From positions 1 through 49,795 of the IMG/VR virus record IMGVR_UViG_3300032954_000023: a stretch of 49,795 nt of DNA; one strand, written 5' to 3'. The notes beneath the pieces were generated by a model. The model worked only from the letters and a program-made list of their open reading frames with translations, was not told the DNA's origin and ran no database searches. Of the stretch, positions 1 through 49,795 are shown piece by piece; within the stretch, counting starts at the first letter, position 1; every line of letters begins with the position of its first letter. The stretch is from a virus. The position numbers and the translations under genes are program-made.

Positions 1-140
1 TATTGTCAAAACCCCCATGAAACGTGGAATAACGTGGAATAACTAGCGCGACCGAGAGGGCGATCCTCGGACCGGGGGAGGGAGGGTGAGTGTGTGTGTG
101 TGTAGTAGTTACTTAATTTTTTTTTTCTTCATACCATACT
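1..140. repeat. Left copy of the terminal direct repeat
   Basis: Bases 1-140 recur at the right end (49655-49795). The copies are identical except that the T-run after TTAA is 10 T here and 11 T on the right. The duplication means the contig closes into a circle or carries a genuine short terminal redundancy. The homopolymer difference argues against a simple exact k-mer overlap and looks like read-level T-run noise or real variation. The repeat starts inside the -35 element of the early promoter and ends inside the central part of the palindrome at 16-208. Confidence 0.95.
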
Positions 141-208
141 ACTACACCCTCCCTCTCCCTCCTCCCCGAGCCTACCCTCCCGCGATCCTAGTTATTCCAC
201 GTTTCATG
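16..208. repeat. Long imperfect palindrome in the non-coding terminal region
   Basis: An 18-base arm at 16-33 (CATGAAACGTGGAATAAC) is the exact reverse complement of 191-208. A second 13-base match pairs 34-46 with 188-200. Between them the inner arms are also complementary in an interrupted way: a G/A-rich left arm (about 75-112, ending AGTAGT) faces a C/T-rich right arm (about 138-175, starting ACTACT), around a loop holding the T-run. The repeat lies between the stop of the gene at 272-484 and the early promoter, and no convincing gene is seen in 1-271. It could be a replication origin, a packaging site, or a very large transcript hairpin. Which of these is correct is not decided by the sequence. 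Confidence 0.8.
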
Positions 209-220
209 ACGTTTTTCCAC
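24..220. repeat. Iteron-like decamers GTGGAAWAAC (four copies)
   Basis: GTGGAATAAC occurs as a perfect tandem pair at 24-33 and 34-43. It occurs again in reverse orientation at 191-200, and once more in reverse with one change (GTGGAAAAAC) at 211-220. Paired copies in opposite orientation flanking a low-complexity centre are the typical look of protein-binding iterons at replication origins or terminase recognition sites. The role here is inferred only. Confidence 0.6.
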
Positions 221-271
221 AGTCGCACGAGTATCACTATTTGTCACGGTTCGCAACGGTATCACACGCGG

Positions 272-484
272 TTAATGCGACTCGAACACATACACTTGTG
301 GCTGCCCGTGCTTCAATTCCGCACGCAGCGCGGGCCGCGTGCGCTTCGCCACGCGCACGACTGGGCGCGATTCATACCACACTCCGTCAATCCACGCTAC
401 TACCCGAGCCGCGCTAGTGTCTACCGCGCTCCAATCGGTGCGATAAATGCGCGCACCCTGTGTTTCATCCCATAACCGTACCAT
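272..484 (-). CDS. Small hypothetical protein, first leftward gene
   Basis: A 70-residue protein starting MVRLWDETQGARIY with a GGAG ribosome site 8 bases before the ATG. It is basic with several Trp residues. No family was recognised. It reads leftward into the palindrome at 16-208 and so, on the circle, precedes the main early operon that starts at 49545. No clear sigma70 promoter was seen directly upstream. Its codon composition resembles the early genes, which supports it being real. Confidence 0.6.
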   Translation of the reverse strand: MVRLWDETQGARIYRTDWSAVDTSAARVVAWIDGVWYESRPVVRVAKRTRPALRAELKHGQPQVYVFESH

Positions 485-806
485 GATAGCTCTCCGTTTG
501 GTTGCCCTACGCTCACTAGTCTAGTTGCTAGTCGCGCGCGCACCAAGCCCTGTTACAACTATGTCAGCGCGCTTACTGCAGCCGAACCACCCCCTTTCAC
601 GCTCCTTGCGGACCGAGGTAGGGGGGAGCAAATTCGGACTCCTTCGCGCGGGGATATAGCCCTCTTCCGTGGTGCGGGCCAGTTTTGGTGAAAGATCCGC
701 GGAGGATCGACCGCCGCTCTTCCGCGGTTCGAAGAACCTTGATTTCTCGTCCCCGATGGTCTATAATCCGGATGGAATGGAGAGAGCGCTTCGCGCGGAG
801 GCAGAA
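485..806. other. Non-coding regulatory region between early and late genes
   Basis: No convincing gene lies here. The stretch holds the late promoter (739-767). Upstream of it are several small symmetries: GATCC-GCGGA-GGATC at 694-708, the palindrome CCGCGG at 697-702 and 722-727, and a direct repeat CTCTTCCGYGG at 662-672 and 717-727. These lie roughly -110 to -45 from the predicted start point and would suit operator sites. A motif CTAGTCTAGT at 516-525 recurs once at 49139-49148. Confidence 0.6.
739..767 (+). promoter_or_regulatory. Sigma70-type promoter for the late (rightward) genes
   Basis: A -35 element TTGATT (739-744) and a perfect -10 element TATAAT (762-767) are separated by exactly 17 bases. 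Transcription would begin near 774, about 30 bases before the first convincing rightward start codon at 807. It is the only strong rightward promoter seen and probably drives the packaging and virion operon using host RNA polymerase. No phage RNA polymerase gene was recognised. Confidence 0.8.
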
Positions 807-1247
807 ATGAATTTGATCGAAACAATTGCGGGGCACATTGCTGCTGGCCTCAGCGCGGCGGCTAGCGCGGCCCGGTTAGCTGCGGAGCACGGGCTCGAAG
901 TGAGCGAAGACTGGGTCCGCAAAATCATGAGCGCGGACGGATTCAGTTCCGCGGTCGCTTCGGCCCAGACGAAAGTCGGGGCGGTCGCTGAGGACCTGTC
1001 CTCGGTCGCCGAAGCCGCCGACAGCGAAGTCAAGACTGTCGAAGCGGATGCAGAGAAGGTTGTGGATGAGGCGAAGGCGTTGCCCAGTGCCGCAGGCGCC
1101 GCGATTGCCGAGGCAGAAGCCAAAGCCCTCGGCGAAGTTCCAAAAGTTACGGGTGGCGGAGAGACTACGGGAGCCTCCCCGGCAGTGGAGGCGACAGCCC
1201 CCCAGACCGTCCCTAGTCCCGCCCCCGGCCCAATTGAAGGAGCATGA
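807..1247 (+). CDS. Ala/Glu-rich hypothetical protein, first late gene
   Basis: A 146-residue protein. Residues 1-50 (MNLIETIAGHIAAGLSAAAS and on) look helical and may hold a small helix-turn-helix-like segment ending near VSEDWVRKIM. The rest is an Ala/Glu/Lys heptad-like stretch followed by a Pro/Ala/Thr-rich tail, so it is probably elongated or disordered. The start was chosen because GGAGG lies 6 bases upstream. The reading frame is open further upstream, but that part has no ribosome site and covers the promoter. Its stop overlaps the start of the next gene. It could be a packaging accessory factor, which is a guess from position only. Confidence 0.7.
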   Translation: MNLIETIAGHIAAGLSAAASAARLAAEHGLEVSEDWVRKIMSADGFSSAVASAQTKVGAVAEDLSSVAEAADSEVKTVEADAEKVVDEAKALPSAAGAAIAEAEAKALGEVPKVTGGGETTGASPAVEATAPQTVPSPAPGPIEGA

Positions 1248-1972
1248 TGAAGGTCCTCGACGACAAGGGTGTGGTCGTTACCGAAACGCTCAACCGCAAT
1301 CCCGCGGAAGCAGCGGCGGAAGCTCTCGCGCACCTCGGTCGTCAGGACCAATCATCCCTCCTCACCGATGCCGCCAATCTAGCCCCGGTCGCAATTGAAC
1401 TCGAAGCCGTCCGCCTCTATGCAGAAACCGGCAGCCTTGCTGCGGTCTCGCGTCGTCTCGGCATTGCGATCTACCAATTGCAAAAGCTCCAACGCACGGA
1501 CTGGTGGCAGGCCGAACTGGCTGCTCTACGCCGTGAGGTTGCTGCTGTCAAAACGGCCAAGCTCGAGAAGCTCCACGGCATGGCCCTGGAACAACTCGAA
1601 GACCGCCTTTGCCATGGTGACTTTGTTGCTATTGGCTCCCGTATGGTGCGCGTTAAGCTTTCGGGCAAGGACCTCGCGCGCGTCAGTGACTCGATTTTCA
1701 AACAACGCCAGCTCCTCACCGGTGAGCCTACTGAGATTCGCGAGAACAAGCAACTCGAAAAGCTTGCCGCGAAGCTCCGAGCCCTTGGAATGCGCGACCC
1801 AGTCGCTGCCGCGCAAATTGTCGAAGGGGAGGTGCGGGATGTCACCACCGAAGAAAGAGCTACGCCTGACCCCAACCCTCTGGATCAAGAAGCCTCCAGT
1901 GGATGGCGAGCTACCTCCATGTCCACCGATCAACGCGATCACGTTAGCGCAGATGCTCGAGGGGATGATTAA
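1244..1972 (+). CDS. Putative terminase small subunit (DNA-binding packaging protein)
   Basis: A 242-residue protein. Residues about 45-85 hold a helix-turn-helix-like segment (AETGSLAAVSRRLGIAIYQL), followed by a Lys/Glu-rich helical region. This resembles small terminase subunits that bind the packaging site, and its place shortly before the large subunit agrees. The start overlaps the previous stop and has GAAGGAG upstream. The last 45 residues overlap the next gene in another frame and read like out-of-frame sequence, so a frameshift or a shorter true product is possible. The terminase assignment is an inference. Confidence 0.55.
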   Translation: MMKVLDDKGVVVTETLNRNPAEAAAEALAHLGRQDQSSLLTDAANLAPVAIELEAVRLYAETGSLAAVSRRLGIAIYQLQKLQRTDWWQAELAALRREVAAVKTAKLEKLHGMALEQLEDRLCHGDFVAIGSRMVRVKLSGKDLARVSDSIFKQRQLLTGEPTEIRENKQLEKLAAKLRALGMRDPVAAAQIVEGEVRDVTTEERATPDPNPLDQEASSGWRATSMSTDQRDHVSADARGDD

Positions 1973-2216
1973 TGAATGGTTTACTGCGTGGTGCGAAGTA
2001 CGGGGGATTGTCGCGCTTGACGCGCCAGGAACGAATAACCCTCAGTTTTATCGCTTTACACAGAGAGGCTCAGTGCGCGATCTCTGGGGATCAATCGCAG
2101 AATTCGACGACCAGCTCAGCTCTTGGTTGCGCGGAAGGACCAAAGTCTACTGGCGAATCAAACCCCGCTGGACCGAGCACTTCGTCATCGAGTGTGAAGT
2201 CTGGGCTGAGTGTTGA
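1839..2216 (+). CDS. Hypothetical protein overlapping the putative small terminase gene
   Basis: A 125-residue protein starting MSPPKKELRLTPTLWIKKPP, with a strong GGGGAGG site 6 bases before the ATG. Its residue make-up (many Trp, balanced charge, no low-complexity runs) is that of a genuine protein. The competing frame (1972-2271) is Ser/Gly-rich and looks like a shadow. It overlaps the 3' end of the putative small terminase gene by 134 bases. Proteins of this kind (Pro-rich N-terminus, then MLEGMINEWFTAWCEV) are known only as conserved phage hypotheticals as far as I can tell. Confidence 0.7.
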   Translation: MSPPKKELRLTPTLWIKKPPVDGELPPCPPINAITLAQMLEGMINEWFTAWCEVRGIVALDAPGTNNPQFYRFTQRGSVRDLWGSIAEFDDQLSSWLRGRTKVYWRIKPRWTEHFVIECEVWAEC

Positions 2217-2271
2217 CTGCGGGGTCTGCGGCATGCCGATGTATAAATGCAGTTGCGACTTCGGAGTCTAA
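2194..2271 (+). CDS. Possible 25-residue Cys-rich peptide
   Basis: A GTG-initiated frame encodes a peptide containing CGVCGMPMYKCSC, four cysteines arranged like a minimal zinc knuckle. The stop (TAA, 2269-2271) immediately precedes the tail-spike start. The ribosome site is weak (GAG only). Phages often carry such short Cys peptides, but this one is supported only by its motif and position. Confidence 0.35.
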   Translation: MKSGLSVDCGVCGMPMYKCSCDFGV

Positions 2272-2272
2272 A

Positions 2273-4054
2273 ATGCCTACGTTTCCCACTTCCATTAATG
2301 GCCTCGTCCTGGTCAATACCATGGCGCAGCTGGAAGCGCTTGATGGAGCAGTGTTTAACTCTGTGATGGTCACGCAGGTGAGCGGCGGCGCGCAATTGTG
2401 GGGATATCTGCCTCCGCCTCAAACGGCCAATGGCACGACCATCGTCGCTGGTGCGAACGGGAGTTACTTCGGCCTCGAGCCGCTCTCAGGCTCCGGTGGA
2501 GGCGGCGGGTTTACGAACCCGATGACCACAGCTGGCGATATCATCGTCGGTGGGGCTAGCGGTGCAGCACAGCGCCTCGGCATTGGGTCCGCGGGTCAGG
2601 TACTCACGGTCGTGAGCGGCGCGCCCGCATGGGCTACGCCTAGCGGAGGCGGTGGTGGCATCCCCGCGACCGAACGCGCGATCAACGCTTCCTACGACTA
2701 CGGCATCCTCGCCAGCGCAGCCGCTTCGACCAACACGACCGCGTTCAACTCAATGATCTCGGCCGCTATCTCCGAAGGCAACGAGATTTATTTGCCCTAC
2801 GGCAACTTCACCATCAACGGTCCGCTCAACGTTGGCTCGAGCACTTCGACCAACATCACCGGCTTCGTGTTCAAGGGTGCAGGCAGCATCAACACCACGA
2901 TCACCCAGATGGGCAACAACATGCCCATTTTCAACATCACTGGCAACCTGATGCACTCGTTCAAGTTCGAGGACATTGGCTTTGCCTACAACACGCTTCA
3001 GCCCGTGGGCGACACAGCCAGCTGCGTGTTCCAGATCAACGGCGGGAGCGGCTCGAGCTTCTACAACTCCACATTCCGGAACATTCGCGCCCAGAACTTC
3101 AACATGTTCTTCAACTGCACCTCGTGTTCCGCATGGGGCTTGCACATGGAAGATATCTGGTACGGGGACTGCTCACTGGGGATCAACAACATCACCGCGC
3201 AAGCTGGTGAGCCGCGTTGCGAGTTCCAGAACCTTTACATCCTCGCACCGAGCTGCACGGGTGTGCTCTTCACTCACAACGCGATGACCGCGCACTACGA
3301 TAACATCGAGTGCAATGGGTTGAACAGCGGCGCAACGCTCCTCTTCGACGACGGCGGTGGCACGCACATGATTGGCCACTGGGCGCTCGAGGTGGCGACC
3401 TACAACGCAAGTGGCAACACCATCCTGTTCGAGCTTCACAATTCCGTGATGCTGGCGAACCACATCTACCTCAACACGCTCACCATCGGCAGCGGCGCAA
3501 CCGTCTACGCGTTCCACTGCGAGCAGACCTCGGGCAACATCTCCTACTACAAGGTCAGCTATGCCTTCGGCGTGAACTGGACCAACAACGGAGCCTTCTA
3601 CGTGAGCGACAGCCCGGGAGGCCAAAAGTGCCACCTCGGCCAGGTCAGCTTCCCCTGGGGTTCGAACTGCGCGCTCACCGTGGCGACCTTCCAGGCGCAG
3701 AACGTCTGTGTGGATGACTGGAACGACGAGACCAACGTCAATTTCCTCACCAACACGGCGACTCAAACCGCGCTCACCTTCAACAGTCCGCGCATGCAGA
3801 TCCTCAACGCCACGCTCACGCAGGCTTCGTCGATCACAATCCCGGACTCGACTGCGGTGCCCTACAATCTCTTCGACGGTCGGCGATTCACCTTCGTCAA
3901 GACCAACAAAGCCGCTTACGCGTTCACGATCAAGTCGACCAACGGCACAACGGTCTCGAGCATCCCGGCTTCGGCCCAGGGCAAAATCGAGCTCATGTTC
4001 GACGCCGGCTCGCTGAACGCCTGGGTCGTGCTCGAGAACACGACCTTCAGTTAA
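2273..4054 (+). CDS. Tail spike / tail fibre with beta-helix-like domain
   Basis: A 593-residue protein. Residues 1-60 are a possible virion-attachment head, residues about 70-145 contain two Gly-rich hinges, and from about 150 the sequence reads as a right-handed parallel beta-helix of the pectate-lyase type (NEIYLPYGNFTI, repeated N/T/S-rich turns with aromatic stacks). The C-terminal part from about 510 may be a trimerisation cap. Such spikes bind or cut surface polysaccharide. GGAG lies 7 bases before the chosen ATG. It lies between the small and large terminase genes, an unusual place, since spikes more often sit near the late end of the virion operon. Confidence 0.75.
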   Translation: MPTFPTSINGLVLVNTMAQLEALDGAVFNSVMVTQVSGGAQLWGYLPPPQTANGTTIVAGANGSYFGLEPLSGSGGGGGFTNPMTTAGDIIVGGASGAAQRLGIGSAGQVLTVVSGAPAWATPSGGGGGIPATERAINASYDYGILASAAASTNTTAFNSMISAAISEGNEIYLPYGNFTINGPLNVGSSTSTNITGFVFKGAGSINTTITQMGNNMPIFNITGNLMHSFKFEDIGFAYNTLQPVGDTASCVFQINGGSGSSFYNSTFRNIRAQNFNMFFNCTSCSAWGLHMEDIWYGDCSLGINNITAQAGEPRCEFQNLYILAPSCTGVLFTHNAMTAHYDNIECNGLNSGATLLFDDGGGTHMIGHWALEVATYNASGNTILFELHNSVMLANHIYLNTLTIGSGATVYAFHCEQTSGNISYYKVSYAFGVNWTNNGAFYVSDSPGGQKCHLGQVSFPWGSNCALTVATFQAQNVCVDDWNDETNVNFLTNTATQTALTFNSPRMQILNATLTQASSITIPDSTAVPYNLFDGRRFTFVKTNKAAYAFTIKSTNGTTVSSIPASAQGKIELMFDAGSLNAWVVLENTTFS

Positions 4055-4064
4055 GGAGTGCACG

Positions 4065-4235
4065 GTGGAACTCGTACCTACGCCCATCCAGTCGTGCATG
4101 AGCTTTTCTGGCACATTGCAAGATGCTCTCTGGGAAGTCATTAATCAAGAGCGCTTTGCTGAAATGTCCTTTGCAGAGATCGTAGGTACGCTCGAGTACC
4201 TCAAGTGGAACATCATCAACCGTAGCGATAGGTAA
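4065..4235 (+). CDS. Small acidic hypothetical protein
   Basis: A 56-residue protein starting at GTG (MELVPTPIQS), with AAGGAG 7 bases upstream and the stop 5 bases before the large terminase start. It appears as one helix-rich unit (LQDALWEVINQERFAEM). The tight spacing indicates co-translation with the terminase. No family was recognised. Confidence 0.65.
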   Translation: MELVPTPIQSCMSFSGTLQDALWEVINQERFAEMSFAEIVGTLEYLKWNIINRSDR

Positions 4236-4240
4236 AAGCT

Positions 4241-5761
4241 GTGGCCCGCAAACCTGCCTCGTACCCCTACCCAACAGCCTCAGCAGAGAGGTTGGGAGTA
4301 GACTCGAGCCTCGTTGCGGGCTTCAGCGAAACCTTCCTGGCCCATGGTTTCGACAAGCCAAAGCCCACGCCACAGTTCCACTACGACCTCTGGGCTTGGG
4401 ACCTTTCGCCTCAGCCACTCGGTGTCGCGGTCTGTCCGCGCGGTCACGGCAAGACCACGGCCTCGACCATCACTTGCACCCTCGCCGACGTGCTTTTCGG
4501 AGCCGAGGACTTCGAGATCATAGTCGGCGTCAACGAGCCCAAGGCCAGTAAGTTTCTCCAAAACATCTCCTACATCCTCACCGATCCAGCATATGCAGAC
4601 CTCCAGCAAGCGTTCGCCGTCCAAGTTCTCATCGATAACGCGACGGAGCTTGTTGGACGAGTGCAAGGTCGAGAATTCTGTATTCTTGCCCGAGGACGTG
4701 GGCAAAAGGTCCGTGGTGAACTTTGGCGCCAAAAGCGTCCTGGAAAGATTAGAGTCGACGACCTCGAAGACGATGAGGAGGTTCTCAACGACGATTCACG
4801 AGATAAGTACAAGAGCTGGTTTCTGAACGCGGTCCTGCCCGCAGGGCGGGAAGACTCGAAGATCCGCATGGTCGGGACTATTCTGCACTCAGATTCCCTG
4901 CTCCAGAACTTTCTCGACGACTCGCAACTAAATCCCCAGGCTGAGGACCCGCAATGGCACGGCTTCTTCCGGTCCGCGCACAAGAGCTTCAACGATTTCA
5001 GCAACCTCCTCTGGCCGGAAGAGTTCAGCGAGGCCCGGCTGCGCCGCATCCAGAAATGGTACGTGAAGCAAAAGAAGCCGAATGGCTACTCGCAAGAGTA
5101 TCTCGGCAAGGCCATCGCCGAAGGGAATGAATTCTTCGCCGCGGAAGGCTTCATCGAGATGGAGAATCGGGACTTCAACCGCTCGATGGTCCGCTACGGC
5201 GCGATCGACTTTGCAGTCTCGACCAAAAAAGACACAGACAACACCGCGTTCAGCATCGTTGGTGTGAACTCCGACTACGAGCGGTGCGTTATCGACTGCC
5301 AAGCTGACATCATCGACACCCTCACAGCGTGCGAGAAGTGGTTTGAACTCGATTCCCAATACCGTCCCGAGGTCTGGTTCGTGGAAAACGAGAACATTGC
5401 GAAGTCTGTCGGCCCGTTCCTCAACACCATGATGCGCGAGAAGAATCATTTTCTGCCTATTGAACTTATTACTCCGAAGCAAGACAAGCAAATGCGTGCG
5501 CGCAGCTGGCAAGCAGCCCACGCAGCCAGGAGTTGTAAGTACAATAAACAGATGCCTGGGGGATATCAAGAGCTCGAGGACGAGATGCTTGGCTTTCCGC
5601 GCGCTAAGCACGACGACCGCGTCGACACGCTCTCCCTCATTGGCCTCAAGCTCGATGAGCTCTCGCGCGCACAAACCCCCGAAGAACAAGACGAAGACGA
5701 CTACGAAGAGATGGTTTCCGAGACCAGCGAATCTGGTCGCAGCTCTGTCACAGGCTACTAA
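4241..5761 (+). CDS. terL: Terminase large subunit (ATPase and nuclease)
   Basis: A 506-residue packaging motor. The N-terminal ATPase has a Walker A motif CPRGHGKTT (about 65-73) and a Walker B with acidic run RVDDLEDDEE (171-180). The C-terminal RNase H-like nuclease shows the expected acidic residues: D323 in AIDFA, E382/E384 in VENENIAK and D458/D459 in HDDRVD. This is the Terminase_6 type architecture and normal length. It translocates DNA into the prohead at the portal and cuts it. The start is GTG, 5 bases after the previous stop. The portal gene follows after 2 bases. Confidence 0.95.
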   Translation: MARKPASYPYPTASAERLGVDSSLVAGFSETFLAHGFDKPKPTPQFHYDLWAWDLSPQPLGVAVCPRGHGKTTASTITCTLADVLFGAEDFEIIVGVNEPKASKFLQNISYILTDPAYADLQQAFAVQVLIDNATELVGRVQGREFCILARGRGQKVRGELWRQKRPGKIRVDDLEDDEEVLNDDSRDKYKSWFLNAVLPAGREDSKIRMVGTILHSDSLLQNFLDDSQLNPQAEDPQWHGFFRSAHKSFNDFSNLLWPEEFSEARLRRIQKWYVKQKKPNGYSQEYLGKAIAEGNEFFAAEGFIEMENRDFNRSMVRYGAIDFAVSTKKDTDNTAFSIVGVNSDYERCVIDCQADIIDTLTACEKWFELDSQYRPEVWFVENENIAKSVGPFLNTMMREKNHFLPIELITPKQDKQMRARSWQAAHAARSCKYNKQMPGGYQELEDEMLGFPRAKHDDRVDTLSLIGLKLDELSRAQTPEEQDEDDYEEMVSETSESGRSSVTGY

Positions 5762-5763
5762 TC

Positions 5764-7920
5764 GTGCATATCGAAACGAGACTTTCTCTCAAAACCATCC
5801 TCCAGGAGCCGAACCTCGTCCCATTCCTCGCGGAAGACGAAGTGCGCTGCCTTGGCTTTGACATTTGTGAGAAGTTCAAAGCAGACAAAGATTCGCGGCG
5901 TGAGTGGGAAGTGCGCATGCGACACGGTATGGAACTCGCCCTCCAGGTCTGCGACAAGAAAACATTCCCCTGGGAAGGCGCGGCCAATGTCAAACTACCT
6001 CTGGTTTCAGTAGGTGCTCTCCAATATCAGAGCCGTGTGTATCCAGCTCTCATTGATGGACCATTTCCTGTGGCTGCAAAACCAATCATCCCTGGCAACA
6101 AGGCCGAGGAGCAGCGCGCGGAACGCATTTCCGCGCACATGTCCTACCAGATCCTGGAAGAGATGCTCGATTGGGAGGAAGAGGCTGACAAGGCGTACTT
6201 GATCCAGGCCATCATGGGCTGCGTGTTTAAGAAGACCTGGTTTGACCCTGTGCGCGCGATCAACCGATCAGTGTGTGTCAACCCGCGCGACCTCTACATC
6301 AACTACTGGGCTACGAGTGTCGAAGAAGCCTCGCGCGTTACTCACCTCATGTACCTTTCCCCGAATGCGGTGCGGGAACTCCAACTCGCCGAGATCTTCT
6401 CCGCCTTCACCTCCGATCAATGGAAGGCTCAACCGAGCGTGCAAGGTCGCGAAGAAGTCGACAAGCGCGTTGGCTTGAACCCTCCCCCCGTCGATGACGC
6501 AACACCTTTCGAGATCCTTGAGCAATGCCGCTACATTGACCTCGACGGAGATGGCTATGCCGAACCCTACGTCTGTTCAGTCCGACACGACACGCAACAG
6601 GTCTTACGAATTGCTGCGCTCTTTACTCGCAAGGATATCGTCTGGGCCCGCGATCGGGCGACCATACTGCGAATCACTCCATGCGGTATGTACACTAAGT
6701 ATCCATTTATCCCGAGCCCAGACGGGGGAATTTATGACTTGGGATTTGGCAGTCTCCTTGGACCGCTTTCGGAAGTCGTGGATAGCGCGATCAACCAAAT
6801 GCTCGATGCGGGTACCATGTCGAATGCTGGAGGCGGCTTCCTTGGCAAAAACGCTAAGATGAAGAAGGGCGATCTGCACATTGCTCCGGGCAAGTGGATT
6901 ACGCTGGACTGCCCGGGCTCGCAGATGAAAGACGCGGTAATGCCGTTGCCGGTGCCGAAGCCGAGTGGGGAATTGTTCCAGCTGGTCGAGTTTCTGGTCG
7001 AGTGGGGACAGCATTTGGTCGGTGCCACCGATGCGATCCTCGGCCAAAACCCTGGCCAGAACACACCGGCCCAGACCATGCAAACCATGGTCGAGCAGGG
7101 GATGAAGACCTTCAACGGGATTTACAAGCGCACGCACAAGGCCTTCACGCGCGAGCTGCAAAAGCTCTTCCGCCTGAATGTGAATTTCCTGGCCGATGGC
7201 CGCTCGTCGTTCTTCGACACGAAGGGAAGCTCCGCAGAGATCTTCGGCACGGACTACACCTCTGACGGGATCAATTTGATTCGTCCGTCGGCTTCGCCCT
7301 TCTACATGTCGGACTCGCAGAGGCTATCCCAAGCGCAGGCGCTGTTCCAACTTGCGCGCTCGGGTCCCGGCTGGGATCTCTACGAGGTCGACCTCAACCT
7401 CATGCGCGCGTGGAAAATCGACGATCCGAAGAAGTACCGCGTTGACCCTGCGCTCCTGATGGAAGCTCAGAAGTCTGGCGATATGTCGAAGATTCCTCCG
7501 GGCGCGATCCCGATGCCGAACCCTCAGATGATCATGGCCCAAGGCCGAGCCCAAATGGGCCAGGCCGCAGTCATGAAAGCCCAGACCGAGGCAAAGGTCA
7601 AGCTCGGCGAGCTGCAAATGGAAGCCGGCAAGCTCAAATACGAAGTCGCTTTGCTCAGCGCCCAGGCCGCGAACCAAATGGCCCAGGCCAAAGGCGTTGA
7701 CCAAGGCCATGCGATCGCGCTCCTCGAAGCCCAGATCGCGGCCAAGAAAAACCACCTCGACAGCGTTATCAAAGCTCTCGAGCTGGCCCATGGTGTAATC
7801 GGAACTCAGGTAGACATGTACAATGAAGACGCTGACCGAGCCAATGAACTCTTTATGGCACAACTGGCGAACAAGCGAAGCAACGAAGCTGGTTCTGGAG
7901 GAGCTTCGGGCTCGGCGTAG
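5764..7920 (+). CDS. Portal protein (P22-type)
   Basis: A 718-residue portal, close in length to P22 gp1 (725). The ring at the capsid vertex forms the DNA channel and docks terminase and later the gp4-like adaptor. Recognisable features include the N-terminal wing with FPWEGAANVKLPLVS, repeated FLVEWG/VGATDAILG in the stem region, and a long Ala/Gln/Lys-rich helical C-terminal barrel (about 590-680). The start is GTG without a strong ribosome site, so coupling to the terminase stop is likely. Confidence 0.92.
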   Translation: MHIETRLSLKTILQEPNLVPFLAEDEVRCLGFDICEKFKADKDSRREWEVRMRHGMELALQVCDKKTFPWEGAANVKLPLVSVGALQYQSRVYPALIDGPFPVAAKPIIPGNKAEEQRAERISAHMSYQILEEMLDWEEEADKAYLIQAIMGCVFKKTWFDPVRAINRSVCVNPRDLYINYWATSVEEASRVTHLMYLSPNAVRELQLAEIFSAFTSDQWKAQPSVQGREEVDKRVGLNPPPVDDATPFEILEQCRYIDLDGDGYAEPYVCSVRHDTQQVLRIAALFTRKDIVWARDRATILRITPCGMYTKYPFIPSPDGGIYDLGFGSLLGPLSEVVDSAINQMLDAGTMSNAGGGFLGKNAKMKKGDLHIAPGKWITLDCPGSQMKDAVMPLPVPKPSGELFQLVEFLVEWGQHLVGATDAILGQNPGQNTPAQTMQTMVEQGMKTFNGIYKRTHKAFTRELQKLFRLNVNFLADGRSSFFDTKGSSAEIFGTDYTSDGINLIRPSASPFYMSDSQRLSQAQALFQLARSGPGWDLYEVDLNLMRAWKIDDPKKYRVDPALLMEAQKSGDMSKIPPGAIPMPNPQMIMAQGRAQMGQAAVMKAQTEAKVKLGELQMEAGKLKYEVALLSAQAANQMAQAKGVDQGHAIALLEAQIAAKKNHLDSVIKALELAHGVIGTQVDMYNEDADRANELFMAQLANKRSNEAGSGGASGSA

Positions 7921-8143
7921 TGTGCTGGCAGAAATCCTCGCAACTGGTGGATGCAGCGAGGCAGGAACCTCGTGCGAAACCGTCGCGATGAGATACGCGG
8001 ACATGGTAGGCCGCGTTGCAGAGCTCGATGATATCATCGAGATTATGTCCAAGGTAGAAGAGGAAGATAGCGATGAGCATCCAAGAGATAGCGAAGACGA
8101 GTCGCCGGGCCTTGCGGGTCCCGGAGTGGGTTCCCAGTGGTAA
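7844..8143 (+). CDS. Small helical protein between portal and co-chaperonin genes
   Basis: A 99-residue protein (MNSLWHNWRTSEATKLVLEE) overlapping the portal 3' end by 77 bases in another frame. The core (LRARRSVLAEILATGG, then YADMVGRVAELDDIIEIM) is a helical hairpin of a type seen in many phages at exactly this place. The tail after residue about 80 is acidic and overlaps the next gene. An alternative ATG 21 bases upstream (7823) cannot be excluded. The function is unknown. Confidence 0.65.
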   Translation: MNSLWHNWRTSEATKLVLEELRARRSVLAEILATGGCSEAGTSCETVAMRYADMVGRVAELDDIIEIMSKVEEEDSDEHPRDSEDESPGLAGPGVGSQW

Positions 8144-8483
8144 CAAGATCTGCATCATGCTCGACAAGGTCGAGAGCTTCAGCCACGGAGGCATCTTCGT
8201 GTTGCCCGCGCAGAGCGAGCGAGATTCAATGAACCAAACCGAAGGGACTGTCGCGGCACTCGGCCCTCTAGCCTACGCAGACATGCGAGGGTGGGACGAG
8301 GAAACGCAGACCTGGAAGCGCGTTCACTGGGTCGAGGTTGGCGATCGTGTGAAGTTCCAGCGGCACCATGGCTGGGTTCACATTGAGCCTGATGAGAATG
8401 GCGACAACGTCGAGTATCGCATCATGCATGACACGGACCTCACCATGGTCCTTAGCCAGAAGACAGGAGACTCAAATGAGTGA
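8073..8483 (+). CDS. GroES-like co-chaperonin (Cpn10 fold)
   Basis: A 136-residue protein. Residues about 21-130 follow the Cpn10 pattern: a first strand (NKICIMLDKVE), a mobile-loop-to-strand segment (HGGIFVLPAQSERD), GTVAALGPLAY in the place of GEVVAVGPG, EVGDRVKF in the place of VGDKVLF, and a closing MHDTDLTMVL strand. A phage co-chaperonin such as T4 gp31 replaces GroES so that GroEL can fold the capsid protein. Lying just before scaffold and capsid genes, it fits that role. GAGGAAG precedes the ATG. The N-terminal 15 residues and a charged insert near 65-80 are extra compared with GroES. Confidence 0.82.
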   Translation: MSIQEIAKTSRRALRVPEWVPSGNKICIMLDKVESFSHGGIFVLPAQSERDSMNQTEGTVAALGPLAYADMRGWDEETQTWKRVHWVEVGDRVKFQRHHGWVHIEPDENGDNVEYRIMHDTDLTMVLSQKTGDSNE

Positions 8484-9318
8484 CGTTCAAGACGGCGGCG
8501 TGGATCAGGCTCAAATCGAGCGTGAAGCGCGGCGGCAAGGCTGGAGGCCTGCGGAAGAGTTCCGCGGAAGCCAGGATGACTGGGTTGACGCGCAAGAGTA
8601 CGTTCGGCGCGGCAAGGAGATCCGTGCGCACGTGAAGGCCGAGAACGAACGCCTCGCGCGCGAGCTAGCGGCTGCCAACAGCCAGATCTCTGAAATGAAA
8701 GGAACGATCGAGGAAATTCGAGCATACCATGCAAACATGGAAGAGCGCGCGATCGAGGCTGCTCTCAAACGCATGAAGCAGGAACGACGTGCAGCGGTAG
8801 CTGCTGGCAACAATGAACTCGCCGCAGAGATCGACGAGGACATGCAGGAGCTGAAAGACGCCCCGCGGCTCGCGCCCAAGCCGGTGCAAAAGCCAGAGGC
8901 TCAACAGGGGACTCCTGCCCAACCAGCTACTCCGCCGGAAGTCAACGAGTGGATGACTGCGAACAAGTCCTGGTACAACAACGATGAGGAGAATGAAGAC
9001 CTCGTCGCGTTCGCGAACGGAGTAGCTGGTTCAGTCATGAACAAGAATATTCCAGTCGCGGACAAGCTCGCAGAGATCGACCGTCGAGTTCGCGCGCAGT
9101 TCCCCGATCGCTTCGGTGGCGGGGCATCCCGCCGGTCAGCTCCCACAGCAGGCACGGGAGAAGGTGGTGGTAGCACTCGCCGGACCAACAGCAGTGTAGG
9201 TGCTCTTCCTGATGACGCAAAACAAGCTGGTGCCCGGTTTGTCAAGCAAGGTCTCTACAAAGACATGGAAGAGTACGCGAAGGAATATTGGGCTCAGCCA
9301 GGCGCGCAAGCGCGTTAA
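8476..9318 (+). CDS. Capsid scaffolding protein
   Basis: A 280-residue, highly charged protein. A helical coiled-coil stretch at about 45-135 (Glu/Lys/Arg/Ala-rich) is followed by a Pro/Gln linker (about 140-165) and a C-terminal helical segment (ADKLAEIDRRVRAQFPDRF). This matches phage scaffolds, which guide capsid assembly and then leave. The start was chosen at MSDVQDGGVD, with AGGAG 5 bases upstream and an 8-base overlap with the co-chaperonin stop. The frame is open upstream, but that part is the shadow of the co-chaperonin gene. Confidence 0.8.
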   Translation: MSDVQDGGVDQAQIEREARRQGWRPAEEFRGSQDDWVDAQEYVRRGKEIRAHVKAENERLARELAAANSQISEMKGTIEEIRAYHANMEERAIEAALKRMKQERRAAVAAGNNELAAEIDEDMQELKDAPRLAPKPVQKPEAQQGTPAQPATPPEVNEWMTANKSWYNNDEENEDLVAFANGVAGSVMNKNIPVADKLAEIDRRVRAQFPDRFGGGASRRSAPTAGTGEGGGSTRRTNSSVGALPDDAKQAGARFVKQGLYKDMEEYAKEYWAQPGAQAR

Positions 9319-9327
9319 AGGTGCATC

Positions 9328-9846
9328 ATGAAGATCACAGACAATGAAGTTGAAATCCAGCAGGCCCCTCTTCCCTCGCGGGCAGAAGTACAGGCTGAGT
9401 TGAATGTGCGCGCCCGCAATCCTGAAATGGAGCAGGTCAACGAGCGCACCCGCACACCTTTCGGAGTAGGTAAACTCCGCCTTGGTGTCACGAAGATTCC
9501 GGGTTATCACATGCACTGGATCGCGGACTACGCCGGTCGCTTGGAAGAAGCTGAGGACAACGGCTACGAGTACGTGACGAAGGGAGAAGTTCGGCTGAGC
9601 CGCAGTTCCGATAGCGCAAGCGAGAGAGTCTCGCGCGTTAACGGCACGCACGACAACGGCCGGCCTCTCACCCTCTGGCTGATGAAAATCAAGGAAGAGT
9701 GGTATCAGGAAAACCAGGACTACTACTTGGCGCGCGTTCGACGCACCGAGCAGCAGATTCGAACCGGTCACATCGATGGCAAGCTCCACGCGGAGAACTA
9801 CATTCCGAAGGGGCGCGGCATTGGTCTGACCACCAAACGTGAATAG
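9328..9846 (+). CDS. Conserved virion-region hypothetical protein
   Basis: A 172-residue hydrophilic protein without a signal peptide or membrane segment. It contains KIPGYHMHWIADYAGRLEEA and a positively charged C-terminus. It lies between scaffold and capsid genes, where relatives of this phage group carry a similar protein of unknown role. A head-assembly or minor capsid role is inferred from position only. AAGGTG lies upstream of the ATG. Confidence 0.7.
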   Translation: MKITDNEVEIQQAPLPSRAEVQAELNVRARNPEMEQVNERTRTPFGVGKLRLGVTKIPGYHMHWIADYAGRLEEAEDNGYEYVTKGEVRLSRSSDSASERVSRVNGTHDNGRPLTLWLMKIKEEWYQENQDYYLARVRRTEQQIRTGHIDGKLHAENYIPKGRGIGLTTKRE

Positions 9847-9853
9847 GTGAGTT

Positions 9854-10465
9854 ATGGCTGTCAATGCTAACGCGCCACATGGATTCTCCATGTTTGGCAC
9901 GGTACAGTCGAACCCGCTAGCCGCACAGTGCCATATGTACTATATCCCGTCTTCGGACTCGACGAACACATACAGCATCGGTGACGCGGTCAAGTCGACG
10001 AACACCTCGGACTCGTCCAACGTATGGGGGACCTTTGGTATCCCCGGCGTCGTGAAGTGCACCGGGGCGAACTCGGAGCTTGCGCGCGGAGTGGTCGTGG
10101 GAATGTTCCGCAACCCCTATGCGCTCGACTATCCGTATGTTCCACAGACCAAAGCGCAGGCGTACTACGTGATGGTCTACGACGATCCGATGGGGTTGTT
10201 TGAGCTTCAAGCCGACAGCACGGCGTTCAACGCGAACTGGCCAGGTCAAAATGCCCAGTACACGGTGACCGCTGCGCAATCTGCCCCGCTCAACCTCTCC
10301 ACCACGGTGCTCGCAGGCGGTACGGTTGGTACCACCAGCACACTTCCGTTGAAGATCGTCTCAGTTGTCCAACGGCCGAACGTCGCAACGAGTGGCAGCT
10401 ACATGCCCCTTGTCGTGAAGTTCAATTCCCACGAACTGCTCGCCGTCGGCACGACGGGCGTCTAA
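9854..10465 (+). CDS. Putative capsid-associated (decoration-type) protein
   Basis: A 203-residue protein rich in Ser, Thr, Val and Ala and predicted mostly beta. It starts MAVNANAPHGFSMFGT with a GTGAG site 5 bases upstream. Proteins of this kind immediately before the major capsid gene in similar phages are structural. Decoration of the capsid is an inference from position and composition. Confidence 0.65.
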   Translation: MAVNANAPHGFSMFGTVQSNPLAAQCHMYYIPSSDSTNTYSIGDAVKSTNTSDSSNVWGTFGIPGVVKCTGANSELARGVVVGMFRNPYALDYPYVPQTKAQAYYVMVYDDPMGLFELQADSTAFNANWPGQNAQYTVTAAQSAPLNLSTTVLAGGTVGTTSTLPLKIVSVVQRPNVATSGSYMPLVVKFNSHELLAVGTTGV

Positions 10466-10480
10466 GTATAGGAGGCTATC

Positions 10481-11401
10481 ATGGCAGTCGGAGCTCCCAT
10501 TACCACTGGCGCCCATCCCCTAGCACTCTGGCCTGGTATTCACGGCTGGTGGGGGCGCATGTACAACGAGCATATTCCAGAATGGACCGCGCTTTGCGAC
10601 CAAGACACGAGCTCGATGAACTACGAGAAGGAAACGCAGATCATCGGCTTTGGCCTGGCCCAAGTGAAGCAGGAAACCGCTGCAACTCCGTACGTCTCGG
10701 AAGTGCAAGGCTTCTCGTCCATCTGGACGCACGTGGAGTACTCGCTGGGCTACATCGTCTCGCAGGTTGAGTTGGAAGACAACCTGTACGAGGCGGTGAG
10801 CAAGACTCGTGCGCGCGCGCTCGCTTTCGCCTTCAACCAGACGAAAGAGAACGTCGTCGCGAACGTCTACAACAACGCTTTCAACTCCAGCTACATCGGC
10901 GGCGACGGTGTGAGCCTCTGCAACACGGCCCACCCGAATACCTCCGGCGGTACCTGGTCCAACATGTTGGCCGTGGGCGCGGACCTGTCCGAAGCCTCGC
11001 TCGAAGATCTGATCATCCAGATGGGCGGTGCGCAGGACGACGTCGGCAACCTCATCAACATCATCCCGAAGAGTCTGCATATCGCGCGTCAGGAATGGTT
11101 CAACGCGAACCGCATCCTGAAGTCGGTCTTCCAGTCTGGCACTGCGAACAACGATATCAATGTGCTCAAGGCGACGAATTCGATCCCAGGGGGCATCCAC
11201 CTGAATCACTACTTCTCGTCGCCGCACGCATGGTTCCTTCGCTCAAACGCGCCGAACGGCATGATCTATTTTCAGCGCGTCGCGATCAGCTTCACACAAG
11301 ACAACGACTTCGACACCGACAACGCGAAGGCAAAGTCCCGCGAACGGTACTCGATCTTCTGGGGCGACCCGCGTTGCGTGTGGGGCTCGAACGGTCCGTA
11401 A
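10481..11401 (+). CDS. Major capsid protein (HK97 fold)
   Basis: A 306-residue protein of the size and composition of phage major capsid proteins of the Mu gpT-like/HK97 class: a helical N-arm, an E-loop region (VEYSLGYIVSQVELEDNLYE), a spine helix (KTRARALAFAFNQTKENVVA), and a C-terminal P-domain strand (ERYSIFWGDPRCVW). It has an ideal ribosome site (TATAGGAGG). A strong hairpin follows the stop. The position after scaffold and co-chaperonin genes fits. Confidence 0.88.
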   Translation: MAVGAPITTGAHPLALWPGIHGWWGRMYNEHIPEWTALCDQDTSSMNYEKETQIIGFGLAQVKQETAATPYVSEVQGFSSIWTHVEYSLGYIVSQVELEDNLYEAVSKTRARALAFAFNQTKENVVANVYNNAFNSSYIGGDGVSLCNTAHPNTSGGTWSNMLAVGADLSEASLEDLIIQMGGAQDDVGNLINIIPKSLHIARQEWFNANRILKSVFQSGTANNDINVLKATNSIPGGIHLNHYFSSPHAWFLRSNAPNGMIYFQRVAISFTQDNDFDTDNAKAKSRERYSIFWGDPRCVWGSNGP

Positions 11402-11413
11402 GCCAAGAGACAG

Positions 11414-11433
11414 GCGGGGGCTCCGGCTCCCGC
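11414..11433 (+). terminator. Stable UNCG-type hairpin after the capsid gene
   Basis: An 8-pair stem, GCGGGGGC with GCTCCCGC including one G-U pair, closes on a TCCG loop (a C(UNCG)G tetraloop in RNA). It begins 12 bases after the capsid stop and is followed by GGTTGTTCC, not a clean U-run. It may act as a partial terminator or as a 3' barrier that stabilises the abundant capsid message. Confidence 0.6.
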
Positions 11434-11464
11434 GGTTGTTCCTTCCCGGTTCTTCCGCAGGAGA

Positions 11465-11650
11465 ATGGCTATGGCCAACCTCAAAATTCGTGGCGTTAAG
11501 GATACCAACGGCAAAGGACCGAGTAATGGCCCTTCGCAGCCGATGGACCTTGGCGCCGAGACAATCCGCAATACCCCTTACGAGGAAGTCAAGACTCGTG
11601 AGCCCAAGTTCAAGACCCATCCGGCAACGCCTGGTGGCAAGCGCCTCTAA
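11465..11650 (+). CDS. Small basic hypothetical protein
   Basis: A 61-residue basic, Gly/Pro/Lys-rich protein, probably disordered (MAMANLKIRGVKDTNGKGPS). It has CAGGAG 2-3 bases before the first ATG, and a second ATG two codons on is better spaced. The position after capsid suggests a minor virion component. No family was recognised. Confidence 0.65.
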   Translation: MAMANLKIRGVKDTNGKGPSNGPSQPMDLGAETIRNTPYEEVKTREPKFKTHPATPGGKRL

Positions 11651-11659
11651 GGAGCTATC

Positions 11660-12457
11660 ATGGTTTCTGTAGCCTCGCAACCGCCGGCATGCTTCTTGGC
11701 TGGCTATACGGAGGATAACAACTTCCAGCCGTTGAACGACTGCGGAGCTGGCAATCCGTTTTTCTACCATCAGTTCGCGGACGACCTCGACGCGAAGATC
11801 AACTTCACGAGCGGCAACGTCTATACGCTCAGCGGCACGAGTGCGACGTTCGTGCAGCTAGCAGGTCCGGGCGGTCTCGGTGTGCTCTCGACGGAAGCGG
11901 TCGCAAACCAGATCGCGCAAATCCAGCTCGTGACTGCCGGCTTCACGCAGAACATCGCGCCGAAGAAGTTGTTCTACCTCACGCGCGTAACTGCGAATAC
12001 CAACGCGGCAAGCTCGAAGTGGTTGTTCGGTGTGGTGAATGCAGGTGCGGCTATCACGGCAGCCAGTGGCGCGGTCGCAGCAACCGACGGGATTTACTTC
12101 CTCTACGTTGGGAGCTCCGGCACGCTCACACTCAACCAAGCGGTTGGTGGTACAGTCACGAGCGTGACGATTCCCGCGGCAGCCTACAGCATTGGCTCGA
12201 GCTTCGACCTGGCTTTCTACCAGAATCGATCTGGTGATATCCTTGCCTTCATCGATACGCAGCTCGTTGGCTTCGTCCCGCAGTCGAATCTGGGAACGCC
12301 GAACAATCCGCAGAATAGCGGTCCGGTTGCGCGCATCCTCGGTACGTCGTACACGGCTACGTCTGTGAATCTCGCACCAACGGTCTGCGCCTGGGAATCC
12401 AACGGCACGGCAAGCACGCTGACGCTAGACTTCTTGCTGGCAAGCCAGGAGCGTTAA
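11660..12457 (+). CDS. Virion protein with beta-sandwich-like composition
   Basis: A 265-residue protein with repeated short beta strands (SGNVYTLSGTSATFVQLAGP) and a jelly-roll-like series of hydrophobic and Ser/Thr strands over its whole length. There is no signal peptide. AAGGAG precedes the ATG. It resembles concanavalin-like or decoration domains in composition only. It is probably a head fibre or decoration protein. Confidence 0.6.
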   Translation: MVSVASQPPACFLAGYTEDNNFQPLNDCGAGNPFFYHQFADDLDAKINFTSGNVYTLSGTSATFVQLAGPGGLGVLSTEAVANQIAQIQLVTAGFTQNIAPKKLFYLTRVTANTNAASSKWLFGVVNAGAAITAASGAVAATDGIYFLYVGSSGTLTLNQAVGGTVTSVTIPAAAYSIGSSFDLAFYQNRSGDILAFIDTQLVGFVPQSNLGTPNNPQNSGPVARILGTSYTATSVNLAPTVCAWESNGTASTLTLDFLLASQER

Positions 12458-12458
12458 A

Positions 12459-12887
12459 ATGGCCTTCGCTATCACCACGCAAATCCTCAACGATGGCCCG
12501 CGCAATACCATCGTGAAAATCACTGGTGATATCACTGCTGCATTGGCTCAAACCACCGTCGTGACGGCTAGCTCGCTTTCGAGCATGCTTCCCGCCATGC
12601 AGGGTTCATTTCCACCGAGCCTTCTCCGGATCGACAAGATTGACTACTCGATCACGGACGGCTCAATTGCTCAGATCCTTTGGCACGCAACCACGGATGT
12701 TCCTGCAGTTGAACTCTACGGGCGCGGTCACATTGACTCGAAGCACTACGGTGGTCTGCAGAACAACGCAGGAGCAGGTGTAACCGGTGATATCGATCTG
12801 GCGGTTATTGCGAGTGGCGCGTCGTTCCCAACCGATGCGTCGATCATGCTCATTTTGTGGCTCGTCAAGTACAGGAGCGTCGCATGA
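12459..12887 (+). CDS. Conserved small virion protein
   Basis: A 142-residue protein (MAFAITTQILNDGPRNTIVK). It ends in a repeated pattern seen in many uncultured phages: IDKIDYSITDG, then ELYGRGHIDSKHYGGLQN and a Gly/Ala-rich beta region. It is predicted beta-rich. It follows the previous stop by one base and overlaps the next gene by 4, so it is coupled. Its structural role is inferred. Confidence 0.7.
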   Translation: MAFAITTQILNDGPRNTIVKITGDITAALAQTTVVTASSLSSMLPAMQGSFPPSLLRIDKIDYSITDGSIAQILWHATTDVPAVELYGRGHIDSKHYGGLQNNAGAGVTGDIDLAVIASGASFPTDASIMLILWLVKYRSVA

Positions 12888-13024
12888 AGCCCGGTGATCT
12901 TTTTCGCTACTATGGCCTGTTGTTTATGGTCGTGCGCGTCGAGGGCGATACCATCTACGCCGAGAATCCAAGGCATCAACTGGCTATCTCGGTGGACCAC
13001 CCGAAGCTCGAGAAGGTGGATTAA
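12884..13024 (+). CDS. Very small conserved-looking protein
   Basis: A 46-residue protein (MKPGDLFRYYGLLFMVVRVE) with AGGAG 6 bases upstream. Its start codon overlaps the previous stop and its own stop abuts the next start. The KPGDLFRY...VRVEGDTIYAEN pattern resembles a small SH3-like barrel fragment. The function is unknown. Confidence 0.7.
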   Translation: MKPGDLFRYYGLLFMVVRVEGDTIYAENPRHQLAISVDHPKLEKVD

Positions 13025-13345
13025 ATGGTCAGCACTCTGCAAGTCCAGTACGCCTATGTCTCGACCAGTGCAACCAGTGGACAAGTCGTGCCTGGTCAGG
13101 CAGGGAACAATATCCTCGTGCTGCAGATGTGTACGATCGTGAGCGTAGCGTCGAATGTGCAATTTCAATCGAGTACCGGACCGGTGAATGTGAGCGCGCT
13201 GTTTCCGCTCGCCCAAAACGGTGGCTTCGTGTTGCCGTATAGCCAGGTCGGGTGGTTCACGACCGCGCAGGCGGGAGACTCGTTGAACTTCGTGCAATCG
13301 AGTGCGGCCACCATCGCAATCCAGGTTGTGTATTGCTATATCTAG
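13025..13345 (+). CDS. Small beta-rich virion protein
   Basis: A 106-residue protein, Ser/Val/Gln-rich, with alternating hydrophobic residues (QVQYAYVSTSATSGQVVPGQ) typical of small beta-barrel head proteins. It is preceded directly by the stop of the 46-residue gene. It shares its style with 13355-13816 and 28249-28566. A decoration or fibre-base role is guessed from position. Confidence 0.6.
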   Translation: MVSTLQVQYAYVSTSATSGQVVPGQAGNNILVLQMCTIVSVASNVQFQSSTGPVNVSALFPLAQNGGFVLPYSQVGWFTTAQAGDSLNFVQSSAATIAIQVVYCYI

Positions 13346-13354
13346 GAGAAGTAT

Positions 13355-13816
13355 ATGAGCACGTATTCGGCGTGGGTCTCGAATGCAAGCATCTCGAGCA
13401 CCACAAACGATATCATGACGCTGGTGCCAGCGGCCTCCCGACGTGTGTGGCTAACGGAACTGGCTGTGATGGGTATGGGTACTTCGAGTGCGGCAACCGA
13501 AGTCTGCGCGTACAGGGTCACGACAGCTGGTGCTACTGGCAGCGGCGCGATCACTGGTACGCCGTGGGATACCTACTCGCCTGCGGCTGCCTCGTCGGTC
13601 TACACAGGCTGGACCACGCAGCCGACGGTTGGTACCGCGCTCGTACGGCTGTCGGTGAACGCCAACGGAGGCATCTATCGTTGGGTCGCCCGTCCTGGCC
13701 AAGAGCTCCAAGCCATCGGCGGCCTTGCCACCAACATGGAAATTTCCATCCGTACTGCAGTCTCCGGCGGCGGTAACTACACCGTTGGAATTACCTGGAT
13801 CGAAGATCCAATCTAA
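13355..13816 (+). CDS. Small beta-rich virion protein
   Basis: A 153-residue protein (MSTYSAWVSNASISSTTNDI), Ser/Thr/Ala-rich and predicted beta, with AGGAG 7 bases upstream. It contains RRVWLTELAVMGMG near the middle, a pattern found in phage proteins annotated only as structural or hypothetical. It has no signal peptide or membrane segment. Confidence 0.65.
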   Translation: MSTYSAWVSNASISSTTNDIMTLVPAASRRVWLTELAVMGMGTSSAATEVCAYRVTTAGATGSGAITGTPWDTYSPAAASSVYTGWTTQPTVGTALVRLSVNANGGIYRWVARPGQELQAIGGLATNMEISIRTAVSGGGNYTVGITWIEDPI

Positions 13817-13827
13817 AGGAGGGTATC

Positions 13828-13998
13828 ATGAAGAAAGCCAAATCCGCGCACACCTTCGGTGGCAAGGGCATGAAGATCGCGCCTCACAGCGAGAGCCTCA
13901 TGAAGAAGCAAGCCGACGGGAAGCATCCCACAGAGCCCAAGTCGATGATCATGAAGACTCACGGTCACGGCAATTTTCGCCGTGGTCAAAAGGGCTGA
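13828..13998 (+). CDS. Small basic protein
   Basis: A 56-residue, strongly basic protein rich in Lys, His, Met and Gly (MKKAKSAHTFGGKGMKIAPH), with an ideal AGGAGG site 6 bases upstream. It may bind nucleic acid or be packaged. No family was recognised. Its ribosome site is one of the strongest in the window, which supports real expression. Confidence 0.7.
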   Translation: MKKAKSAHTFGGKGMKIAPHSESLMKKQADGKHPTEPKSMIMKTHGHGNFRRGQKG

Positions 13999-14010
13999 TA
14001 GGAGAGAGCG

Positions 14011-14403
14011 ATGAGCCAAATGGCCTTTTTCTACGTGATGGTGGACGTGCCAGACGACGCAGATGTCAATGGCATGGAAACGCTCGTCGCTCAATCCGTT
14101 GCGATTGCGATGGTGAATGCTGGCACGCCGGGGAATGTTCTGGCGAGCTGGTGGAAGACTTTCCCGGATCAGAGCGTAGCGACCTTCGCGCCCAATAGCG
14201 CGCAAGCTGTGCCAGTGGGTAGCCCAGGCACTACTACGATGCCGGTCTCGATAACGGCCGCAAGTGTGGACTTGACCGCGCAACCGAGCTTAGACACCCA
14301 AAGCATAGGAGTAGTAACCGGCCGGCAAGCCGCTGCCCCAACGAACGCGACTGTTAGCTTCCTCGCTTCCCAAACCAACAACGCGAGCAACAACGTCTCA
14401 TGA
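14011..14403 (+). CDS. Hypothetical virion-region protein
   Basis: A 130-residue protein (MSQMAFFYVMVDVPDDADVN). The first half is a compact alpha/beta-like segment. The second half is Ala/Thr/Ser-rich and probably extended. GGAGAG lies upstream. The stop overlaps the next gene by 4 bases (ATGA), so it is likely coupled to the fibre gene. Confidence 0.65.
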   Translation: MSQMAFFYVMVDVPDDADVNGMETLVAQSVAIAMVNAGTPGNVLASWWKTFPDQSVATFAPNSAQAVPVGSPGTTTMPVSITAASVDLTAQPSLDTQSIGVVTGRQAAAPTNATVSFLASQTNNASNNVS

Positions 14404-16106
14404 CCGTCATCATCCTCACCACTGGGACGAGCTGGAATGTCCCAGGGGATTGGTCAACTACCAACCAGATTGAGACTTGGGGGGATGGAGGCGGATCTGG
14501 TGCGTGTAACACAACCAGTCCTGGCAATAGTGCTGCGGGTGGATCTGGCGGCTATTCCACATCCTCTAACCAGACCGGGCTTTCCGGTTCCATTTCCATA
14601 GGAATTGGGCAAGGTGGGGCGGGTGGTGTCATAAATGGCAGTCCAGCAAACAACGGGAGCGCTGGTACTGGGACATGGTGGAATGGATCATCTGTTGCCA
14701 CTGGCACGGTGAGTGCCAATGGCGGTGGTGGTGGTCAATCGGCTGACAATGGTGGCACTGGCGGTTCTGGTGGCTCAACTACTGGAGCCAATGGTACGAC
14801 CAAGACTGCGGGTGCTGCTGGTGGTAATAGCGGAAGTGTTGACTGCGGCGGTGGCGGTGGGGGTGCTCCCGGCCCTGCTGGTGCGGGTGCTGCGGGTGGT
14901 GCTGGCACTCCCAGTGCTGGCGGCACAGGGGGCACAGGCGATAATGGAAGCGGCGGTGCAGGCGGTGCAGGCGCTACCTCTGGTAGCGGTGGTAGTGGTC
15001 CCGGTGGCGCGGGTGCAAGCAATGCCAATGGTGGCGGAGGCGGTGGTGGCGCTTATGACGGCACAGGCGGTGCAGGGGGCGTTCCCGGCGCTGGCGCTGG
15101 CGGTGTTGGGGGTTTATCAACTAACTACGCTGGAGTTCGGGGCGCTACAGGTCAGATCCGCATTACCTACACGCCGGCTGCGGTTAATATGCCAGGCCTC
15201 GCGGACACGCCGTGGTGGATCGTGCCGGATAAGCAGATCCGCTTCCGCGCGATGAAGTTCGGAGAGACAGCGATTTACGACGGCTGGACGCAGATGCCTC
15301 TGGCCAAGAGCAACCAAACGGGGTATAGGTTTACCGATACTCCACCCACGAAGCGCTTCGACGATAGACAGATTCACTTTATTACCCAAGGCTGGCAACG
15401 TGCACCAATACCTAAAGATAATCTTGTGGCTGTCAGCGATCGGCAGTTTGATGTTCCTCGTGGTACTTTTTGGAACCCTGCTGCTCGCTGGATTTTTGAT
15501 GGATGGCAGAAGTCACCACTGGCCGCGAACAATGCGGTTGCTGCGGCGAATCATCAGTTTGATCTAACGCCGCGCGGACGGGACCTCACGAGGTTCATCT
15601 ACGACGGTTGGCAGCAGTGGCAGTTCCTCTCTGGCTCGCCAATGGCCATAGAGATGGCTTCGGTAGTAATACCCCTTGGGCCGCTGAGCAATCCGAAGTT
15701 GCGGTGGATATTTGATGGATGGGTGCAGGCTCCGCGCGCACAGGACAATCCGGTTTCGTTCCAAGAGACCTGGACCGAAGTACCGCGCGGTGTGGATAGG
15801 CTGGATAAGTGGAGTTGGTTCAACCAGGCAATGCCGCCGCAGGTGCCTCCGATCCACTCGGTAACGGATATGCCGAGCGCGCGGCGGTACGACATGCGGT
15901 ATGATGGCTGGTTCGAAAAGCCTGGGCTGCAGCCAGTTCTGCCTCCGCTTCGCAGCTCAATGTCGTTCGATCTACCGCTATCGCGCGACTGGAAATTGTG
16001 GTGGATGTATTTGGGCAACTCAGCAGAACCGATTCCTGGCAACGTGATTCCGCCGCCGCCGAGAATCTTCATGCCGCTTATGGGTGTTGGAACTTACGGG
16101 CCTTAA
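14400..16106 (+). CDS. Gly-rich fibre-like protein with six or more DGW repeats
   Basis: A 568-residue protein. Residues 1-30 form a beta entry (GTSWNVPGDWSTTNQIETWG) found at the start of Gly-rich phage tail proteins. Residues about 30-255 are extremely Gly/Ala/Ser-rich. From about 285 a different domain repeats a motif close to (I/Y)(Y/F)DGWxxxP every 35-37 residues, seen at 294, 331 (QGW), 367, 402, 439 and 502. It is probably a tail or head fibre. It precedes the tail adaptor genes. Function is unknown beyond that. Confidence 0.65.
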   Translation: MTVIILTTGTSWNVPGDWSTTNQIETWGDGGGSGACNTTSPGNSAAGGSGGYSTSSNQTGLSGSISIGIGQGGAGGVINGSPANNGSAGTGTWWNGSSVATGTVSANGGGGGQSADNGGTGGSGGSTTGANGTTKTAGAAGGNSGSVDCGGGGGGAPGPAGAGAAGGAGTPSAGGTGGTGDNGSGGAGGAGATSGSGGSGPGGAGASNANGGGGGGGAYDGTGGAGGVPGAGAGGVGGLSTNYAGVRGATGQIRITYTPAAVNMPGLADTPWWIVPDKQIRFRAMKFGETAIYDGWTQMPLAKSNQTGYRFTDTPPTKRFDDRQIHFITQGWQRAPIPKDNLVAVSDRQFDVPRGTFWNPAARWIFDGWQKSPLAANNAVAAANHQFDLTPRGRDLTRFIYDGWQQWQFLSGSPMAIEMASVVIPLGPLSNPKLRWIFDGWVQAPRAQDNPVSFQETWTEVPRGVDRLDKWSWFNQAMPPQVPPIHSVTDMPSARRYDMRYDGWFEKPGLQPVLPPLRSSMSFDLPLSRDWKLWWMYLGNSAEPIPGNVIPPPPRIFMPLMGVGTYGP

Positions 16107-16108
16107 TC

Positions 16109-16603
16109 ATGGGACGCGCAGACTACTACCTCCCTGGCGGATGGAACATGATCTGCCAGGTGTGTGGATTCAAGTACAAGAACACGGAGATGAAGCTCCG
16201 GTGGGACAACGTTTGGTGCTGCCCGGAAGATTGGGAGATTCGGCAGCCGCAAGACTTCGTGCGCGGTGTGAAGGACCAGATGGCAATCCCCTACGCTGTA
16301 CCGGAGCCGCCAGACACCTTCATCGGCTACAACACGAACCCGTTGGGAGAGATCGTAGTTGGCACTCCTACCATCTATCTCAATGGTATAGTAACAGCAG
16401 CATATACGATTGTGCTCCCGCAAGGCGTGGTGACTTTCACTACCCCGCCGAGTCTGGGAGAGCTAGTCCAGTGGACGGGAACTTGGTTGCATAACTCTGG
16501 CCTGACGAGAGTTTTCTCCAGCCCATTCACCTTCGGCGTCGGCGATGGAGCGACGACTGTCTTCAATATCTATTGGGCATTCGGGACTCAAGATGGCAAC
16601 TGA
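16109..16603 (+). CDS. Conserved phage protein with zinc-type Cys motif
   Basis: A 164-residue protein. The N-terminal third carries WNMICQVCGFKYK (a CxxC) and a second CC in VWCCPEDWE, and ends in RQPQDFVRGV, a combination conserved in many phage genomes next to head-closure genes. The C-terminal part is a beta-rich domain (VVTFTTPPSLGELVQWTGTW). The start was chosen at MGRADYYLPGGW, right after the previous stop. It may be a virion adaptor or fibre-base protein, and a firm role is not known. Confidence 0.75.
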   Translation: MGRADYYLPGGWNMICQVCGFKYKNTEMKLRWDNVWCCPEDWEIRQPQDFVRGVKDQMAIPYAVPEPPDTFIGYNTNPLGEIVVGTPTIYLNGIVTAAYTIVLPQGVVTFTTPPSLGELVQWTGTWLHNSGLTRVFSSPFTFGVGDGATTVFNIYWAFGTQDGN

Positions 16604-17315
16604 TTACTCAGTCACACAGGATCAGATCATCCAGGCTGCCATGCGGCAGGTTGGCGCGCTCGATCCGGCGGGACTTCCTACCCCAACGGACTATGCCAAT
16701 GTCGGCATGGCTCTCAACCTCTTGCTAAAGAAATGGATTGCAGATGGTATTCCACTCTGGAAAGTGGCTACACTTACGGTCCCGCTTGTGGGCAATCAGG
16801 CGACGTATCAGATCGGCACGCTCGGTCCGGACGTCGTTACGGATAGACCGCTGAGGGTACTCGAGGCGGAAATTGTGACGATTGCGAGCCAGCAGTCGAT
16901 TCAACTGTGGAGCCTATCGCGCGAACAGTACGTGGAGCTGAGCGGCAAGTACATCGCCTTCGGGATTCCTACGCAGTATTGGTTTCAGCCACTTGGCTCG
17001 GAGTTGACGGAACAGTCGGCGAGTATTACGTTTTATCCAATTCCGAGTGTTAGCAGTACCTGGAACGTATTGTTGAAGGCAGTGCAGCCGCTGCAGAACG
17101 TGGTGAACCTGACTGATGTGCTCGACTTCCCGGCGGAGTATTATTTGCCTCTCAAGTGGCTTCTGGCCTATGAGATTGCAAATGAGTACCCTGTCAGCGA
17201 CTCGCGCTATGCTCGCATTGAGAAGCGCGCGATGACTGCCCTCGAGGATATTATAGAATACGGCCAAGAGCTCGACGTCGAAGTGCGGTTCAAGTATGAT
17301 CTCAGGGGACGATAA
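16593..17315 (+). CDS. Head-closure / tail accessory factor (P22 gp4-like)
   Basis: A 240-residue protein. It begins MATDYSVTQDQIIQAAMRQV and continues with a helical core (ALNLLLKKWIADGIPLWK) and a C-terminal helix pair (YYLPLKWLLAYEIANEYPVS). This is the typical pattern of the gp4-like adaptor that binds beneath the portal and closes the filled head. P22 gp4 is shorter (166), but longer members exist in environmental phages. It overlaps the preceding gene by 11 bases and shares 1 base with the next gene. The position between capsid genes and the gp10-like hub fits. Confidence 0.8.
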   Translation: MATDYSVTQDQIIQAAMRQVGALDPAGLPTPTDYANVGMALNLLLKKWIADGIPLWKVATLTVPLVGNQATYQIGTLGPDVVTDRPLRVLEAEIVTIASQQSIQLWSLSREQYVELSGKYIAFGIPTQYWFQPLGSELTEQSASITFYPIPSVSSTWNVLLKAVQPLQNVVNLTDVLDFPAEYYLPLKWLLAYEIANEYPVSDSRYARIEKRAMTALEDIIEYGQELDVEVRFKYDLRGR

Positions 17316-20176
17316 TGCCAAGCGGATTGCCAGCTGATATCAATCGTCTCCCAGTGGTTGAGGTCATTGAGACGCGCGATGCTACGATGGCGTTTGACTC
17401 AAAGATCGTCAACGGCATTGTGGAGCAAGGGCAGCAATACATGCGCGCGGTCAAGCGTGCGGGGCTCGGTATTGCCTACACTGGATTTGGGGGACTTGGA
17501 CAGGGACTCGACGATTATAATGGTACGTTGTATGGAGTCAGTGGTGATGTGCTGAATGAGTTCGGCTCGAGTTCGGGGTTCAACCTTACGCAAGTCACAG
17601 CGAATGGTGGGTTCGGCGCGCGCGATGGAGCCGCGATGGTTGGCTTCCTTGGCTCGCTGTATGTGATTGGTGGCAACAATGCCTCTGGGCTTCTTAACGA
17701 TGCATGGGTGAGTGTGACGGGTACGACGTGGGGCCAGGCTACAAACATCCCGTCCGCGCTAGCGAATCGCACTGGTGCAAAGGCGATTGTGCTCAACAAT
17801 GTGCTCTATATTATGGGAGGTAGTGATAACGCTGGTACCTACTACAACGACGTGTGGAGCACAAGTGATGGACTTACCTGGACTCAGATTCTAGCCAACG
17901 CGCCCTGGGGAAAGAGAGCGGATTTCGAGCTATTGGTCTATGGTGGCAACATCTATCTGGCTGGTGGCCAAGGCGTAAGTGGCTCGATAGCCAGCGGCCT
18001 CTGGCATGATGTGTGGACTACGAGCAACGGCACAAGTTGGTCCGTGCAGAACACGGCTTGTCCTTGGATTGGCCGGCGCAGGTTCGGCTTCTACATGACT
18101 GGCGCGACTATGAATGTGCTCGGTGGCGCGCTAGCTACTACCTTCGCCACCGCAGTTACCGATCAATGGCAGAGCTCGGATTTTGGCGTTACCTGGTCTC
18201 GGGTGTCGACGAATGCCTTTAACGTCGGTGCCTGCCCAATGCTGCCATTTACCATCGTCACGAGCATTGGTACTGACGTAGCCTATGGCCGCAGCATGAC
18301 CGTGACCAATGGCGCGGGAGGAAGTGGCGCGGCTGCCTACGGCTATGCTTACGGCGATGACGATGTGTATGATGATGAGTGGTGCCAAGACCATGACATT
18401 AACACTGTGACGTTTACCTCGGTTGGGAGTGGCTACACCACTGCCTGCACGTTTGTTGACCCGAACAATGGAGCTTCGATTCCAGTCACCGGTTATGGGT
18501 TTCTGGACGGCACGAGTGTTAGTGGTGGGCGAGGCGGAGAAGTGGTTTACGGTAATGGGCAGTACTATTACTTCACAACGTATATCAATGGCTCACAAGC
18601 GAACGAAGTCTGGAGTTCGCCCGACGGCATGACCTGGACGCGGCTGACGTCGACGCCGGGCTATGCCTCGCGCTCGATGCAGGTGTTCTCGTATGGCAAT
18701 ATCTGGATCATTGGTGGGTACTCGAGTTCGAGCTCAACCTACTACAACGACGTTTGGGAGATTAGCTCTGGCTCTGGTCAATTCCCATTGAGCCCGACGG
18801 TGCCTGGTGAGTTCTATTACTTCAACCAGACGTCGCAGAGCTTGACCACGCCGCTGCTAGTGCTTGCGAGCCCGCACCAAGCCTACACGTTCAATGCCGC
18901 GCTCGGTACGCTCTTCCGCATTAGCAATGCGAACTACCCGGCTGTGATTGTTCCGGGACTTGTGTATCTGGATACGACGTTCTACGTGATGGACCCGGAA
19001 GGAAGAATCTGGGGCAGTGCGCTCAATGATCCGACGACCTGGACCGCGCTCAATGAAATCGCGATTCAGAACGAGCCAAACGCTGGCGTAGGCATTGCGA
19101 AGCTTTCGACTTACCTCGTAGCCTTTGGTCAGTGGACAGTGCAGTTCTTCTACGACGCGGCGAACCAAACGCCGTCCTCGCCTCTGAGCGCGAACATCAG
19201 CTTGCAGTATCAAGTAGGCTGCGTGAATGGTCGCACGATTATTGAGGCGCAGGGGACCGTGCTCTGGGTTGGACAAACGGTGAAGGAGGGCACGAAGGTC
19301 TACATGTTCCAGGGGTATCAGCCGCAGATCATCAGCACGCCGTTTATCGATCGGATTCTTGCGAACGATACGATGGCGAATGTGACTGCGTATATTACCC
19401 AGATTTACGGGCACCCATGCTATGTGTTGACGCTGTATCAGAGTGGCGTAACACTGGTCTACGATATGTTCTCGGCGTTCTGGACTACCTGGACGAGCTT
19501 GTCACAAACGCAGGCCGCGGTGAATTTGACCTCGGTAACGGTGACTGGGGTATCGAGCACGAGCTTTGCACTCTTGACCATAAGCACCGCACCGAACCAG
19601 CACGGGCTGAGCGATGGAGATCCCGCGCAGATTACCGGGCTGCCGGTGGCTCAGTACAATGGGATTTTCAACATTACCTTGATTGACCAGTTTACCTTTA
19701 GCATCTTGGTAAGCTCGAATCAGGGGAGCTACACCGGCGCGGGCCAAGTAACGCGGTACTCGACCGGAGTCTTCCTGCCAGTGACCGCGCACGAGAACGG
19801 AGGCAATAACACCTACTATCTCCAAGACCCGAGCAACGGTTTGATCTACTCGTTTAACTACTCCACCGGCGGAGACTTCGGCAACCCCATCGACTTCTCG
19901 ATTGTGACAGGCCGCTGGGATGGTGGGACGATGTATAAAAAGACTATTATTCGTGCGACGATCGTGGGTGATATGACCTCGAGCACTTGCCTGATACGCA
20001 ATACCAAGACGGACTATCAGAGCTGGTCGACCTACAGGCCAGTAAACATGCAAGCCGAGTGGGCTTTCGTTGGAATGTTGGGGCAGTACTCTCGCATCGC
20101 ATACCAAATCCGCCACACGGCTTTCACGCCGCAGCGGTTTGAGTCGATTGAACATGAGTTTGAAATTGGAGTATGA
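17315..20176 (+). CDS. gp10-like tail hub with Kelch-like propeller insertion
   Basis: A 953-residue protein. Residues 1-85 and about 495-953 match the P22 gp10 tail-hub (phage stabilisation) family: NGIVEQGQQYMRAVKRAGLG at the start and TIIEAQGTVLWVGQTVKEGT, then STPFIDRIL, later. P22 gp10 has 472 residues. The extra 400-plus residues hold repeated Kelch-like blades: hydrophobic-GG, then a loop, NDVW, and SxDGxTW. They are seen near 115, 166, 214, 267, 405 and 463. The insertion may extend the hub or bind a receptor. Start and neighbours (gp4-like, then GNAT-like) fit. Confidence 0.82.
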   Translation: MPSGLPADINRLPVVEVIETRDATMAFDSKIVNGIVEQGQQYMRAVKRAGLGIAYTGFGGLGQGLDDYNGTLYGVSGDVLNEFGSSSGFNLTQVTANGGFGARDGAAMVGFLGSLYVIGGNNASGLLNDAWVSVTGTTWGQATNIPSALANRTGAKAIVLNNVLYIMGGSDNAGTYYNDVWSTSDGLTWTQILANAPWGKRADFELLVYGGNIYLAGGQGVSGSIASGLWHDVWTTSNGTSWSVQNTACPWIGRRRFGFYMTGATMNVLGGALATTFATAVTDQWQSSDFGVTWSRVSTNAFNVGACPMLPFTIVTSIGTDVAYGRSMTVTNGAGGSGAAAYGYAYGDDDVYDDEWCQDHDINTVTFTSVGSGYTTACTFVDPNNGASIPVTGYGFLDGTSVSGGRGGEVVYGNGQYYYFTTYINGSQANEVWSSPDGMTWTRLTSTPGYASRSMQVFSYGNIWIIGGYSSSSSTYYNDVWEISSGSGQFPLSPTVPGEFYYFNQTSQSLTTPLLVLASPHQAYTFNAALGTLFRISNANYPAVIVPGLVYLDTTFYVMDPEGRIWGSALNDPTTWTALNEIAIQNEPNAGVGIAKLSTYLVAFGQWTVQFFYDAANQTPSSPLSANISLQYQVGCVNGRTIIEAQGTVLWVGQTVKEGTKVYMFQGYQPQIISTPFIDRILANDTMANVTAYITQIYGHPCYVLTLYQSGVTLVYDMFSAFWTTWTSLSQTQAAVNLTSVTVTGVSSTSFALLTISTAPNQHGLSDGDPAQITGLPVAQYNGIFNITLIDQFTFSILVSSNQGSYTGAGQVTRYSTGVFLPVTAHENGGNNTYYLQDPSNGLIYSFNYSTGGDFGNPIDFSIVTGRWDGGTMYKKTIIRATIVGDMTSSTCLIRNTKTDYQSWSTYRPVNMQAEWAFVGMLGQYSRIAYQIRHTAFTPQRFESIEHEFEIGV

Positions 20177-20178
20177 CC

Positions 20179-20631
20179 ATGGAACTGGAATTCGCAGTGG
20201 AGACTTGGGCAGACGCGCACGGCGAGATGGAGAATTACTGGCCGTTGCACTGGAAGGAAATTGCCTTGCACAAGGACAAGATTAAGCTCGAGGTGAATCA
20301 TGCAGGGTATGAGGCATTGGAAGCCCTGCGAATCTTGCACTTGATTACCGCGCGCGATGAAGGCCTGTTGGTCGGCTACAACGTCTTCTTCGTCTCTCCG
20401 CATCTCCACTACGCGTCCAGTATTACCGCGGTCAATGATGTGCTGTATCTTTTCCCACCTTATCGAGTTGGTTGGAATGGCTATAAGTTTCTGAAGTTCG
20501 CGCGAGATAGCCTGATTGAAAGAGGCTGCGAGCGCATAGTGATGAATATGAAACTGGACCATATGTTTGGCCCTGTCCTTAAACGCCTCGGATTTAATCG
20601 CTCCGAGGAAATCTGGCAATGGGTGAGATAA
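20179..20631 (+). CDS. GNAT-like acetyltransferase, virion region
   Basis: A 150-residue protein with a GNAT-like fold: an N-terminal helix (HWKEIALHKDKIKLEVNHAG), the central strand segment LLVGYNVFFVSPHLHYAS with DVLYLFPPYRVGWNG in place of motif A, and a C-terminal helix. Such proteins are common in phages of this type just after the tail-hub gene and before injection-protein genes. Substrate is unknown. The start was put at the second ATG (GGAG with 7-base spacing), but the ATG at 20173 is possible. Confidence 0.75.
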   Translation: MELEFAVETWADAHGEMENYWPLHWKEIALHKDKIKLEVNHAGYEALEALRILHLITARDEGLLVGYNVFFVSPHLHYASSITAVNDVLYLFPPYRVGWNGYKFLKFARDSLIERGCERIVMNMKLDHMFGPVLKRLGFNRSEEIWQWVR

Positions 20632-21893
20632 TGGGTATCGGAGCCGCGATTGGTGGGATCGCCTCAGGCATTGGGGCAATTGCAGGAGGTGGTGGTGGAG
20701 GCGGTAGTTCCCAGCCAACCTATACGACAAACAACGGAAGCCTCGGACAGGGGATTGGGAATATTTTGGCTGGTGGGCTGAGTAGCGCGCTCGGACTTCA
20801 AGGGCTGGCCGGCGGCAACCTGAATCAGTTGCAAGCAGGTGCGGCCGCTGCGAATCCATTTGGTCAGTACTCGGGCGACTTCGTCGGGCTGTTGCAGGAT
20901 TTGCTCGGCTCGGGGCCAGGCCAGTCGAGTCTGCTCAACACGATTCAGAGTGCGGCGACGAGCCAGAATCAGCTATTCTGGAATGTGTTTCCGAGCTCGA
21001 CGATCAGCACTGGCGCGAGTGGGGTCAACACCAACATCAGCACGCCGGGGCAGACCTCGACCCTGCAGAACTTGGTGAACAACCCGACGCAGCTGATTCA
21101 GACGTTGCAAGGTGGAGGCGTGCAGACGCCGTCGGGGATTCAAGCTATTGCGAATGAAAATCCAGATACGATGACTGCTGGTGATATCTTCGCTGAGAAT
21201 CAAGGGCTGGCTAACCTGAATCGTAGCCTGGCGCAGACGGGCCAAGTTGGCTCGGGCAACCAGTACGTCGCGGCGGAACAGTATGGGCAACAGTTCGCTA
21301 CGCAAGTTTACCAGCAGAACGTACAAGATATTCTTAGTGCGCAGGGAACTATCAACCAGACCGCAGGTACGAACCAAGGGCTGCAGTCGTTGGTTAACGC
21401 GATGGGCCAGAACCAGTTCGGCAACACGCTGAACCTCGCGCAGTTGCTCAGCACGCAGCAGCAAAACACCTTCGGCAATACCCTGGGGATTCAGCAATTG
21501 CTCTCGCAACAGCAACAGAACAGCCAGACGAATATGCAGAACTTGCTCTCGCAATTCGTCGGCCTCACGAATGGGAACATCAGCAACTTGCTCGGGATGA
21601 TCAACCCGCTGATGACCCTGTCGCAAGCAACGAACTCGAGCCCGGCAACTGCAGGCGGGATTCTGGCGAACCTCGGTGTGGCGAATCAGACTAGCGCGGG
21701 GAACATTGCCTCGGGCCTGGCAGGACTTGGGCAGGGAGTTGGACAGCTGGCTAGCGCGATTCCGTTTAGCAGCAGCGGGTCGTACAACCCAGGCTTTAGC
21801 ACGGGCACTGGTCCGCTCGACAACCCGTCGACTTATGACTATGGGTCGAGTGGTGCGTACAACCCCGGCATCGGTAGTGCCCTCGGATACTAA
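20631..21893 (+). CDS. DNA-injection (ejection) protein, Gln/Gly-rich
   Basis: A 420-residue protein. It opens with a Gly/Ala/Ile-rich amphipathic segment (MGIGAAIGGIASGIGAIAGG), followed by Gln/Asn/Leu-rich repeats (QQNTFGNTLGIQQLLSQQ) and a Gly/Ser/Tyr-rich tail. It corresponds in place and composition to P22 gp7-like ejection proteins, which leave the head ahead of DNA and build the trans-envelope channel. It starts at the next gene's shared stop region. The ATG at 20619 is a less likely start. Confidence 0.75.
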   Translation: MGIGAAIGGIASGIGAIAGGGGGGGSSQPTYTTNNGSLGQGIGNILAGGLSSALGLQGLAGGNLNQLQAGAAAANPFGQYSGDFVGLLQDLLGSGPGQSSLLNTIQSAATSQNQLFWNVFPSSTISTGASGVNTNISTPGQTSTLQNLVNNPTQLIQTLQGGGVQTPSGIQAIANENPDTMTAGDIFAENQGLANLNRSLAQTGQVGSGNQYVAAEQYGQQFATQVYQQNVQDILSAQGTINQTAGTNQGLQSLVNAMGQNQFGNTLNLAQLLSTQQQNTFGNTLGIQQLLSQQQQNSQTNMQNLLSQFVGLTNGNISNLLGMINPLMTLSQATNSSPATAGGILANLGVANQTSAGNIASGLAGLGQGVGQLASAIPFSSSGSYNPGFSTGTGPLDNPSTYDYGSSGAYNPGIGSALGY

Positions 21894-21902
21894 GGTGCAA
21901 TC

Positions 21903-23153
21903 ATGCAAGTAATGGAACCGATTTACCAGATGTATGTGGATGCGATCAAGGGGCAGGCTGAGGCGCAAGAGGCTCAACAGAACGTAAAGCTGAACGCGCT
22001 GAAGACTGGGATTGAGATGTATCAGCTGCAGACGCAGCTAGAAGAGCAGCAGATCGCGCGGCAGATCTGGAGTGGAGATCAGCAAGGGCAAAAACAAAGC
22101 CCAGGTGCATTTGACCCGGCTGCGGCCGGCGGTGCTAGCCCGGATGCGAACCCGAGCACAGGGGAAGATCCTGCGCTACAGACCGCGGACAGGATGGAAA
22201 AGACTGGGCGCGCTCTCATGCAGGTCAATCCGATGAAGGGGCAGGAATGGCTCACGAAGGCCTCGACCATTCGAGACCAGTACTACACTCGCCAGAAGGC
22301 ACAGATCGAGATTCGAACTCAGCAAGCCGATCAGGTTGGGAAGATCTTTGGCTCGGTGCAGACGCAAGAGGACTACACGAACGCACTGGCGGAATTGCAG
22401 CAGCAAGGGATTGATATCAGGCAATTTCAACTGACCGGCAACCTCGCGGTCGATGGTCCGCAACTGAAGCGGATTGCGGAAGGGACTCTGAAGTACAAGG
22501 ACAAGCTAGATGCACAGCATCAAGCTACGACCGAGCAGCAAGCTCTGTTGAACTACCAAGAGAAAGTCCGGCATGACCAGGCGGATGAAGGGCTGCAAGG
22601 CGCAAAGATCAGTGTGGCGCAACAGGCCGTGAGCCTCCGCGCAGCATGGGACAAGGAAGATTTGGACTTCAAGTCTCGCGCGGACGCACGTGCGCAGGCC
22701 GGGCTAGCGCGCACCGATGCGATGGACTTGGCCAAGACGAAGGACTTCGCACTGCGGCCTGGGAAGCAAGACAAGGCTTATGTGGATAGCGTGATCGCTA
22801 CTGACCCGACGCTGGCTAACCTCCCGCCTCAAGCGAAGGCAGCAGCTAGCGCGGAGATTCAGTTGCGTGCGCGCGCTGCCCTGGCCAAGAAAGTCACGAA
22901 GCCTGGCGACACACCGAACTCAGACGACTTCATGAGTGAGGTAGCTAAAGCGACGCAGAGCGTGGCGAAGCGCGTGAAGCCAGGGACGAGTGGATTCTTC
23001 GGGATCGGTGGATCGAAGCCTAGCCTCGGACCATTCCCCGCACCTATTAACTCGAAGGAAGACTTCAACAAGCTCGGCATCGGGGATCAATTCAGCAAGG
23101 GTTCGCACATCTACAAAAAGACTGGTGCGACTACCTACGAGGAGATTGACTGA
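21903..23153 (+). CDS. DNA-injection (ejection) protein, helical
   Basis: A 416-residue protein with a long Gln/Glu/Lys-rich helical and coiled-coil profile (EAQEAQQNVKLNALKTGIEM), a Pro/Gly-rich linker near 60-95, and another helical body. It is the middle of three consecutive large proteins, the usual set of three ejection proteins in podoviruses (P22 gp7, gp20, gp16). Its 3' end shares one base with the next gene. The individual correspondence to gp20 is inferred from order. Confidence 0.72.
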   Translation: MQVMEPIYQMYVDAIKGQAEAQEAQQNVKLNALKTGIEMYQLQTQLEEQQIARQIWSGDQQGQKQSPGAFDPAAAGGASPDANPSTGEDPALQTADRMEKTGRALMQVNPMKGQEWLTKASTIRDQYYTRQKAQIEIRTQQADQVGKIFGSVQTQEDYTNALAELQQQGIDIRQFQLTGNLAVDGPQLKRIAEGTLKYKDKLDAQHQATTEQQALLNYQEKVRHDQADEGLQGAKISVAQQAVSLRAAWDKEDLDFKSRADARAQAGLARTDAMDLAKTKDFALRPGKQDKAYVDSVIATDPTLANLPPQAKAAASAEIQLRARAALAKKVTKPGDTPNSDDFMSEVAKATQSVAKRVKPGTSGFFGIGGSKPSLGPFPAPINSKEDFNKLGIGDQFSKGSHIYKKTGATTYEEID

Positions 23154-25672
23154 TGCCTGATATCGATCAGTTGTTTAGCGCGGCACCCACGGCTCCTGCG
23201 CAACAAGCTGCCGTCCCGCTGCCACAAGGCCCCGCACCTGCTCCCAAGAGCGGCAATGTGGATCAGTTGTTTGGAGATAGCAATGGGAAAGAAGAGCCCG
23301 CGACTAGCCCACTCGCTAGCAGTAGAAAGGTACTACCGAAAGCGGAGGAAGTCCAAACGCCTCCTGTCGCGAAAGATGGAGGAGTGGGAACGCCAACTCC
23401 AACAGACATCGCGCGGAACGTCGACGACTTGCGAACTGGAGGAGGACCTGGAAACATCGAGAACAAGCTGCGGAAGTTCTTCGGAGCCCCGCAAGTAGGC
23501 GAGAATCCAGATTATGATAAGGCTCTGCAGGCGGACAGCCCATTTCCAGACGTGATGCCGACGGTGATTGGTGCGCGCGGTGTTGGGCTTGCGCAGCAAG
23601 TTGGCTCGCAGTTGGTTACAGCGCTCACGAACAAGAGCGCGGGGATTAGCATGCTCAAGGATTCGAAGGCCGCGGTAGGCGCGGCTGTGAAGGACCTGAG
23701 CGATGACTTCTTCAAGACCACGCGGATGGTGTATCAGAGGCGTGCGGAATGGCTCACCGATATCACGAACTTCGTGCCGAAGAACTGGAGCAGCATGGCC
23801 GGGCGAGTGGATGATTATCTCGAAGGCACGATGAAAGGCCCGTTGAGCAAAGAAGAAAAACAGATGGTCACGAATATCAATCTCATGAATGCCAAGACTG
23901 CGAAGATGCGGCAGGCAGTCAAGGACCTGGGATATGATGTGGGACCAGATGAGCCAGGGTATGTGGGATCGCGCCTGGTGAAGGGAGCAAAGTCCTCGCC
24001 ACTCGAAGCGATCATGAGCAGCGCACCGACTGGCAAGGCCAAGGGGATCTCGTCGACTGCACCTGAGTTCAAGACGCGGGTAGTGCACGGGCTTGAGGGC
24101 CAAGGCGAGAAGAACCTCCACATCATCGACAATGGGAACAACACGTTCACGGTCTGGCGTAACAAGCAGAAGATCGCGGGAGGCAGGTATGACCCTGACG
24201 AATTGGCTCAAGGCAAGGTTAGCTTCACTGACACGAAGACTGGGAACAAGCAACAGTTCTCCATCGTGCCAGCAACCAAGCGCGCGATCGAAGAGCATAC
24301 CAATATCCAGTACTACCATGATCCGTTGCTATCGGCAGTCACAGCCAATATGCGGGTTAGCGAGGCGCTTCATGGTGCTCAATTCCTGGAGAAACTCAAG
24401 TTCACACCTGAGCTGCAAGCATTGCGCGCAGCACCTGGTAAAGCATTCCCGGAGGGATGGCGTGGTGTGGATGTGCCGCAGCTGCGCGGTTACAAATTCG
24501 ATCCGAAGATTGCCGACGTTATCGACGATTTTGCGCTACCTGCACGCACTGGAGGCTTCAAAGCGATAAATGATTTGAGCCGGATGATGGTGGGCTCGAT
24601 GTTTTGGAATCCATTGCCTCACGCATTTAATGTGAATGCGTTTGGAGCGCTGGAAGCCGGGTTGATTGGGACGGCTAAGCAGCTGGGGCATCCGGTGGAA
24701 TTGGTGCAGACGATGCTGAAGGCCCATAGTCAGGTGATGAACATGGGCATGGACTATCGCGCGGCCGTGCGCGCTGGCGCCGGCATGCAATACAACGCGA
24801 TTTACTCGCGCGATTTCGTGGGTAAGCTGGCGAAGGAGCTGGGCTCCGATCCGCAGATGGATGCCGCGGCCAAGGCCTGGGGATATGCTAATCCTATGGA
24901 GATGTTGAAGCGGATCTACACCACCTCGAGCGAACACTTGTGGAGCTGGAATGACACGATTCTCATGCACGCGTATTATGCTCGGCAAGCAAAAGGTGCT
25001 AGCCTTCCTGATGCGATTAAGGAAGTCGAGCAGGTTATTCCGAACTACCGCATGCCGAGTCAGATCGCGGGTTCGCGCACTGCTGCGCAATTGTGGCAAG
25101 TGCTTCCGACGTTCGCGCGGTATCACTGGGGCATCCTCAGCGCCTACGGCAACATCGCGAAGAACCTCGTGGGAGGGAATCCTGTCGACAAGGCAAAAGC
25201 ACTTGATCGTCTTGCGATGCTGGCTTTCGGCTCTACTGTGGTTTATCCTGCTCTCGATCTTGCTGTACAAAAGATAACTGGGAATGAGAACGCAAGGGTG
25301 CGGAGGTTCGGTCCGTTCTCCGTCCCCGATGCGATCTATCGGTTCGCGACTGGCGATGCGCGGTATGCGAGCTTGAGCTCGGCGGTGCTTGGCTTGAGCC
25401 CAGCGTTTAGCGTACCGACCGCGCTAGCTGAGGGCGAAGACCCATTCACTGGCAAGAAGTTCGAAGGTATGGGAGACTTCATCAAGTTCGCCGGAGAGCA
25501 GTTTAATCCAATCCAGCAAGGCCTGCAATACCAAGGCTTTGGTGGGAGGAAGACTGGGGGCGAATTGCTGGCGGAACAGTTTGGAATCCAACTGCCGAGC
25601 GATAAGGAAACCGAGGCTAAGGAAAAGGCTATCGCGAACGAGCAAAAGCGGAAGAAGAGGGAGGAAGAATGA
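23153..25672 (+). CDS. Large DNA-injection (ejection) protein
   Basis: An 839-residue protein. The N-terminal 130 residues are Pro/Ala/Glu-rich and repeat a short motif around DQLF (near 5 and 39). The rest is long and helical with several amphipathic segments (IYTTSSEHLWSWNDTILM, LFGSTV-like hydrophobic stretches near 690) and a basic C-terminus ending in KRKKREEE. This matches the P22 gp16-like class, which spans the inner membrane during DNA entry. Its end overlaps the next gene by 4 bases. Confidence 0.75.
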   Translation: MPDIDQLFSAAPTAPAQQAAVPLPQGPAPAPKSGNVDQLFGDSNGKEEPATSPLASSRKVLPKAEEVQTPPVAKDGGVGTPTPTDIARNVDDLRTGGGPGNIENKLRKFFGAPQVGENPDYDKALQADSPFPDVMPTVIGARGVGLAQQVGSQLVTALTNKSAGISMLKDSKAAVGAAVKDLSDDFFKTTRMVYQRRAEWLTDITNFVPKNWSSMAGRVDDYLEGTMKGPLSKEEKQMVTNINLMNAKTAKMRQAVKDLGYDVGPDEPGYVGSRLVKGAKSSPLEAIMSSAPTGKAKGISSTAPEFKTRVVHGLEGQGEKNLHIIDNGNNTFTVWRNKQKIAGGRYDPDELAQGKVSFTDTKTGNKQQFSIVPATKRAIEEHTNIQYYHDPLLSAVTANMRVSEALHGAQFLEKLKFTPELQALRAAPGKAFPEGWRGVDVPQLRGYKFDPKIADVIDDFALPARTGGFKAINDLSRMMVGSMFWNPLPHAFNVNAFGALEAGLIGTAKQLGHPVELVQTMLKAHSQVMNMGMDYRAAVRAGAGMQYNAIYSRDFVGKLAKELGSDPQMDAAAKAWGYANPMEMLKRIYTTSSEHLWSWNDTILMHAYYARQAKGASLPDAIKEVEQVIPNYRMPSQIAGSRTAAQLWQVLPTFARYHWGILSAYGNIAKNLVGGNPVDKAKALDRLAMLAFGSTVVYPALDLAVQKITGNENARVRRFGPFSVPDAIYRFATGDARYASLSSAVLGLSPAFSVPTALAEGEDPFTGKKFEGMGDFIKFAGEQFNPIQQGLQYQGFGGRKTGGELLAEQFGIQLPSDKETEAKEKAIANEQKRKKREEE

Positions 25673-26961
25673 AAGTTCTTTTCATTGATACTGATGGCGT
25701 GTGTACGTCGATGGCGCTGCAGGCGCAGTACGCCGGTCATCAGTGTAGGGCGTTTATCTCCCCACAACGCTGCGACAACATTGCGCGGGGACTGGTGACG
25801 CGTGTAGCGGACTGGCGTGCGCACATGGACTGGGCAGATCTCATTGTCATGACCGGTGTTGGCAAGTACATGAGGGAATTAAATGGATACTTCGAGAAAG
25901 GTTATCCCATTATGGGAACCAACTGGCACGCCGCACAGCTTGAGATCGATCGAGAGATTGGTATGGAGTGTTTCGAGCGCGCGGGATTCCCGTGCGTGCC
26001 GTATCAAACCTTCGAAGACTACGACAGCGCAATCGCCTTCGTCAAGAAAAACAAAGACAAAGCTTACGTTAGCAAGCCTCTGCATGATAATGCTGATAAG
26101 TCAACGAGCTATGTCGCAAAGGACTGGCGTGACATGTGCTTTATGCTTGAGAACTGGAAGAAGAAAGGACTGAAGTATCCGTTTATTTTGCAGGAGAAGA
26201 TTGAGTTGGTAGGTGAGGTTGGGGTGAGTGGCTGGTTCGGTCCGAAGGGATGGTGTGAAGGGTGGGAGGAGGACTTCGAACATAAGAAGCTGATGCCGGG
26301 GGAAGTTGGGCCGAATACGGGCGAGATGGGGAATGTTTGTAAGTATGTGGAGGAGAGTAAGCTTGCGCGCGATTACCTGGAACCGCTGACGGATACGTTG
26401 CACGCGCTCGGATTCGTGGGCAACTTCGCGATGGGGCTGCTGGTGCCGAAGTCTGGGCCGCTGTATCCGAGTGAGTGTACCGCGCGCTTGGGCTGGCCGA
26501 TTACGTTCCAGCAGCAGAGCCTGCACAAGCAACCAATGGTGGAGTTTTTCAAGGGAGTGTTGGACGGAGAGAAGCGGTGCGCGGTATCGAGCAAGCACGC
26601 CTGCGGGATTGTAGTTGGGATGAAGCCGTTTCCGTATGATGCGCTTGCTTCGGATGAAATGTGCGACGGCTATCCTATCTGGGGCATTACGCAGGAGAAT
26701 GCAGATCATGTACACTTGGCTCAAGTTAAAGCTGGACGGCCGCTTGGGGAAGATGGTTTTGTCACTGCTGGTTCTTGCGTCGCTTGCTGCGTTGGTATGG
26801 GTGCTTCTGTCACTATGGCTCGCGATAAGGCTATGAAGCTGGTGAAGGGACTGACAATTCCAAACAGCCCGATTTATCGCGATGACATTGGAGAGAAGCT
26901 GGAGAAGAGCCTACCAGTGCTGAAGGCGAAGGGATATTGCGAGGAGTGGGTTTATGACTAA
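25669..26961 (+). CDS. PurD-like ATP-grasp ligase
   Basis: A 430-residue protein of the phosphoribosylamine-glycine ligase (PurD) type. ATP-grasp features seen are a lysine strand (DKAYVSKPLHD), and EDFEHKKLMPGEVGPNTGEMG, which corresponds to the PurD stretch QDHKRVGDGDTGPNTGGMG. SECTARLGWP corresponds to the metal-binding FNCRFGDPE. The N-terminus (MKVLFIDTDGVCTSMALQAQ) replaces the PurD start and lacks its GGREHA motif. Substrates could be changed from those of PurD. It overlaps the last injection gene and the next fibre gene, so it is made late with virion proteins, unusual for a purine enzyme. Confidence 0.82.
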   Translation: MKVLFIDTDGVCTSMALQAQYAGHQCRAFISPQRCDNIARGLVTRVADWRAHMDWADLIVMTGVGKYMRELNGYFEKGYPIMGTNWHAAQLEIDREIGMECFERAGFPCVPYQTFEDYDSAIAFVKKNKDKAYVSKPLHDNADKSTSYVAKDWRDMCFMLENWKKKGLKYPFILQEKIELVGEVGVSGWFGPKGWCEGWEEDFEHKKLMPGEVGPNTGEMGNVCKYVEESKLARDYLEPLTDTLHALGFVGNFAMGLLVPKSGPLYPSECTARLGWPITFQQQSLHKQPMVEFFKGVLDGEKRCAVSSKHACGIVVGMKPFPYDALASDEMCDGYPIWGITQENADHVHLAQVKAGRPLGEDGFVTAGSCVACCVGMGASVTMARDKAMKLVKGLTIPNSPIYRDDIGEKLEKSLPVLKAKGYCEEWVYD

Positions 26962-27607
26962 CCAAGTGCCACCGCCTCCGGTTGACAATGACCCGAAGCC
27001 GAATACGGATGCTGCGCAGAAGGCTCAGGCCGCATGGCTCGGGAGTGGAACTTGGTCGAGTATGAAGACCTGGTTCTACACGGTGTATCGCGCGCTGCGC
27101 GGGATCAAGTACGACGATGCGAGTGGGATGACGTCGATCAACGGGCTTCCGGTGTGGGACGCGGACGTGCCGGCGAGTAGTAATGGGGTACAGTTTCCTG
27201 GACTGGCTCCGTATACGCCGGGGAATATTACTGGGCAGACTCCTCCGAATGGCGCGGTAGGGCAAATTATATCGGCTAGCTTTAGTGGAGTTAATTTGCC
27301 CAATAACACAACCACGACTTGCACCTCGATTTCTATTCCACCAGGCTATTGGTTGGTATGGTGCACAGGGCTGATAAATAATACAATGACTGCTATGGGA
27401 AATGCAGCGGTGTCGACGAGCAATGGACCAACGAACGGCTATGCGCAGCTTTTGAGTGGTAGCGCGTTCGCTACAGTCGGGCTTTCCGTAGCACCTTATG
27501 CTTTTGCAACGAATACTTTTTTAACAGTCAGCGTGCAATGCTATTCAGGGTTTAGCGCGGGGTCTTCGTCTGCTGGTGGATTCATTGCGGCGATGAGAAT
27601 TGGTTGA
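26954..27607 (+). CDS. Tail-fibre-like small virion protein
   Basis: A 217-residue protein. The first 35 residues are Pro/Asn/Asp-rich, then a helical linker (SMKTWFYTVYRALRGIK), then a beta-rich C-terminal domain (Thr/Ser/Asn-rich, SGVNLPNNTTTTCTSISIPP). GAGGAG precedes the ATG, which overlaps the PurD-like stop. It fits a tail-tip or fibre component. The assignment rests on composition and neighbours. Confidence 0.6.
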   Translation: MTNQVPPPPVDNDPKPNTDAAQKAQAAWLGSGTWSSMKTWFYTVYRALRGIKYDDASGMTSINGLPVWDADVPASSNGVQFPGLAPYTPGNITGQTPPNGAVGQIISASFSGVNLPNNTTTTCTSISIPPGYWLVWCTGLINNTMTAMGNAAVSTSNGPTNGYAQLLSGSAFATVGLSVAPYAFATNTFLTVSVQCYSGFSAGSSSAGGFIAAMRIG

Positions 27608-27649
27608 TGCGCGGAAGTTCTGTGCGGGATAACCCGCGGGAGAAATACC

Positions 27650-28252
27650 ATGAGCTGGTCAGATGTAGCAAGCGTGGCGGAGAAGTTAGCTCCGATGATC
27701 GCAACAGGGATTGGAGGACCGTTGGCTGGTGGCGCGGTAGCTGCGCTCGAGGGCGTGTTCGGGATTACCTCGACGCCGAATCAGAGTGTGCAGAGTCGGG
27801 TGGACGCAGTGGCGAACGCGATTCAGACGGCTACGCCCGCGCAGTTGTCTGCGATGCAGACCGCGGACCAGCAGTACGCGCTGGACATGGCGAAGGCTGG
27901 GTTTCAGAACCAAGAACAGCTGGCGGCGATTGCTGAGCAGGACACGGCGAGTGCGCGCACGATGCAGGCCACAACGAAGTCAATGGTGCCGGCGGTGCTC
28001 ACGTACTTCATCACGGTTGGGTTCTTTGGTCTGCTAGTGATAATGTTCTTCGTGAATGTGCCTGAGGCCAACAAGGCTATCGTGTATAGCGCGGTAGGTA
28101 CACTCGGCACTGCGTGGATCGTGTGTACGCACTTCTGGTTTGGCGACACGCAAGCGAGTGCGCGCAAGACCGAAATCATCGCGCAGGCCAATGGCCTCAG
28201 CCCCGACGGCACGGTAGATACGAGTTCTTTCAAGGGAGGTAACCAATCATGA
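27650..28252 (+). CDS. Holin-like membrane protein (GTA_holin_3TM type)
   Basis: A 200-residue protein. It starts MSWSDVASVAEKLAPMIATG, has a Gly/Ala-rich segment (IGGPLAGGAVAALEG), a helical Ala/Gln-rich middle, and two membrane spans near 105-130 (VPAVLTYFITVGFFGLLVIM) and 138-165 (VYSAVGTLGTAWIVCTHFWF). The order matches the holin family of gene transfer agents. It would form pores for the endolysin, whose gene lies 1.3 kb downstream. GGAG precedes the ATG. Confidence 0.72.
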   Translation: MSWSDVASVAEKLAPMIATGIGGPLAGGAVAALEGVFGITSTPNQSVQSRVDAVANAIQTATPAQLSAMQTADQQYALDMAKAGFQNQEQLAAIAEQDTASARTMQATTKSMVPAVLTYFITVGFFGLLVIMFFVNVPEANKAIVYSAVGTLGTAWIVCTHFWFGDTQASARKTEIIAQANGLSPDGTVDTSSFKGGNQS

Positions 28253-28566
28253 CTTTCTCAGTATATCAATACGCGAACTTTGTGGCAGCGCAGCTTACCA
28301 CCACGGCTAACACGGTGGTGGGCACGGTGCCTGCCTCGACCCAGTGGATCGTGAAGGATATCACGATTACGAATTCAGGCGGGACGAGTTCGGCTGCGTA
28401 TGTTATCCTTGGCTCGCAAGTTGTGCTCTACGGCAGTGGGATCGTGTCAAACCAGACGTTGCACATGACCGGCTTGTGGGTGATGGGTGCAGCGCAGCAG
28501 CTCGAGGCCTGGGCAAGCGTAGCAAACTCCTTGCAACTCTCCATCAATGGTCAGACGGGGAACTAA
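28249..28566 (+). CDS. Small beta-rich virion protein
   Basis: A 105-residue protein (MTFSVYQYANFVAAQLTTTA) with alternating hydrophobic and Thr/Ser residues. It is probably a small beta-sandwich, similar in style to 13025-13345. It overlaps the holin-like stop by 4 bases and precedes the tail-collar gene. Tail-tip location is inferred. Confidence 0.6.
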   Translation: MTFSVYQYANFVAAQLTTTANTVVGTVPASTQWIVKDITITNSGGTSSAAYVILGSQVVLYGSGIVSNQTLHMTGLWVMGAAQQLEAWASVANSLQLSINGQTGN

Positions 28567-28567
28567 G

Positions 28568-29140
28568 ATGACGTTTAATTTTTTGCCCTGGGGTGGGACG
28601 GTAAATGCGTTGATCGCGCCTGCTGGTACGCGCATCCCGATGCAGCAAGCGTCCGCGCCCTTCGGCTGGACAAGCGATACGAGTGGGGCGTTTACTGACT
28701 GCTCGATGCGGATTAACTCAGGAAGTGGAGGTGGCACAGGCGGTTCGCTCGGATGGTCGGGCTGGAACTTCGGTGGGACGTTTAATGTGAATAGCTTTAA
28801 CTTGAGCATTTCACAAATGCCAACGCACAACCACGGAGATGCCGGCCACAACCACGGAGCGTATGATACTGGTCACAGTCATGGACCGGGAAGTCCGGGC
28901 GGGCAGTTTGTCTTGGGTGGTGCGCCTACGAGTAATGGTGGCTTCACGCTCCAAGGTGCGGGGTCAGGCTACTACTACAACTCGAGCTCGACAAGTTATA
29001 CTGCGACTGGCTATGCAAACGTTGGTACTGATACTGGCTATGCTAACATTCAGAATACGGGCGGCGGCACTGGCATCAACCCTACGTACACCACGCCGCA
29101 GGTCAAGTACGCGGACCACATCATTGGAGTCAAGACATGA
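28568..29140 (+). CDS. Tail-collar-domain protein
   Basis: A 190-residue protein. The central part has MPTHNHGDAGHNHGAYDTGH, the repeated His-Asn-His signature of phage tail-collar domains, which bind metal at the trimer axis. A Gly/Ser/Tyr-rich C-terminal region follows and ends in YADHIIGVKT, matching the usual closing strand. The start (MTFNFLPWGG) follows the previous stop by one base. It is probably a short fibre tip or adhesin. Confidence 0.8.
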   Translation: MTFNFLPWGGTVNALIAPAGTRIPMQQASAPFGWTSDTSGAFTDCSMRINSGSGGGTGGSLGWSGWNFGGTFNVNSFNLSISQMPTHNHGDAGHNHGAYDTGHSHGPGSPGGQFVLGGAPTSNGGFTLQGAGSGYYYNSSSTSYTATGYANVGTDTGYANIQNTGGGTGINPTYTTPQVKYADHIIGVKT

Positions 29141-29415
29141 AACCTCCCATTTGTCCGTTTTTGAAGAAGGCTTGTATTGAGCACGATTGCATGCTGTACA
29201 CGCATTTGACCTTCGTCAATCCGCAGACCGCGGTGAGCGAGGACAAGTGGGCGTGCAGCATCGCGCTCGTGCCGATCATGCTGGTGGAGAGCTCACGCAC
29301 AACGCGCGGTGTGCAGGCCGCGGTAGAGACCGCGCGAAACGATATCTGCGAGCGGCAAGACGCATTCAACGCCCTCGCGCTAGGCGCACAGCGCCGGAAA
29401 GAACTGGAGGGTTAA
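29137..29415 (+). CDS. Conserved Cys-containing phage protein
   Basis: A 92-residue protein. The N-terminus CPFLKKACIEHDCMLYTHL followed by a fourth Cys in KWACSIA is a pattern I recognise from many phages next to lysis or tail genes, possibly a metal site. The C-terminal half is helical (GVQAAVETARNDICERQDAF). The role is unknown. It overlaps the tail-collar stop and abuts the next start. Confidence 0.7.
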   Translation: MKPPICPFLKKACIEHDCMLYTHLTFVNPQTAVSEDKWACSIALVPIMLVESSRTTRGVQAAVETARNDICERQDAFNALALGAQRRKELEG

Positions 29416-29595
29416 ATGCTTACCCAGGAGGAAATGAGAAAAATCAACGAAATCCTCCGTAATGTTCAAGAGATCAATGGGGTCGTGCGAGAGATCAAGC
29501 TCTGGCGCAAGTTTATAGTCTGGTCCTTTGGCATCGTTACGGCGGTGATTGCGATCTTCGACTTTGCAAAATTGATTTTAGGAGTAGTGAAATGA
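29416..29595 (+). CDS. Small membrane protein in the lysis region
   Basis: A 59-residue protein with a charged helical N-terminal half (MRKINEILRNVQEINGVVRE) and one membrane span at about 33-52 (KFIVWSFGIVTAVIAIFDFA). GGAGG precedes the ATG, the start of which touches the previous stop. It overlaps the endolysin start by 4 bases. A holin, antiholin or spanin-related role is inferred from neighbours. Confidence 0.7.
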   Translation: MLTQEEMRKINEILRNVQEINGVVREIKLWRKFIVWSFGIVTAVIAIFDFAKLILGVVK

Positions 29596-30065
29596 TCTAC
29601 CCAGGAAGATTCATGGCTTGTGTTGGGCTGATTATCGAACGGATTGAAGGAGGATACGTAAATGACCCGCAAGACCCTGGCGGCGAGACGAACTTCGGAA
29701 TCTCGAAACGCTCCTACCCTAACCTTGATATCGCAGGGCTTACCGAAGGCGCGGCAGTCGACATTTATTATCGCGATTTCTGGGTGCCTTCTGGGTGCGC
29801 TGCTCTCAATAATGGCCTGGACCTGTGGGTATTCGATTGCGGGATTAATTGCGGCGCTCGTGAGGCAACCCTGATACTGCAGAAGTGGTGCGGGGTAGCG
29901 CAGGATGGGGTGCTTGGGCCACAGACCGCAGCCGCGGCGAACAAGATGGCTGAGCCGGAAGGGTATCTCCAGGCAAGGCTGGCATATTACCAGTCCCTGC
30001 CTGGGTGGAGCACATATGCGAGTGGGTGGACGAAGAGGTTGTTCATCGTCGCGCGCGGTTGCTGA
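29592..30065 (+). CDS. Endolysin, GH108 family
   Basis: A 157-residue peptidoglycan hydrolase. The N-terminal GH108 signature is EGGYVNDPQDPGGETNFGIS (about 20-39), whose first Glu is the expected catalytic acid. A C-terminal peptidoglycan-binding-type segment (GVAQDGVLGPQTAAAANKM) follows. The family is usually 165-180 residues, so it is slightly short. No signal peptide is present, so release needs a holin. The last 23 bases overlap the 3' end of the leftward gene at 30043-31248. Confidence 0.88.
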   Translation: MIYPGRFMACVGLIIERIEGGYVNDPQDPGGETNFGISKRSYPNLDIAGLTEGAAVDIYYRDFWVPSGCAALNNGLDLWVFDCGINCGAREATLILQKWCGVAQDGVLGPQTAAAANKMAEPEGYLQARLAYYQSLPGWSTYASGWTKRLFIVARGC

Positions 30066-31248
30066 CTAGCCATAGCTTGCTCTCAGCCACTTCGACTTTT
30101 ATCAGTCCGGCTTTCTCGAGGCTCTTCTGTAGGGCCTCGAATTCCTCTACGTGCGGAATGGCGGAATGGAGGGCAGAGTAGGCTTCGGAGAACGAACAAC
30201 GCCCGTGCGCGTTGACGAACTCGAGAAGCCGGTCCGCATTTACCGAGTCGGTAGACTTCCCCACCCGATCAAAGACCTTCGGCAGATCCTTCTCGAGGAA
30301 AGTTAACTCGGTATCCGCACGCTGCAAGTCTGCTGAGGTGATGATCAGGTCCTCTGATCTTGAGGCGGAAAATATCATAGCAAGTTTGTGTAGATGGGTC
30401 TGTTTTCTCGCTACGTACCCACCGAAACGTGAGTCCTCCAGCAGCCCATTCCCCTTTGACTCGTAATGGCGCTTGTACCAGTCCGCGCCCCACTCCACGG
30501 CCTCCTGCGTCATGCCAAATTCGCCACACAATGCAGCAATCTCTCGGAGGTCCGATATCAAATCGCCCGCGTGCTTCACTATATCGGTTCCAGCTACAGC
30601 CATTCCCGGGTATGCCACATAGTTCCGTTTCTCCTCTGCGTACACGAAAATACATCTCGACATAAAACCTCCCCCGATCATATACTCGGGAAAGTTTCCA
30701 CTTATCCACGCTGGGGTGGTACAAGCAATCATGTTGATCCATGGATTTTCTACCGAGTCTGATCCTGATCCTTTGGTTTCTTTGCGGAAGGGTCTGTCCC
30801 GTCCGTCCCACAAAGTGACGAGGAGATCGACCATTTCCCGATCTCCGGGTGCCATGAGATTACCAAGCTCACTCGATGCGATAGTGATTGGGGACATTGC
30901 TTCGACGCGCCCATCGGGCAGCTCAAACTTCTCCAGAGCACCTGCGAAGGATGAGACGAGGGCTTGCCAGGTAATAACGTCTGGCCCGAATCGGATATCG
31001 TCCACTCCCCGTAGCAGGGACATGGCAATTTCAGCCGTGGTTGATTTGGCAATAATGCCGGGTGGGGCAACCAGAATAATGTACTCATTGCAGTACCATT
31101 TGAAGTAGACTTGATCGAGCCATACCTTGCGGCGAAGCGCGCCCGCGACCGCGGAGACCGCTGCCCAACGGTAGACATGGTTGGGGGCTTCGCCGAACTT
31201 GGTATAGTCTTCGAATGCTTCAATCCAGTCGGGGAAGATTCGAGGCAT
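30043..31248 (-). CDS. P-loop ATPase, primase/helicase-like (DUF3987 type)
   Basis: A 401-residue protein. The N-terminus (MPRIFPDWIEAFEDYTKFGE) leads into a P-loop region with YIILVAPPGIIAKSTTAEIA (the last residues as KST, as in DUF3987-type ATPases), followed by SPITIASSELGNLM. The C-terminal 100 residues look like a winged-helix module. Members of this family are replicative helicase or primase-associated proteins. The start was put at ATG 31248 because GAGGAG lies 9 bases upstream, although GTG 31287 is also open. It is the last gene of the early operon and converges on the endolysin. Confidence 0.75.
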   Translation of the reverse strand: MPRIFPDWIEAFEDYTKFGEAPNHVYRWAAVSAVAGALRRKVWLDQVYFKWYCNEYIILVAPPGIIAKSTTAEIAMSLLRGVDDIRFGPDVITWQALVSSFAGALEKFELPDGRVEAMSPITIASSELGNLMAPGDREMVDLLVTLWDGRDRPFRKETKGSGSDSVENPWINMIACTTPAWISGNFPEYMIGGGFMSRCIFVYAEEKRNYVAYPGMAVAGTDIVKHAGDLISDLREIAALCGEFGMTQEAVEWGADWYKRHYESKGNGLLEDSRFGGYVARKQTHLHKLAMIFSASRSEDLIITSADLQRADTELTFLEKDLPKVFDRVGKSTDSVNADRLLEFVNAHGRCSFSEAYSALHSAIPHVEEFEALQKSLEKAGLIKVEVAESKLWLVSNRARR

Positions 31249-31459
31249 TCTTCGGCGCTCCTCTAAATTTACCAACGCGGAGGACACAGGTTATGCGGAC
31301 CTCGTCTTCGAGGGTGTGGATGTTTGTGTCTCGGTCCATTACCATGTGGTGGAGGTCCCAGTCTGGGGCTATCTGGGCGAGCAGGATGCCTAGGTGCTCC
31401 TTGAAGAGATTGTAGAAGGAGTTGGCCATTGGGGTGTCGTAGGAAATTGGCTTTACCAT
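31220..31459 (-). CDS. Small hypothetical protein
   Basis: A 79-residue protein (MVKPISYDTPMANSFYNLFK) with a helical N-terminal half and a strand-rich C-terminal half (EDEVRITCVLRVGKF). GAGG lies 7 bases upstream. It overlaps both flanking genes and is thus translationally coupled between the polymerase fragment and the helicase-like gene. No family was recognised. Confidence 0.7.
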   Translation of the reverse strand: MVKPISYDTPMANSFYNLFKEHLGILLAQIAPDWDLHHMVMDRDTNIHTLEDEVRITCVLRVGKFRGAPKNASNLPRLD

Positions 31460-31749
31460 GAACAGCCTCGGAAGTAGATTTTAACCTGGGATTCAGAGGA
31501 ACTAAAGTCGTTGAATGTTTCGAGACGAGGGATTGCGCGCCACCAGACGTGCTTGTGGCCTTCGAGTTGCTTTTCGAATTCGGTGATGGCCCAGAGGACA
31601 AGCTCGTTTGCTTGAGCTTCGGGACCCGCACAGCGGACGTGGAAGAGGGAATAGCCAAATTCCTCGTCTGGCCGAGACTTCTCGGCTTCGACGTGAATTA
31701 TGATGCCTTGATTGCGCATCCAATCGTAGAGTTTGTGTAGTTGGGTCAT
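31453..31749 (-). CDS. Small hypothetical protein in the replication operon
   Basis: A 98-residue protein (MTQLHKLYDWMRNQGIIIHV) with an alpha/beta pattern and a Trp/Arg-rich middle (GHKHVWWRAIPR). It starts at an ATGA overlap with the polymerase fragment stop. No family was recognised. Its position suggests a role linked to replication. Confidence 0.7.
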   Translation of the reverse strand: MTQLHKLYDWMRNQGIIIHVEAEKSRPDEEFGYSLFHVRCAGPEAQANELVLWAITEFEKQLEGHKHVWWRAIPRLETFNDFSSSESQVKIYFRGCSW

Positions 31750-32477
31750 TCACAATCTCCCCAGGAGGTTTCACTAGTCTTCAGGCCGATGGGCATAACG
31801 AAGGGCTCGTCGTATGGGACGGTGATGGAGCAGAGCTCGCGGATCTTCTCTACGCACTCGTCTCGTCGCGCGGTAGGGAATTCTCCGGCGATGGAGTCGT
31901 GAATCTGAAGTCGAACAAGGATTCCCCAATGTTCGCGCTCTTCGAACTCATCGAGATTGACGAACCCGGTGTTGATGCAAATGCTCGTAGTTGACTGGCC
32001 GATCCAAGCAACTGCTTCATTATAGACCGTGCCTTCGATACGTCCGAAGAACTTGCGCCGATAGCCGAAAGCATTTCGTACAGTGGCAGTCGTGTCCATT
32101 TGCCGCTTGATTCGGCTATGCCATCGAGGTATCTCTGAACATTTTCCGAGGTACCATTTTTGGACGCGCTCACAGTCGCTAACACTGAGACCAATTCGTC
32201 CTGCGATATTCGCAGCTTGACCGAGATAGTTAGTTCCATGGCAGAGGGACTTGAAGTTGGTGTAATGCCGGTGTTTTTTGGAGAAGGTTGGGTCACGGTA
32301 ATACTCCTTGCCCATTTCGACGTAGGGTTTTTTGCCCTCGGCAAACATGGCTTTGAGTTCACGGCAATCGGACTCCCATACGACGGTGCGCAAGTCGGCG
32401 GAGTCGAGGTCAAGGTCCCAGTAGGTGTTGCCGGCTTCAGGGACTATCATGCGGCGGATGTTCGGGAGTGTGGTCAT
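31746..32477 (-). CDS. DNA polymerase family A, C-terminal fragment (motifs A, B, C)
   Basis: A 243-residue protein holding the catalytic palm and fingers of a PolA-type polymerase. Motif A is DLDSADLR (D23, as in DYSQIELR). The fingers motif B is NFKSLCHGTNYLG (K76, Y84-x-G86), and motif C is QIHDSIAGEF (H193-D194). It begins MTTLPNIRRMIVPEAG, exactly the lead-in to motif A in phage polymerases. It lacks everything before this, which is encoded at 32662-34407. GGAGG lies 8 bases before the ATG, so it is translated separately. The fragments must assemble to form an active enzyme, unless the gene is decayed. Confidence 0.88.
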   Translation of the reverse strand: MTTLPNIRRMIVPEAGNTYWDLDLDSADLRTVVWESDCRELKAMFAEGKKPYVEMGKEYYRDPTFSKKHRHYTNFKSLCHGTNYLGQAANIAGRIGLSVSDCERVQKWYLGKCSEIPRWHSRIKRQMDTTATVRNAFGYRRKFFGRIEGTVYNEAVAWIGQSTTSICINTGFVNLDEFEEREHWGILVRLQIHDSIAGEFPTARRDECVEKIRELCSITVPYDEPFVMPIGLKTSETSWGDCE

Positions 32478-32480
32478 GGA

Positions 32481-32702
32481 TTAGTCCTCCACGTCAGGCG
32501 CACCGGGCGCGATGGAGCGGAGTTTGGAAATGAGGTCCTCCGGGGTGGAACGGTCGAAGGCGGACTCGAGTTGGAGCATGACGAAAAGACACTCACGCAC
32601 ACCGCGCCAATAGGCTTTGAGGACGAACGCGAACTTGTTGTTCGGATCGCTGATCTCGTGTTCAACCAGCCGCCTCAGCTGATTCGCCTTCTGAATGTTC
32701 AT
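32481..32702 (-). CDS. 73-residue protein between the two polymerase fragments
   Basis: A helical, charged protein (MNIQKANQLRRLVEHEISDP, then KAYWRGVRECLFVMLQLE). GGAG lies 9 bases before its ATG. It overlaps the first polymerase fragment by 41 bases and ends 3 bases before the ATG of the second fragment. It is in the same frame as the second fragment (TAA and one codon apart) and +1 to the first. It does not resemble polymerase sequence. It could be a linker or assembly factor, or an insertion that split the gene. No family was recognised. Confidence 0.7.
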   Translation of the reverse strand: MNIQKANQLRRLVEHEISDPNNKFAFVLKAYWRGVRECLFVMLQLESAFDRSTPEDLISKLRSIAPGAPDVED

Positions 32703-34407
32703 AGCTGGACTCCAAAGTTCTCTCCTTGCCGGGGAGGTTTTGTAGATTCATGCCCGATCCGAACGCGTTCTCGCTAGATGAGAAGCGCAGTGTAACCGTG
32801 CCTGCGGGGTTGAAAGAACACCGCACCAGTCCATCCACGTCGCGACAATCTCCGAGGAAAGTAGACTTGTATACAGAGACGGATCGGTACTCAAGAATAA
32901 GATTGACCAGGGGTTTAACAAGAGGCTCACGCTGACCAACGCGCGTAAGGCATTCATCGTCGCACGATGGCTGGCGGATTTTCCCAGGAGCAGCGCGCTT
33001 TCCGCGCTTGTACTCGGGTCGAAGGCATAGAGTTCCATAGAAGAATTCCCGCATTTGCTTGGGAGACTTGGGGTTGAGAGGCTGCCCGGCGATGTACTCG
33101 ATTTCGGCGAGTAGGTAGCGCGCGTACTGGTCCATTTGGAGCTCGAGTTGTGCGCGCATCTCGTCGTCGGTGCGAATGCCTCGAAGCATCATCCGAAAGG
33201 TGGCCCACCATAGCCTAATCTGGAATTGGTATTGCGAAGATAGTCCAAGGCTTTGAACAACGCCATCGAGTGCGATCGCGCATTCGAGGGTGCGGACGCA
33301 ATCTTCACAGTTATATTTCCAGAGGATACGCTCGTCCATAGCCTCTGCCCATGTTTTCCCATCTTCTTTCCAGAAACGGTATTGTTCGCAATACATGCTC
33401 GCAATAAAGTCCAGAGATTTGGGCAGTCCCAAGAAGCAAATATGCTGCTTGAGCATTGTATCATCGGTGAGCCGGGGTTGGAACTTGAAGTATCGCTGGA
33501 TGTATTGAGCATCGTATAGGAAGTTTTGTCCGACCACTTCAACCTTAGGGTGTGTAAGCAGTTGTTGGAGGAGGAATACAATCTCCGCTTCCTCTGCCTC
33601 ATTCCAATAGCCATAAGGGGCTCCTGATTTCATGAAAGGAAAGCAAATAGCATCATGCACAGACCAAGCAATGCCAAGGCAAGCAATGTGATAATGGCGG
33701 GTCTCGCTATCGACTGCCAGTCGGGTTGGTCCGGGCGCGGTGTCCACGAGGTCGTAGAGGCGCTTGAGCATGAAGGTGGCTTGCTCGAAGGAGGGCTCGA
33801 CGAGGAAGTTGTGGCGTGTGCGCGGCCAACCGTTGGTGAGACCGGATTGGATTCGACGGAGGTCCTGGACCATGACTCGCCGCAAATGCCACTGGCGAAG
33901 AACTGCGGCGGGGTTATAAGTCGGTACGACGACGCAGTAGTGCTCCCGCGAGATCGTCGACTCGAGTTGGCTTCCGCGCCAGTTGCCAATGCCCCACTCG
34001 CCGGTGAAGGCCCAGAGCGCGGCGTTGCCCAAGGCGATAACAAGTTTAGGCTTGACCCGTTCGAAGTCAGCCTTAAGCTCCTGCAGGGCTTTGTACAGCT
34101 CGGCAGAAATGACTCGCCCGTTATACCGAATGCCGCCCTTTGATAGAAACTCGTGCTCCTGAGTTTTGTTTGCGGCGAAGCAGTGCTCGATAAGCCCACC
34201 CGGCGGACGCGACTGAAGAACGTTGGTGAGATACATTTGCGCGCGAACAAGGCCTGCCTCCCCCATCATGAGAGTAAGTTCAACGCCACTGAAGCCGACG
34301 AAGGGCTCCCCGCGGGAAAGTTCTTCCGCGCCAGGAGCCTCTCCAACTACCATTACCTCGGCATTCGGTGGGCCAGACGGCTTGCATCGAAGGTCGACGT
34401 TGAGCAT
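32662..34407 (-). CDS. UDG-like domain + 3'-5' exonuclease + N-terminal polymerase A fragment
   Basis: A 581-residue protein. Residues 15-190 match a uracil-DNA-glycosylase-like fold (GEAPGAEE at 22-29, YLTNVLQSRP, VIALGNAALWAF). The usual HP motif is YNPAAV and only one Cys occurs in the N-terminal region, so the iron-sulphur cluster is probably lost. Residues 225-385 are a complete DnaQ-like exonuclease (D233/E235, N295/D299, Y365/D369). Residues 395-560 are the polymerase A thumb and first palm strands, ending with TLRFSSSEN and NLQNLPG. The last 20 residues are not polymerase-like. The rest lies at 31746-32477. Confidence 0.88.
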   Translation of the reverse strand: MLNVDLRCKPSGPPNAEVMVVGEAPGAEELSRGEPFVGFSGVELTLMMGEAGLVRAQMYLTNVLQSRPPGGLIEHCFAANKTQEHEFLSKGGIRYNGRVISAELYKALQELKADFERVKPKLVIALGNAALWAFTGEWGIGNWRGSQLESTISREHYCVVVPTYNPAAVLRQWHLRRVMVQDLRRIQSGLTNGWPRTRHNFLVEPSFEQATFMLKRLYDLVDTAPGPTRLAVDSETRHYHIACLGIAWSVHDAICFPFMKSGAPYGYWNEAEEAEIVFLLQQLLTHPKVEVVGQNFLYDAQYIQRYFKFQPRLTDDTMLKQHICFLGLPKSLDFIASMYCEQYRFWKEDGKTWAEAMDERILWKYNCEDCVRTLECAIALDGVVQSLGLSSQYQFQIRLWWATFRMMLRGIRTDDEMRAQLELQMDQYARYLLAEIEYIAGQPLNPKSPKQMREFFYGTLCLRPEYKRGKRAAPGKIRQPSCDDECLTRVGQREPLVKPLVNLILEYRSVSVYKSTFLGDCRDVDGLVRCSFNPAGTVTLRFSSSENAFGSGMNLQNLPGKERTLESSYEHSEGESAEAAG

Positions 34408-34653
34408 TTACATGGCTCCGTTAAGGATCTTGCGCGCGAAGTCCTGGAGGGTGGCCTGGAAATGATCGTAGTCGTCGCACATGTAAGCGTGGCCGTTGAT
34501 CATGGTCTTCTCCTCGTTCGGGTCGTTGCAGGACTTCTGGATGGCGAGGACGTTCGGGTCGGTGGATGCCGATGGGACAGTAGATGCACAACCAAAGAGC
34601 CCGTAAGCCATAGCACCAAGCACGATAGCGCTAAAAATCGCAGGAAACTTCAT
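34408..34653 (-). CDS. Small lipoprotein
   Basis: An 81-residue protein. A signal segment MKFPAIFSAIVLGAMAYGLF is followed by GCAST, a lipobox (LFGC), so the Cys at 22 should be lipidated and the protein anchored in the cell envelope. The rest is hydrophilic with two more Cys. It ends directly before the polymerase gene start. It could block superinfection or help lysis. Its location in the replication operon makes an Rz1-type spanin less likely. Confidence 0.78.
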   Translation of the reverse strand: MKFPAIFSAIVLGAMAYGLFGCASTVPSASTDPNVLAIQKSCNDPNEEKTMINGHAYMCDDYDHFQATLQDFARKILNGAM

Positions 34654-34907
34654 GATTGACTCCGATCAATGGAAAGGATTGCGGCGATTGCGAGGGTAGC
34701 AATGTCGAGGAAGCGCGCACGGAAGGGTCCCTGGCCGCCTTGCGCGCGGGAGATCTGGCCAGAGATTTGCTGCATCATGTGGTAGGGAGGGGTGAAGTCG
34801 TCGTCCTCTTGGTCGCGAGAAGAAAGCTTGCTGACTACCTCAGACAAGACTTGGTCGAGGGGGTTGTCGGCAGGGTCGTAGGCTGGGGTTTCGGGAGTGA
34901 TTTTCAC
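34650..34907 (-). CDS. Small hypothetical protein
   Basis: An 85-residue protein (MKITPETPAYDPADNPLDQV). It is acidic in the N-terminal half and has a hydrophobic helix near the C-terminus (LDIATLAIAAILSI) that may be a membrane segment. It overlaps both neighbours by 4 bases, typical of coupled early genes. No family was recognised. Confidence 0.7.
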   Translation of the reverse strand: MKITPETPAYDPADNPLDQVLSEVVSKLSSRDQEDDDFTPPYHMMQQISGQISRAQGGQGPFRARFLDIATLAIAAILSIDRSQS

Positions 34908-35095
34908 AGAGGAGCCCTCTTGGCAATTAAATCTGATTCAGAGGCTATTTGCTGCGCAACCTCAATTCTTAGTGCGTCGACCGCGCCAAGTAGTGCGCGC
35001 AACTCGACCGCACGACCAGACCTGGCCGTAGCTGCGAGAGCGTTCTTTAGTACTTGAACAAGCTCACTTGCTGACAGTTCATCTTCGAGTTTCAT
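34904..35095 (-). CDS. Small helical hypothetical protein
   Basis: A 63-residue, Ala/Leu/Glu-rich protein (MKLEDELSASELVQVLKNAL), probably a helical hairpin. It overlaps the ParB-methyltransferase stop and the next start. No family was recognised. Confidence 0.7.
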   Translation of the reverse strand: MKLEDELSASELVQVLKNALAATARSGRAVELRALLGAVDALRIEVAQQIASESDLIAKRAPL

Positions 35096-36399
35096 TTCTC
35101 TTCCTTAAGTTTTTGCAACCGTTCGATACAAATGCCTTGGAATGCGGGATCTATCTCGCACCCAATCGCACGGCATTTGCAGCTGTGCGCTGCAGGGAAT
35201 ATTGGTCCAGTCCCAGCAAACGGATCCATAACCACATCTCCTGGGCTAACGGATCGCCGGAGGAGTTCGACATACAGTTCAACAGGCTTCTGCGCAGCAT
35301 GGCCGAGTTGTGAATCTGTTGCGAACGGTCCGACCACATCGCTGGCGATAGCATTGACACCGCGATCTCCTTTTATGGCATAGAGGATAAGCTCATACCC
35401 ACGCCGAGGCCCACTAGTAGGCCAAGGAACGCGCCGAGAAGAAGCGTGGCTCTTAGCGTAGACGAATGGAGTGCGGTGGACCTTCCACCCAACACGAGTA
35501 AACTCGTAGCGGAGGAAAGCAAACTTATCGATGTCGCAAAAGACATAGAGATGAGCCTTTGGTTTGGTCACGAGGAAGGTCCAGCACGCGAAGGCCTTCA
35601 TCATCTCTTCCCACTCTTCTCCACCAAGGTCGTCATATGAATGGAGAATCGCAGTAGGATCGCCCCCGTCTTTAAACGTGTCCGCTCCCATACCGTAAGG
35701 TGGGTCGGTAAGGATGACGTCCACGCTCGATAGGGGACAGTCCAGTTCGCGCCAACTGCCGCAATGTAGGATATGCTCGTCAGAAAGCGATTTAACATCT
35801 ATTTTCTCCGCAAGAGCTGCATGGCGCGCTTTCTCTTCGCGCTTGCGCAATAGCTTAACTGCGTCCTTGACTGTGGGTGCAGCCGCGACCTCGGGATCGG
35901 CAAGGTGTTTGGCGACGCGAATAGAATCGCGCGTGAATTCCTCGGCCGATCCGCTTGCGCGTTCGCGAGAGGACGGGAATGCCTCCCGCGCGGTGTCGAG
36001 GACAGTTTGGTCTGGATTCTTCCTTGCGCGCAAGCTATGAAGGAGCGCAATTGCTGCCGCTCGCTCTTGCCAAGTAAGATCTTCTCGGCGGATGTTCTCA
36101 TCGAGTTGAGCTTCAGCCAGCGCCGTGTCGGAGTCGTCAGTGAAGACAAGAGTTGGCGCGTGGCCCAATGGTAGCTCGACGCCGTTGGAACGGATTGGAA
36201 CTCCCAAAGACGTGAGGTGCTTGATAGCGCGTAGTCGGCGTTCACCGGCCACCAAGGTACCGTTTGGCCGGATGACAAGGGGCTGTAGAACGCCCAAAGC
36301 GCGGATCGAGTTTGCAAGCTCGATGATCTTGGCCATGTCGAAGTGTTTACGTTGTCGATCAGGATCAATTTTTATGCCCTCGATAAGGTAGGGAGTCAT
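35092..36399 (-). CDS. ParB-like domain fused to DNA methyltransferase
   Basis: A 435-residue two-domain protein. Residues about 1-120 are ParB/Srx-like (VLQPLVIRPNGTLVAGERRL, with GERR at 52-55). Residues about 205-435 are an N4/N6 class DNA methyltransferase: catalytic motif IV TDPPYG (231-236) comes before the AdoMet-binding motif I DPFAGTG (about 392-398), an order typical of beta-type enzymes. It methylates adenine N6 or cytosine N4, probably guarding the phage DNA against restriction. The start was set at an ATGA overlap with the previous gene (GGAGG 5 bases upstream). Confidence 0.9.
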   Translation of the reverse strand: MTPYLIEGIKIDPDRQRKHFDMAKIIELANSIRALGVLQPLVIRPNGTLVAGERRLRAIKHLTSLGVPIRSNGVELPLGHAPTLVFTDDSDTALAEAQLDENIRREDLTWQERAAAIALLHSLRARKNPDQTVLDTAREAFPSSRERASGSAEEFTRDSIRVAKHLADPEVAAAPTVKDAVKLLRKREEKARHAALAEKIDVKSLSDEHILHCGSWRELDCPLSSVDVILTDPPYGMGADTFKDGGDPTAILHSYDDLGGEEWEEMMKAFACWTFLVTKPKAHLYVFCDIDKFAFLRYEFTRVGWKVHRTPFVYAKSHASSRRVPWPTSGPRRGYELILYAIKGDRGVNAIASDVVGPFATDSQLGHAAQKPVELYVELLRRSVSPGDVVMDPFAGTGPIFPAAHSCKCRAIGCEIDPAFQGICIERLQKLKEEK

Positions 36400-36794
36400 A
36401 CGCGCCTCCATTTCCAGATCTCATAGCCGAGTTCCTTAGCGATGCGATGCTCGACGCGCGCGCCTTTGGACTTGCGCCAGCCAGGAAGCATGATGATCGC
36501 GGTGCACTGGTTGATGAGGATCTGGAGGCCAGTGCGGAGGTATTCCTCGCGGGTAGGCTGGCGACGGAGGGTACAGTTGAGGTCGTCGCCGATTTCGACT
36601 GGGTTGATTACGAGGAAGCCTTGCGCGCGCATCTCCGCCGCAATCTCGTTGAACGCGAGAGCGTTGCGGTTGGGTAAGCCAGTCATGGGACCGGCGAGGA
36701 AGTAGCACTCGTCCTTGGGGAGAAGAAGACAGCCTTCCTCCTTGACTTGCGCGAGGCCGAAATTGCGGTATTCCCGCTCCCAGAAGGCTTTCAC
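36396..36794 (-). CDS. DUF4406-like protein (nucleoside 2-deoxyribosyltransferase-like fold)
   Basis: A 132-residue protein. ECYFLAGPMTGLPNRNALAF followed by a Glu-containing helix and AIIMLPGWRKSKGARVEHRI is the family signature seen in many phages. The fold resembles deoxyribosyltransferases that process nucleosides, although activity is usually undefined. The GTG start overlaps the stop of the 36791-36958 gene (GTGA). The frame stays open upstream through that gene to 37064, so the true N-terminus could be longer. Confidence 0.78.
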   Translation of the reverse strand: MKAFWEREYRNFGLAQVKEEGCLLLPKDECYFLAGPMTGLPNRNALAFNEIAAEMRAQGFLVINPVEIGDDLNCTLRRQPTREEYLRTGLQILINQCTAIIMLPGWRKSKGARVEHRIAKELGYEIWKWRRV

Positions 36795-37064
36795 TTCTTT
36801 TTCGACTTGCGCGCCTGGGACAGTGCCACCGCAACTGATTGCTTGTCCGCTTTCGCCTTGCCGAACTTCTTCTTCGTTGCCTCGTAGGTCTTCCCGGTGT
36901 GGAACTCCGAGATGTTGGTCGAGATGGTTTTCTTGGACGATCCTTTCTTGAGTGGCATGATTGCCTCCTATTTCAAGTGCAGTAATGCGTTCCTCGAAGT
37001 CTTCCAAGCACTTCGCGGTGCGCTCGTAGAACGACTCGTATTGCGGGAAGTTGTAGTTGGTCAT
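36396..37064 (-). CDS. Possible longer frame upstream of the DUF4406 gene (nested overlap)
   Basis: An open frame runs without a stop from ATG 37064 to the DUF4406 stop. Its first 36 residues (MTNYNFPQYESFYERTAKCL, then a Glu-rich helix) look genuine and start at an ATGA overlap with the 37061-37267 gene. The next 55 residues are an out-of-frame read of the 36791-36958 gene. Either a short protein is truncated by an unseen frameshift, or the product is a 222-residue fusion with a nested gene inside. The sequence cannot decide. Confidence 0.35.
   Translation of the reverse strand: MTNYNFPQYESFYERTAKCLEDFEERITALEIGGNHATQERIVQENHLDQHLGVPHREDLRGNEEEVRQGESGQAISCGGTVPGAQVEKEVKAFWEREYRNFGLAQVKEEGCLLLPKDECYFLAGPMTGLPNRNALAFNEIAAEMRAQGFLVINPVEIGDDLNCTLRRQPTREEYLRTGLQILINQCTAIIMLPGWRKSKGARVEHRIAKELGYEIWKWRRV
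36791..36958 (-). CDS. Small Lys-rich conserved phage protein
   Basis: A 55-residue protein starting MPLKKGSSKKTISTNISEFH, a pattern found widely in phages. It is strongly basic and ends in KSKKK. AGGAGG lies 5 bases before the ATG, one of the best sites in the early region. It lies entirely inside the open frame 36396-37064 in another frame. The role is unknown. It may bind DNA or RNA. Confidence 0.82.
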   Translation of the reverse strand: MPLKKGSSKKTISTNISEFHTGKTYEATKKKFGKAKADKQSVAVALSQARKSKKK

Positions 37065-37267
37065 TGCGGGGCTCTCGCTGAATTGATTGCCATGCTCAGG
37101 TACTTGTCGGCGAGTAGTGCGCTCGCCGCCGCGTTCTGATTGGCTGTACGGGCCTCGTTGAGGTTCCTGATTGAAAGCTGATTGATTGAATAGCAGCATA
37201 GGATGGAAAATAAGCAAATGATGACGTTAGCTGCGGCCAAGATGCAGACTGCGGATTCGAGGCTCAT
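37061..37267 (-). CDS. Small membrane protein
   Basis: A 68-residue protein with one N-terminal membrane span (VCILAAANVIICLFSILCCY, about 7-27) and a hydrophilic Ala/Asn-rich C-terminal part that probably faces the cytoplasm or periplasm. The span holds three Cys residues. It overlaps flanking genes by 4 bases on both sides. No family was recognised. Confidence 0.75.
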   Translation of the reverse strand: MSLESAVCILAAANVIICLFSILCCYSINQLSIRNLNEARTANQNAAASALLADKYLSMAINSARAPQ

Positions 37268-37611
37268 GTCGTCCCTCCATCTACGCGCTCACCGGTGTTG
37301 GGCCGGACTTGGACCGCGCGGTCGTCCCAGAGCTCAATCATGTGATGGTCCTTGTGGCAGGTGATAGGAAGCACCTGGCCAATGTGGCACAGGCACCAGT
37401 CGCGGATTTCCTGCAACTCGGCCTCGGTAGCGTTGTGCGCACGCGCAGTGAAGATGCGCACGTCGTGACCGTTGACTAGCCAGTTCTGTACGCGCATAAC
37501 CATGCGAGCAACTGGCATACCAATCGACCCGCCGTTCCAGCCACCCGTGGCTGACCACGAGTAGTAGATGGCGAGTGTGCCGTCGAGGTCGACTCCGATC
37601 CAGCCGCTCAT
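37264..37611 (-). CDS. HAD-like hydrolase (phosphatase)
   Basis: A 115-residue protein. HAD motif I is WIGVDLDGTLA with nucleophile D8 and general acid D10. Motif II is the Thr in FTARA. A lysine in CHKDHHMI and the acidic pair WDD form motifs III/IV. Compact HAD proteins of this size in phages are 5'- or 3'-phosphatases of nucleotides or polynucleotides. The start was placed at MSGWIGVDLD (GGAGG 5 bases upstream). The frame is open further upstream but without support. Confidence 0.85.
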   Translation of the reverse strand: MSGWIGVDLDGTLAIYYSWSATGGWNGGSIGMPVARMVMRVQNWLVNGHDVRIFTARAHNATEAELQEIRDWCLCHIGQVLPITCHKDHHMIELWDDRAVQVRPNTGERVDGGTT

Positions 37612-37886
37612 GGTGCCTCCACAAGGATTTGGAGATTGCCGTCGTCGATAGTCCAGTTGTGGGATGGAAGGCTCGTGTCGAGGTAGAGGTTCCAGACAAC
37701 AGCAACGGGCGCGATCGTGTTGGCTTGGTTCCACTTCGCCACGTCCATGCGCGCGTAGTCCCAGGCCGCGTAGCCTACGCGAATGGTGAAGACCTCGGGG
37801 AGGACTTTGAAATACTCACGGCAAACGTCTTGGACGGCAACCATGGAGAGGTCCATGGAGACTCGGGACCACTTGATGCGTTCCAT
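37608..37886 (-). CDS. Small hypothetical protein
   Basis: A 92-residue protein (MERIKWSRVSMDLSMVAVQD), alpha/beta-like, with AGGAG 6 bases upstream. It overlaps the HAD gene start by 4 bases. No family was recognised. Confidence 0.7.
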   Translation of the reverse strand: MERIKWSRVSMDLSMVAVQDVCREYFKVLPEVFTIRVGYAAWDYARMDVAKWNQANTIAPVAVVWNLYLDTSLPSHNWTIDDGNLQILVEAP

Positions 37887-37887
37887 G

Positions 37888-38283
37888 TTAGGCTCCTTTG
37901 CCGTGCTTGTATGGGCGAGATTTGTTGTACTCCATCTTCGCCTCGATGGCTTGACCAAGGCGGAGGCCGAACGCGCCCGCGTAGTCGAACGCGCGAATGA
38001 GGCAATCGGCTAGCTCGATCTCCTCGGAGGTGAAGTCGGGGCAGTGCTCGTCGGGGCGGGGCTTGCGCACGCCTTCGGTCATCTCGCCGAGTTCCGAGTG
38101 CATCAGGTCGATTTTGGAGAGCTTAATGTCAAGCTCGTATTTGATGGCGTCACCGCCGAGGCCGTTGTCGGAGATCAAATGCGAGATGCGCAAGTAGTCC
38201 TCCCAAAAGCCGTGGTCGACGGAATTGCCAAACGCGCTCGTGCAGAGCTCTTCAATGGCGAGTGCTACGTGGGTTTTACTCAT
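37888..38283 (-). CDS. MazG-like nucleotide pyrophosphohydrolase
   Basis: A 131-residue protein of the all-alpha MazG type. The metal-binding pattern ExxE...ExxD is present as ELGE (in LMHSELGEMTEG) and ELAD (in EEIELADCLI) with about 25 residues between, followed by EAKMEYNKSRPYKHGK as in phage MazG-like proteins. It would hydrolyse nucleoside triphosphates or alarmones. It lies in the same operon as HAD and DUF4406 enzymes, suggesting a shared role in the nucleotide pool. Confidence 0.85.
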   Translation of the reverse strand: MSKTHVALAIEELCTSAFGNSVDHGFWEDYLRISHLISDNGLGGDAIKYELDIKLSKIDLMHSELGEMTEGVRKPRPDEHCPDFTSEEIELADCLIRAFDYAGAFGLRLGQAIEAKMEYNKSRPYKHGKGA

Positions 38284-38293
38284 GATTGCTCCG

Positions 38294-38312
38294 AAAGGGG
38301 GCCGAAGCCCCC
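38294..38312 (-). terminator. Rho-independent-like terminator (UUCG hairpin)
   Basis: Read leftward, GGGGGC-TTCG-GCCCCC is a perfect 6-pair stem with a UUCG loop (stem 38297-38302 with 38307-38312), followed by a short TTT run. It lies 9 bases beyond the stop at 38322, and before MazG. The short U-run suggests partial termination within the early operon. Confidence 0.72.
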
Positions 38313-38321
38313 GTGTAAAGT

Positions 38322-38774
38322 TTAAGAAGCCTTACGCACGCCGGAGATCTTCTCCTGCGGCTCGTTGTTGTAGACCTCGTGCTTGACTAGCACGCGCGCG
38401 GAGCAGTGCATAAACTCGCGCGGTGAGGTGTCGCCGTCGTTCTTGCCCAGGGCTTCGCGCAGCTTGCCGAGCTTCACGTTCTTGCCCTTGCCCTTGGCCA
38501 GCCCGTCGGGCTCGTTCTCGTCCAGCTCGAGCATCACGCCATAGGTCATGAGGATGCGGGAACGGCCAGTCCGATGGCGCTGGACTTCGTCGTCGATCTC
38601 GAACACGACGTCGAGGCGCGCCCAGGGTTCCTGGGTCTTGTCGGAAAAGCCAGTGGCAGAGCGGAGGTCTACGACGTTGGCGGGATACTCGCCGGCTTCG
38701 ACGAGCACTCGTTCGGTAGAGGTCTTGCCGGAGATTTGGGAGTCGAGGAATGTATTTGCGTCAAATGAAGGCAT
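38322..38774 (-). CDS. Conserved phage protein, possible ssDNA-binding type
   Basis: A 150-residue protein (MPSFDANTFLDSQISGKTST). It includes VEAGEYPANVVDLRSATGFS and a GLAKGKGKNVKLGKLREALG stretch. In many phages this type lies beside a RecA-like ATPase and has a beta-rich, OB-like profile, hence the ssDNA-binding suggestion. Direct evidence is lacking. It is followed by a terminator-like hairpin. Confidence 0.75.
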   Translation of the reverse strand: MPSFDANTFLDSQISGKTSTERVLVEAGEYPANVVDLRSATGFSDKTQEPWARLDVVFEIDDEVQRHRTGRSRILMTYGVMLELDENEPDGLAKGKGKNVKLGKLREALGKNDGDTSPREFMHCSARVLVKHEVYNNEPQEKISGVRKAS

Positions 38775-38776
38775 GA

Positions 38777-38959
38777 TTATCTCACTATTGAGAGGTTAAT
38801 ACGTTTGCGTTTACAGTAAGAGCATATTGCGCCAAACTGCCAACCTACCATGTAGCTCACAATTGGCGCAGCGCGTACGCACAAATTGTCTTCCACCACA
38901 ATACCGCAAGTGAAATAGCTACTGGCAAGTAGGTAAAGTGCTCGGGTCTTCTGGTCCAG
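38777..38959 (-). CDS. Cys-containing small protein with a probable CTG start
   Basis: A 60-residue product. No ATG, GTG or TTG is usable near the start, but CTG at 38957-38959 has a perfect AGGAGG exactly 6 bases upstream (38966-38971). The C-terminal 45 residues hold FTCGIVVEDNLCVRAAPIVS then YMVGWQFGAICSYCKRKR, a pattern I recognise from short phage proteins. If the CTG is not used, translation could start at the GTG codons before VEDN, but that would lose the CG motif. It overlaps the previous gene by 41 bases and ends 2 bases before the next start. Confidence 0.65.
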   Translation of the reverse strand: MDQKTRALYLLASSYFTCGIVVEDNLCVRAAPIVSYMVGWQFGAICSYCKRKRINLSIVR

Positions 38960-39215
38960 TGAGGTCCTCCTTTGGTTTGCCTAAGAATTCAGCGTCTTTC
39001 TCAATGCAGTCCATGATCTCCATGATGCGGAGCATTTGGCTGGTTTCGTCCATTAGCCGGCCGGCTTCCATTACGCGCCCGGCGCCTGAGGTCCAGCCGT
39101 TATAGAAGAACACTCGCGCGATCTGGTAGACCATAGGCGGCATCTTGGTCCGGTCCACTTTCTTGCCGTTCGGGGAGAAAGCGCGTTCCCAGTCCTGCTC
39201 CATTAGGCTTGGCAT
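38919..39215 (-). CDS. Hypothetical protein, RecA-region
   Basis: A 98-residue protein (MPSLMEQDWERAFSPNGKKV) with a helical middle (GAGRVMEAGRLMDETSQMLR) and an acidic C-terminal half. AAGGAG lies 10 bases before the ATG. The start sits 106 bases inside the gene upstream in another frame. No family was recognised. Confidence 0.72.
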   Translation of the reverse strand: MPSLMEQDWERAFSPNGKKVDRTKMPPMVYQIARVFFYNGWTSGAGRVMEAGRLMDETSQMLRIMEIMDCIEKDAEFLGKPKEDLTGPEDPSTLPTCQ

Positions 39216-39321
39216 AGTGGAAAATCTCCTTCTGGTAGAAGAGGTGATCGGTTAGCCACTGGAAGCACCAGGGGTTGGCGATGGGGATCGTGGCCTGGAG
39301 GTCGATTTGCTTCGGTATCAT
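39100..39321 (-). CDS. Small hypothetical protein, overlapped at its 3' end
   Basis: A 73-residue product (MIPKQIDLQATIPIANPWCF) with an ATGA overlap with the RecA-like gene and GGAGG 4 bases upstream. The first 40 residues look genuine. The last 35 overlap the 38919-39215 gene in another frame and look less protein-like. A frameshift joining both into one protein is possible. Confidence 0.55.
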   Translation of the reverse strand: MIPKQIDLQATIPIANPWCFQWLTDHLFYQKEIFHYAKPNGAGLGTRFLPERQESGPDQDAAYGLPDRASVLL

Positions 39322-40178
39322 GTGCCCTCCTTCATCGCGCGGACGTTCTTCTCCCACGAGGCAAAGATCGGGCCGAAGTCTTGCGGGAGCTTAGCCGCGT
39401 AGCGCAGGTTGCGGGTTTTGAGCACTGCGCGCGAGTCCACCGTGTCCCACGTCCAAGCTGTGCCATCCCGTACAGCCATGATGACGTCGGAGAACATCGG
39501 AGGGATTTTCGGAGCTAGCTTTTGGCCAAGAGTTCCGACAGTGATTTTAGTACCTCCAACGACTTGGTCAACTTCTCGCTCGATGTGCGCGAGGGCAACA
39601 AAGTGACATCGGCACGAATCTGTGAGGTATAGGAGGTATTTTTCAACCTGATCCATGGCAATTCCCCAGTCTGACTGGGATCGTACGGGCTTGCCTCCAA
39701 CCACCATCGACATTGCCGCTCGACTGAGTCCAGTGAGTCCATCAAGACAGAGAACGCGTGATGCGTCCCAATCCAGAACTCGCCCGAAATTTGTACCGGT
39801 TCGCTCATCAATGAATCCATTGAGGTTTTTGAGGAACTTAATGGCCATGTTGTAGGTTGCCTTGTTCGGGTCCTGCTGCTTGGCCAGCATCTCAAGGTTC
39901 CACGTGTTGATCTTCTCGGCGGCGTCGATGATGGATTCGAGGTCGCCGACCGTCATCGGAGTGTAGTTCCAATGGAGGTTGGGAGGAAGGGGCTTGCCCG
40001 CGCGCGTATAGTAGCCCACGAGGGACTCCATGCCAGGCTCGAGGCCTTGGTAGAAAACCTCGTAGCGAGGGGAACCGTCTTCTTTCTTGAGATCGACGAT
40101 GGTGTGGAGCGCGGTGGTTTTACCGGTTCCGCTCTCACCCATGACGATCACGTTGACTCCAATGTCGTCAGCCATCAT
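39318..40178 (-). CDS. RecA/Sak4-like ATPase
   Basis: A 286-residue protein with one P-loop ATPase domain. Walker A is VMGESGTGKTT, Walker B is RVLCLDGLTGL, and a later segment LAHIEREVDQ may be the sensor region. The family (AAA_24/Sak4-type in phages) is a single-strand annealing or RecA-like recombinase partner of ssDNA-binding proteins. The start lies at an ATGA overlap with the HIRAN gene; an ATG 9 bases upstream and another 3 bases downstream are alternatives. Confidence 0.85.
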   Translation of the reverse strand: MMADDIGVNVIVMGESGTGKTTALHTIVDLKKEDGSPRYEVFYQGLEPGMESLVGYYTRAGKPLPPNLHWNYTPMTVGDLESIIDAAEKINTWNLEMLAKQQDPNKATYNMAIKFLKNLNGFIDERTGTNFGRVLDWDASRVLCLDGLTGLSRAAMSMVVGGKPVRSQSDWGIAMDQVEKYLLYLTDSCRCHFVALAHIEREVDQVVGGTKITVGTLGQKLAPKIPPMFSDVIMAVRDGTAWTWDTVDSRAVLKTRNLRYAAKLPQDFGPIFASWEKNVRAMKEGT

Positions 40179-40507
40179 TCCTCCCATGATTCGATGTTGA
40201 CGGAGACCTGGAGTTGCATGTCAACCGGATTGTCGACTTCGTGGTACGAGACCTCAGCCGTGACGTTGAGCATGAGATCTTCGGAATACATGAGCAAGCG
40301 CGCAAGCATTGACTTGGCCTCGCCGAGGCGCTTCGGCACCCAGCCGATATGTTGCCCTTGCCAAAGGACTTTGATCGCGTCTTGGTCGTAGGCGTTGTTC
40401 GCGTCGACCTCGAACTCGACTTCATCGCCGGGCGCGATATCGTGCTTGTGGGTTGCGTAGGCGGCAGAGTGCTTCGTGCCGGTCATGGTGAATTCTAGGA
40501 TCTGCAT
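40175..40507 (-). CDS. HIRAN-domain protein
   Basis: A 110-residue protein that is mostly a HIRAN domain. The pattern YDQDAIKVLWQGQHIGWVPK and KSMLARLLMYSEDLMLNV corresponds to the HIRAN core (a D-x-N/D-A-I/V-x-V then IGYVP). HIRAN binds DNA ends or stalled forks, usually fused to SNF2 helicases, and here it stands alone beside a RecA-like ATPase. AAGGAG lies 6 bases upstream. Confidence 0.85.
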   Translation of the reverse strand: MQILEFTMTGTKHSAAYATHKHDIAPGDEVEFEVDANNAYDQDAIKVLWQGQHIGWVPKRLGEAKSMLARLLMYSEDLMLNVTAEVSYHEVDNPVDMQLQVSVNIESWEE

Positions 40508-40509
40508 AG

Positions 40510-40734
40510 TTATACTCCTTCGACGCGAACGACGGTAAAGACAACGCTGGGGTACTCCACCAAGAGGCGATCGCGAAGGACTTCCACGAAGGCTTGCGCG
40601 GCCTCGAGCGTTTGGCACTGGAACGGGTCGACTCCCGGGTCGGAGTAGACAAACTCGTTCTCCACCGGACCGCCAAAAATCGAGGAGGTGGTATCGGGAT
40701 CGCTCACGACCACGGCGTAAAAAGGGAAGTGCAT
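40510..40734 (-). CDS. Small hypothetical protein
   Basis: A 74-residue protein (MHFPFYAVVVSDPDTTSSIF) with beta-alpha-beta character and a C-terminal helix plus strand. AGGAG lies 6 bases upstream. It is followed after 2 bases by the HIRAN gene. No family was recognised. Confidence 0.7.
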   Translation of the reverse strand: MHFPFYAVVVSDPDTTSSIFGGPVENEFVYSDPGVDPFQCQTLEAAQAFVEVLRDRLLVEYPSVVFTVVRVEGV

Positions 40735-40783
40735 GAGACTGCTCCTAGAATGTGCGGAAGATCGAATGGGGACCATCCGCGGG

Positions 40784-41077
40784 TTAAATGCTCTTTTCGA
40801 GCTCTTTCGTTTCTTGGTCCTCGGTATCGAGGGGAGGGATGAGGCGAAGCGCGGACTGCGCAAACACGACGTCGGCCCGCATGCTGCTCACTCCGAGTAG
40901 TGGATTGTAGCCGTAGAAAAGATTCTCGTTGTGGACTACCCAAGCATCCTCTTGCGTACCATCAATCATCGGAACTGGGCCGATGTATTCCTTCAGCGTT
41001 CCGAACTTACCGACGTTTTGCTCGAAGCCCCTGATAACCATCACCAAGGCTCCAGCCTTCCATTCAGCATTTGCCAC
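40784..41077 (-). CDS. Small SH3-like hypothetical protein
   Basis: A 97-residue protein starting at GTG (MANAEWKAGALVMVIRGFEQ), with GGAG 8 bases upstream. The first half resembles a KOW/SH3-type barrel (VIRGFEQNVGKFGTLKEYIG) with a GP turn. It is a probable paralogue of 46442-46735. Its C-terminal 40 residues differ. Role unknown. Confidence 0.7.
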   Translation of the reverse strand: MANAEWKAGALVMVIRGFEQNVGKFGTLKEYIGPVPMIDGTQEDAWVVHNENLFYGYNPLLGVSSMRADVVFAQSALRLIPPLDTEDQETKELEKSI

Positions 41078-41351
41078 GATTTCTCTCCTGTTCGAGTTCA
41101 ATCTCGAGTATGCGGCGCGGTAGCGTCGCTTGGAGTGCGCGATCGGGTAGATCGAAGAAGCTTCCTCCCCACTTCGGGTCGCACTCCAAGCAATGGCTCG
41201 TGATAAAAGCCCACTTCCGATCGCGCGAGAATTTGGCGAAGGCGAATCGCTCGCCGCAGTGCCGACATAGGAAAGCGATGTTCTGAGGATAGGTCGAGGG
41301 CTCCTCGGAATATACGTCTTCGCCGGCGAGATGGAAGTGGGAAAGGCTCAT
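41064..41351 (-). CDS. Small zinc-finger-like protein
   Basis: A 95-residue protein with two CxxC pairs, in NIAFLCRHCGERFAF and SHCLECDP, separated by about 24 residues, the arrangement of a zinc ribbon. The C-terminal helix is Leu/Glu/Arg-rich. It may bind nucleic acid or a host protein. No named family was recognised. Confidence 0.75.
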   Translation of the reverse strand: MSLSHFHLAGEDVYSEEPSTYPQNIAFLCRHCGERFAFAKFSRDRKWAFITSHCLECDPKWGGSFFDLPDRALQATLPRRILEIELEQERNRGKC

Positions 41352-41356
41352 GGCGG

Positions 41357-42031
41357 TTAGAACCTGTAAGTCATGGTGATGAGGTGGGTGAATTTGGCGA
41401 GTCCAGGATTCGGGTTCGCGGTCGTGCCGTCGACGAGGAACTGATAGTCTAGCGACCAGTGTCCCTTACTGATGGAGATTCCGGCTGTTGGACTGACTCG
41501 CCAAGTGGCGTGGTGGTTGGCAGTGAATGTACCCGGCCCCCAGGGGTATATCGGAGATTGTGGGTATGATATCGTTTCGTACCAGACCTGTCGGTATGCG
41601 TAAGCACCAACGTTAAGACCAAATCTCCATCCTGAGTCGTTCTCGTAGAAAGGCTCGGCAGTTGCCAATACGCCATACTCATTTCCGTGTCCTTGAAAGG
41701 TTGCAGGCGGTGGATTGCCCGTGACTGTGTGAGTGTGAGGGTTGTAGTTCGCATCTGGGACACAGACGCATGAGGCCGAAATATCGCCCATGTACACCGC
41801 GTCGAGGTGGAGGTCGATGCCCCAATGGTTGGACCGATAGGCGTGCGCGACCACGCCGACCTTGACGGCAGGCGCGACGAGGTTCATCTGGTGCGGCACG
41901 CCATACTGGACCCATCGACCGTCGCCTTCGTTTTGGGTGACAGACGTGCCGAGGCCGATTTCAGCTTCGAAAAAGGACTCGGCGTGCGCAAGGGACGGTA
42001 GCGCGGCCAGGAGAAGGACGAGGGGTTTCAT
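41357..42031 (-). CDS. Secreted outer-membrane beta-barrel protein
   Basis: A 224-residue protein. A signal peptide (MKPLVLLLAALPSLAHA, cut after AHA at 17) is followed by alternating hydrophobic strands with Gly/aromatic girdles (FEAEIGLGTSVTQ, GWRFGLNVGAYAYR) and ends in THLITMTYRF, with the C-terminal Phe required for outer-membrane assembly. Length suits an 8- to 10-strand barrel such as OmpW/OmpX-like. Made early, it could change the host receptor, exclude other phages or act as a virulence-type factor. Compare lambda Lom. Confidence 0.82.
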   Translation of the reverse strand: MKPLVLLLAALPSLAHAESFFEAEIGLGTSVTQNEGDGRWVQYGVPHQMNLVAPAVKVGVVAHAYRSNHWGIDLHLDAVYMGDISASCVCVPDANYNPHTHTVTGNPPPATFQGHGNEYGVLATAEPFYENDSGWRFGLNVGAYAYRQVWYETISYPQSPIYPWGPGTFTANHHATWRVSPTAGISISKGHWSLDYQFLVDGTTANPNPGLAKFTHLITMTYRF

Positions 42032-42225
42032 GATTTCGGCGGCTTTGTGGAGATGCGAAGATCGCCCGTCTCGGTGAGGAGCATGCAGCCGAGCTGTTGC
42101 GCGTCGATGAAGTGGTCGAATTCGGCAATCAGGGTCTCTTGCGTGTTACCGCCCTCGGATTCCCAAAGTTCGGACAGGGTGAACTTGTGCTTGATGAAGT
42201 CGAAGCCAATACGAACGGTGTCCAT
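42028..42225 (-). CDS. Small hypothetical protein
   Basis: A 65-residue protein (MDTVRIGFDFIKHKFTLSEL), acidic, with GGAG 6 bases upstream and a 4-base overlap with the beta-barrel gene. An ATG 12 bases upstream is an alternative start. No family was recognised. Confidence 0.68.
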   Translation of the reverse strand: MDTVRIGFDFIKHKFTLSELWESEGGNTQETLIAEFDHFIDAQQLGCMLLTETGDLRISTKPPKS

Positions 42226-42226
42226 T

Positions 42227-42493
42227 TTACTCTCCATGTTGCCGCAATGCAGCCTTGTCGCGGTGGTACTCATTGCGAAGGGAATCGTCGACTGAGTGCA
42301 AAGCCATGAGTGCGTCGTAGCACGCAACCTTCACGGTTGGGTTGTCGCGCGCAACGTTTTCGAGTTGCGCAATCAGCATCTTGACCATGCGACTCTGCGC
42401 GCCGTAGAATAAGTTGAGCTTTTGGAGCGTGCTGTACTCCCGGCCGGACTTGTGGTGGCGTATGTGCTCGAAGTGGCGAAGCCGTTCTAGCAT
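42227..42493 (-). CDS. Small helical hypothetical protein
   Basis: An 88-residue protein, basic in the N-terminal half (MLERLRHFEHIRHHKSGREY) and helical throughout. A role in binding nucleic acid is conceivable. No family was recognised. It abuts neighbours within 4 bases. Confidence 0.7.
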   Translation of the reverse strand: MLERLRHFEHIRHHKSGREYSTLQKLNLFYGAQSRMVKMLIAQLENVARDNPTVKVACYDALMALHSVDDSLRNEYHRDKAALRQHGE

Positions 42494-42496
42494 GGT

Positions 42497-42670
42497 TTAC
42501 TCCTTTCGAATGAGGCGAAAAATGTCCGAGATCGTCTCTTTGACCGTGAGATTATCTTCTCCGTTCATTACGATAAACGTGCTGTGGGCCTGAAGGGTCG
42601 AAGGGCACATATAGATGATGTAGTCAGTGTTCACCACGACCTCGAATTCAGTATGGACCAAGATAAACAT
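42497..42670 (-). CDS. Small hypothetical protein
   Basis: A 57-residue protein (MFILVHTEFEVVVNTDYIIY) with beta-rich first half and a charged helical end. It starts at a TGATG overlap with the nuclease gene, with GGAG 8 bases upstream. No family was recognised. Confidence 0.68.
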   Translation of the reverse strand: MFILVHTEFEVVVNTDYIIYMCPSTLQAHSTFIVMNGEDNLTVKETISDIFRLIRKE

Positions 42671-43623
42671 CAGTGCCGCTCCAAAGGATTCCAGTTCCGC
42701 GCGACGCAGTTGTCCGCGAGCCAACCCTCGTGGTCTTTCACCATGCAGAATTTCTTGAACTCACACCCGCCGTACTCGTTGCAGGGCTCGCCGAAGGCAG
42801 GAATCCCGTTGGGGTACTTGTCCTGCAGCATGGTGTAGTAGACCTTGGCCATCTCGAGCTTCGCGCACGTCGCCTCGAGCCACTCGTCGACCTTCCACTG
42901 CGGCTGGTCGATGATGGCCTGCTTGCACTCGTATTTGGATTTGAGGATGGAGGTTCCGCGCACGAGCGTACCGGTAACGTCGAGGCCAGTCTCACGCGCT
43001 CCCCACGCGTAGGCGGCGAATTGCCCGCGCATATCCCACTGCTTGACCCAGGAATCGCCTAGCCGCGTGGTGGTCTTGTCGTCAGTGAGATAGCGGCCTC
43101 CAAAGACGTCAAGTATGAGGTCAGTTCGGCCGCAAAACAGCAGCGGTTCGTTGGTGTCTGGGTGTGATACTGGTAAAGGAACGCAGAAGTTCCATTCGAC
43201 ACCAGGTTTTCCTGCAACCATTGGTATTGTGCCATATTCTGGATCGGTAAGAGGGAATTGTGAAGCATAGAACTCGAGCGCTCCGGCCATGCGGTCGCAG
43301 GTTTTGGGCGAGTCGTAAGCCGGTGTGTTGGGATCATATGAATGGATAAGCGCAGTAACTCCGGCTTCGAGTGCATCTTCGGCATCTCCAGGTTCGGTTT
43401 CAAACACGAGTTCGCGGCCGGAGATCGACGTGATGCTCGCGCGGCCGGTTAGGTAGCACAGGCGCATTACTTCTCCGCCCTTTGCGAACGCCGCGCCGGC
43501 CATGAGGTCTATCGACTTCCCCTCGAATGGGGTGTAGTTTAGCTCGTAAGCCCATACCCACCGGCGGTGGCACTGGAGCGCGGCAAGCATAGTCGAGTCG
43601 ATTACGGAAGGAAATTGTCTCAT
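42670..43623 (-). CDS. PD-(D/E)XK nuclease, RecB/Cas4-like
   Basis: A 317-residue protein. The nuclease core FCGRTDLILDVFGGRYLTDD followed by KTTT supplies the D-(x)n-D-x-K catalytic residues. A C-terminal cysteine group (CNEYGGCEFKKFC) resembles the metal-binding end of the Cas4/RecB class. Such enzymes process DNA ends in recombination and repair, fitting the RecA-like, HIRAN and ssDNA-binding-type genes downstream in the operon. The start at ATG 43623 was preferred over the GTG or ATG further upstream. Confidence 0.85.
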   Translation of the reverse strand: MRQFPSVIDSTMLAALQCHRRWVWAYELNYTPFEGKSIDLMAGAAFAKGGEVMRLCYLTGRASITSISGRELVFETEPGDAEDALEAGVTALIHSYDPNTPAYDSPKTCDRMAGALEFYASQFPLTDPEYGTIPMVAGKPGVEWNFCVPLPVSHPDTNEPLLFCGRTDLILDVFGGRYLTDDKTTTRLGDSWVKQWDMRGQFAAYAWGARETGLDVTGTLVRGTSILKSKYECKQAIIDQPQWKVDEWLEATCAKLEMAKVYYTMLQDKYPNGIPAFGEPCNEYGGCEFKKFCMVKDHEGWLADNCVARNWNPLERH

Positions 43624-43624
43624 T

Positions 43625-43801
43625 TTACTCGGTCTCGATGTAGAGAAAACCATTGCGGTAGGTTACGGAGGCGATTTTCAAGATGCCAGCGTAGTTGTCA
43701 GGATCGCGCACGACGATTTGTATGTTGCCGTAGATCTCGCCAATGTCGAGAGCCTCGAACACAGCGCCGTCGATTAAGTTCTCGAAGGTAGAGAGGTTCA
43801 T
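43625..43801 (-). CDS. Small hypothetical protein
   Basis: A 58-residue protein (MNLSTFENLIDGAVFEALDI) with an alpha-beta pattern. The start overlaps the previous stop and the stop lies one base before the nuclease start. Clear protein-like composition supports it. No family was recognised. Confidence 0.7.
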   Translation of the reverse strand: MNLSTFENLIDGAVFEALDIGEIYGNIQIVVRDPDNYAGILKIASVTYRNGFLYIETE

Positions 43802-44001
43802 TCCACAGGCCTCTTGTTAGCGCGTAGTGCGCGCACAGCTTCGCCCACCATATCGAAGATGCCGACTTGCTTCCCATCTTCGTCGAAAGTAAGCCAGGCG
43901 TCGTTGGAGAGCGTAATCATTCCCGCGACTCCGCCCGGCATAAGCCGCACCTCGTAGCTGATTGGATTGTCGGAGGTAAGAACAAGATGATATGCGGTCA
44001 T
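43798..44001 (-). CDS. Small hypothetical protein
   Basis: A 67-residue protein (MTAYHLVLTSDNPISYEVRL), beta-rich with a C-terminal basic helix. It lies between two equally small genes with 3-4 base spacing or overlap. No family was recognised. Confidence 0.68.
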   Translation of the reverse strand: MTAYHLVLTSDNPISYEVRLMPGGVAGMITLSNDAWLTFDEDGKQVGIFDMVGEAVRALRANKRPVE

Positions 44002-44004
44002 GGC

Positions 44005-44169
44005 TCAGGGTCCATAAGTAGGTTGTACGCGCTTGTCGCGGAGTTCTTTCAGGTGCGCGAACGCTTCCTCGTGTGTTTTGAAGTGCTTCGCGATTAGCTT
44101 GCCCTCCCAAATCACGCGCCAGTCGCCCATGTGGTCGTCGTATTTGATACGGTGCTCGGTGGGTAGCAT
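44005..44169 (-). CDS. Small hypothetical protein
   Basis: A 54-residue protein (MLPTEHRIKYDDHMGDWRVI) with a beta-hairpin followed by a Lys/His/Glu-rich helix (AKHFKTHEEAFAHLKELRDK). It shares one base with the previous gene (TAATG). No family was recognised. Confidence 0.7.
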   Translation of the reverse strand: MLPTEHRIKYDDHMGDWRVIWEGKLIAKHFKTHEEAFAHLKELRDKRVQPTYGP

Positions 44170-44525
44170 TACAGATCTCGCATGAAGGAGTCATAAGCCT
44201 CGCGGTCGATCACTTCCGGCGAGAGGCCCATGATGTGCGCGTCCGCAGACGCGGGGCCGACTTGGGCTTGCTCGATCAGTCGGCAGTAGTACCAATCGCT
44301 CAGATCAACGAGCTCCCAGTCAAACCGCCACTCGCCATTGCGACCGGAACCTTGAACTCCATCATCGCGCACAATGTAGAGGTAGTGTTCGACGTAGGCT
44401 AGCGATTCGCTAGCGCACGGGATAACGAGCGTACCGGTGTATTCGCAATCACAGCCGCCGTTGCCTTCGCAGCAAACCACTCGGTCGCCATACTTGAACG
44501 TCGTGCGCTCAATAGCGTATTTCAT
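44169..44525 (-). CDS. Hypothetical protein with Cys pair
   Basis: A 118-residue protein (MKYAIERTTFKYGDRVVCCE). It has CC followed by GNGGCDCE, a possible metal site, and many aromatic residues (DWYYCRLIEQ). GGAGG lies 5 bases upstream. It overlaps the upstream gene by 4 bases. No family was recognised. Confidence 0.7.
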   Translation of the reverse strand: MKYAIERTTFKYGDRVVCCEGNGGCDCEYTGTLVIPCASESLAYVEHYLYIVRDDGVQGSGRNGEWRFDWELVDLSDWYYCRLIEQAQVGPASADAHIMGLSPEVIDREAYDSFMRDL

Positions 44526-44779
44526 AGGGCCTCCCAGCCTTCGTATGAAAAATCGTTGCAATCTTCCTTGCGCGCAACAAGCGTGCGCGAGCCGCAGTTA
44601 ACGAACGCGCGGAACTCGACGTTGTATGGCCCGCGCTCGTCAAAGTTACAGCACTTAGTCCAGTTATCACCACAGGCTAGAATATAGCAATCACCAACCT
44701 CGAACAAATCTCCGTGAATAAGACACTCATACTCGGGAAGCCAAACATCAGCTCCGGTCTTAATACAATGGTTGCTCAT
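44522..44779 (-). CDS. Hypothetical Cys-rich protein
   Basis: An 85-residue protein with seven Cys residues including CC in NWTKCCNFDE. Acidic, beta-rich in prediction, without signal peptide. It overlaps both neighbours. It may share an origin with the upstream and downstream Cys-rich genes, but similarity is weak. Confidence 0.65.
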   Translation of the reverse strand: MSNHCIKTGADVWLPEYECLIHGDLFEVGDCYILACGDNWTKCCNFDERGPYNVEFRAFVNCGSRTLVARKEDCNDFSYEGWEAL

Positions 44780-44951
44780 CGTCTTTCTCCTCTACAACGC
44801 TTTCCATATCTGGATAATCACACTCCAGACAGACCCACTCGTAGATCGCTCGCGTGAGATGGGCTTCTTCTGAACTGGTGAGGTCCCAGTGGCAGGCTGT
44901 GCTTTCTTCGCAGAAGCGACACCAGCCGCGACCGAGTCGCATTTTCGGCAT
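44760..44951 (-). CDS. Small zinc-finger-like protein
   Basis: A 63-residue protein with two CxxC pairs (GWCRFCEES and WVCLECDYP, about 30 residues apart), the pattern of a zinc ribbon. The C-terminal 15 residues are acidic. GGGAGGAG precedes the ATG. It overlaps the next gene by 20 bases. Confidence 0.72.
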   Translation of the reverse strand: MPKMRLGRGWCRFCEESTACHWDLTSSEEAHLTRAIYEWVCLECDYPDMESVVEEKDDEQPLY

Positions 44952-44967
44952 AACTCCTCCCATTGGC

Positions 44968-45153
44968 TCATGGCTTGACCTCGTACTCGAGCCATTGTTC
45001 GCGATATTGCTCGAAAGTGTAGAGGCAATCGGGCGCGACACCTGCGCGCGTCATTGCACCCTTGTACTTGATGTAAGCGAGGAAGATTCTCGTAGACTCT
45101 TCCATACAAAGGCGACGGTTGAATTGCTCGTTTGCGCGTGTGAAGTTGCTCAT
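44968..45153 (-). CDS. Small hypothetical protein
   Basis: A 61-residue helical protein (MSNFTRANEQFNRRLCMEES). The start is at an ATGA overlap with the previous gene; an ATG 6 bases upstream is also possible. No family was recognised. Confidence 0.65.
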   Translation of the reverse strand: MSNFTRANEQFNRRLCMEESTRIFLAYIKYKGAMTRAGVAPDCLYTFEQYREQWLEYEVKP

Positions 45154-45389
45154 GGCCATTGGATTCCCATTTTTTGCCGAAGCTCGAGTAGCTCTTCGAT
45201 CAGCTTGTCGACTTGCGAATAGGTGAGATACCTGCGATACCATCCGTCGCACGACTCACCGATCTCGAACACGCCGTTTTTGGTCCGAGCGTATAGAATA
45301 TTCGCGCGGTCGAGCGCGTCGATGATCGTTTCGCCCTCGTAGGGTGTGAGCGGATGCAGATCATCGCACAGCACATCATCGTCTTTCAT
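45150..45389 (-). CDS. Small hypothetical protein
   Basis: A 79-residue, acidic protein (MKDDDVLCDDLHPLTPYEGE) with a C-terminal Leu/Glu helix. It overlaps neighbours by 4 bases. No family was recognised. Confidence 0.68.
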   Translation of the reverse strand: MKDDDVLCDDLHPLTPYEGETIIDALDRANILYARTKNGVFEIGESCDGWYRRYLTYSQVDKLIEELLELRQKMGIQWP

Positions 45390-45667
45390 TGCGACACCCC
45401 CTTCATCGCCTCGTGCGATGCGTGCCAGGTACGAATCAAGCGTTCCGCGTACTCGATGCCAGTTTCATTCTCGTCGATCGGGTACTCCGCCGTCGGTGAC
45501 AACGGACGAATAACCTTGTGGAACATATACCACCATGCCTCGGCCATTTGTATCATCGAGCACATGGCGGCTTCCTCGCGCTTTTCTTGCGGAACGCCAA
45601 GTTGATCCATTGCCGCGATCATCCCGCGGTCCATCTCGTCAATCATCTCTTGGGTCATTACGTTCAC
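45386..45667 (-). CDS. Small helical hypothetical protein
   Basis: A 93-residue protein rich in Met and Glu (MNVMTQEMIDEMDRGMIAAM) with a Trp/Tyr/His-rich stretch (EAWWYMFHKVIRPL) near the middle. It overlaps neighbours by 4 bases. No family was recognised. Confidence 0.68.
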   Translation of the reverse strand: MNVMTQEMIDEMDRGMIAAMDQLGVPQEKREEAAMCSMIQMAEAWWYMFHKVIRPLSPTAEYPIDENETGIEYAERLIRTWHASHEAMKGVSQ

Positions 45668-45894
45668 TTCTTCTCTCCTAGTTTGGCGAGACCAGCAAGG
45701 GCTCCCGCAACGTCGATCTTCGGTGCGATGCCTGAGGCTTTCGCGTGAGTTGTCGTGCGCGCGGCAGTTGCCGCATTCGCACGGGTCTCGCGCAAGAGCG
45801 CGATCGCCTCACGCATTTCATCGCGTGTGAGCGCGGTTCCGGCTGCGGCTTTCGCATTGAGCACTGCGATGCGATTTGCCATCTCGGGTGTCAT
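45664..45894 (-). CDS. Small helical phage protein
   Basis: A 76-residue protein (MTPEMANRIAVLNAKAAAGT) with the TRDEMREAIALLRETRANAA helix. Similar short Ala-rich proteins occur in many early phage operons. The C-terminus is a Lys/Ala-rich tail. A regulatory role has not been shown, to my knowledge. Confidence 0.7.
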   Translation of the reverse strand: MTPEMANRIAVLNAKAAAGTALTRDEMREAIALLRETRANAATAARTTTHAKASGIAPKIDVAGALAGLAKLGEKK

Positions 45895-46082
45895 TCTACT
45901 TCCTCCGGGGCTACAATGTCGAGGTATTTGACCAAAAGCGTGCGCACCAATTCTGCGCGCGCACCATACGGCACTCCGTCCTCGAGTTCGGAATGCAGAT
46001 ACTTGTCCATGCGCTCAGCGAGCGAAGTGGGAATGCAAACGCGAAGCTCGTGCGGTCTATCAGGATTCTTAGTTCGCGGCAT
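45891..46082 (-). CDS. Possible ribbon-helix-helix-like regulator
   Basis: A 63-residue protein. The start MPRTKNPDRPHELRVCIPTS then LAERMDKYLHSELEDG and AELVRTLLVKYLDIV follow the strand-helix-helix order of small CopG/Arc-type DNA-binding proteins. It may regulate early genes. The start overlaps the upstream gene by 14 bases. The fold is an inference. Confidence 0.6.
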   Translation of the reverse strand: MPRTKNPDRPHELRVCIPTSLAERMDKYLHSELEDGVPYGARAELVRTLLVKYLDIVAPEEVE

Positions 46083-46455
46083 GGTGGAAATGCTCCTTGG
46101 TATGAGACTTATTAAAGCGCTCGAGTGCGGCGGCAAGCGCTTTAGCAAGCTCATTTGTGTTGCCGAAAACATCGAGCGCAGTGCGCACGTCGCGCGTGAG
46201 TTCCGCCGCGCTCTTCGTATGACACGCTTCGCACCAGGCCAATTGAGTCTCTTGGAACATAACCGGAGCATTGGCATGCTCGTACTTGTCCTTCGCGTCG
46301 ACTCGAATCCAGGACCCAGGTGCATGTTCGCGCATGAGGCCGAGTTCGCGCTCATGCACATTCCCGCATGCGCGGCAGCGCGCTTGCTGCACAACCCAAC
46401 GATAAGGCGCGGCCTCGGCAATGGCTCCCGCGCAAAGCTCTTCAAAGGACTTCAT
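46069..46455 (-). CDS. Hypothetical protein with two CxxC pairs
   Basis: A 128-residue protein. ARCRACGNVHERE and LAWCEACHTKS form a probable zinc-binding pair about 45 residues apart. The C-terminal part is an Ala/Glu helix followed by His-rich sequence (FNKSHTKEHFHHAAN). AGAAGGAAA precedes the ATG. No family was recognised. Confidence 0.7.
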   Translation of the reverse strand: MKSFEELCAGAIAEAAPYRWVVQQARCRACGNVHERELGLMREHAPGSWIRVDAKDKYEHANAPVMFQETQLAWCEACHTKSAAELTRDVRTALDVFGNTNELAKALAAALERFNKSHTKEHFHHAAN

Positions 46456-46735
46456 TTTCCTTCTCCTTTTGCTCGTCACAAGCGTATTGATCAGGGTCAA
46501 GCGGCATGAGACTACGCGATTTGATGATAAACTCTGCTACCATATCAAACTTGCGCATATCGCTCGCGCGCACGGTTTTCACAGGCGAGAGCGCGCGCAC
46601 ATGCCAACGCGACGCATTAGGCTCTCTAATATTCGAAGGCAACGGGCCGAAGTATTCATGCAGCGCGATAACCTCCTTGCCCGCGTTCGTACCGGAGATA
46701 ATCAAACAATGAACCCCTGGCTTGATGATAGCCAT
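46442..46735 (-). CDS. Small SH3-like hypothetical protein (paralogue of 40784-41077)
   Basis: A 97-residue protein (MAIIKPGVHCLIISGTNAGK, then EVIALHEYFGPLPS). The spacing of VxxI/VxG, N-x-G-K, the Leu-x-EY-x-GP-x-P core and the terminal L-x-P-x-D pattern matches the protein at 40784-41077, suggesting an old duplication. AAGGAG lies 7 bases upstream. Confidence 0.72.
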   Translation of the reverse strand: MAIIKPGVHCLIISGTNAGKEVIALHEYFGPLPSNIREPNASRWHVRALSPVKTVRASDMRKFDMVAEFIIKSRSLMPLDPDQYACDEQKEKENEVL

Positions 46736-46737
46736 TT

Positions 46738-46971
46738 TCAATCTCCTTGCAAATTGAGCTGAATCGCTTCGACGCGAATGATCCAAGGGAATGCGCGCGC
46801 CCAGCGATCTATATCATCAATCGCCAAGTGCTCACTGCCATAGAGAATCGTATCGAAGGCGGAATGCGTGAGGCGCATGCGTTGCGCCTCGCCTTCCTTT
46901 TTGTCGTGAGGATAGGCGAGCACTGTACTATCGCTATCGCCGAGGGAGAGAATGAATTGCAGTCGCCACAT
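46738..46971 (-). CDS. Small hypothetical protein, first gene after the second early promoter
   Basis: A 77-residue protein (MWRLQFILSLGDSDSTVLAY) with GGAG 9 bases upstream. The promoter at 47030-47058 lies about 60 bases upstream of its ATG. No family was recognised. Confidence 0.7.
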   Translation of the reverse strand: MWRLQFILSLGDSDSTVLAYPHDKKEGEAQRMRLTHSAFDTILYGSEHLAIDDIDRWARAFPWIIRVEAIQLNLQGD

Positions 46972-47029
46972 AACGGCTTTCTCCGAGTTTGTGGTAATGC
47001 GCGAATGATCGCGCGGGGGTCATATGCGG

Positions 47030-47058
47030 ATTATAGGATAATACGCGGGAAAACGCAA
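47030..47058 (-). promoter_or_regulatory. Sigma70-type leftward promoter
   Basis: Read leftward, a -35 element TTGCGT (47053-47058) and a perfect -10 element TATAAT (47030-47035) are 17 bases apart. It would transcribe the genes from 46971 onward. It lies just downstream of a GC-rich hairpin (47060-47081), so it may restart transcription in the early operon. Confidence 0.78.
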
Positions 47059-47059
47059 T

Positions 47060-47081
47060 GCCCCGCAAATGCGCGCGGGGC
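47060..47081 (-). terminator. GC hairpin, possible terminator
   Basis: Read leftward, GCCCCGC pairs with GCGGGGC around an 8-base loop, followed by ATTGCGTTTT. It lies between the membrane-protein cluster and the second early promoter. The U-run is broken, so efficiency is uncertain. Confidence 0.5.
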
Positions 47082-47197
47082 AATTGGAACGGGCCGGAAT
47101 CGACAGCGCGGGGGTAAATCGGGCCGCTAACACCCGTCCCCATTTTTGCCGCTATGCGCGTATGGTCGCGTGCGCGAACGGCATGGCGGGGCCGCTA
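47082..47197. other. Intergenic stretch
   Basis: No gene, repeat or promoter that I can support lies between the hairpin at 47060-47081 and the small membrane gene at 47198. The sequence is GC-rich with CGCG-rich words and could hold a leader for the downstream promoter region. Confidence 0.5.
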
Positions 47198-47317
47198 TCA
47201 TCCGCGCTTGAATATCCCTCTAATCGCCTCCACGATAATCTCGACCATGCAGCACGCGAGCCCGATGCAAAACATCACGCCCACGCCTCCGAAAAGAATG
47301 TCGAAAATGAGTTTCAT
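47198..47317 (-). CDS. 39-residue membrane microprotein
   Basis: A 39-residue protein (MKLIFDILFGGVGVMFCIGL), with one membrane span at about 7-31 that contains three Cys, and a basic C-terminus (IRGIFKRG). GGAGG lies 4 bases upstream. It is one of several very small membrane proteins in 47.2-47.8 kb. Role unknown. Confidence 0.7.
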   Translation of the reverse strand: MKLIFDILFGGVGVMFCIGLACCMVEIIVEAIRGIFKRG

Positions 47318-47544
47318 AACACCTCCACCTTATTTCGCGTGAGATATTCCGCGAACTGGTCAGCATAGGTTTTGCCCATGCCGTTGTTACCGTGCGCGAA
47401 CACTGCTACACACGGCCCATCTACAGGTCCGGGATAAACCCTCAACACGCGCCAAGCCTTTGTCGCGCCTGTCACCGGTAGAACCATCGTACACCCTCGC
47501 ACGACAAATACCGGAATGCTCTCCACGGTTTCAATTCCGTCCAT
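47314..47544 (-). CDS. Small hypothetical protein
   Basis: A 76-residue protein (MDGIETVESIPVFVVRGCTM). It is beta-rich, with a Gly/Asn turn and a helical C-terminus (MGKTYADQFAEYLTRNK). The start sits at the stop of the upstream gene. No family was recognised. Confidence 0.68.
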   Translation of the reverse strand: MDGIETVESIPVFVVRGCTMVLPVTGATKAWRVLRVYPGPVDGPCVAVFAHGNNGMGKTYADQFAEYLTRNKVEVL

Positions 47545-47690
47545 TATTTTCCTCCACAGGACAATGGGAGTTTATCGCACCAAACCACAGTATGATCGTA
47601 AAACCCAGTCACGCTCGGAAAGTCTTGGTAAAAATCCCAAGCGGCGTGGATAGTCACCACGAGCGCGATCCAAATCAAAATCGCTTTCAC
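47544..47690 (-). CDS. 48-residue membrane microprotein
   Basis: A GTG-initiated protein (MKAILIWIALVVTIHAAWDF), with a single N-terminal membrane span of about 14 residues. The hydrophilic C-terminal half contains two Cys (VVWCDKLPLSC). GAGGGGG lies upstream and the start overlaps the previous stop (GTGA). It could also be a secreted product. Confidence 0.68.
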   Translation of the reverse strand: MKAILIWIALVVTIHAAWDFYQDFPSVTGFYDHTVVWCDKLPLSCGGK

Positions 47691-47794
47691 AATTTCCCCC
47701 TCGCAGCCTGCACAATCAAGAATGCCAACGCGAGCATAACCAACATTGCCGTGCCAAATATTCCTGCGCCTACCCAATCAACTATGCTACACAT
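47687..47794 (-). CDS. 35-residue membrane microprotein
   Basis: A 35-residue protein, nearly all hydrophobic (DWVGAGIFGTAMLVMLALAF) with a basic end (AARGKL). An excellent ribosome site (GGAGGAAGG) precedes the ATG. It overlaps the 47544-47690 gene by 4 bases. Confidence 0.7.
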   Translation of the reverse strand: MCSIVDWVGAGIFGTAMLVMLALAFLIVQAARGKL

Positions 47795-47941
47795 TTTCCC
47801 TTCCTCCTCTTCGCTTCAAAGGCGGCTCTCGCTAGACGTTTCATCCTGCAAGAAACTGGTGCATTGCACCTATGCCGCCTTTGAAACGGCCTGCGAACAG
47901 GCCGAGGAAACACACGGGAAACACACGCTATGGCGTGCGCG
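47795..47941. other. Stretch with two stem-loops and no confident gene
   Basis: A 12-base inverted repeat (47815-47826 with 47874-47885, TTCAAAGGCGGC) encloses 47 bases. Next to it is a 7-pair hairpin CGGCCTG-CGAA-CAGGCCG (47887-47904), which has a UUCG loop when read leftward. A leftward frame from 47970 to 47782 is open and encodes an Arg-rich sequence ending AFEAKRRKGK, but its start has no ribosome site. Either a structured RNA, a terminator, or a small basic peptide. Confidence 0.45.
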
Positions 47942-48145
47942 TTAGAACCACAGCGCGCTATAATGCGCATGGTCTGTGTGGTAAACATTCCGCTCGTGCG
48001 CGCGGATTAAATGCCGTGTCGTTGCGCCTTCGTGCCAGCCGCGCAACCACAGACAGCGCTTTACAATCTCATACCTAAGCGCAGGACACGCGCGCCTATC
48101 CACGCCGTGCATGCCAGCCTTTCGGCCCTGTTCTAGCGCGTTCAT
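47942..48145 (-). CDS. Ribosome modulation factor (RMF)-like protein
   Basis: A 67-residue protein. The first 40 residues follow the RMF pattern: EQGRKAGMHGVDRRACPALR corresponds to the G-x-x-A-G-x-x-G ... CP segment, and RCLWLRGWHEG to the W-L-x-G-W-x-E/D core. The C-terminal 25 residues are extra and His-rich. Host RMF turns 70S ribosomes into inactive dimers in stationary phase. The phage protein could alter ribosomes or be a CrpP-like relative. GGAGG lies 6 bases upstream. Confidence 0.72.
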   Translation of the reverse strand: MNALEQGRKAGMHGVDRRACPALRYEIVKRCLWLRGWHEGATTRHLIRAHERNVYHTDHAHYSALWF

Positions 48146-48429
48146 ACCGCACCTCCTTCGAGCAACTTGCTCGCCAACAATTCCAACGTCGCCATTGGGT
48201 CGCAACTAACGCGCATGACCGCGCGCGCGGGCCAATAGCCCTGAATGCCAACGAATGCTAACACCAGCCGCACGCAACGATACTTTTCCGTGCGCGATTT
48301 GAACTCGTGCGCATTTACCGTGTCAATCATGGTATGCAGCCGCTCTTCGCCCAAAAACGCGATACAATCGTCGAGCGCGCGCAATTCATTTGTCACGCGG
48401 TCTGCCTCATACGTCACTTGATAGCCCAC
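48142..48429 (-). CDS. Small hypothetical protein
   Basis: A 95-residue protein starting at GTG (MGYQVTYEADRVTNELRALD) with GGAGG 5 bases upstream. It is helical and basic in the middle (KSRTEKYRCVRLVLAFVGI). It overlaps the RMF-like start by 4 bases, so the two are coupled. No family was recognised. Confidence 0.68.
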   Translation of the reverse strand: MGYQVTYEADRVTNELRALDDCIAFLGEERLHTMIDTVNAHEFKSRTEKYRCVRLVLAFVGIQGYWPARAVMRVSCDPMATLELLASKLLEGGAV

Positions 48430-48497
48430 TTTCGCCTCCGTTTGCTAGGGAGAATGGCCCGCGCGCATAATTCGCGCTACGCGCGGGCTGATTGAAA
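48430..48497 (-). other. Intergenic GC hairpin
   Basis: A 9-pair stem GCCCGCGCG / CGCGCGGGC (48457-48465 with 48480-48488) with a 14-base loop lies after the stop of the gene at 48498. No U-run follows. It could be an attenuator or simply a structured leader of the next gene. Confidence 0.5.
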
Positions 48498-49076
48498 TTA
48501 CTTCGCCAAACCGGCCAACGCAGCCGCAGCCTTGCTTGCCGCCGCTTCGCTAACTTTCTTTTCCTTCTTCGGCGGGCGAATGCGTTCGATTTCCGCAGCG
48601 ACGGTTTCGTCCGCGCGCAACGCCGCGTGAATCTTTGCCCGCTCCTTTTCATCCACCACGCCATCGGCGTTCGCGCCCAACCCCTGCAGATAGTTTTGCA
48701 CGGTTGAAATATCTTGCCCGTACAAATTGGCAAGCGCACGCGCCAACAGCCCACCAGTAGGCGCACTTTCGCCACTGCCTCCCTTCACATTCCATTCACC
48801 ACTCTCGAACGCAGCCACTCTCTTAGCGAAGTGTTCCTCCCCTTCTTCGCTCGTCTTTTTCGTGCTAACCGTGTCGCCGAGAATTTGCTTCAGCCCATGC
48901 ACTGCCAAATCATGATACAGCGGATGACTCGGATCGAGCACCACCTCATGTTCCGAACCGTGCGCGAATTTGTAATGAAACTTCGCCACATTTCCTTCGG
49001 CGTGCTCTACCTTCAACGTCACTTTCGGTACTTTCTTTTCGACCGCCACTTGCACTTCACCTTGAACGTCCGACAT
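48498..49076 (-). CDS. Conserved early phage protein
   Basis: A 192-residue protein. SHPLYHDLAVHGLKQILGDT followed by an acidic helix and a GGSGESAPTGGLLARALANL stretch, then a Lys/Ala-rich C-terminal tail, is a layout I recognise from early regions of many phages, where it is unnamed. AGGAG precedes the ATG. Its role is unknown. Confidence 0.72.
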   Translation of the reverse strand: MSDVQGEVQVAVEKKVPKVTLKVEHAEGNVAKFHYKFAHGSEHEVVLDPSHPLYHDLAVHGLKQILGDTVSTKKTSEEGEEHFAKRVAAFESGEWNVKGGSGESAPTGGLLARALANLYGQDISTVQNYLQGLGANADGVVDEKERAKIHAALRADETVAAEIERIRPPKKEKKVSEAAASKAAAALAGLAK

Positions 49077-49170
49077 TTTGCATCTCCTAAAATGGGCTAT
49101 CGCCCGGTTGACCGCACGCTATCCGCGTGCCGTTAAATCTAGTCTAGTACACTATCGCAAAACCGCAAGC
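49077..49170 (-). other. Leader with two short hairpins
   Basis: Read leftward, the leader of the 48498-49076 gene holds GCACGC-GGATA-GCGTGC (49114-49130) and GGGC-GATA-GCCC followed by ATTTT (49094-49105). It also holds the motif CTAGTCTAGT (49139-49148, a palindromic-like 10-mer shared with 516-525). A weak leftward promoter (TTGCGG, 16 bases, TAGACT) may be present. Confidence 0.45.
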
Positions 49171-49545
49171 CTATTTTTTGCCATACATCCGTTCGATTTC
49201 CGCGCGTTCTTTTTTCATAACTTCCTCTATTTCCGCGCGCTTCTTTTCTTCCTCACTAACATCCGCTACGCCCCACACACTACCGGGATTCCCACACGAC
49301 AAGCGCAGCATGCGCGGTTTCGCTTCGCCATACAATTTCAACGCTTCGATTGTCACGCGCGACGCTTCCACGCGCAACGCGTGCGCGCTATCCTCCCTTA
49401 CCTGCGCGAGAAACCTATAAAACCTAAGCCTTTCCCGCATAGCTATCGCGCTACTTTCGAAAATCACTTCCTTCGTCCCTTTCTCCACCACTTCTTGCAA
49501 AACCCTATCGAGCGCGGGATCGAACCATTCTTTGCGCTTCGCCAT
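49171..49545 (-). CDS. Hypothetical protein, first gene of the main early operon
   Basis: A 124-residue charged, helical protein (MAKRKEWFDPALDRVLQEVV). The second half ends in a Glu/Lys coiled-coil-like segment (SEEEKKRAEIEEVMKKERAE). GGAGG lies 6 bases before the ATG. It follows the strong promoter at 49635-49663, so it is probably the first and among the most expressed early genes. No family was recognised. Confidence 0.75.
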   Translation of the reverse strand: MAKRKEWFDPALDRVLQEVVEKGTKEVIFESSAIAMRERLRFYRFLAQVREDSAHALRVEASRVTIEALKLYGEAKPRMLRLSCGNPGSVWGVADVSEEEKKRAEIEEVMKKERAEIERMYGKK

Positions 49546-49634
49546 TCGAGCCTCCATTAGGAATACATGCGCGAAACATCGCGACCGCGCATCGCGAACC
49601 GCCCCCGGCGGCACGCCGCGCGCACCCATTCCTA
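49546..49634. other. Early leader
   Basis: Untranslated leader between the early promoter and the first gene. It is GC-rich with CGCG words and a GGCGGC/GCCGCC-type local symmetry. The sequence CCTAATG(A) just upstream of the -10 region also occurs nearby as the reverse of ATTAGG. No gene is seen here. Confidence 0.45.
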
Positions 49635-49663
49635 ATGATACCCCATGAAATTGATATTGTCAA
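49635..49663 (-). promoter_or_regulatory. Strong sigma70-type early promoter, leftward
   Basis: Read leftward, a perfect -35 element TTGACA (49658-49663) and a -10 element TATCAT (49635-49640) are 17 bases apart. Transcription would start near 49628 and reach the gene at 49545. It overlaps the beginning of the terminal repeat, so the intact promoter is only assembled across the repeat edge. Host RNA polymerase should recognise it. Confidence 0.85.
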
Positions 49664-49795
49664 AACCCCCATGAAACGTGGAATAACGTGGAATAACTAG
49701 CGCGACCGAGAGGGCGATCCTCGGACCGGGGGAGGGAGGGTGAGTGTGTGTGTGTGTAGTAGTTACTTAATTTTTTTTTTTCTTCATACCATACT
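49655..49795. repeat. Right copy of the terminal direct repeat
   Basis: This 141-base stretch matches bases 1-140 with one extra T in the T-run. It directly adjoins the -10 side of the leftward early promoter, so the complete promoter exists only at this end of the linear contig. The unique genome is about 49,654 bp if the repeat is an assembly overlap. Confidence 0.95.

Follow-up and report, generated by a model that had tools for sequence, protein, structure and literature searches.

The viral contig analysed here very probably encodes a naturally split family A replicative polymerase of a tailed-phage-like virus, that is, a polymerase whose genes come in pieces and whose two halves would associate, with a 73-codon gene carried between them as cargo. 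The whole stretch, referred to as the window, is the IMG/VR viral contig IMGVR_UViG_3300032954_000023 (49.8 kb, possibly incomplete). The preliminary description of this DNA had suggested a real polymerase made as two polypeptides, and this was supported by a cut common to the relatives, by purifying selection and by intact catalytic and exonuclease residues, from which assembly of the halves may be inferred.

Organization of the polymerase locus

Three open reading frames lie in one run on the minus strand, with the N half at 34407-32662, the middle gene at 32702-32481 and the C half at 32477-31746. The following features were identified:

33868-34377, minus strand: UDG superfamily domain, N-half residues 11-180 (PF03167, E=6.5e-23)
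33280-33726, minus strand: 3'-5' exonuclease domain, N-half residues 228-376 (PF01612, E=2.4e-8)
32719-33153, minus strand: N-terminal third of the DNA_pol_A domain, profile positions 5-136 (PF00476)
32662-34407, minus strand: N half, 581 aa, with UDG-like domain, 3'-5' exonuclease, thumb and first palm part (R-x-S-S, NLQNLP), from Pfam, PHROGs and alignment
32710-32713, minus strand: Shine-Dalgarno (SD)-like GGAG, 7 nt before the middle-gene ATG and within the end of the N-half gene, from the sequence
32662-32702, minus strand: overlap of 41 nt between the N-half gene (tail and TGA) and the middle gene, from the sequence
32481-32702, minus strand: middle gene, 73 aa, predicted three-helix protein without detected homologue, from codon usage, homology searches and AF2
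32486-32490, minus strand: SD-like GGAGG, 8 nt before the C-half ATG, from the sequence
31746-32477, minus strand: C half, 243 aa, palm and fingers with motif A DLDSADLR, motif B K..HGTNY and motif C QIHDS (PF00476 positions 140-357, E=1.1e-14; alignment)

All three frames were thus found where a polymerase split at 31746-34407 around a 73-codon gene had been reported. The frames matched as well: the middle gene and the C half share one frame, offset by +1 from that of the N half, and the C half starts 3 nt (TCC) past the TAA of the middle gene, the junction reading TAA TCC ATG. The genes had also been credited with ribosome sites of their own, and SD-like GGAG and GGAGG do precede the ATGs of the middle gene and the C half.

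In the Pfam search the N half spanned positions 5-135 (or 5-136) of the PF00476 profile and the C half positions 140-357, and in the PHROG 17 profile the two spanned 479-989 and 996-1234. As the halves tile both profiles, nothing is missing at the cut. The tiling agrees with the earlier view that the first gene ends past NLQN-LP and the second opens before motif A, and the cut site is the loop between NLQNLP and the strand leading into motif A. The N half ends in ...MNLQNLPGKERTLESSYEHSEGESAEAAG before its stop, with a non-homologous tail of 22 aa, and the C half begins with MTTLPNIRRMIVPEAG..., with a lead-in of 3 aa.

Both catalytic aspartates and the lysine and tyrosine of motif B are located in the C half. 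The aspartates of DLDSADLR and QIHDS and the K and Y of FKSLCHGTNY were invariant in alignment A1, and the ExoI-III residues of the N half (D233/E235, N295/D299, Y365/D369) were invariant across six aligned sequences. Alignment of an unsplit relative with Taq and Klenow showed two deviations of the family, with the E of HDE replaced by S and the O-helix F by H. The DNA_pol_A domain is whole across the two halves, according to PF00476, to the Taq/Klenow alignment of an unsplit relative and to the fold match (TM 0.80) of unsplit L128. As judged by domain content, the outer two genes together are one complete family A polymerase. Besides these two halves, no family A polymerase, PolB or Pol III alpha was found within the possibly incomplete 49.8-kb contig. 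A scan of bacterial and archaeal genome contigs found no relatives of the C half.

The UDG domain (33868-34377) has kept GEAPG and reads YNPAAVLR at the position where family 4/5 UDG enzymes have the HPAA motif, and it may lack glycosylase activity. At 35092-36411, upstream of the polymerase genes, a ParB N-terminal domain and an N6/N4 DNA methyltransferase form one fusion; MW202489 and Mel-JY34 likewise have a methyltransferase gene upstream of the polymerase.

The middle gene

The codon usage of the middle gene resembled that of the window's true genes, which indicates a coding gene. Its own-frame codon log-odds was 0.199 per codon, as compared to 0.189 +/- 0.091 for the true gene segments of the window, and of 202 off-frame segments none exceeded this value. 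A search for homologues of the 73-aa protein, covering Pfam, PHROGs, records of phages and plasmids, viral contigs, the PDB and the records of 12 relatives, found none; the best matches were at chance level (E about 0.4 or worse). The single-sequence AF2 model consisted of three helices (pLDDT 74.5), and a search for a matching fold found none.

Nearest relatives share the cut

Four viral contigs with polymerases 61-73% identical to that of the window (L001, L002, L003 and L007) were all split at the window's cut point. L001 carries between its halves a 77-aa Cro/C1-type HTH protein (HTH_3, E=1.8e-7). L002, L003 and L007 have no insert; their C-half ATG falls before the N-half gene has ended, in the +1 frame. 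In the relatives, purifying selection on both halves is strong, with dN/dS about 0.07: the values from L002 and L003 were 0.073 in the N half and 0.076 in the C half. Between the window and L001 they were 0.19 and 0.07, respectively, with synonymous sites near saturation. These relatives imply that the split is stable and that both pieces are kept, and that the middle gene is no fixed part of the arrangement. Directly downstream of the C half, L001 has an HNH endonuclease gene (L001:2511-3052; PHROG 374, E=3e-46).

Split and unsplit polymerases in a wider sample

Most of the relatives retrieved with patterns from the C half were unsplit, their linker being short (such as PKGGE...LPNIR), and six further ones were split; a scan with the N half retrieved many more split loci, with larger inserts. 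The sample comprised 121 distinct polymerases reaching the junction. Split members numbered 24, every one of them cut at the same loop. The two separate reading frames of the window's polymerase were collinear with one gene in relatives, as in genes in pieces.

Cargo was present between the halves in 13 of the 24 split members and absent from the other 11, several of which have the stop/start overlaps TAATG or TGATG. By Pfam, the cargo encoded dUTPase (L300, L302, L303 and L305), DUF3310 (L303, L311 and L312), an HNH_3 endonuclease (L291), a Lon_C-like protease (L280), DUF6378 (L292/L315) and HTH_3 (L001). A Cys-rich protein of 58 aa was found in L009/L289, and the cargo of the window and of L296 was left without assignment. 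Where dUTPase lies inside split UDG-polymerase genes (L300, L302, L303 and L305), the two may be functionally paired in the handling of uracil. Relative to the N half, the C half was in the +1 frame in 11 of the 24, in the +2 frame in another 11 and in the same frame in 2, and these mixed offsets rule out one common recoding mechanism.

In the first tree the split members required 5 changes, at least 4 of them forced by well-supported branches, and in none of 200 bootstraps were they united in one clade. Split L023 was sister to unsplit L128 with support of 100/98. Parsimony on the larger tree, of all 121 polymerases, gave 9 changes, of which well-supported branches force at least 5; this tree has no inferred root, and fission and re-fusion are indistinguishable in it. 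Forcing all split members into a single clade cost 453 log-likelihood units (p-AU 2.9e-53), and this grouping was rejected; the group was named after the first trees had been seen, but a rejection of this size can hardly be doubted. As reconstructed from these trees, split and unsplit states are shown to have interchanged repeatedly at one loop. One unsplit polymerase gene, that of L272 (ending at 7258), has an intein-like insertion in motif B, where CLTAGHEVLTPDGW...VFVTGN stands between AHG and TNYLG.

Properties of the loop at the cut

The AF2 model of unsplit L128 (pLDDT 91.9, pTM 0.88) matched the fold of Pol I, with a TM of 0.80 by target length to 8oo6 and further matches to Bst, Klenow and Taq. 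The block of residues 551-560, at the junction, had a confidence of 68, the lowest of 80 ten-residue blocks. Where the window is cut, the unsplit relatives have a linker of about 12-18 residues. The mean best anti-SD pairing of the linker was -7.0 kcal/mol in split and -7.2 kcal/mol in unsplit members, as compared to about -3.2 kcal/mol elsewhere in the genes, where hardly any stretch pairs as well; the signal is weak in L001, L002 and L003 and is partly a by-product of Lys-Gly-Gly codons. The loop may thus be pre-adapted to fission, as a structurally loose segment in which a ribosome site is already present.

We lean, with some reserve, towards a wider reading, in which the loop would be a recurrent natural fission site whose Lys-Gly codons double as a ribosome-binding site, and at which one- and two-chain forms would have switched many times. 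The gap would have been reused as a slot for small regulatory and nucleotide-metabolism genes, the 73-aa gene of the window among them.

Proposed explanation and alternatives

In the explanation that we propose, the polymerase chain is interrupted within the flexible loop that separates NLQN-P from motif A. The N half (with UDG, exonuclease, thumb and some of the palm) and the C half (palm with both catalytic aspartates, and fingers) would be translated separately, as two polypeptides encoded in a single gene cluster. Most likely the halves associate non-covalently and rebuild the palm, and the assembled enzyme would presumably be active. In many members the linker codons for P-K-G-G/D (AAR GGN GRN) read like a Shine-Dalgarno sequence, and a stop together with a nearby ATG would probably suffice to split the gene. 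The 73-codon gene would have settled in the intergenic junction opened by the split, as cargo and not as a required subunit.

Concerning the origin of the splits, rather than their function, homing endonucleases might have inserted and made the cuts, with cargo later replacing the lost endonucleases, as for Aeh1 nrdA. This is possible, and we consider it unlikely. The HNH_3 gene in the junction of L291, the HNH gene directly after the C half of L001 and the precedent in T4-like phages (PMC2988022) point in this direction. However, an HNH gene occupies the junction in only 1 of the 13 cargo-bearing members, many splits are stop/start overlaps (TAATG, TGATG) with no remnant, and a point mutation or small indel is the simpler origin. 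At the cut of the window itself, the middle gene has no HNH, GIY-YIG or any other Pfam match.

That the 73-aa protein is a clade-specific third subunit, or an assembly or regulatory factor, seems improbable. Its location between the two polymerase genes and its appearance as a real gene for a three-helix protein favour this reading, and the lack of homologues elsewhere leaves room for a specific role. The preliminary description had suggested a third assembly protein and proposed looking for conservation of the gene at the same place. This suggestion was not supported: L002, L003 and L007 are split without an insert, L001 carries the unrelated HTH protein, and the wider relatives have dUTPase, DUF3310, HNH or nothing. 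The missing conservation argues against a required subunit. As the relatives stay split with other middle genes or with none, the gene most likely represents passenger cargo rather than an assembly factor. The 73-aa protein would then be dispensable for the polymerase, although the closest relatives of the window are only about 70% identical and the absence of the gene there is no proof of its uselessness in the window.

Removal or bypass of the intervening segment, yielding one polypeptide through a self-splicing intron, a split intein or frameshift with readthrough, is very doubtful. In its favour, phage polymerases commonly contain introns and inteins, and an intron was suggested by the authors describing MEP401 (PMC10580990). 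A spliced intron had been named at the outset as the finding that would speak against two real genes, but no Rfam match was found over the window region, even at E=1, or at gathering scores in 13 related loci. The RNA of the region folds no better than its shuffles (z=0.34), and the region codes for protein, with coding-like codon usage. The N tail of 22 aa and the C lead-in of 3 aa are too short for any intein half. Many insert-free relatives are still split, with the C half in either the +1 or the +2 frame, and 3.6 kb separates the halves of MW202796. Programmed frameshift or readthrough was rejected, there being no common frame and both a stop and a shift to overcome.

A sequencing error or decaying pseudogene in what is a single metagenomic contig has a negligible probability and is refuted by the relatives. 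Both a +1 shift and a stop would be required (a single error had already been judged insufficient, and this stands), independent contigs have the same cut, dN/dS is about 0.07 in both L002/L003 halves, and the catalytic and exonuclease residues are kept.

A polymerase naturally split in this way indicates that a core replicative polymerase can come from two separately translated pieces cut through the palm. The repeated splitting at the same loop in evolution supplies split points that nature has already tried out and that two-part polymerases could use directly, and the pairs of split and unsplit sisters are material for studying fission and re-fusion. It also accounts for small genes of unknown nature within polymerase genes that could be mistaken for introns or errors during annotation.

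Comparison with known split polymerases

The preliminary description had given no known example of a split polymerase with such an intervening gene. This has to be corrected, as the Methylophilales phages MEP401 and MEP402 (Zobellviridae) have a published split DNAP, for which the authors suggested an intron and left the matter open (PMC10580990). Like the window, they have a family A polymerase in two reading frames with a gene of unknown function, here of 77 aa, in between. However, their polymerase belongs to a lineage without UDG, and its cut immediately precedes motif A, about 15 residues past the position used in the window, where UDG is present. The MEP401-type split is best read, from these differences in domain content and cut position, as a case independent of that in the window. 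All 56 distinct MEP401-like loci examined were split, with an insert that varied or was absent; these came from the best 80 matches to MEP401 together with four named phages and do not constitute a survey. In the environmental phage MW202697 (L175:2282-2488) an R67-type DHFR-like gene lies between the halves (DHFR_2, PF06442, E=2.7e-22). In MW202796 seven genes, one of them annotated as a cytosine methyltransferase, separate the halves, and the distance of 3.6 kb makes splicing or recoding untenable there. Alcaligenes phage vB_Af_QDWS535 (OK172329), an isolated phage, also has its family A polymerase in two genes, but with the MEP401-type cut, no insert and an overlap of one base (TAATG).

Polymerases with the same domain order (UDG-exo-Pol) and a similar neighbourhood include those of MW202489 and Microcystis phage Mel-JY34, with C-half identities of 49% and 37%, respectively; in contrast to the window, their polymerase is one gene. 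In Mel-JY34 a DUF3987 gene lies downstream of the polymerase.

Other phage enzymes whose split gene gives two polypeptides include the T4-related gp43 (43A/43B, phages 44RR and 25), of which the phage 25 halves co-purify with polymerase activity, and the NrdA of Aeh1, which is a functional enzyme (PMC2988022). These differ from the window in being a family B polymerase and a ribonucleotide reductase, and in that the interruption is a homing endonuclease gene or an insert that is not translated, instead of cargo. In jumbo phage MIJ3 the PolB gene is likewise in two pieces with a gene between, but the product is rejoined by a split intein (PMC6892783), whereas the window has no intein sequence. 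Fractured genes with split inteins were described by Dassa et al. 2009, as cited in PMC6892783. In the open-access literature searched, no description was found of fission that recurs at a single loop and leaves room for exchangeable cargo. Split phage polymerases are already known; the recurrence of the split at one loop and the use of the junction as a cargo site appear to be new.
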